Shown in pieces: positions 1 through 28,980 of a stretch of DNA of 28,980 nucleotides. The notes under the pieces are model-generated. The model ran no database searches and was not told the DNA's origin. It saw only the letters and a program-made list of their open reading frames with translations. A program made the position numbers and the translations under genes. The stretch is from a bacterium. GTDB taxonomy: Bacteria; SZUA-182; DTGQ01. How positions within the stretch are numbered: the first letter of the stretch is position 1; every line of letters begins with the position of its first letter. The stretch is taken from NCBI GenBank assembly GCA_023512255.1, contig JAILZY010000043.1:1-28980 (forward strand), given 5' to 3'.

Positions 1-247
1 TAACTTTCTTCTCTCTTTATTTTCTCTCCTCCCCTTTATATTTTCAACATTATTTTTTCAACATGGGGAACATCTGCAAGGAAATTTTGGTCTAATTACC
101 CCTGTTTTGCCCAATAAGGAAAAGCTCGTTCAAGATCAAGGCACCCCTATATCATTCAAAGACGTAACAAATTCCCTCCCTGTCCGTCATTTAAATTAAT
201 ATCTAATTTTCCTACCTCTTGATTGGTAACCTGTCTTCTTATTATCT
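1..247. other. Non-coding stretch at window start
   Basis: No supported gene. The first 40 bases are strongly pyrimidine-rich on the plus strand, and TTTTCAACAT occurs twice (41-50 and 55-64). The end of an upstream gene is not visible. The stretch probably holds upstream promoter DNA for the large secreted protein gene. Confidence 0.5.
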
Positions 248-253
248 TATAAT
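248..253 (+). promoter_or_regulatory. Candidate -10 element of the secreted-protein gene
   Basis: A perfect TATAAT lies at 248-253. It would place a transcription start near 260, just before the structured leader starting at 273. No good -35 was found at 16-18 bp upstream, so the call rests on the -10 and on the fit with the leader. Confidence 0.3.
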
Positions 254-272
254 TATAAAAAGGGGGGGTGAT

Positions 273-394
273 ATCAGGTAAGTAACACGAAAAGAGCCTG
301 AAAAGTCTCTAAGGGGAAATTTTCGGCTTTTTTATTAACCTGATCAGCAAAACCACGGTCAGCTAAACTCCACGGATGAGGTGGGTAATTTAGC
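273..394 (+). promoter_or_regulatory. Structured 5' leader of unknown class
   Basis: Three inverted repeats are stacked in the leader of the 1646-aa protein. An outer stem pairs 273-285 (ATCAGGTAAGTAA) with 331-343 (TTATTAACCTGAT), with two mismatches. Inside it lies a terminator-like hairpin at 295-328. A third hairpin pairs GCTAAA (362-367) with TTTAGC (389-394), plus CCAC (370-373) with GTGG (381-384). The arrangement suggests attenuation or a ligand-binding leader. Some words, such as CACGAAAAG and CAGCAAAACCACGG, faintly recall cyclic-di-GMP-I riboswitches, but the match is too poor to name the class. Confidence 0.4.
295..333 (+). terminator. Terminator-like hairpin inside the leader
   Basis: AGCCTGAAAA (295-304) pairs with TTTTCGGCT (320-328), with one bulged base, and six T follow at 328-333. 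This is a rho-independent terminator shape placed about 110 bp before the start codon, so it may be an attenuator. Part of the T tract also belongs to the enclosing stem at 331-343, so terminator and outer stem would compete. Confidence 0.45.
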
Positions 395-441
395 ATTTCA
401 GCGGGGGAAATAGGAGATATTTAAGGTAAGGAGGAGAAAGT

Positions 442-3400
442 ATGAGAGAGCATATTTTGAAAAGGCTTTTTTTGATTTGGGTAGCCACTTTTGGCTGTAT
501 TTTCAGCCTGATCACAGCAGGAGCCGCCCTAGCGGCAGGGCTAGCCAATACCGCCTGGCCATGCCGAGGGCACGATAGCCGACATACAGGATGCAGTCAA
601 TACCGTGGGACCCAAAGCAATACCCTGCGGTGGAGTTTCCAAACTGGCAAATGGGTTGATTCCTCACCAACTATTGGCGCCGACGGCACCATTTATTTCG
701 GTAGCAACAATGGCAAAGTCTACGCCTTAGACCCTAACGGCAGCCTCAAGTGGAGCTACCAGACCGCAGGATACAGTGTTGATTCCTCGCCGGCTCTCGC
801 TGCTGATGGCACTGTCTATATCGGAGGCAGTGATGGCAAAGTCTATGCCTTAGACCCTAACGGCAGCCTCAAGTGGAGCTATCGAACCGGCGCTGGAATC
901 CACTCCTCACCCGTAGTTGGCGCTGACGGAACAGTCTATGTCGGAAGCCTTGATTACAAGCTCTATGCCTTAAAACCAGATGGCAGCCTGAAGTGGAGTT
1001 ATTCAACCGCCGGGGGAATCTATTCCTCACCAGCCATTGGCCCTGACGGCACTATCTATATCGGCAGCTATGATTATCACATCTACGCTATTAATCCGAA
1101 TGGCACCCAAAAGTGGATCTATCTGACCTCATTCTATGTCTGCTCTTCACCAGCTATCGGCCCTGACGGCACTGTTTATATCGGAGGCGGCTGGTGGGGA
1201 GGAGGACGGGCAGATGGCAAGGTCTATGCCATAAGACCCAATGGGACCCTGAAATGGAGCTATCAGACAGAGGCTGATGTTTTTTCCTCACCAGCTCTCG
1301 GCCCTGATGGCACCATTTATGTTGGCAGTACCGATGGCTACATCTATGCCTTGCAATCCGATGGGACACTGAAGTGGAAATACCAAACCGGCGGTGCAGT
1401 TCATTCCTCACCAGCCGTTGGAGCTGACGGCACGGTGTATGTCGGCAGTGATGATGATACGGTTTATGCCCTAAAGTCTGAGGATGGTAGCCTAAAGTGG
1501 AGCTATAAGAGCGGCGGTGATATTTATTCCTCACCAGCCATTGGAGCTGACGGCACTATCTACATCGGCAGCCGGGATGGTAAGCTCTACGCCTTCGGTG
1601 GAAGCAAGGTGTGCATATCCAGCTTGGAGTGTCCGGTCGAAGAGTATTGCCAGAAAGAGGAAGGAGGGTGTGATCAGCCAGGCATTTGTGCCCCCCGTCC
1701 CCAAGAGTGCGTCATGCTCTATGATCCGGTTTGCGGATGCGATGGGCAGACCTATCCCAACTCATGCCAGGCGGCAGCCAGTGGGGTAGGCGTAGATTAT
1801 CATGGACCATGCTCATCAGGAGCTACACCAGCCAAGGCGAGTGAAAGTATCTGGCCAGCTAAAGGCCGCGACAGCCGGCGCAGTGGCCAAAGCCCTTATC
1901 TCGGAGCCCAAAGCGGCAACCTGAAGTGGAGCTTCCAGGCAGGCTTTTCAGTCGATTCCTCACCAGCCATCGGAGCTGACCGAACCATCTACGTAGGCAG
2001 CTATGACGGCAAACTCTATGCTGTTGATCCTAACGGCAGCCAAAAGTGGGCCTTTCAGACTGGAGGCCGAATCATCTCCTCACCAGCCATTGGAGCGGAC
2101 GGCACCATCTATATCGGAACCGAACATGGCCGAGTATTTGCCCTAAACCCTAACGGCAGTCAAAAGTGGGTCTACTCCCTCCTCTCCTCCTCAGTATCTC
2201 AGCCAGGCCCAGCCATTTATTCTTCTCCACTCGTCGGCGATGACGGAACAGTCTATGTGGGAAGCCAAGATGGTAGAGTTTTGGCAATTCGCCCCGATGG
2301 CAGCTTAAAGTGGGCTTTTCAGACCGCAAACAAGGTTGACTCTTCGCCAGCCATTGGAGCGGACGGCACAATCTATATCGGTAGTTTTGATCGCAAGCTC
2401 TATGCCCTAAGCCCTGAGGACGGCAGTCTCCTGTGGAGCTATCTGACTGGAGATCGGATCAGTTCCTCGCCAGCCATAGGAGCAGACGGCACAATCTACA
2501 TTGGCAGCCTGGATGGCAAGATCTATGCCCTGACCACTGATGGCCACCAGAGATGGGTCTATCAGACCGGCGCCGGGATTTACTCCTCAGCAGCCATTGG
2601 CACAGATGGAACAATTTATTTTGGAAGCAGCGACAACAAGATTTACGCCCTGCGGCCCGATGGCAGCCTGAAGTGGTCTTATACAACCGGAGGCAGCGTT
2701 GATTCCTCACCAGCCATAGGAGCTGACGGCACAGTATATATTGGCTGTCGGGACGGCAAGGTCTACGCCTTAAACTCTCAGGATGGCAGCCTAAAGTGGA
2801 GCTATCAGACCGCTGAGGTCATTTATTCTTCACCATCGATTGGCGATGATGGCACGGTCTATATCGGCAGTCGGGATGGCCGGCTCTATGCCTTCAACAA
2901 TCCAGCCTGCACGGACAACACTCAGTGTGCAGAGGGAGAATATTGCCAGAAGGCAGATGGCGACTGTCAAGGGAAGGGAACCTGCAACAGCAGACCTGAT
3001 ATTTGCCCGAAGTATTATCATCCGGTCTGCGGATGCGATGGTCTCACTTATGCCAACTCCTGCCAAGCAGCAGCCAGGGGAGTGAGCATTGACTACGAGG
3101 GAGAGTGCTTAGCCTCGTCTATGGGGGGGCTGGCCAAAAGCGCTTGGCCAGGCAAGGGGCATGATCTTCGGCACACTGGCCAAAGTCCGTATATTGGAGC
3201 CCAGAGCGGCACCTTGAAGTGGAGCTGCCAGATAGGCTCCTCTGTTGATTCTTCACCAGCCATAGGAGCCGACGGCACGATCTACGTAGGAAGCTACGAT
3301 GGAAAGGTCTATGCTCTCGATCCTAACGGCAGCCAAAAGTGGACCTTTCAGACCGGCGGCATGGTCGTCTCCTCACCAGCCGTAGGAGCTGACGGCACAA

Positions 3401-5382
3401 TCTATATCGGCAGTGGAAATGGCCGAGTCTTTGCTCTAAACCCTAACGGCGGTCAAAAGTGGGTTTATACCCTCCCTCCGATCTCCTCATACCTTGCGCA
3501 GAGTCCTCCGGTTTACTCCTCGCCGGTCATAGATGCTGACGGCACAGTCTATATCGGCGCAGGGGATGGCAAGATGCTGGCTATTAAACCTGATGGCACG
3601 CTGAAGTGGAGCTATAAGGCCGCAGATGGAATCGACTCTCAGCCGGCTATCGGCACAGATGGCACGGTCTATGCTGCCAGTCATGACCGTAAGCTCTACG
3701 CTTTCAGGCCAGAGGATGGTGGTCTGAAGTGGAGCTTTCTGACTGGAGACAGGATCATCTCCTCACCGGCCATTGGGGATGATGGCACCATCTATATTGG
3801 AAATTATGATGCCAAGGTCTATGCCATAAATCCTGATGGTAGCCTGAAGTGGACGTTCCGAACAGGCTCATGGATCTATTCCTCGCCGGCCATAGGAGCT
3901 GACGGCACGGTCTATATCGGCAGCACTGACGGCAAGCTCTATGCGCTTTCTCCCCAAAACGGCACTGTCAAGTGGACCTATAAGACCGCAGATGCTATCC
4001 CCTCAACCCCAGCCATAGGGGCCGACGGCACCATCTATTTCGGCAGTCGGGATGGCCAAATTTATGCTCTCAAGCCGGATGGCAGCCTACTGTGGAGTTA
4101 TAAGACGACAGATGCTATCTACTCCTCACCAGCCATTGGAGCCGATGGCACAGTCTATATCGGTAGCCGGGATGGCCGGCTCTATGCCTTCTCTGATACC
4201 AAAGGCTGCCTGACTAATGACCAGTGCTCAAGCGGAGAATTCTGCCAGAAAGAACCCGGAGAATGTAACCAGGAGGGTGTGTGCACTGCTCGACCCGAGG
4301 TGTGCGTGATGCTCTATGATCCGGTCTGTGGATGCGACGGCCGAACCTATTCCAATGCGTGCGTGGCCTACAGCCAGGGAGTGAGTGTCGACTATAAGGG
4401 CGAGTGCAGATCGGCTCAGCTAGAAGTGTGCGATGGTATCGATAATGATAACGACGGACAGGTGGATGAGGATCTCACCAGACCCTGCTCGACTGACTGC
4501 GGAAGCGGGACAGAAAAATGCCAAGCGGGTCAGTGGGTTGGCTGCACTGCTCCAAAGCCCCAAACCTATTATGCTGATAAGGATGGGGACGGCTACGGCA
4601 GCGCTTCACAGAGCATCCAAAGCTGTGGCGCGGCCCCAAGCGGCTTTGTCCTTGACCAGACCGACTGTGATGATAGCGACAGAAACATTCACCCCAATGC
4701 GCCCGAAATCCCCTGTAATGGTAAAGACGATGATTGCCAGGGAGGAGACATCTGTGGTGGTGGCTACCAGACATGTGAAGAGCAGGATTCAGGAACACTG
4801 GACATTGCAGGCACCCAGGGAGCCATTGGACAAGAGGTCAGGGTCCCAGTGAGGCTTCAATTCGCCTCCTCTGAGGTTTACTCCTTTGGCTTTGAGGTGC
4901 TTTTTGAGCCGACTGTTTTGGAATACTCAAGCTTTGAAAAGGGAGAGTTGACCAATCAGGCTACCTATCTTGATGTCATACTAGTTAGCCCTGGTAAGAT
5001 CAGAGTGGGAGGATTGTTCACTAGCCAAGCCATTCCGAAGGGAGCAAGCGGTTCGGTAGTCTGGCTGAAATTCAAGATAAAAGGCGGCCAGCAGAATCAA
5101 TGCTACCCCATCAGGCTGAATAATGTTAAGGATGGTTTTGCTCAATTTTCCAAAACCGATGGATGTTTTTGCCTAAAGCGCAAATGCACCGGAGACCTGA
5201 CAGGGGATGGAGAGATTAGCCCGGCAGATGCCCTGGTAGCTTTCCGATGCTATCTCGGATCTGGAGCCTGTCCGGAATGCTCAGATGTGAATGAGGATGG
5301 TGAGACTACTCCAGCCGATGCCCTGTGCTTATTCTATAAATACCTGGGCAAACCTACTCCTAACTGCCCCGGTCTCAATTGA
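442..5382 (+). CDS. Secreted triple PQQ-propeller / Kazal / MopE / cohesin / dockerin protein
   Basis: A 1646-aa secreted protein with signal peptide at residues 1-32 (cleavage likely after ALAA). Three modules of about 431 aa begin at AWP or IWP motifs (nt ~553, ~1849, ~3142). Each holds eight 40-aa blades of the PQQ type ([15 protein letters not shown]-like), making one 8-bladed propeller, and then a Kazal-like domain with PVCGCDG-x-TY-x-N-x-C (about residues 389-457, 822-889, 1255-1323). A MopE-like metal-binding region follows at ~1327-1440 ([21 protein letters not shown]). A cohesin domain is at ~1450-1575. A dockerin is at ~1582-1646 with two calcium loops ([24 protein letters not shown]). 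A strong AAGGAGG precedes the ATG. The propellers may be purely structural, since these repeats do not prove PQQ binding. Kazal domains usually inhibit serine proteases; cohesin and dockerin usually bind each other. Role inferred: cell-surface or extracellular scaffold. Confidence 0.9.
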
Positions 5383-5437
5383 TAGTAGTCATCTGAAAGA
5401 AAACTTTTCGTGCTAAGCTGAGATGATCATTCTTTCC

Positions 5438-5470
5438 GCAGGGGCGGCCAAACCCTAAAGCCGCCCCTGC
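5438..5470 (+). terminator. GC-rich hairpin after the scaffold gene
   Basis: GCAGGGGCGGC (5438-5448) and GCCGCCCCTGC (5460-5470) form a perfect 11-bp stem with an 11-nt loop, 56 bp after the stop codon. No T tract follows on either strand, so it is either an atypical terminator, an mRNA 3' stabiliser or a palindromic repeat. Confidence 0.5.
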
Positions 5471-5793
5471 TCGGCTGCCATCCCCATCACTTGTTATTTC
5501 CAGCCGCCTTGTTGACAGGGCAATCGTATGAAAATCTTAAATATCTAAAGATATCAAATAGTTAAAAGATTAAAATACTTATATGGAGTAATCGGCAATT
5601 TTAGAATAACTCTCTAATATCTTGATATTACTGGCTAACTGATTTATCATGCCATCGCCCTGCTTCAATCGCCCCCTGTGGCCTTGTTGATCAAGGCTCT
5701 TGAGATTTAGAATCGTTTTTGGTATTCTTTTCATCGAACATTCAAACAAACCAAAGAATCTGCTCTCAACCATCATCAACCAGGAGAAACCTT
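5471..5793. other. Non-coding, AT-rich spacer
   Basis: No supported gene. It contains the short inverted repeat TAATATCTTGATATTA (5615-5630), whose reverse complement appears at 15909-15924. The next gene is probably transcribed from within this stretch, but no convincing promoter pair was found. Confidence 0.4.
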
Positions 5794-5988
5794 ATGGAGC
5801 TTACCATCAAAAATATGCCCGATGATCTTTACAAGCTGCTGAAATTAGTGGCCAATAAGGATGCTAAGTCTATTGATGAGGTGGTTATCGAAGCTATAAA
5901 AAATCACTGCGAAGAGAGGGAAATAGCCTACCGCAAAGAGATGCTTCACTTTGATCGGGATAAAGGATATCAGCAAAAGAATCAGTAA
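5794..5988 (+). CDS. Small ribbon-helix-helix protein, antitoxin-like
   Basis: A 64-aa protein beginning MELTIKNMPDDLYKLLKLVA. A beta strand followed by two helices is the ribbon-helix-helix pattern of FitA/Arc-type DNA-binding proteins, often antitoxins that repress their own operon. The ATG at 5794 is chosen over an upstream in-frame start because AGGAG lies at 5782-5786 with ideal spacing and the fold begins there. The C-terminal half is charged (EEREIAYRKEML), as in antitoxin tails that bind a toxin. No PIN-domain or other toxin gene follows: the next gene runs towards it from the other strand. It may be an orphan antitoxin or a stand-alone regulator. Confidence 0.75.
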   Translation: MELTIKNMPDDLYKLLKLVANKDAKSIDEVVIEAIKNHCEEREIAYRKEMLHFDRDKGYQQKNQ

Positions 5989-6041
5989 TCCCTGATAATT
6001 GCCTGATAACCGAGGAATGAGCAGAAGGAAGATGTGGACTT

Positions 6042-8444
6042 CTATTTTTTCACTCTCAACAGATAGGCTCGGCTGCGCTCCTGGCGGTTATTGGTAACCC
6101 AAAGATAGTAGGGGCCATGTCCTAGTCCTGCGGTATTGGCTCGGAACCGAACCTCGGTGTCCGAAATATGGAGGAGCTCCTGCCTGATTCTCTTGGCCTT
6201 GGCATAATCAGCCATATTGCCTATTTCCACTATGCAGGCTGGATAGATGCGGGTAGAGCTCATGGCAAATCCATCGAACCAGATACTTTGTTTTATGGGC
6301 AACTGCTCATAACGCCAATTCTGGCAGTTAGTGGTGCCAAGCTCAAGGGGGCCAAAGACCAGCTTCTTGCTTTTCTCCTGATAGCACTTGCTCCAAGGAA
6401 ACTGCTGGGGAGCCTGGTCATACTCATCATAAATCGGGCATTCCTCTCCATCCAGCCAAAATTTTAAATCTATCCCTGGCCCATTTTTTTTGACCCACAA
6501 CTCAAGGCAATACCATCGCTCAAGGGCAATTGGACCCGGCAGATGAACAAATAGCCTGCTCTGCCCCTGGATATCATAGCGGGCTGGCCCCCGCTCGATC
6601 GGCGGATGATCCCACATGCAGGGGTTTAGGTTGAATAGGTTATGGACATAGAGCTGCTTCCAGCTATTGTCAGTCCACTGAAAGGAAGGGCCACTGTATC
6701 GGACGTAATAGCGGTAATAATATTGATCTGCATCCTTTGCCTCCCACCAGGTCAGGTTATAAAACTCACCCTTGCCTGGGCACTCCTTGGCGTACTTCCA
6801 GTCTGTGGCTGTGTAGTGAATATTATTGCGGTAACTCTGATGGCCCAAAATTGCCACTTGAGAATCGAAGACCACATCCTCATCCCGTCTGGCTGCGGTC
6901 GGGGCCCAGCACTCCCACCCATCCCGAACCCAGCAATTTGCCTCCTTCTTCCAGCCGACTGTATCCTCAAAGCTCCCTTGAGATTCACTAAAATGGATCC
7001 AGTTCCCGGTCGATTGTGCTGACAGTCGCCTGCCGATCAAGGTCATGATGCATCCGGTGAGACTTTCAAGCCGGCCGGGCTGGGGTAAGATGGATGAGAT
7101 GATGGGTAGAGAGCCGTCCTGTTGAGGGGGCTTTCGGAAAAAGGGGATCATCCACCCTTGAGAGCGAAAAGCTGCCCATCCGCCGGATGGGTTTTCGGCA
7201 GCCGCGCGGCTGACAGCGACCCTAAGCAGATCTTGCTTTGGCCAGATGGCAGAAAAAAAAGCCGCTTCTTCCTCCCAGCCGCCACCTGTCTCAATAAGCT
7301 GACAATCCTGCTTCTGCCAGGCTGCCTCCCCATTTAGAAGGTAAAGCTCTCCCCCTTCTCCGGCAGCAAGATCAAGGCAATAGCCCCCACTGTTTTCCCG
7401 GCAGAGCTGGGTCGGACAATCAGGTTGCGAGATATCAAGACACAGCACCCCCTCTCTCCCTTGGGCCAGACACAGGGTATCTGCCGCAGCCAGCATTCGG
7501 CTAACTCCGGCTACGGGATAAGAGCCGACTCGAGATATGGCCGATGGTAAACTAAGATCATAAATTTCAAGCTCTTGTCCTCTCTCACTCGCTAGAAAAA
7601 GATGACTGCCTAAGACGGCCACCCGAAGAGGTGCGGCGGCGCTTGCGGCCTTTATCTTAGCCAGCCCTACGGGTCTGTAGACTGCAGTTAGATCAATCAG
7701 CCAAAAACCTGCACTCATCGGCGCCAAGGGAGCAGCAGATTCCCACAAGAGCGCGGCTAGAGCCGCACCTTGATTTTCCCACACAGTCAGATCACCATAG
7801 TGAATCTCCCCCTCCGCCTGCTCTTCTTCCCTCCAGCGGCTAATCACCCTAGGAGACCGAAGGTTTGAGACATCCAGCAGAGAAATCCCCCCAAGCTTTT
7901 CGCTGACCACCAGAAGATCTGCTCCTAGCAAGGCTATCCCCTGAATTGATGAGGAGAAAAGTGCCCCCCCGCTCTCCATCGGCAGATTAATCAGCCCAGG
8001 GGCCGCAGGATTAGAAATATCCACCAGGCTCAATTTCCCATCGACTGAACCCAGATAAGCGTACTGCCCTCTGACAGCCAGACACAGGGCCGCAGAAGTC
8101 AAACATGAGCCTACGGCCGCCATGTTAGCCTCCTGCACACCAGTTTCTAATAAATATTTGGGATCGAGAATGAAAAATTTTTGACCACCGGCAGCATAGA
8201 GATAGTGGTTGTGCCAGATAATCCTCTGAGCATCTTCCAGGGCAAGAGGGCAAATTTTTATCTCGCCGGAGGAATCAGCCTGCGGCCTGTCAAAAGAAGG
8301 GAGAAAAATTTCTATTTTCTCACTCTGCTTTGGCCAGCGGGTAAGAGATATGCCGCGGGTGTTTTTTTGACCTAAAAAGAGCAGAAAAACAATCATAATG
8401 AGGGAAAAAGAGAAGTTTGCGATCTTCTTTTCAAACCTTGACAT
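6042..8444 (-). CDS. Membrane-anchored or secreted LVIVD-propeller protein with lectin/IPT-like C-terminus
   Basis: An 800-aa protein. Residues 11-26 are hydrophobic (signal peptide or N-terminal anchor; no lipobox seen). Residues ~60-440 contain LVIVD-type repeats such as KLSLVDISNPAAPGLINL and GISLLDVSNLRSPRVISRW, predicting a beta-propeller outside the cytoplasm. The C-terminal 350 residues begin like an IPT/TIG domain (ISSILPQPGRLESLTG) and end like one (GPYYLWVTNN). Between them are about 250 residues rich in Trp and Tyr (FYNLTWWEAKDADQYYYRYY) that look like a concanavalin-type jelly roll. The ATG at 8444 has GAGAGGTGA upstream. The protein probably binds carbohydrate or another surface ligand; the lectin assignment is inference from composition and pattern. 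Confidence 0.75.
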   Translation of the reverse strand: MSRFEKKIANFSFSLIMIVFLLFLGQKNTRGISLTRWPKQSEKIEIFLPSFDRPQADSSGEIKICPLALEDAQRIIWHNHYLYAAGGQKFFILDPKYLLETGVQEANMAAVGSCLTSAALCLAVRGQYAYLGSVDGKLSLVDISNPAAPGLINLPMESGGALFSSSIQGIALLGADLLVVSEKLGGISLLDVSNLRSPRVISRWREEEQAEGEIHYGDLTVWENQGAALAALLWESAAPLAPMSAGFWLIDLTAVYRPVGLAKIKAASAAAPLRVAVLGSHLFLASERGQELEIYDLSLPSAISRVGSYPVAGVSRMLAAADTLCLAQGREGVLCLDISQPDCPTQLCRENSGGYCLDLAAGEGGELYLLNGEAAWQKQDCQLIETGGGWEEEAAFFSAIWPKQDLLRVAVSRAAAENPSGGWAAFRSQGWMIPFFRKPPQQDGSLPIISSILPQPGRLESLTGCIMTLIGRRLSAQSTGNWIHFSESQGSFEDTVGWKKEANCWVRDGWECWAPTAARRDEDVVFDSQVAILGHQSYRNNIHYTATDWKYAKECPGKGEFYNLTWWEAKDADQYYYRYYVRYSGPSFQWTDNSWKQLYVHNLFNLNPCMWDHPPIERGPARYDIQGQSRLFVHLPGPIALERWYCLELWVKKNGPGIDLKFWLDGEECPIYDEYDQAPQQFPWSKCYQEKSKKLVFGPLELGTTNCQNWRYEQLPIKQSIWFDGFAMSSTRIYPACIVEIGNMADYAKAKRIRQELLHISDTEVRFRANTAGLGHGPYYLWVTNNRQERSRAYLLRVKK

Positions 8445-8601
8445 AAAATATTCACCTCTCAGGCGTAAAATTTATGTCCTGACTTTGGCTTGAACTACAA
8501 TGGGCTGTAATCTCTCGGAATAATTCCAAATTAAGGCTTACTTGAGGTGAGAATTACTGACCAAAATTACTAATAAGCCGCCAAACGAAATGAAGAGAAG
8601 G

Positions 8602-8697
8602 AAAGTGGTTGGACCATATCTTGAAGGCCGAAAGGAGGTTATAAAAGTTACAAAATATTTTTACTGCTTACTTTTTTGATATAGGTCCAACCACTTT
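8602..8697. repeat. 97-bp palindromic element with long terminal inverted repeats
   Basis: AAAGTGGTTGGACCATATC (8602-8620) is mirrored by GATATAGGTCCAACCACTTT (8678-8697), giving a 14-bp perfect stem extended by a near match. The ends read GGAAAGTGG and CACTTTTTCC. It lies between the start of the LVIVD-protein gene and the end of a small membrane-protein gene, both on the minus strand. It may be a miniature transposable element or a large terminator hairpin. Confidence 0.6.
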
Positions 8698-8747
8698 TTC
8701 CAGAATAAGACAGTAAAGAGTTTACATTCTTAGAGATTTTATATCCT

Positions 8748-8915
8748 TCAGGATAAAAATGCTTTCCGCACCTGAATAACTTCCCTTTCCACCACACTAT
8801 AGACTTCACGGATGAATTGTGTGCCGCCAAGAAGTAGAGCCGGCATCATGATAAGGCCCATGATGCAGGTCAAGACAGCCAGAATCAATAGCTTGAAGAT
8901 TAGAAATATTCTCAT
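8748..8915 (-). CDS. Small single-span membrane protein
   Basis: A 55-aa protein starting MRIFLIFKLLILAVLTCIMG. Residues 2-25 form one hydrophobic segment with a leading Arg, followed by an amphipathic, charged tail (REVYSVVEREVIQVRKAF). The start at 8915 is chosen because AGGAGGT precedes it at good spacing; a longer reading frame upstream lacks such a site. Not recognised. It could be a small regulatory membrane peptide. Confidence 0.5.
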   Translation of the reverse strand: MRIFLIFKLLILAVLTCIMGLIMMPALLLGGTQFIREVYSVVEREVIQVRKAFLS

Positions 8916-9257
8916 TTTGGTTGCACCTCCTGCTCTATTGAAAGTGCAATTCGAGTGCCAAGGGAACTGCCCCTTATGAAAACCAGCAAGGATCAACCTC
9001 TGGTAAAAAACAGACGAAGAGTGATCATAACCTGGCTGATCAATTTTTGGGCAAGAGCCTGTAGGTGGGGAAATTATACTCGTTTAAGTTAGGTTTTGAT
9101 TGGCATGAATATTGATAATCACGCCAATGAACATATTTTTATGGTAAATTGAACACAATATTGAAATAAACCATAAATTTTCACCAAAATAGCTAATCAA
9201 AAATCATGCCTGGAAAAACCAAACTTGAAGCACTATATACTTTTAGGTGGGGAAATT
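8916..9257. other. Non-coding spacer with a duplicated ribosome-binding-site region
   Basis: No supported gene. The 16-bp string TAGGTGGGGAAATTAT occurs at 9062-9077 and again at 9244-9259, where it supplies the ribosome-binding site and start of the next gene. TTTATGGT (9138-9145) and ACCATAAA (9170-9177) form an 8-bp inverted repeat that could be an operator or weak hairpin. Confidence 0.4.
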
Positions 9258-9434
9258 ATGCTTTTGGAAGTGAATATGGGAAAGAGAGCACACTTGCCAG
9301 CCCAAAGAGGCTTGTCAGAAGGGGATGTTTATTTTACAATCAGGCAAAAGCGTAAATTCACTACTATCAAGGGGCTTAATTCTGAGCTTTTGCAGGAATT
9401 AAGGAAAATGCAAAATAAAGATCCAAAAGTATAG
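9258..9434 (+). CDS. Small basic hypothetical protein
   Basis: A 58-aa reading frame starting MLLEVNMGKRAHLPAQRGLS, basic and without membrane segments. A TTG 33 bases upstream would give 69 aa, but AGGTGGGG lies just before the ATG at 9258. The segment YFTIRQKRKFTTIKGLNSEL weakly recalls the strand-loop-strand of SUI1/YciH-type translation factors, too short and weak to assign. Function unknown. Confidence 0.4.
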   Translation: MLLEVNMGKRAHLPAQRGLSEGDVYFTIRQKRKFTTIKGLNSELLQELRKMQNKDPKV

Positions 9435-9454
9435 TAATCTTAAGGATCGCTAAA

Positions 9455-9481
9455 TGGTTTTCTCGTTAACAAAATGAACAA
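9455..9481. repeat. Possible decayed end of the 113-118 bp palindromic family
   Basis: TGGTTTTCTCGTTAACAAAA and the next seven bases match the right end of the family seen at 11465, 15744 and 19749 (read inverted) at most positions. The similarity stops after about 27 bases. A second partial match, ACAAAATGCGCAAGG, occurs near 9612, just ahead of the radical SAM gene. Confidence 0.3.
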
Positions 9482-9526
9482 CGCTCATGGCCATTTTCAG
9501 TGAAAAGTTAGCTAAATCCGACATTC

Positions 9527-9555
9527 CGTCACTTTCGCCAAAAGCGGGAATCGAG
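9527..9555. repeat. REP-like palindrome (CGTCA...GCGGGAATC type)
   Basis: CGTCACTTTCGCC AAAAGCGGGAATCGAG forms a hairpin pairing TTTCGC with GCGGGA. It resembles the CGTCATTCCCGCGAAAGCGGGAATCCA palindrome common between genes of many proteobacteria. A related copy lies at 26780-26809. Confidence 0.4.
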
Positions 9556-9639
9556 GGGTAAAAATTACTCTGATTCCGGCTCCTCACGAATGGTAGGCAT
9601 GAGCGATGAACAAAATGCGCAAGGAGCAAAGGGAGTGTC

Positions 9640-11013
9640 ATGAGACGAGATTTATTGCTCATTAACCCCTGGATCTACGATTTTGCTGCCTATGATCTTT
9701 GGATCAAGCCTCTCGGCCTTCTCTATTTGGCTAGCCTACTGCGGGAAAATGGATATCAGGTTACCTACCTTGACTGTCTGAATATGTCAGATCCTCTCAT
9801 GCAGGACTATATGGCCAGACATAACATCCATCTGCGTAGAAAGCCGGACGGATCAGGCCAATTTTTCAAAACCTTTTTGGAGAAACCCGATCCAGTGCAA
9901 GATATCCCGCGGCGGTATGGCCGATATGGAATCCCCATCGACATTTTCAACCAGCGGCTGCGCCAGGCACCACGGCCTGAGGCGGTACTGATTACTTCGA
10001 TGATGACCTACTGGTACCCAGGGGTAGTCAAAGCTATTGAATTAGTTCGAGACTACGATCCTCACATCCCTATTCTGCTTGGCGGAAATCTAGTAACTCT
10101 CTGTCCCAAGACCGCAAATTCCCTGGGAGCTGACTTCTGTCTGCCCGGAGAGGGCGAGCTGAGCCTGTTGCAAACCCTGCACGAGCTCGGCGGCCTGCCG
10201 ATCCGCTCCAGGCCAGATCTAGATAATCTCGACAGTCTTCCTTATCCTGCCTTCGACCTCTTGCAGCCGCGGCCAAATTATATCCTGCTACAAACCTCAA
10301 GGGGCTGCCCCTTTCGCTGTGTATATTGCGCCTCAGGGATTTTATCTCCGAAATTCCGACGAAGGTCTGTGGCCAATGTTGTCCAGGAAATCGAATTCTG
10401 GCGGCGAAAGTATGATATCGGCCATTTCGTTTTTTCTGACGATGCGCTCTGTGTCGGGGCAGAAGATCATCTGATACCCATTCTGCGGGCCACCCAGGAC
10501 AAGGGATTAGGAGCCCGCTTCTATACCCCTAACGCTATCCATGCCCGAGAAATAAGTGAGGAGTTGGCACACCTGCTTTACCAGACCGGATTTCAAACCC
10601 TTCGTCTGGGTTTTGAAACCTCAGATCCTGCTCGCCAGAAACTCACCGGCGGGAAGGTAACCAATGAGCAATTTCAGCAAGCAGTCAAAAATTTGCGCCA
10701 GGCAGGTTTTTCCCCTAATCAGATTGGTGTCTATATTCTGGTTGGACTCCCGGGCCAAACCGCCCAGGAGGTGAAAGATTCGATCGACTTTGTCTTTAAA
10801 GCCGGTGCCTATCCAATCCTGACTGAATTTTCCCCTATTCCGGGAACTCCCCTATGGCCAAAATGTTTGGAGCACTCTCCCTTTGATCTGTCTAAAGACC
10901 CCTTGATGCACAACAATTCGATTCTCCCCTGCCAGAGCCCGCAGCTTTCATGGGAAGATTATCTTGAGCTAAAACTCATAATCCGCACCAGGCTAAGTAG
11001 ACAAATCCGCTGA
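9640..11013 (+). CDS. B12-binding-domain radical SAM protein
   Basis: A 457-aa enzyme. Residues 1-~180 resemble a cobalamin-binding Rossmann domain (LLLINPW, PLGLLYLASLLRENGYQVTYLD, ILLGGN, LPGEGE). The radical SAM core has C223-x3-C227-x2-C230 in TSRGCPFRCVYCAS, which binds the 4Fe-4S cluster, and later core motifs (FVFSDDALC, LRLGFETSD, YILVGLPGQT, FSPIPGTPL). Such proteins carry out radical methylations, cyclisations or rearrangements; the substrate cannot be told here. GGAG precedes the ATG at 9640. The N-terminal domain lacks a clear DxHxxG cobalamin-ligand motif, so cobalamin may bind base-off or the fold may be vestigial. The 3' end overlaps the convergent response-regulator gene by 21 bp. 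No biosynthetic partner is visible nearby. Confidence 0.88.
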   Translation: MRRDLLLINPWIYDFAAYDLWIKPLGLLYLASLLRENGYQVTYLDCLNMSDPLMQDYMARHNIHLRRKPDGSGQFFKTFLEKPDPVQDIPRRYGRYGIPIDIFNQRLRQAPRPEAVLITSMMTYWYPGVVKAIELVRDYDPHIPILLGGNLVTLCPKTANSLGADFCLPGEGELSLLQTLHELGGLPIRSRPDLDNLDSLPYPAFDLLQPRPNYILLQTSRGCPFRCVYCASGILSPKFRRRSVANVVQEIEFWRRKYDIGHFVFSDDALCVGAEDHLIPILRATQDKGLGARFYTPNAIHAREISEELAHLLYQTGFQTLRLGFETSDPARQKLTGGKVTNEQFQQAVKNLRQAGFSPNQIGVYILVGLPGQTAQEVKDSIDFVFKAGAYPILTEFSPIPGTPLWPKCLEHSPFDLSKDPLMHNNSILPCQSPQLSWEDYLELKLIIRTRLSRQIR

Positions 11014-11397
11014 AGAGCTCTGTGCCCGTAGCTTTTCTACAATCTCGGAAAGAATCTCCTTGACGTATCCGAATCGGAAGGGTTTTTTGAGGATATACTG
11101 GAAGCTCAATTGACCAATAATAGATCGGGCATCCTCTTCGCACGATCCAGTTATGATAACTACCACTGTTCGGGAAGTTAGCTTTCGAATTTCCTGAAGA
11201 ACGTCTTTCCCACTCAAACCATTAGGAAGCGACAGATCTAAAAATACAATCTCTGGAGAATGAGCCCGAAAAATAGATAAGGCCTCATCTCCATCCTTAG
11301 CTAGGTAAACCTCAAACTCAGGATCATCGTCCAGGAAATACTTAAAACCTTCCCGAATTGGCAACTCATCTTCAACTACCAAAAGCTTATACCTCAC
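10993..11397 (-). CDS. Single-domain response regulator (CheY-like)
   Basis: A 134-aa receiver domain without an output domain. The phosphorylation machinery is intact: acidic pair E9-D10 in VVEDE, phospho-acceptor D54 in VFLDLSLP, T83 in VIITGS, and K105-P106 in YILKKPF. It would pass a phosphoryl group or act through protein contact. It is the last gene of a minus-strand cluster with a histidine kinase and a second receiver, separated from the kinase by 254 bp that contain a palindromic element. Its 3' end overlaps the radical SAM gene tail to tail. Confidence 0.9.
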   Translation of the reverse strand: MRYKLLVVEDELPIREGFKYFLDDDPEFEVYLAKDGDEALSIFRAHSPEIVFLDLSLPNGLSGKDVLQEIRKLTSRTVVVIITGSCEEDARSIIGQLSFQYILKKPFRFGYVKEILSEIVEKLRAQSSSADLST

Positions 11398-11464
11398 CTC
11401 TACTACTCCTCATCACCTTAGCATCACCTTTTCAGTTCATCACCCATGCAGTTTATTACTCAAG

Positions 11465-11577
11465 CAGTCTTTTCGCTAAGTGCGTAACATAAGTGGGCAG
11501 CGGATCAATTAGGCTATCAATTGTAGCGTGCGGCCCTTAGGTCCCCCAAATTGCGCACTTTGTTAGCGAAAAAACCA
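11465..11577. repeat. Palindromic element family 1, copy A (113 bp)
   Basis: Inverted ends CAGTCTTTTCGCTAA and TTAGCGAAAAAACCA bound a core with GCGGATCAAT and GCTATCAATTGTAGC, shared with copies at 15744-15859 and 19749-19866. It lies between the histidine kinase and downstream receiver genes, so it interrupts the likely operon. The left end has drifted (CAGT instead of TGGT), and no target duplication is recognisable. Confidence 0.8.
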
Positions 11578-11651
11578 CCCAACTTCATTACTCATATAAC
11601 AGTAACAGCTACTACCGACTCATGGAAACAGCTAACAGCCCTTTTCTGCAC

Positions 11652-12752
11652 TCAGCGACGGGGTGAGGTGACCATCATAATCATCTCCCCCCCTGACTCA
11701 TCCCTGTGGATGGAAACCTCGCTTCCAAAGGCTTTTAAAAGACGAATTCCCAGGGCAAAATCCAGCACTTTCGGATCAGCACTGAGTAGATCCTGAAGCG
11801 GCCCATCTATAAGGGCAAGATCAACTATAGCCTCAGGCAGAATATCTTTTATGCAGATCTTTAAACACAATCCCTGCTGATTCTCAATCAGGATCAATAC
11901 CGGTGATAAGCCAGCCTTTATCCTGCCGAAATAGCGCAGGGTACCAAGCAGAGCCGATCGCAAGCGGGCACTCTCTCCGAGGGACAAGGAGAGATCCACA
12001 GATCCTCTTTTTTCAACCTGGATATGGACCTTTGGGGCTTCCAGTTTGATCAAAAATAAAACCTGTTCAATGACCTGCTCCAAAGAGACCAGAGGGAACC
12101 TAGACTGGCCAATATTAGAAAGTTCACGAATACTATCCAGCGTCTTAGAGATTTTCAAACACTGCTCAATGATTTTTTCCATGATACCAGCTAGGTTAAA
12201 CGACTTTAAGCTCTGCTCTCGCCCCTTGGTCATGGAGATTTCCGCATTTAAGCTGATAATGGCCGCACGGTTTCGAATCTCATGAGCCCACTCACGGGTA
12301 AGCTGCCCGATCAGCGAAAACCAGCTCTCCTGCCTCTGCACCGCAAGGAGCAACTCCTGCTCTCTGCTCCATATCTGTTGTTCGATGGAGCGAACAAGCT
12401 CCAGGCGAAGAATTTCAGACTGACAAGGTTTAACCAGAGGCTGACAGGAGAGATCATCTGGAATAATATTTTCAAGATGATCGAGTTGAGCTGGAAGTAC
12501 AAGAGCAAAAGTCTTTGCTCGGAGTGAATGTATTTTGGTAAGGGTTAAAAATTCACTAGCCTGATCAATCTGATCAAAGATCACCGCGGCTATATTGCTT
12601 TGGCCAGTCAGAAGCTTCTGATATTCTTTAATTTCAGACACAACCTGGAAAAAAAAGTCCTTTTCAAGTTCTGCCAGCCAACAGAGCGCCTCCTTGTCGG
12701 GGGTAACGATAACAATGGGATAGCTCAAATAATTGCTTTTCTCACCATGCAT
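11652..12752 (-). CDS. Histidine kinase-like protein with pseudo-receiver and degenerate ATPase domain
   Basis: A 366-aa cytoplasmic protein. Residues ~11-125 look like a receiver (D60 in VIFD, K108-P109 in LVKPC), but the acidic pair is reduced to TPD. The dimerisation domain has the H-box WAHEIRNRAAI with H157. In the ATP-binding region the N box (ALLGTLRYFGRIKA) lacks its Asn, and no DxGxG G1 box is seen; only a G2-like FALGIRLLKAFGSEVSIHRD remains. It may therefore dimerise and carry a phosphoryl group without making one, or the ATPase may be very divergent. The ATG at 12752 has AAGGA upstream. It sits between two receiver genes in one direction. Confidence 0.75.
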   Translation of the reverse strand: MHGEKSNYLSYPIVIVTPDKEALCWLAELEKDFFFQVVSEIKEYQKLLTGQSNIAAVIFDQIDQASEFLTLTKIHSLRAKTFALVLPAQLDHLENIIPDDLSCQPLVKPCQSEILRLELVRSIEQQIWSREQELLLAVQRQESWFSLIGQLTREWAHEIRNRAAIISLNAEISMTKGREQSLKSFNLAGIMEKIIEQCLKISKTLDSIRELSNIGQSRFPLVSLEQVIEQVLFLIKLEAPKVHIQVEKRGSVDLSLSLGESARLRSALLGTLRYFGRIKAGLSPVLILIENQQGLCLKICIKDILPEAIVDLALIDGPLQDLLSADPKVLDFALGIRLLKAFGSEVSIHRDESGGEMIMMVTSPRR

Positions 12753-12888
12753 ATCTCACTGTTCCTTACTCCATCCCCGAACGTCTTCATGCACTCTCAA
12801 TCCCTGCAAAACAAATCCTGTACTTTTTCGCAACCCAAGATCGAGGGGAGGTGAAAGCTCGCAAAACCCCTTATACAGTCAGCGTCAA

Positions 12889-13266
12889 TCAGATTTCATT
12901 TTCCCGGCTGATAATCCCCTTGACGATCTTTTTAAGCTCTTCGATTCTGATAGATTTGCTTAAAAATTCGAAGGCTCCTAAGTACTTGGCCTGATCGTAG
13001 TTATTTTTCCCCCCATAGGCAGTAATCACGATGACTTTTACTTCAGGGTGGTTTTGCTCTATGCATTCGAGAAACTCTATACCATCCATCTGTGGCATCT
13101 TCAAATCGGTCAGCACCAAATCAAAGGTTTGGGTCTCTAGCTGTTGTAGAGCTATTTTCCCATTTTCGGCTGTGGTTATCTTAAATCCCTCGTCCTCCAG
13201 GATATCTCGTAATACATCTCGCATCCCTGTGTCATCATCGACTAATAAGATATGTTTCGGCTCCAT
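12889..13266 (-). CDS. Single-domain response regulator (CheY/Spo0F-like)
   Basis: A 125-aa receiver with acidic triad D10-D11-D12, phospho-acceptor D54 in LVLTDLKMP, T82 in IVITAY, and K104. The usual KP is KS (LSKSIR), a mild change. There is no output domain. The start at 13266 has GAGG at good spacing. It is the first gene of the minus-strand cluster leading into the histidine kinase-like gene, 136 bp downstream, and may exchange phosphoryl groups with that protein's H157. Confidence 0.9.
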   Translation of the reverse strand: MEPKHILLVDDDTGMRDVLRDILEDEGFKITTAENGKIALQQLETQTFDLVLTDLKMPQMDGIEFLECIEQNHPEVKVIVITAYGGKNNYDQAKYLGAFEFLSKSIRIEELKKIVKGIISRENEI

Positions 13267-13292
13267 AGTGCGATCCTCACGCTATTTGGCAG

Positions 13293-13321
13293 AAATTACA
13301 AAGAATTATGGCAGAACTCAA
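13293..13321 (-). promoter_or_regulatory. Candidate sigma-70-type promoter of the two-component cluster
   Basis: Read on the minus strand, TTGAGT (13321-13316) and TAATTT (13298-13293) are separated by exactly 17 bp. They would start transcription near 13286, about 20 bp before the first receiver gene. Confidence 0.4.
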
Positions 13322-13448
13322 AAATCCAGAAGGCAAGGCACCACCCTCCTCCCCTTATCTTACCGGCTGGCTTTTCCAGCTTATCAATCCTCTTCCCTTC
13401 CCTACTACTGCCGACCATTGTAACTAGACCCTAATAACTATCATATTA

Positions 13449-13462
13449 TTTATTATAATAAA
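13449..13462. other. AT-only perfect palindrome after uvrB
   Basis: TTTATTATAATAAA is a perfect 14-bp palindrome in the AT-rich spacer between uvrB and the receiver cluster. It is too short and AT-rich to assign a role. Confidence 0.25.
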
Positions 13463-13531
13463 GAGGTAGAGTTATTATATATACATTTATCTTCAAAGTA
13501 AAGGATAAATTGCGGACCTCAAGAGCTTATT

Positions 13532-15580
13532 TCAATTCGGCTTAAAAACCACTGAGCGCTGAGGTGATAATCCCTTCTTAGCTTCAGCTTCTTTCCTGAT
13601 CTCTCGGATCCGGTCGCGGATGCGAGCGGCCTCCTCAAAATCAAGTCGAGCAGCGGCTTTTTTCATCTGCTGCTCCAGTTTGGCCAGAAATTCTTCTATA
13701 GACAGCTCAGGCTCTCCTCCATACGGCATCTGCTCTTCCTGAACCAAAGAAGGCACGGTAGAGTAATCAGCCGCATAGGGAGTTTCTATCAAAGAATCAA
13801 TAGCCTTGCGTATCGACTCAGGAGTTATGCCATGAGCCCGATTATATTCCATCTGTAATTTTCTTCGCCGCTCGGTTTCATCAATAGCTATCCTCATAGA
13901 ATTGGTTATCTGATCCGCATACATAATCACCCGACCATTGATATGCCGAGCCGCTCGTCCGGCTGTCTGAATCAAGGAAACCGAAGAGCGCAAAAAACCC
14001 TCCTTATCTGCATCGAGAATAGCCACCAGAGAAACCTCGGGAATATCCAGCCCCTCCCGCAAAAGGTTGATGCCAACTAGGACATCAAACCTATCCTGCC
14101 GCAGCTCCCGAATCAGGTTGGTCCGCTCGATAGTGTCAATCTCAGAATGCAGATACCTGACCCTGACCCCAAGATCAGTATAATACTCGGTCAGATCCTC
14201 AGCCATGCGCTTGGTCAGGGTGGTAACCAGAATTTTGCCTCCATAGGATACGGTTTTTCGGATCTCTTCCAGAAGATCATCCACCTGATTGCTCGCTGGT
14301 CTCACTTCAATCTTTGGATCCATCAGACCAGTAGGCCGGATGACCTGTTCCACGACCAGCCCCTGACTGACTGCCAGCTCATATTCAGCCGGCGTGGCTG
14401 AAACATAGACTACCTGGTGCACCCTCTGGTTGAATTCCTCAAAGGTTAGAGGACGGTTATCAAAGGCTGAGGGCAGGCGAAAGCCAAAATCGACTAGGCT
14501 CTTTTTCCGGGAGTAATCTCCTGCCCACATAGCCCGAAGCTGTGGAATGGTTACATGACTTTCATCGATAATAATCATACTGTCCGCCGGAAGGTAATCC
14601 AGCAAGGTGTATGGCGGCTCACCAGCCTGCCTCCCGTCCATATGCCGTGAGTAGTTTTCAATCCCATGACAGTAGCCGATTTCCCGAAGCATCTCAAGGT
14701 CAAAATTGGTCCGCTGCTCAAGACGCTGAGCCTCAAGGAGCTTCCCTTCCGCCTTCAGCACTGCTAGCCGCTCTTCTAACTCCCGACTGATGCGCTCAAT
14801 AGCCAGTTCCATCTTTTCCCTAGGCAGCACGTAGTGGCTGCCAGGATAGATATTGACCGAATCAAGCCGCTGGCTCACCCGGCCACTCATTGGATCAATC
14901 AGAGAGATAGTGTCTAGCTCATCACCGAAAAATTCAAGCCGCACCGCGGCCTCTTCCTCATAGCTGGGAAAAATTTCCACCATATCGCCTCGCACTCGAA
15001 AAGTGCCTCGATGAAAGTCTAGGTCATTGCGGCTGTATTGCATATTGACCAGAGCCCGCAAAACTTCATTTCTCCGCAGCCGATGCCCTGGCTCCAGCGA
15101 AATCCGCATGTGCTGATATTCCTGCGGCGAGCCAAGGCCATAGATGCAGGATACGCTGGCCACGACAATGACATCCCGACGCTCTAGGAGAGAGCGGGTG
15201 GCCGAATGCCTCATCTTATCAAGGTTCTCATTAATTGAAGAATCCTTTTCGATGTAGGTGTCTGTCTGGGGAATATAGGCTTCCGGCTGATAGTAATCAT
15301 AGTAGCTGACAAAATATTCCACTGCATTGTCCGGAAAGAACTTGCGAAATTCAAGATATAACTGAGCAGCCAGAGTCTTGTTGTGAGAGATCACCAGGGT
15401 AGGTTTCTGAACCCTTTCAATCAAATTGGCCATGGTAAAGGTCTTGCCTGACCCGGTAACTCCAAGAAGAACCTGATGCCGAACCCCGCGAATGATATTT
15501 TCAGTCAGCTCGGCAATCGCTTTCGGCTGATCCCCCTGCGGTTGATACTCAGAAGACAGGGAAAATCGTTTTTCCTGCAT
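13532..15580 (-). CDS. uvrB: UvrABC excinuclease subunit B
   Basis: A 682-aa protein, normal family length. It is the damage-verifying helicase-like subunit of nucleotide excision repair, loaded by UvrA and needed for UvrC incision. Visible: Walker A GVTGSGKT (residues 40-47), the beta-hairpin [12 protein letters not shown] (93-104) that clamps DNA, the helicase motif DESH (339-342), motif VI around QTAGRAARH, and a C-terminal UVR motif ([21 protein letters not shown]) for UvrC contact. The ATG at 15580 has GGTGA upstream. It is a single gene: no uvrA or uvrC in the window. A family-1 palindromic element lies 164 bp upstream. No SOS box was recognised. Confidence 0.98.
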
Positions 15581-15743
15581 TAATCACTCACCCTGTCACA
15601 GTATTCAAATTATGATATTTTACCCCCAAACTAGCTCATAGAAATAAGCTAATTTTCTACTATGGCAATATTCTTTGCTCCTTACTCAGTATAAAATTAT
15701 AGCACAATGGCCAGATAAGAGAAATCAGATTCCCTTCCCTTAG
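15581..15743. other. Upstream region of uvrB
   Basis: No gene. On the minus strand, TAAAAT and CATAAT near 15615-15625 could be -10 elements of uvrB, but no good -35 was found. Confidence 0.3.
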
Positions 15744-15859
15744 TGGTATCTTCACTAACAAAGTGCGCAAGCTGGGCAGGCACAAGGCCCGCGAGCTACA
15801 ATTGATAGCGTAGTTGATCCGCTGAGTATTTGTGTTATGCACACTTAGCGAAAGAACCA
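15744..15859. repeat. Palindromic element family 1, copy B (116 bp, inverted orientation)
   Basis: Ends TGGTATCTTCACTAA and TTAGCGAAAGAACCA bound the shared core. The element is flanked exactly by CTTAG at 15739-15743 and CTTAG at 15860-15864, a perfect 5-bp direct repeat that looks like a target-site duplication and fixes the ends at TGGT...ACCA. Orientation is opposite to copies A and C. Confidence 0.85.
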
Positions 15860-16071
15860 CTTAGCAGGGCAATTGCATCATACATAATAGATTAAATTGA
15901 TTAACCAATAATATCAAGATATTAAAAAATTATATTAGTTATAATAAATTATACTAATTATGGTTAATCTATATAAATATCTGATATCTTTGGATATCGT
16001 TTTTGGATATCAGTAGATTTTCCCGAGATTCTCACGCGCTTGCCTTGCTGCCCTTAAAGTCAAGGGTTTGA
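15860..16071. other. AT-rich spacer with nested inverted repeats
   Basis: No gene. TAATATCAAGATATTA (15909-15924) is an inverted repeat within a longer imperfect one whose arms read GATTAACCA and TGGTTAATC. Further on, CTGATATC (15981-15988) pairs with GATATCAG (16006-16013). These may be hairpins or protein-binding sites; none matches a known class. Confidence 0.35.
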
Positions 16072-16269
16072 TTATTCAAGCCCAACTCGAGGCGAGCCCT
16101 CAGATTCCATATCCTTAAAGTCAAAAGATGGGGAATCATACTTTGGCTGACAGTAGCCTATTCTTAAGATTTCATCCAGTTTCTCGCTCAATATCTGTTC
16201 AAACATTTTCGCCAAAATCAAATCTTCCTCTTGCATATTCTTATGAACATCGACGAGCACTTGAGACAT
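16072..16269 (-). CDS. Small hypothetical protein
   Basis: A 65-aa reading frame with a strong ribosome-binding site (GGAGGAG, seven bases before the ATG at 16269). Residues 1-40 predict a charged helix (NMQEEDLILAKMFEQILSEK) that could form a coiled coil or bundle; the tail is hydrophilic. No family is recognised. The promoter side carries a perfect 17-bp tandem duplication (16294-16327). Existence is supported by the ribosome-binding site and low-complexity-free sequence only. Confidence 0.45.
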   Translation of the reverse strand: MSQVLVDVHKNMQEEDLILAKMFEQILSEKLDEILRIGYCQPKYDSPSFDFKDMESEGSPRVGLE

Positions 16270-16293
16270 TTTTTCTCCTCCGCTGGAAAATTA

Positions 16294-16327
16294 TTTAGCC
16301 CATATGAAAGTTTAGCCCATATGAAAG
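16294..16327. repeat. Perfect 17-bp tandem duplication
   Basis: TTTAGCCCATATGAAAG occurs twice without a gap (16294-16310, 16311-16327), just upstream of the small 16072-16269 gene. Confidence 0.9.
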
Positions 16328-16356
16328 ACAAAACCAGAAGATCCCAAACCCATGAG

Positions 16357-16481
16357 TAAGCGACCAACCACAATAAGTTATAACATCATGAGTTATAACA
16401 TCCTGGCCAGGATAATTTTATTTCACTTGTCCATTGCTACGCCATTATGTCAAGTTATAAACCGTTATGGTCGGACACTTA
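16357..16481. repeat. Palindromic element family 2, copy D (125 bp)
   Basis: TAAGCGACCAACCA at the left and GGTCGGACACTTA at the right are inverted ends; GTTATAAC-type inner arms and CTGGCCAGGA follow. It shares its sequence with 28479-28586. Both copies have TA at each outer edge, as would result from TA-target insertion. Copy D carries an extra tandem 15-bp unit (AGTTATAACATCATG / AGTTATAACATCCTG) not doubled in the other copy. Confidence 0.75.
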
Positions 16482-16895
16482 AGGCTTGCGGTAATCCGCT
16501 AATATTTTGTCTGCTTCCTCTGCTTGTATTTCGATTGCAAAGTGTGTACCAGGCATATTTTCTTTTGAAAATAATGTGAAGACAAGGCTATTTGAGTCGA
16601 TCAGCTTTTTGAGTAGTGTCATATTTTACTGTCCGCAATCTAGTTGAGCTTGAGCTGTTCAACTTCGATTTCTTCACCAATGAAAATCTTACATAGTGCC
16701 GAAGAAAAAATAGGGGCTAGCATTTTTCAAAAATAATCTGGCAGGCTATTCGATTTATATCCGCGACGAGTAGAAGTTTTCTATCTAAGGAGAATTCTGC
16801 TGTTTGTTATTAAGACAGTTGCTGTATACAAAATGAACATAGATCGAGAACAAATTTATTGCATTGCGTGGTTATTTGTGGCATACTGATAAATT
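16482..16895. other. Non-coding region upstream of the NtrC-like gene
   Basis: No supported gene. TATACA (16825-16830) could be a -10 element for the following gene, with TTGTTA (16804-16809) as a poorly spaced -35. GAGTAGTGTCATATTTTAC near 16612 weakly resembles a transposon end. Nothing else was recognised. Confidence 0.3.
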
Positions 16896-18335
16896 ATGAA
16901 AAGGCGAACAATCATCCTGGCTAATAATGAAGTTGAATCTTTAAAAAACCTTAAAGTCGTTCTTGAAAATCAGGGCTATCACGTTCTCCAAGCTAATGAC
17001 GGTCAGGAGGCTATCGACCTCCATGAGCAGGAAAAGCCTGATCTGGTTATTCTGGATCTTTCCCTGCCGAAAATTTCTGGCATTGAGGCCCTGCGGATCA
17101 TCAAAAAGAGAACACCCCGCCTGCCGGTAATGGTGGTTGCTAACCATGTTTCGACCAACTCCGCTATTGAAACCATGAAGCTTGGAGCCTACGACTACAT
17201 TACCCAGCCTTTCGAGATTCCCAAGATGCTGGACATTATCAACACTGCCTTGGCTATGGACAGTGAGGCTGAGAGGCGGATTGCGATCAATCCTGGCACC
17301 TTCGCTCACGCCTCCTTTGAAGCCGACACCATCATCGGCAATAGCCGAGAGATGCTCGAAATCTATAAAATGATCGGCCAAGTAGCCCAAAGTGACGCTC
17401 CGGTCCTAATCCAGGGAGAGAGCGGCACAGGGAAGGAATTGATCGCCCGGGCCATCTACCATCATAGCCTGAGGAGCAACAAGCAGTTTTTGGCTATAAA
17501 CTGCGCGGCCATTCCAGAGCAGCTGCTGGAAAGTGAGCTCTTCGGCCATGAAAAGGGCTCCTTTACTGGGGCTCTGAACAGGAAAGTGGGGAAATTCGAG
17601 CAATGCAACGGTGGAACAATCTTTCTTGACGAAATCGGCGATATGGCCCTCTCTGCCCAAAGCAAGGTCCTGCGGGTTCTACAGGATCAGGTTTTTGAGC
17701 GGGTCGGTGGGCATGAAAGTATTAAGGTCGACGTCCGAGTCATCGCCGCCACTAACAAAAGCCTTGTTCAAGCCGTTAAGGAAGGGACCTTCAGGGTTGA
17801 TCTTTTCTATCGACTCAAGGTTATCTCTTTTTACTTGCCACCCTTGAGAGAGCGGCCTGAAGATATCGCTCTTCTAGCAGATTATTTCCTGCTGAAGTAC
17901 CGACATAAACTCAAAAAAGAAATCAATGGCATTGCTCATTCCACTATGATGCTGCTGACCCAATATCACTGGCCAGGAAACATCCGAGAGCTTGAAAACG
18001 TGATCCAGTCAGCCATCGTTCTCTGCAAGGGTGATGTGATCTTGCCTGAGCATCTTCCGATTGGTGAGATGATGGAAAAGAAGAAACATCCAACCGTTTG
18101 CATCGATCAGGGAGATGACTATACAAAAATGTTTGAGGATATGCTGACGCCGAGCATTGATCGGCTAATCGATCAGGGTGCGGAGGATATCGCCACCCGG
18201 CTGACCGATGGCCTTGAGCGAGCGATGATCAAACGTACCCTGGAGAGGGTTAACAATAACCAGGTCAAGGCCTCTAAGCTGCTTGGCATAAGTCGCAACA
18301 CCCTGCGGAGCAAGATCGAAAAGTTTGGCCTATAG
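16896..18335 (+). CDS. NtrC-type sigma-54 activator with degenerate receiver domain
   Basis: A 479-aa bacterial enhancer-binding protein. Domains: receiver 1-~120; AAA+ ATPase ~145-385 with Walker A GESGTGKE (174-181), the sigma-54 contact loop GSFTGA (221-226; usual GAFTGA), Walker B GGTIFLDEIGD (239-249), FYRL arginine region (~304-307) and WPGNIREL (359-366); Fis-type helix-turn-helix at 456-479 (KASKLLGISRNTLRSKIEKF). It should open sigma-54 promoters. The receiver keeps D54 (VILDLSLP) but the acidic pair is ANNE, the conserved Thr is Ala82 (VVANH) and the conserved Lys is Gln104 (YITQPF). Ordinary phosphorylation switching is therefore unlikely. The ATG at 16896 has no obvious ribosome-binding site. 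No adjacent kinase gene. Confidence 0.93.
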   Translation: MKRRTIILANNEVESLKNLKVVLENQGYHVLQANDGQEAIDLHEQEKPDLVILDLSLPKISGIEALRIIKKRTPRLPVMVVANHVSTNSAIETMKLGAYDYITQPFEIPKMLDIINTALAMDSEAERRIAINPGTFAHASFEADTIIGNSREMLEIYKMIGQVAQSDAPVLIQGESGTGKELIARAIYHHSLRSNKQFLAINCAAIPEQLLESELFGHEKGSFTGALNRKVGKFEQCNGGTIFLDEIGDMALSAQSKVLRVLQDQVFERVGGHESIKVDVRVIAATNKSLVQAVKEGTFRVDLFYRLKVISFYLPPLRERPEDIALLADYFLLKYRHKLKKEINGIAHSTMMLLTQYHWPGNIRELENVIQSAIVLCKGDVILPEHLPIGEMMEKKKHPTVCIDQGDDYTKMFEDMLTPSIDRLIDQGAEDIATRLTDGLERAMIKRTLERVNNNQVKASKLLGISRNTLRSKIEKFGL

Positions 18336-18577
18336 GCTCCACACAAAGCAAGCGCTCCTCCACTTCGGGCTGAGGCTAGTGCGAAGCAGAGCGAAAGATA
18401 TACAATTGTCTGACGCCCCTCTTGATATATAAAGAGTTAGTTTGAATCTTAGTTTTTTTAAAAATTGTTTATTTTCAATTACTTATATTTACGATAAACT
18501 CTAATTTATACCATCGAGATAAGTTATATCATCTGGCTGAGGCCTCTAGGCTAAACGCCTGGCATGTGCTGATTAAA

Positions 18578-19432
18578 CTATATCAGCTCATTCCCATCAG
18601 GCCACCAGCCGACAGCCGTACGAATGGCTGAGAGAGCTACCTCAAGCTCTTTCACAGAAGGCTCACGGGTAGTCAAAAGCTGCATTTTGGAAACAGGCGC
18701 GGCGAGAAACCTAAGCCAGGTGCCTGATTTTTTTCTCGAGAAAATGGACAAAAGCTCATAGGCCAGCCCTAGGATCAGAAAGAATAAAATGCACACTCCC
18801 AGCGTAGAACCCAAATGGTTAACCAAGAACTGATAGGCGAAATCTGGAATGAGCAATTCCAACAAGATGAAAAAAGTGGCCAGGGTTGTCCCGCACCGGA
18901 AGGCAAACCGGCTGGAGCGCAAAGCCGCGGGCAAGGTCAGACTATCTCCAGCCAGAAAGGTATTGATGACCTTATGTTCAGCACCATGATATTTCAGACT
19001 CTGATCTCCGAGCACTAAAGAGAAAAATAACCTGATTAGCACCATAAGGAGCAGGATGAAGATTACTGTCCGCAGCAGGGGAGCGAGATTATCTATCAGG
19101 GGAAGTACAAAGTATGAGGTCGTAATATAAAGCGCCACAAATAGAAGAGTGCCAATCAGTCGCCTTCCTCTTTGCAAGTCAACCAGTCCCTCCTTTGATA
19201 ACCTGACCAGGTTCTTTCGGGCCAGAAAAAATACCAAAAAGAGCTGGCGGAAAACCATCAGGGAACGAAGGAAAGGTATCCTGTAGAGAGCCGAGCGGCT
19301 GGATATATCCTGGGAAAAAACGGCAATCTCACCATTTTTTAGCCTGGTAGCGAAAGATATTCTCGACCCATAGAGAATTCCCACGCCAAAGCGGGAAGAA
19401 ACTCCGCCAATTCTTGTTTTCTTGCTTGCCAA
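18578..19432 (-). CDS. DUF1385-family integral membrane protein
   Basis: A 284-aa protein with the DUF1385 (YqhQ-like) signature: an N-terminal GGV...R...V-type start, KYHGAEHKVI (147-156) and FRCGTTLATF (178-187). About four membrane segments are predicted near 92-112, 122-141, 183-200 and 208-228. The family's function is unknown; the conserved His, Glu and Cys suggest a metal or catalytic site facing the membrane. The start is TTG at 19432, with AGGA eight bases upstream and no ATG in reach. It is divergent from the PBP1A-like gene, separated by 510 bp that hold a palindromic element. Confidence 0.85.
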   Translation of the reverse strand: MASKKTRIGGVSSRFGVGILYGSRISFATRLKNGEIAVFSQDISSRSALYRIPFLRSLMVFRQLFLVFFLARKNLVRLSKEGLVDLQRGRRLIGTLLFVALYITTSYFVLPLIDNLAPLLRTVIFILLLMVLIRLFFSLVLGDQSLKYHGAEHKVINTFLAGDSLTLPAALRSSRFAFRCGTTLATFFILLELLIPDFAYQFLVNHLGSTLGVCILFFLILGLAYELLSIFSRKKSGTWLRFLAAPVSKMQLLTTREPSVKELEVALSAIRTAVGWWPDGNELI

Positions 19433-19748
19433 TTATGATTCCTGTACGATGGCTTGTCTGTGATCCTTAAGACTCTCTCCAACCAAACCACAATGCAATA
19501 GGATACTAAATTATACCTTCTCTTCTGATAAAGTCAAAACCAATTTTCCATGAAAGATATTCCCCATCTTTGATGAATTACCTCGGAGATTTACACCTAA
19601 CTCTCCTAAATCTCCACACTTTTCTTATAAAAGACTCTCTTATAGAAGCCTCACATACTCTCCCCCCTATGATCTTCCAAGACAAACTCCTGAGAATTGT
19701 TAAAACCCAGCAACAATGGTATGATGGTGCATTTAGAGAAATTGAGAG
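19433..19748. other. Divergent intergenic region, left part
   Basis: No supported gene. GGAGATTTA (19585-19593) and TAAATCTCC (19607-19615) form a perfect 9-bp inverted repeat with a 13-nt loop, a possible operator or hairpin. The rest shows nothing recognisable. Confidence 0.4.
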
Positions 19749-19866
19749 TGGTTCTTTCGCTAAGTGCGTAACCCAAGTGCGCAGCGGATCAATGTAGGCT
19801 ATCAATTGTAGCTCGCGGCCCTTTGTGCCCGCCCCCAGCCTGCGCACTTTATTAGCGAAAAGACCA
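19749..19866. repeat. Palindromic element family 1, copy C (118 bp)
   Basis: Ends TGGTTCTTTCGCTAA and TTAGCGAAAAGACCA form inverted repeats. An inner pair, AAGTGCGCA (19775-19783) and TGCGCACTT (19841-19849), matches perfectly. Flanks GAGAG (19744-19748) and TAGAG (19867-19871) agree at four of five bases, fitting the 5-bp target duplication seen at copy B. It ends 76 bp before the PBP1A-like start codon. Confidence 0.85.
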
Positions 19867-19942
19867 TAGAGAACATAAGTGGAAGAAATTTTTAGTCGAA
19901 ACATCCAAAAACCTTCTACCCCCAGGAGTATTTGATACTACA

Positions 19943-22078
19943 ATGAGCAGCAGACTACGGTCAGTTTGGGGCTGGGGCAAGCGAAAATTTAGGCGCATAT
20001 TGAATAGCCTCAAATATAATTGGGATTTTTTCAAGCGTACCAAGATCTACCGAATAAGCGCCGTAGAATTACCTACCCGGCTGATCCTCTGCTCCCTGAT
20101 CCTTTGCTTTATCCTTGGGGGCGTGGCTGCCGGGTTAGTTACGGCCTATCTTGCCAAACTCCCTCAGCTTGAGTGGCTGGAAGATTATTTTCCCCCGGTC
20201 TCCACTCTGATTTATTCTCATGATGACCAGCTAATCGGTCAGCTTTATCAGCAACAGCGGATATTTATCCCTCTGTCTGAGATACCGCAGGAGCTTATTA
20301 AGGCATTTTTGGCTGTGGAGGATGAGGATTTTTACTCTCATCATGGGATCGACTTTACAGCTATCTTGCGGGCATTTTATGTTAATTTCAGGGCGGGAAA
20401 GATTAAAGAGGGAGGAAGCACTATCACCCAGCAGTTAGCTAAGGTCCTGTTTCTGACCCCTGAGCGAAGCCTGTCCCGCAAGATCAAAGAGGCCATTTTG
20501 GCCATTCAGATCGAGCAGCGCTATACCAAGAATGAGATTCTGGAGCTGTATCTAAATCAGATCTATCTGGGAAACGGCGCCTATGGAGTGGAGGCAGCAG
20601 CCAGGGCTATTTTCGGCAAAAGCGTCAGGGAGTTGACTCTGCCCGAGTGCGCTATGATCGCTGGATTGGCTGGCTCACCAGGCCGCTATTCTCCTTTCGC
20701 TGATTTTTATCTGGCTCTTGAGAGGAGAAATCATGTTCTGCAGAGGATGCTAGAGGCTGAGTATATCTCCAAGGAGCAGTTTCGCTCTGCTATCTCCTCC
20801 CCTTTGCGCCTTCCCTCAAAGCAAAAAGAAGAGCTGGCTTCATATTTTATCGAATATGTGCGCCAGTACATTGAAGAAAAATACGGAGCTAATCTACTCT
20901 ATCGTAGTGGGCTCCATGTCTATACCACCCTGGATGCTGAAATGCAGAGGGCGGCTGAGCAGGCCGCAGCTGCAGGGCTTGAAGCTATTGATTTGCGCAG
21001 GGAAGCAAGCGGCCTGCAAAGGCGGGGTGCCCGCTCAGTTGAGGCTGCTCTTGTGGCCATTGATCCGAGGAGCGGCTTTGTGAAGAGCATGGTTGGGGGA
21101 CGGGATTTTTTTCGAAGCAAATTTAATCGGGCCACTCAGGCAAGGCGTCAGCCAGGCTCAGCCATAAAGCCGATTATCTACACAGCAGCCATTGAGAGGG
21201 GATTTACCGCCGCAGATATTATTATCGACTCTCCCTTTATCCTGAAGAGAAGTGGTGGAGAGGTCTGGAAGCCGGAAAACTTCACCAGGCGGTTTTACGG
21301 TCCAACTACCTTGCGCACCGCTCTTGAAAAGTCGCGAAACGTTGTAACCGTAAAGCTGGCTAATGCCTTGGGAATCGATGTGATCATCTCAACCATGCGC
21401 GCTATGGGTATTACTAGCCCCATCCCCCCTGTACTGTCCATAGCCTTGGGAAGCTGTGAGCTGTCCCTGCTTGAGTTGACCTCAGCCTATGGCGTTCTAG
21501 CCAATGGCGGCATTCGAGTAGAGCCGCTATTCATCCGCCGGGTGACTGACCAGCGGGGAAGAGTGCTGGAGGAGAATATTCCCCGAAAAAATAGAGCTAT
21601 ATCACCTCAGACTGCCTATATCATAACTAGCATACTGCAAGGGGCGATTCAGCGAGGAACAGGATGGCCAGCCAGGGTATTGCCTTATCCGCTGGCCGGA
21701 AAGACCGGAACCACAGACCGGGCTACCGATGCCTGGTTTATCGGCTACTCCCCTGATCTTGTGGCTGGAGTCTGGGTAGGGCTAGACAATAACCAGAGCC
21801 TGGGACCAAATGAAACTGGGGCTCAAGCTGCCTGCCCAATTTGGGTAAAATTCATGGGCCGGGCTCTAAACAGACAAGCCAAGAGCTCAAAGTTTGAGAT
21901 TCCGGACGGATTATCGTTCGTCTTTATTGATCCTGAAACCGGTCTGCTGGCGCCAGATGATTTGCCCAACAAATTCCTCGAGGTATTCAAAAAAGGGACC
22001 GAGCCGAAAAAATACAGCCCAGCTAAAAAGAAGATCAAGATTCAAGAGAATGACTTTTACCTAAACTTTATTGATTAA
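19943..22078 (+). CDS. Class A penicillin-binding protein (PBP1A family)
   Basis: A 711-aa bifunctional peptidoglycan synthase: glycosyltransferase polymerising lipid II and transpeptidase cross-linking peptides, at the outer face of the inner membrane. Visible: cytoplasmic basic N-terminus, membrane segment ~47-70, GT51 motifs E126-D127-x2-F-x2-H-x-G, GGSTITQQ (157-164) and RKIKEA (179-184); transpeptidase motifs S406-AIK, S464-RN and K587-TGT. Length suits the family. ATG at 19943; AGGAG lies 14 bases upstream, farther than usual. An LpoA-like activator gene lies 2.3 kb away and a beta-lactamase-fold gene further on, suggesting a cell-wall neighbourhood. The region just upstream carries a palindromic element that could affect transcription. 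Confidence 0.96.
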   Translation: MSSRLRSVWGWGKRKFRRILNSLKYNWDFFKRTKIYRISAVELPTRLILCSLILCFILGGVAAGLVTAYLAKLPQLEWLEDYFPPVSTLIYSHDDQLIGQLYQQQRIFIPLSEIPQELIKAFLAVEDEDFYSHHGIDFTAILRAFYVNFRAGKIKEGGSTITQQLAKVLFLTPERSLSRKIKEAILAIQIEQRYTKNEILELYLNQIYLGNGAYGVEAAARAIFGKSVRELTLPECAMIAGLAGSPGRYSPFADFYLALERRNHVLQRMLEAEYISKEQFRSAISSPLRLPSKQKEELASYFIEYVRQYIEEKYGANLLYRSGLHVYTTLDAEMQRAAEQAAAAGLEAIDLRREASGLQRRGARSVEAALVAIDPRSGFVKSMVGGRDFFRSKFNRATQARRQPGSAIKPIIYTAAIERGFTAADIIIDSPFILKRSGGEVWKPENFTRRFYGPTTLRTALEKSRNVVTVKLANALGIDVIISTMRAMGITSPIPPVLSIALGSCELSLLELTSAYGVLANGGIRVEPLFIRRVTDQRGRVLEENIPRKNRAISPQTAYIITSILQGAIQRGTGWPARVLPYPLAGKTGTTDRATDAWFIGYSPDLVAGVWVGLDNNQSLGPNETGAQAACPIWVKFMGRALNRQAKSSKFEIPDGLSFVFIDPETGLLAPDDLPNKFLEVFKKGTEPKKYSPAKKKIKIQENDFYLNFID

Positions 22079-22082
22079 CCCC

Positions 22083-22117
22083 AAGGTCTTCATGGGGGAT
22101 AAGGTTTCATGGGGGAT
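22083..22117. repeat. Imperfect 17-18 bp tandem duplication
   Basis: AAGGTCTTCATGGGGGAT (22083-22100) is followed directly by AAGGTTTCATGGGGGAT, differing by one base of length, just after the PBP1A-like stop codon. Confidence 0.8.
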
Positions 22118-22247
22118 AGAGAAACTTTGTGGTTCAACAGTGAGGGCAAGAGCGGCTTGGTGAAAAGGACTGTGAGAGATTATGGGTCTTTAATAAAGAT
22201 CTCACTACCGGACAAATTTTTAGAAATAGGTTAAGAATGGATGAGCT

Positions 22248-22303
22248 GCCACTCATGGTATACTTTAAGTAATTGAAATAAAAAAGAGTATCCCATGAGT
22301 GGC
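22248..22303 (+). promoter_or_regulatory. Hairpin covering the transposase start codon
   Basis: GCCACTCATGGTATACT (22248-22264) pairs with AGTATCCCATGAGTGGC (22287-22303), 16 of 17 bases. The transposase ATG at 22295 lies inside the right arm. In IS10 and IS50 a similar hairpin forms only in transcripts read in from outside and blocks translation; the same role is inferred here. Confidence 0.65.
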
Positions 22304-22422
22304 AATATGAAAACGTATCAAGCTATTCGCGATGCCCTAAGGCATCTGTATCCAAAAGAGTCGCAAGGCAATATTGCCAGGAGATTGAACGTATTGGCAG
22401 CCCTCATCAATGGGATTGTGCG

Positions 22423-22446
22423 GTAGCACAGGCGGCTCGCCTGTGA
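22423..22446. repeat. 24-bp palindrome inserted in the transposase gene, copy 1
   Basis: CACAGGCG (22427-22434) and CGCCTGTG (22438-22445) form a perfect 8-bp stem around GCT, preceded by GTAG. It introduces the stop codon that ends the N-terminal part of the transposase. Confidence 0.8.
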
Positions 22447-22482
22447 GGAGTAAGAGAGTGAATCTGCCCCAGATAGCAAAGT

Positions 22483-22506
22483 GAAGACGCGAAGATGCGA
22501 AGACGC
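22483..22506. repeat. Three 8-bp tandem units
   Basis: GAAGACGC, GAAGATGC and GAAGACGC follow one another and shift the transposase reading frame. Confidence 0.85.
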
Positions 22507-23342
22507 GGGGAAAAAGAGATTAAGATTTTCGACGGCAATAAGCCAGAGAGCCACATTAAGCAGTTCTATCGCTGGATTACCAATGAAAGGGTAGAGGCCA
22601 AGCTGTACTTTTTGCCCTTTGTCACTACCCTGCTGACAGCCCTTGCTCAGACTACCCTGTTTGTGGTGGTAGATGGCAGTTATGTAGGCAGAAGGTATGT
22701 TACCCTCATGGCCAATGTGGTCTACAAAAGAAGAGCCTTGCCGATTGTCTGGATTGTGGTCAAGGGGAAGAAAGGTCACTTGTGAGAGAGGAGATTCACC
22801 TGCAGCTGATCGAACAACTCCACCAGATTATCCCTGCTGGAGCACAGATAGTCTTTCTGGGAGATGGGGAGTTTTATGGCCTTAGGCTTTTGGATACGAT
22901 AAGCGGTTATGGATGGCAGTATATATGCCGCACTGCTAAGAGCAGTGTCCTCTTTAGGGGAGAGGAAAAGTTCTCCTTTGGAGATATTTTTCTTCCCCAA
23001 GGACAAAAACCCGTGAGTCTGCCTGCTGTCTTTTTCACTAACCAAGCCTATGGTCCTCCTCATGCTATCCTCTGGTGGGAGAAGAGATACAAAGAGCCCA
23101 TCTGTCTGATCACCAATGTTGAATCGACACAAGATGCCTGCAGCTGGTATGGAAAAAGATTTCGGATTGAGACCTTTTTCTCTGACCAAAAGAGTAGAGG
23201 ATTCTGTCTGCATAAAAGCCATATCTCTGACCCTAAAAGACTCTCTCGGCTGATGGTCGCAGCCTGCTTAGCCTATATCTGGATTATCTTTCTTGGCGTT
23301 CAGGCCCTAGCCAAAAGGCTCAATACATTTATCCATCGCAAT

Positions 23343-23365
23343 GACAGGCGAGCCGCCTGTGCTAC
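23343..23365. repeat. 24-bp palindrome in the transposase gene, copy 2 (inverted, in frame)
   Basis: ACAGGCG (23344-23350) and CGCCTGT (23354-23360) pair around AGC and are followed by GCTAC. It is the reverse complement of copy 1 at 22423-22446. Here it is read through, adding about eight residues between IHR and RCDLSLFQ. Confidence 0.75.
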
Positions 23366-23523
23366 TGAACGCTGTGATTTGAGTCTCTTTCAACTTGGCT
23401 TACGCCTACTTGATTACTTGTTGAATTACGAATTACCTATCCCTGTCCTATTTTATTATCCCTTTGAGGCTCGGTTATGAAAATGTGTCCGGTAGTGAGA
23501 AAATTTTATCTCTTAATTTTTTA

Positions 23524-23636
23524 CGCTCTTATATATCAGACACCATAAGCCCTATATCAGAATAACCATAAACCCTCGAATGGGCTTACCTCTTATTAGG
23601 GTTATGTCTCTCAATGGTAGCTAATAAATAAGAGCG
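23524..23636 (+). ncRNA. Structured region with competing stems upstream of the ferritin-like gene
   Basis: CGCTCTTAT (23524-23532) pairs with ATAAGAGCG (23628-23636), enclosing the region. CTCTTAT at 23590-23596 can pair with the same ATAAGAG (23628-23634), so the two stems exclude each other. TAAGCCC (23546-23552) with GGGCTTA (23582-23588) and AACCCT (23571-23576) with AGGGTT (23598-23603) interlock like a pseudoknot. T-rich runs follow (23638-23655). This could be an attenuator, a small RNA or a decayed mobile palindrome. Confidence 0.4.
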
Positions 23637-23738
23637 ATTTTTAAATAATTTTTTTGCTAACACTGGTTCAGTGCAGATTGAGAAGAGAATGGTTTCGGAG
23701 AAAAAATCCGATGGTAGATTAGTATTGTTTAGTACAAG

Positions 23739-23766
23739 TTGATAGCAAAAAATTTTAGTTTAATAT
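23739..23766 (+). promoter_or_regulatory. Candidate promoter and operator of the ferritin-like gene
   Basis: TTGATA (23739-23744) and TAATAT (23761-23766) are 16 bp apart. A perfect 9-bp inverted repeat, GGTAGATTA (23713-23721) and TAATCTACC (23777-23785), brackets the site and could serve as an operator. Confidence 0.4.
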
Positions 23767-23813
23767 AAATTTAAATTAATCTACCAAGGGAGACAGGGGA
23801 GGGAGTGATTATT

Positions 23814-24425
23814 ATGGGGACAGCTAGAAAGATGGCCCAGCGCGTTAGGATAAATATAGATGAATTATTGGACTTGCTTGCTCGATGCGCAATCAGAGAG
23901 TGGGAAATATTCTATTACTATACGGTGTTAGGCCCTTATTTGCAAGATATTGGAGGAGTGCGACTACAGAGCATCATTGAGAGGGCCAGGATGGAGGATT
24001 GCAGTCATTTTGAGCGGTTAGTATCATTCATTTTCGAGATGGGGGGAGTAATCCCGGTTGATTTTCGGCGATTTCCTGCTCCTTTGGCTAGCTTCCTGCT
24101 GCCCTCATCCTGCTGGGGCGAGGATCAGTCGCCGGATGAGCGGGCGATCTTGCAAGCGCTCTGTGGGGCTGAAAAGTATGCTCTACAGTCCTACCTAGAT
24201 ATCCATCGCCTGACCGAAGGGAAGGATGCGCATACCGCTAGCTTGATTTCTTCTCTCCTTGAGGATGAGATAAGGCATCGCCGCCAATTGCTAGCCTTTT
24301 TGACTACCGAGGCTAGATATTTAGGTAGGGATTTGCAGGTGGCAGACGTGAACTATTCTCCTTCGGTACTCAATCAGGCTATTTCTGATCTGAGAACGGT
24401 TGAGATTTTTAAGGTAGGCACATGA
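23814..24425 (+). CDS. Ferritin-like (Dps/bacterioferritin-type) four-helix protein
   Basis: A 203-aa protein with four helices carrying likely di-iron ligands: E29 or E31 (REWEIFYYY), E61/D62 and H65 (MEDCSHFE), E120 (GAEKYA), and E152-x2-H155 (LEDEIRHRR). That is the ferritin-like pattern, closest by eye to Dps-like or bacterioferritin-like proteins that store iron or remove peroxide. It is longer than typical Dps. ATG at 23814 is preferred over an in-frame GTG nine bases upstream because GGGAGGGAG is well spaced only for the ATG. Its stop lies five bases from the stop of the convergent LpoA-like gene, with no terminator between. A structured region and a possible operator precede it. Confidence 0.75.
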   Translation: MGTARKMAQRVRINIDELLDLLARCAIREWEIFYYYTVLGPYLQDIGGVRLQSIIERARMEDCSHFERLVSFIFEMGGVIPVDFRRFPAPLASFLLPSSCWGEDQSPDERAILQALCGAEKYALQSYLDIHRLTEGKDAHTASLISSLLEDEIRHRRQLLAFLTTEARYLGRDLQVADVNYSPSVLNQAISDLRTVEIFKVGT

Positions 24426-24430
24426 AGCTT

Positions 24431-26635
24431 TTAAGGCAGGCAGATGAAGCGGCGATCTTGAATCGTCAGGATGAAGATTTTTTTTATCGCCTCTCCTGAG
24501 GGAGAAAAACTGGTTGGGCCGGTAACTCCGGCAAAATCACGAATCTCAGAAAGGGCCTGGCGAAGACCACCTTTAGTTAATCTCTCGGACAAGAGAGCCA
24601 AGAGGAGGATATTGGCGGTATCATAAGCTTGGGCAGCGAGAATATCTGGCATCTGGCCATATTTTCTCCGATATTTTTTAATAAATTCCTGAACGAGGGG
24701 GTCTTGACTTTCTTTGAAGAATCCAGCAGTAAATATGGCCCCCTCAACAGATTCTCCGGCCTGCGAGATTACCTTTTCCGAATACCAGCCATCGCATCCA
24801 AGTAGTTGAATGGCTCGGCTTTTTTCGGCCTGCTCCGCCGCCGCGTCGACAGCCTCTGCTGCTGGTGGTGGTTGGCTGGCTGTTTCGCCATCATAGCCTT
24901 TCATCTCCCCTGCCGCTGTTTCGGTCTGCTCCGCACCCTGCTGCTTGGGCGATGTTTCCTCCTCCTCAGGGGCATAGAATGAGATCTGAGGGGCGATGAG
25001 AATTATCTCCTCTGGATAGCCTGGGATGAAAAGTCCCTCGGGGTGGATCCTGTTGATCCGCTCTAGTTGAGGGCGAAAGTCTGTCTCTCCCTCCTGGTAT
25101 GATTCGACGATCTCGACTGTGGCACCAAGAGATTGGACCTCACGGGAGAAGATATGCATTAATTCGACTCCGTAGGGATTCTGGGGATGAAAAATGCCAA
25201 ATCGCTTCAATTGAAGGGTATTGACTGCATAGCGAGCTATTGCCTTGCCTTGCTGCTGGTTGGTTAAACAATTGCGAAAGAAATAGGGGCTGCTTTCAGC
25301 AATACCGCTTCCGGCCGCGGTTGGCGTGATGGTACAGACCTTGAGCTCATCAATTACAGGGGACAGGGCATAGGCCTCGGCACTGAGCAGAGGACCAATA
25401 ATGGCCGCAACCTGTTCTTTTTCAACTAGGATTCTAGCCCCATTTTTGGCATACTCGGGATTTCCCCTAGAATCCATTAATACTAGTTGGATATTGGTGT
25501 GATTGTGGAGGTTATATTCTTCAACTGCTAGCTTAATTCCCTTGAGTATCTTATCGCCATAGGCCGCAAAATCACCAGAGGTAGGAACAATGCAGCCTAT
25601 TTTGCTGCTGCCGACCACAAGTTTCTTCTCAATCTCCTCAAGCTCATGGCTGACCATCTGCTCGCTGGGATGGCCGGGAAAACTGGTTAGAAATTGCTCG
25701 AAGACCTGCTTGGCAGCAGACAGATGGTGCTGTTTTTTAAAGAGTTGTCCCAATTGGATCAGAGCAAGGTCAGCGGGATAGTGCTGTGCCCATTTTTTAA
25801 CCAGGGCTTGAAGATCGTGGTGAGTAAGCTGATTGTGGATAAGGGTGGCGATCTGCTCTTCGGCTTGAGCTATCTCTTGGGGAGCTTGGGCGTATTGACG
25901 GGCTTTCAGCAGATTGTCAATAGCTTCCAGAGGTTGTTGGAGTATCAGATTGGCCTGAGCCAATGATTGGTAAATCTTAGTCCGGTTTGCTTCTCCAAAC
26001 TTTGTGCTAAGCAGGCTATTGAGCTGAAGTTTGGCCTGCTCGGGTTCTTTTTTTAAGTGTATCTGGCATAGGCTGAGCTGGTAGAGGATTCTTGGGTCCT
26101 CCTTCTTTTGCGGATCGACTACCTTGAGAAGCTCATATTCACCGAAAGCCTGGTGGTATTCCCCCAGGGCAAAGTAGGAATCAGCAAGGAGCCCGATCGC
26201 TTCGGCCTCCCTGGTAGGAGGGGGAGATGAGCTTAGATATGTTTGAACCAAGGGGATAGCCTCTGAGTAGCGTTGAAGATGGAAAAGGCAAATAGCAACT
26301 TCAAGTTTGGCCTCCTGAACAGCAGAGGTGGCTTGAGGATACTGCGTGATGAGCTTATCGAAGTAAAACATGGCCCTTTGATACTGCTCGTTGAGCTGAT
26401 AAATCTTGCCGAGCTGAAAAATGGCCTCAGGAGCCAGGGGATGCTGCGGATCCTGGATGAGAAAATCAGTGTAGAGTTGAGCGGCTCGCTCATATTTCCC
26501 CTGGTCGTAGAGCTGATTGGCCAGAGTGTAGCTGTTGAGAGATAAATTCTTCGGTCCACAGCCCCAAAGGAGAAAATAGAGCCCCAAGGTGCAAAGACCT
26601 ACTCTCAGAAGCCGATGGGAAGATGTACAGATCAT
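24431..26635 (-). CDS. LpoA-like lipoprotein: TPR repeats plus periplasmic-binding domain
   Basis: A 734-aa protein. Lipoprotein signal MICTSSHRLLRVGLCTLGLY with lipobox LLWGC (Cys26). Residues ~35-330 hold TPR-like helices (YDQGKYERAAQLYTDFL, ALGEYHQAFGEYELL). Residues ~344-734 are a type I periplasmic-binding fold as in LivK and LpoA (IGCIVPTSGDFAAYGDKILK, VAAIIGPLLSAEAYALSP). LpoA is the outer-membrane activator of PBP1A, which suits the PBP1A-like gene nearby. The alternative is an amino-acid-binding protein fused to TPRs. A Glu/Ala/Pro-rich stretch of about 50 residues (~555-607) interrupts the binding domain, probably a flexible loop. The ATG at 26635 gives an ideal signal peptide; a GTG at 26677 would add 14 residues. 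Confidence 0.8.
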   Translation of the reverse strand: MICTSSHRLLRVGLCTLGLYFLLWGCGPKNLSLNSYTLANQLYDQGKYERAAQLYTDFLIQDPQHPLAPEAIFQLGKIYQLNEQYQRAMFYFDKLITQYPQATSAVQEAKLEVAICLFHLQRYSEAIPLVQTYLSSSPPPTREAEAIGLLADSYFALGEYHQAFGEYELLKVVDPQKKEDPRILYQLSLCQIHLKKEPEQAKLQLNSLLSTKFGEANRTKIYQSLAQANLILQQPLEAIDNLLKARQYAQAPQEIAQAEEQIATLIHNQLTHHDLQALVKKWAQHYPADLALIQLGQLFKKQHHLSAAKQVFEQFLTSFPGHPSEQMVSHELEEIEKKLVVGSSKIGCIVPTSGDFAAYGDKILKGIKLAVEEYNLHNHTNIQLVLMDSRGNPEYAKNGARILVEKEQVAAIIGPLLSAEAYALSPVIDELKVCTITPTAAGSGIAESSPYFFRNCLTNQQQGKAIARYAVNTLQLKRFGIFHPQNPYGVELMHIFSREVQSLGATVEIVESYQEGETDFRPQLERINRIHPEGLFIPGYPEEIILIAPQISFYAPEEEETSPKQQGAEQTETAAGEMKGYDGETASQPPPAAEAVDAAAEQAEKSRAIQLLGCDGWYSEKVISQAGESVEGAIFTAGFFKESQDPLVQEFIKKYRRKYGQMPDILAAQAYDTANILLLALLSERLTKGGLRQALSEIRDFAGVTGPTSFSPSGEAIKKIFILTIQDRRFICLP

Positions 26636-26759
26636 AACCTTGAAACGCACCTCTCGCGAGCACAATGATTTGCTCACCTATATAGAGCAGCACGGGAAAA
26701 CGCTTCGGTGATGGATGGGAAAGAAGCATTGTCCCTGCACGCTATTGTTTTAAAGAATT

Positions 26760-26924
26760 TCACTACCTGACACTTTTATCGTCATTACCGCGAAAAGTGG
26801 TAATCCATGTATAATTGCAGCAACCATCTGTCTTCCCGCCTCTACGTGGGCGGGACATGAAATGCGTCTGCACTTACAGTGCATATAAAAAACAGGAACA
26901 TAAAATGTGTCGGTAGTAAGTTAA
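26760..26924. mobile_element. Miniature element with ends like the IS4-like element (165 bp)
   Basis: Left end TCACTACCTGACACTTTTAT (26760-26779) and right end, read inverted, TTACTACCGACACATTTTAT resemble the ends of the IS at 22200-23500. It encodes nothing. Inside are three small hairpins: ATTACC/GGTAAT (26784-26804), CCCGCC/GGCGGG (26835-26854) and TGCACT/AGTGCA (26869-26883). It looks like a non-autonomous derivative of, or passenger on, that IS family. Confidence 0.6.
26780..26809. repeat. REP-like palindrome inside the miniature element
   Basis: CGTCATTACCGCG AAAAGTGGTAATCCATG matches the layout of the widespread CGTCATTCCCGCG...GGGAATCCA palindrome. A related copy is at 9527-9555. 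Confidence 0.4.
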
Positions 26925-27099
26925 GGAATATGGGCTATGATAAAGCAAAAGGAAAGAGTTGTCAAATTTCGAAAAGAAACTTTTTTATAGCCAATCAGGC
27001 GAGCCTGGAGGAGCACAGACTCGCCTTGAGATGGCTTTAATATAGGCTTGAATGAGAGCTATAGGCTTGAACGAGAGCAGCCTTTTGACTGTCCCTTTT
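26925..27099 (-). other. Downstream region of the serine hydrolase gene
   Basis: No gene. GGCGAG and CTCGCC (about 26998-27032) form a 6-bp hairpin that might be a weak terminator for the minus-strand gene, without a proper T tract. A 19-bp tandem duplication lies at 27041-27078. Confidence 0.3.
27041..27078. repeat. 19-bp tandem duplication
   Basis: TATAGGCTTGAATGAGAGC (27041-27059) is followed directly by TATAGGCTTGAACGAGAGC (27060-27078), one mismatch. Confidence 0.9.
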
Positions 27100-28395
27100 T
27101 TATTTCTGATTTTCTGCCTCTTTGAAGAGACGGATTTCAAGCTCTCTGATGATCTTTTCATTGAATAGCGTACGATCCCCATTCATGAGAAGAATTACTC
27201 CTAGGCCATCTTCGGGCCGGAAAAACATCTCAGCACCAACTCCCATATCGGCCCCGTTGTGTCCGAGAAGCTTCCAGCCAGAGAGCTTTTTATAGTACCA
27301 AAGTATCCCTTGCTGAGGATCAACCGCAGGATTTTGCACTCTTCTCATCTCCTCAACGGTTTCTCGGTTGAGGATTCTTACCCCTTCAAGCTGGCCATAG
27401 TTAATGAACATGAGCAGAAAGCGGGCCAATTGAGGAGCGCTTGTCTTCAGCAGCCCATCGGGATAGTCTGGATAGGCATAGAGACCATAAGGGTAATAGC
27501 GGCGGCGAAGTCGATCGTAGCCATAGGGCATAGCAATGTGAGAGTGATCCAGGTCAGCAAGCCGCCAGGAGGTCTCTTTCATTCCAAGGGGCTGGAAGAT
27601 TTTCTGCTGGCAGTAGAGATCAAATGGTAGGCCGGTGGTTACCTCGACCAGATAAGCGGCCAGGGTAGCTCCGATATTTGAGTAGTGAAAGGCTGAGCCG
27701 GGTGATTCGGCATAGAAGTTAAGGACAGGATTGTAGTGTCGCCCCCCTGGGGTGAGATAGTCTTTGAGGAACTCCCCCAGGCCGATTGGTGAATCCCGAT
27801 CCCAGACATAAGCCGAATCCATAGTCTTTCCCTGATCCCGAATGGTTGCGGTATGAGTCAATAGCATACGGGGGGTAATCGACTGATTTGGAGCAAAAGG
27901 ATTTTTGACTTTAAATGGTAGGTAGGTATTGATGTCCTGATCGAGGTCAAAGGCGCCCTCCTCCCAGGCTTTCATTGCTGCTACGGCCAGGACGGTCTTT
28001 GAGACGCTGGCGATTTGAAACAGGGTCTGGCTGCTAGCTGGCTGTATGCCAACTCGGGACCAGCCATAGGCCCTGCTCCAGACAATTTTGCCTCCCTTGA
28101 CGATAGCTGCTGAAAGAGCGGGGATATTGGCCCGATCAAGACTTTTTTTGATGAAAGAATCAAGATCGGTCTCATCTGTTGTCGAAACTTGGCTCAAAGC
28201 CGCTGCCGATTCAACCGATTCTGCTGTCACCTGCTGTTGGCCAGACTCATGAAGTTCCGCAAGGGGCTCAGCAAGGGCAATGTTTCCATCCCACTGGCCA
28301 TTCAAGATCAATCTCTGCCCAACCATAATAACCATAATCAACAAGAAAAGCACTACCGTAGCCACAACCATCCACTTGCCCATTCCTTCTGACAT
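27100..28395 (-). CDS. Membrane-anchored serine hydrolase, class C beta-lactamase fold
   Basis: A 431-aa protein with one N-terminal membrane segment (residues 8-31, WMVVATVVLFLLIMVIMVGQ), a linker to ~78, and a beta-lactamase/transpeptidase-like domain. Active-site motifs: S130-VS-K133 (ASVSK), Y238-S-N240 (HYSNIG) and H379-N-G381 (LLGHNGADMG), in the order of AmpC and EstB/CubicO-like enzymes. HxG instead of KTG points to an esterase or D-amino-acid peptidase rather than a true resistance enzyme. It acts outside the inner membrane. AAGGAGGT precedes the ATG at 28395. Alternatives: DD-peptidase, beta-lactamase or esterase; motifs alone cannot decide. Confidence 0.9.
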   Translation of the reverse strand: MSEGMGKWMVVATVVLFLLIMVIMVGQRLILNGQWDGNIALAEPLAELHESGQQQVTAESVESAAALSQVSTTDETDLDSFIKKSLDRANIPALSAAIVKGGKIVWSRAYGWSRVGIQPASSQTLFQIASVSKTVLAVAAMKAWEEGAFDLDQDINTYLPFKVKNPFAPNQSITPRMLLTHTATIRDQGKTMDSAYVWDRDSPIGLGEFLKDYLTPGGRHYNPVLNFYAESPGSAFHYSNIGATLAAYLVEVTTGLPFDLYCQQKIFQPLGMKETSWRLADLDHSHIAMPYGYDRLRRRYYPYGLYAYPDYPDGLLKTSAPQLARFLLMFINYGQLEGVRILNRETVEEMRRVQNPAVDPQQGILWYYKKLSGWKLLGHNGADMGVGAEMFFRPEDGLGVILLMNGDRTLFNEKIIRELEIRLFKEAENQK

Positions 28396-28478
28396 ACCTA
28401 CACTACCTCCTTCTATGTACTCTAAGGGTGCAACAGAAAATGAACAACAACAAGTGAAGGAAAGGAAAAACCTCTCCT
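28396..28478. other. Upstream region of the serine hydrolase gene
   Basis: No gene. Only the ribosome-binding site of the minus-strand gene (AAGGAGGT) is clear; no convincing promoter was found before the family-2 palindrome starts. Confidence 0.3.
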
Positions 28479-28586
28479 TAAGCGACCAACCATAATGAGT
28501 TATAACCTCCTGGCCAGGAGAATTACTTCACTTGTCCAGGGCTGCGTCATTATGTCGAGTTATAAACCTTTGTGGCCAGGCACTTA
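28479..28586. repeat. Palindromic element family 2, copy E (108 bp)
   Basis: TAAGCGACCAACCATAATGA at the left and CAGGCACTTA at the right; inner GAGTTATAAC and GGCCAGG words as in the copy at 16357-16481. It is shorter than copy D, mainly for lack of the internal 15-bp duplication. TA is at both edges. Confidence 0.75.
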
Positions 28587-28694
28587 TGTCCAGGGGGCAA
28601 CCGCGTCGCCGTGTCTTCGTATCGCCGTGTTTTCGTATCGCCGTGTCTCCATATCGCCTTGTCGCCTTCGGGCACTTATGTCCAGGGGGGCAAC
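28579..28694. repeat. Direct repeats flanking a tandem array
   Basis: GGCACTTATGTCCAGGGGG at 28579-28597 recurs at 28671-28689, both running into a CAAC word, and brackets four 16-bp tandem units. The first copy overlaps the end of the family-2 palindrome, so that end was duplicated with or around the array. Confidence 0.8.
28606..28669. repeat. Four 16-bp tandem units
   Basis: TCGCCGTGTCTTCGTA, TCGCCGTGTTTTCGTA, TCGCCGTGTCTCCATA and TCGCCTTGTCGCCTTC follow without gaps. Read inverted, the units contain CGAAGACACGGCGA, similar in style to the GAAGACGC units in the transposase gene. Confidence 0.85.
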
Positions 28695-28980
28695 GTTTAT
28701 AAGGCAAGATGCTGAAATTTTACTTGAGTTACCGGTTAGGGGCGATTTTATCCGACTTTGATGGCCCAGGTCAAGTGATTTCCTCTAGATGCATAACTGG
28801 ATGTATAAAGGCATCCTGGCAATGATTGTGAAAGGAACTTCATTGAGCTCCTCAGATTAGGTATGGTAAATTTAGGTCAGGATATTTTGTCTAGATTAAT
28901 AAAAACTATACTTTTGCACTTTTGAGCGACTAATTGCCTGTTTTGAGTAAAAGCATAGGATGGGTAAGGTGTGTCCAATA
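28695..28980. other. Non-coding end of window
   Basis: No supported gene or hairpin. AT-rich towards the end; any gene begins or ends beyond the window. Confidence 0.4.

Follow-up and report, generated by a model that had tools for sequence, protein, structure and literature searches.

The window analysed here is the whole 28,980-nucleotide stretch of contig JAILZY010000043.1. Near its left end, on the forward strand, lies an open reading frame (442-5382) whose 1646-residue product has the order signal peptide, three successive sets of an eight-bladed propeller, a Cys-rich hairpin and a Kazal domain, then MopE-type repeats, a cohesin and, at the C-terminus, a dockerin. The features are as follows, all on the + strand.

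428-436, +: Shine-Dalgarno-like sequence AAGGAGGAG, 5 bases 5' of the ATG (sequence reading)
442-5382, +: open reading frame for a probably exported propeller-Kazal-cohesin-dockerin protein, 1646 aa (Pfam; same-genus orthologue)
442-537, +: putative signal peptide, aa 1-32, with a hydrophobic core and an ALA cleavage-like motif (sequence reading)
610-1605, +: beta-propeller 1, 8 blades (8 blade motifs; Pfam)
1606-1818, +: Cys-rich hairpin and Kazal domain 1, loop CVMLYDPVC, P1 Met (Pfam; sequence scan)
1906-2904, +: beta-propeller 2, 8 blades (blade motifs; Pfam)
2905-3108, +: Cys-rich hairpin and Kazal domain 2, loop CPKYYHPVC, P1 Lys (Pfam; sequence scan)
3202-4197, +: beta-propeller 3, 8 blades (blade motifs; Pfam; AlphaFold2; Foldseek)
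4198-4410, +: Cys-rich hairpin and Kazal domain 3, loop CVMLYDPVC, P1 Met (Pfam; AlphaFold2; phmmer to solved Kazal inhibitors)
4417-4761, +: MopE-type / CDGxDND(C)DG repeats, putatively metal binding (Pfam PF11617)
4771-5175, +: cohesin, type I-like, first half of a cohesin-dockerin module (Pfam; profile to PDB cohesins; model and structural match)
5179-5379, +: dockerin, two Ca-loops, C-terminal (Pfam; profile to PDB dockerins; Ca-loops in sequence)

No promoter or terminator signal rose above shuffled sequences. The protein is probably exported and displayed at the surface. A full-length orthologue in a second genome of the same genus (G001) keeps the whole architecture at 74% amino acid identity with a dN/dS of ~0.14, so the combination of domains is not a product of chance. 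The best-conserved part is the dockerin (87%). The domain string read by the first-pass annotation is thus borne out by Pfam, by the count of blade motifs, by structural models and by the conserved orthologue. Do the neighbouring genes offer a clue to function? They encode an LVIVD-repeat protein, which is exported and lies on the opposite strand, a radical SAM protein, regulators, UvrB, a PBP1-type protein and a DUF1385 protein. Operon context was rejected as a guide, since these neighbours, which apart from the LVIVD-repeat protein are housekeeping or regulatory genes, offer no functional link, and nothing but the gene itself is common to the gene order here and at the G001 locus.

Three propeller-Kazal units

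Pfam propeller families match 8-11 stretches of the protein, and a motif scan finds exactly 24 blade motifs in three groups of eight. The three propeller-Kazal units share 59-64% pairwise identity. Unit 3, folded by AlphaFold2 with units 1 and 2 as the alignment, gives a closed 8-bladed propeller with a mean pLDDT of 86.8, reaching ~95 in the blades and ~75-90 in the Kazal-like element. Its top PDB match by Foldseek is the designed 8-bladed Cake8 (rmsd 0.9 Å, TMt 0.98), followed by natural PQQ-like propellers. Motifs and model together show the eight four-stranded blades and closed ring of an 8-bladed PQQ-like propeller. Fold and blade sequence are shared with the PQQ/YxaL-type propellers (3HXJ, 7DXN and the designed Cake8), but here the propeller occurs three times in a row, and a hairpin-Kazal unit comes after each copy. 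Judging from the YxaL/Cake-type relatives, neither PQQ binding nor dehydrogenase action is expected of them.

Kazal_1 (PF00050) matches three domains (E 2e-18, 66 bits in all, each above the cut-off), and PVCGCDG recurs at aa 429, 861 and 1294; profile and Cys pattern, with the Cys-X-P1 loop, mark all three as Kazal inhibitor domains. N-terminal to every one of them is a conserved Cys-rich hairpin, and the unit they form bears some resemblance to a follistatin-type pair. LDTI, SPINK1 and silk protease inhibitor 2 share with these domains a sequence match and the loop Cys-X-P1-P1'-Tyr, a form described for non-classical Kazal inhibitors (PMC3082530), whereas the present units are bacterial, carry an extra Cys in VCGCDG and have the Cys-rich hairpin in front. 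The P1 residues are M, K and M here versus T, E and M in the orthologue, with the canonical loop form kept, and the own genome encodes seven subtilase-family proteins, which are possible targets or self-made threats. Because of the loops, the P1 change between species and the seven subtilase-family genes, the Kazal units look functional, and the proposal of the first-pass annotation that they guard the protein against proteases is strengthened to that extent; they may inhibit serine proteases. The repeats that follow the third unit give two Pfam matches to Cu-binding_MopE (E 3e-9).

A cohesin-dockerin module shared across the genome

Pfam places both a cohesin and a dockerin within residues 1450-1646, so their presence in one chain, as claimed earlier from the sequence, is real. 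The cohesin (PF00963, aa 1452-1560) scores 48.0 bits against a cut-off of 24.1 (E 2e-12). In a model of the tail (aa 1441-1646) folded from the single sequence it adopts, with confidence, the jelly-roll cohesin fold, matching the type I cohesin 4UMS with a Z of 16.9 over 137 residues, and the top structural matches are all cohesins. The Archaeoglobus fulgidus cohesin (2XDH), likewise non-cellulosomal, shares the fold according to both the profile search (E 3.5e-5) and the structural comparison (Z 15.8); that archaeal system comprises only a few proteins and is not known to include a propeller or Kazal partner.

The dockerin (Dockerin_1, PF00404, aa 1584-1630) is borderline in Pfam, with 23.0 bits against a cut-off of 22.9 and an E of 1e-4 for the whole protein, and reaches 28 bits in the genome search. 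It is supported nonetheless, because a 13-member profile of the module family matches solved dockerins as well as solved cohesins and because the sequence shows both Ca-loops and their ligand-type residues, with Thr in place of Asn/Asp at the third position of loop 1. The tail model predicts two dockerin helices at low confidence (pLDDT ~42-61), values too uncertain to tell binding in cis from binding in trans or to another partner. The cohesin-recognising positions are mostly Pro-Ala in the dockerins of this genome versus Ser-Thr in those of C. thermocellum; partner choice is therefore not transferable.

The first-pass annotation had proposed a search for other cohesin or dockerin proteins, and the own genome (3.83 Mb, 96.6% complete) holds many: about two dozen cohesins (21 profile matches) and ~20 dockerin matches. 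Sorted by open reading frame, these fall into 14 proteins with both domains, 5 that lack a dockerin and 6 that lack a cohesin; in two of the 14 (C15 and C26) the cohesin lies below the threshold of the genome search but shows up in the alignment or as a low-scoring match. Thirteen copies of the module can be aligned end to end, with 43-53% identity to the 442-5382 copy. Among the carriers are a C25 peptidase of gingipain-like type, a papain-like peptidase, VWA, Lcl_C and RHS proteins, a terpene-cyclase-like toroid and, in C15, a second protein of the propeller-Kazal kind, with one such unit. The six dockerin-only proteins include beta-helix proteins and a hexapeptide-repeat protein, which we take from its Hexapep match to be of the gamma-carbonic-anhydrase type. 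No network gene adjoins the 442-5382 gene in the window.

How far does the module extend beyond this genome? The second species, G001, has at least 11 copies and other members of the family have at most 3; only distant look-alikes occur, in 5 of the ~285 other genomes searched. At the level of the class, some cohesin and dockerin was present in all eight genomes searched. Relatives of the Kazal, propeller and MopE parts, found by a scan of genome contigs, belong mainly to Myxococcota and 'Deltaproteobacteria', and none of them has the module. No relative was found on viral contigs.

Why should one tail recur on so many proteins? As conserved C-terminal domains elsewhere do, it could mainly tag proteins for export or sorting, its cohesin and dockerin no longer binding. 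In 12 of the 14 two-domain proteins, no more than ~31 residues separate the dockerin from the C-terminus, and the same C-terminal module, mostly ending ...PSCLD, sits on twelve unrelated carriers. However, 1800 residues follow the dockerin in C81 and 143 in C26, and nearly every copy retains its Ca-loop ligands; we consider a mere tag quite improbable.

Alternatively, the cohesin could hold the dockerin of its own chain, and the closed, Cys-rich cap thus formed at the C-terminus would stabilise or label exported proteins without assembling any network. Such a clasp would account for cohesin and dockerin nearly always occurring jointly, in a homologous unit whose halves are joined by a very short stretch (~5 residues from the last strand of the cohesin to the first Ca-loop of the dockerin), and ten Cys positions are conserved in the module. 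Two pairs of cysteines are, however, lost jointly in some copies: 1554 and 1577 are absent in C66, C9, C15 and C122, and 1629 and 1642 in C81 and C9. Few as these events are, they suggest disulfides within each domain rather than between them, and so offer no argument for a cross-domain lock. Moreover, so short a join would seem to leave little room for folding back, and a clasp has no need of the dockerin-only and cohesin-only proteins. We therefore regard it as unlikely.

A proposed surface assembly by cohesin and dockerin

Type I cohesin and dockerin folds recall the cellulosome, in which dockerins sit on glycoside hydrolases or other plant cell wall enzymes and a multi-cohesin scaffoldin bears a cellulose-binding module. 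Neither hallmark was found here: a Pfam scan of 20 full dockerin-bearing proteins gave no glycoside hydrolase match, the cohesin proteins have no cellulose-binding module match, and the cohesin-only proteins contain one or two cohesins each. As far as the scanned proteins go, we reject a cellulosome, and we hold it to be extremely improbable altogether; contigs absent from the 96.6% complete genome could hold more.

Docking on a scaffold, which the first-pass annotation had raised for this protein, is plausible because the genome has separate cohesin-only and dockerin-only proteins. Dockerins are near-uniform in sequence, with 63% identity among module copies and 56% between dockerin-only proteins and the module. 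Cohesins are split, with 44% among module copies and 35% between scaffold-type cohesins and the module. This pattern fits one docking specificity served by two kinds of cohesin. One cohesin-only protein (G000 C134:9853-11760) combines two cohesins with a lipobox, SLLAGC, and its G001 counterpart has a weaker lipoprotein-like signal, FPGC. Three others (C122_19218, C153 and C89) have tails with 21-25% Trp/Tyr/Phe, versus 4-14% in other proteins; the aromatic tails are kept in the G001 counterparts of the first two (24% and 23%), and the counterpart of C89 has 14%. By these sequence features, the lipobox and aromatic-tail cohesin proteins are candidate anchors. Furthermore, a gene cluster in which a two-cohesin scaffold is flanked on either side by a dockerin-only protein is conserved in G001.

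Which protein, then, would the dockerin of the 442-5382 protein bind? The first-pass annotation had suggested a head-to-tail polymer, in which successive copies would be linked dockerin to cohesin. Both halves are indeed in one chain, and the near-uniform dockerins mean that homotypic pairing is allowed by sequence. It is established, however, that cellulosomal adaptor scaffoldins usually pair a cohesin and a dockerin of different specificity, which prevents self-polymerisation (PMC4959524), and polymerisation of the tail-bearing proteins seems to us a doubtful prospect.

We favour, with modest confidence, a reading in which the protein plugs into a non-cellulosomal surface network of cohesins and dockerins, keeps its own cohesin free for clients and contributes a Kazal guard. 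The C-terminal dockerin would bind a cohesin on another protein; candidate partners are the double-cohesin lipobox protein, the cohesin proteins with aromatic tails, and the cohesin within the tail of some further carrier. Its own cohesin would stay available to the dockerin of a further client, so that tail-bearing proteins would act like monovalent adaptor scaffoldins. The three propellers may provide rigid platforms for binding ligands or partners, and the three Kazal loops may block serine proteases that would otherwise cut the display.

The view that cohesin and dockerin are unusual together outside cellulosomes was only partly right. Both domains in one chain are standard for cellulosomal adaptor scaffoldins, and abundant non-cellulosomal cohesins and dockerins, proposed as adhesion parts, are documented in ANME archaea and their syntrophic bacterial partners, with one adhesin bearing adjacent cohesin and dockerin domains (PMC4959524, PMC9012536, PMC10553843). 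A C25 peptidase bearing a dockerin is known from a Cloacimonadota lineage (PMC8542988). ANME archaea and their sulfate-reducing partners likewise export numerous cohesin and dockerin proteins, with scaffold-like proteins but no cellulases (PMC9012536, PMC10553843). Here, in contrast, the lineage is another, one homologous tail module sits on 14 unrelated proteins, and propeller-Kazal triplets are found on one of the carriers; the searched text of those papers makes no mention of Kazal domains. Monovalent adaptors such as that of Ruminococcus flavefaciens also have one cohesin and one dockerin per chain and relay clients to a scaffold (PMC4959524), but they do so in a cellulolytic complex, whereas in the present case the functional protein itself bears the adaptor module as its tail, and no glycoside hydrolase is attached. 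Among open-licence papers we found none in which a single system unites Kazal domains, cohesins and dockerins. Nor did we find, in such papers, a description of one homologous cohesin-dockerin tail over a dozen unrelated exported proteins, or of its union with propeller-Kazal units.

More tentatively, the arrangement may be a genus-level, cellulase-free surface network. A bifunctional tail on at least a dozen unrelated exported proteins would make every client also an adaptor, branched or linear chains would grow from lipid-anchored and aromatic-tail scaffolds, and Kazal members would serve as protease guards. This wider picture is possible, and we hold it loosely.

What would such an assembly mean? 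If the module binds in trans, cohesin-dockerin chemistry would give one genome a general means of constructing its outer surface, in which peptidases, adhesion-type domains, propellers and inhibitors could be exchanged for one another as clients. The interaction would then be put to use well beyond plant-fibre digestion, and protein engineering would gain a new pair that contains disulfides and may assemble by itself. With the propeller-Kazal triplet, bacteria would offer a case of protease inhibitors incorporated in a display scaffold.

Further genes of the window and further dockerin and Kazal proteins

Also in the window are:
6042-8444, - strand: LVIVD-repeat protein
22782-23480, + strand: transposase DDE fragment (partial PF01609 match)
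The former encodes an exported 800-aa product with one LVIVD repeat match, its C-terminal half having no other assignment. Elsewhere in this genome (G000; C, contig; L, locus) is found:
C65:1058-2026 (L113): dockerin-bearing hexapeptide-repeat protein
This product is exported, resembles a gamma-carbonic anhydrase, and has a terminal dockerin. About nine tandem Kazal units are present in an 887-aa frame in an order-level relative (G004 C176:2152-4152).

The C122 gene cluster

C122:5501-24399 (L100): cohesin/dockerin gene cluster
It encodes a gingipain-like C25 peptidase that ends in the cohesin-dockerin module, and also two dockerin-only proteins, of beta-helix and MopE type, with a two-cohesin HYR protein between them; the gene order of these last three is kept at L167 of G001, a second species of the genus.

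Cohesin-only proteins

C122:19218-22496 (L100): aromatic-rich tail
C153:1652-2806 (L110): aromatic-rich tail
C89:396-6299 (L109): aromatic-rich tail
G001 L167, L168, L175: aromatic tail
C134:9853-11760 (L103); G001 L170: double-cohesin protein
The C-termini of the first three are low-complexity, rich in Trp, Tyr, Phe, Gly, and Ser, and end in an aromatic residue; such tails recur in G001. They are possibly surface or outer-membrane anchors. The double-cohesin protein carries a lipobox-like signal and is a candidate lipid-anchored scaffoldin.
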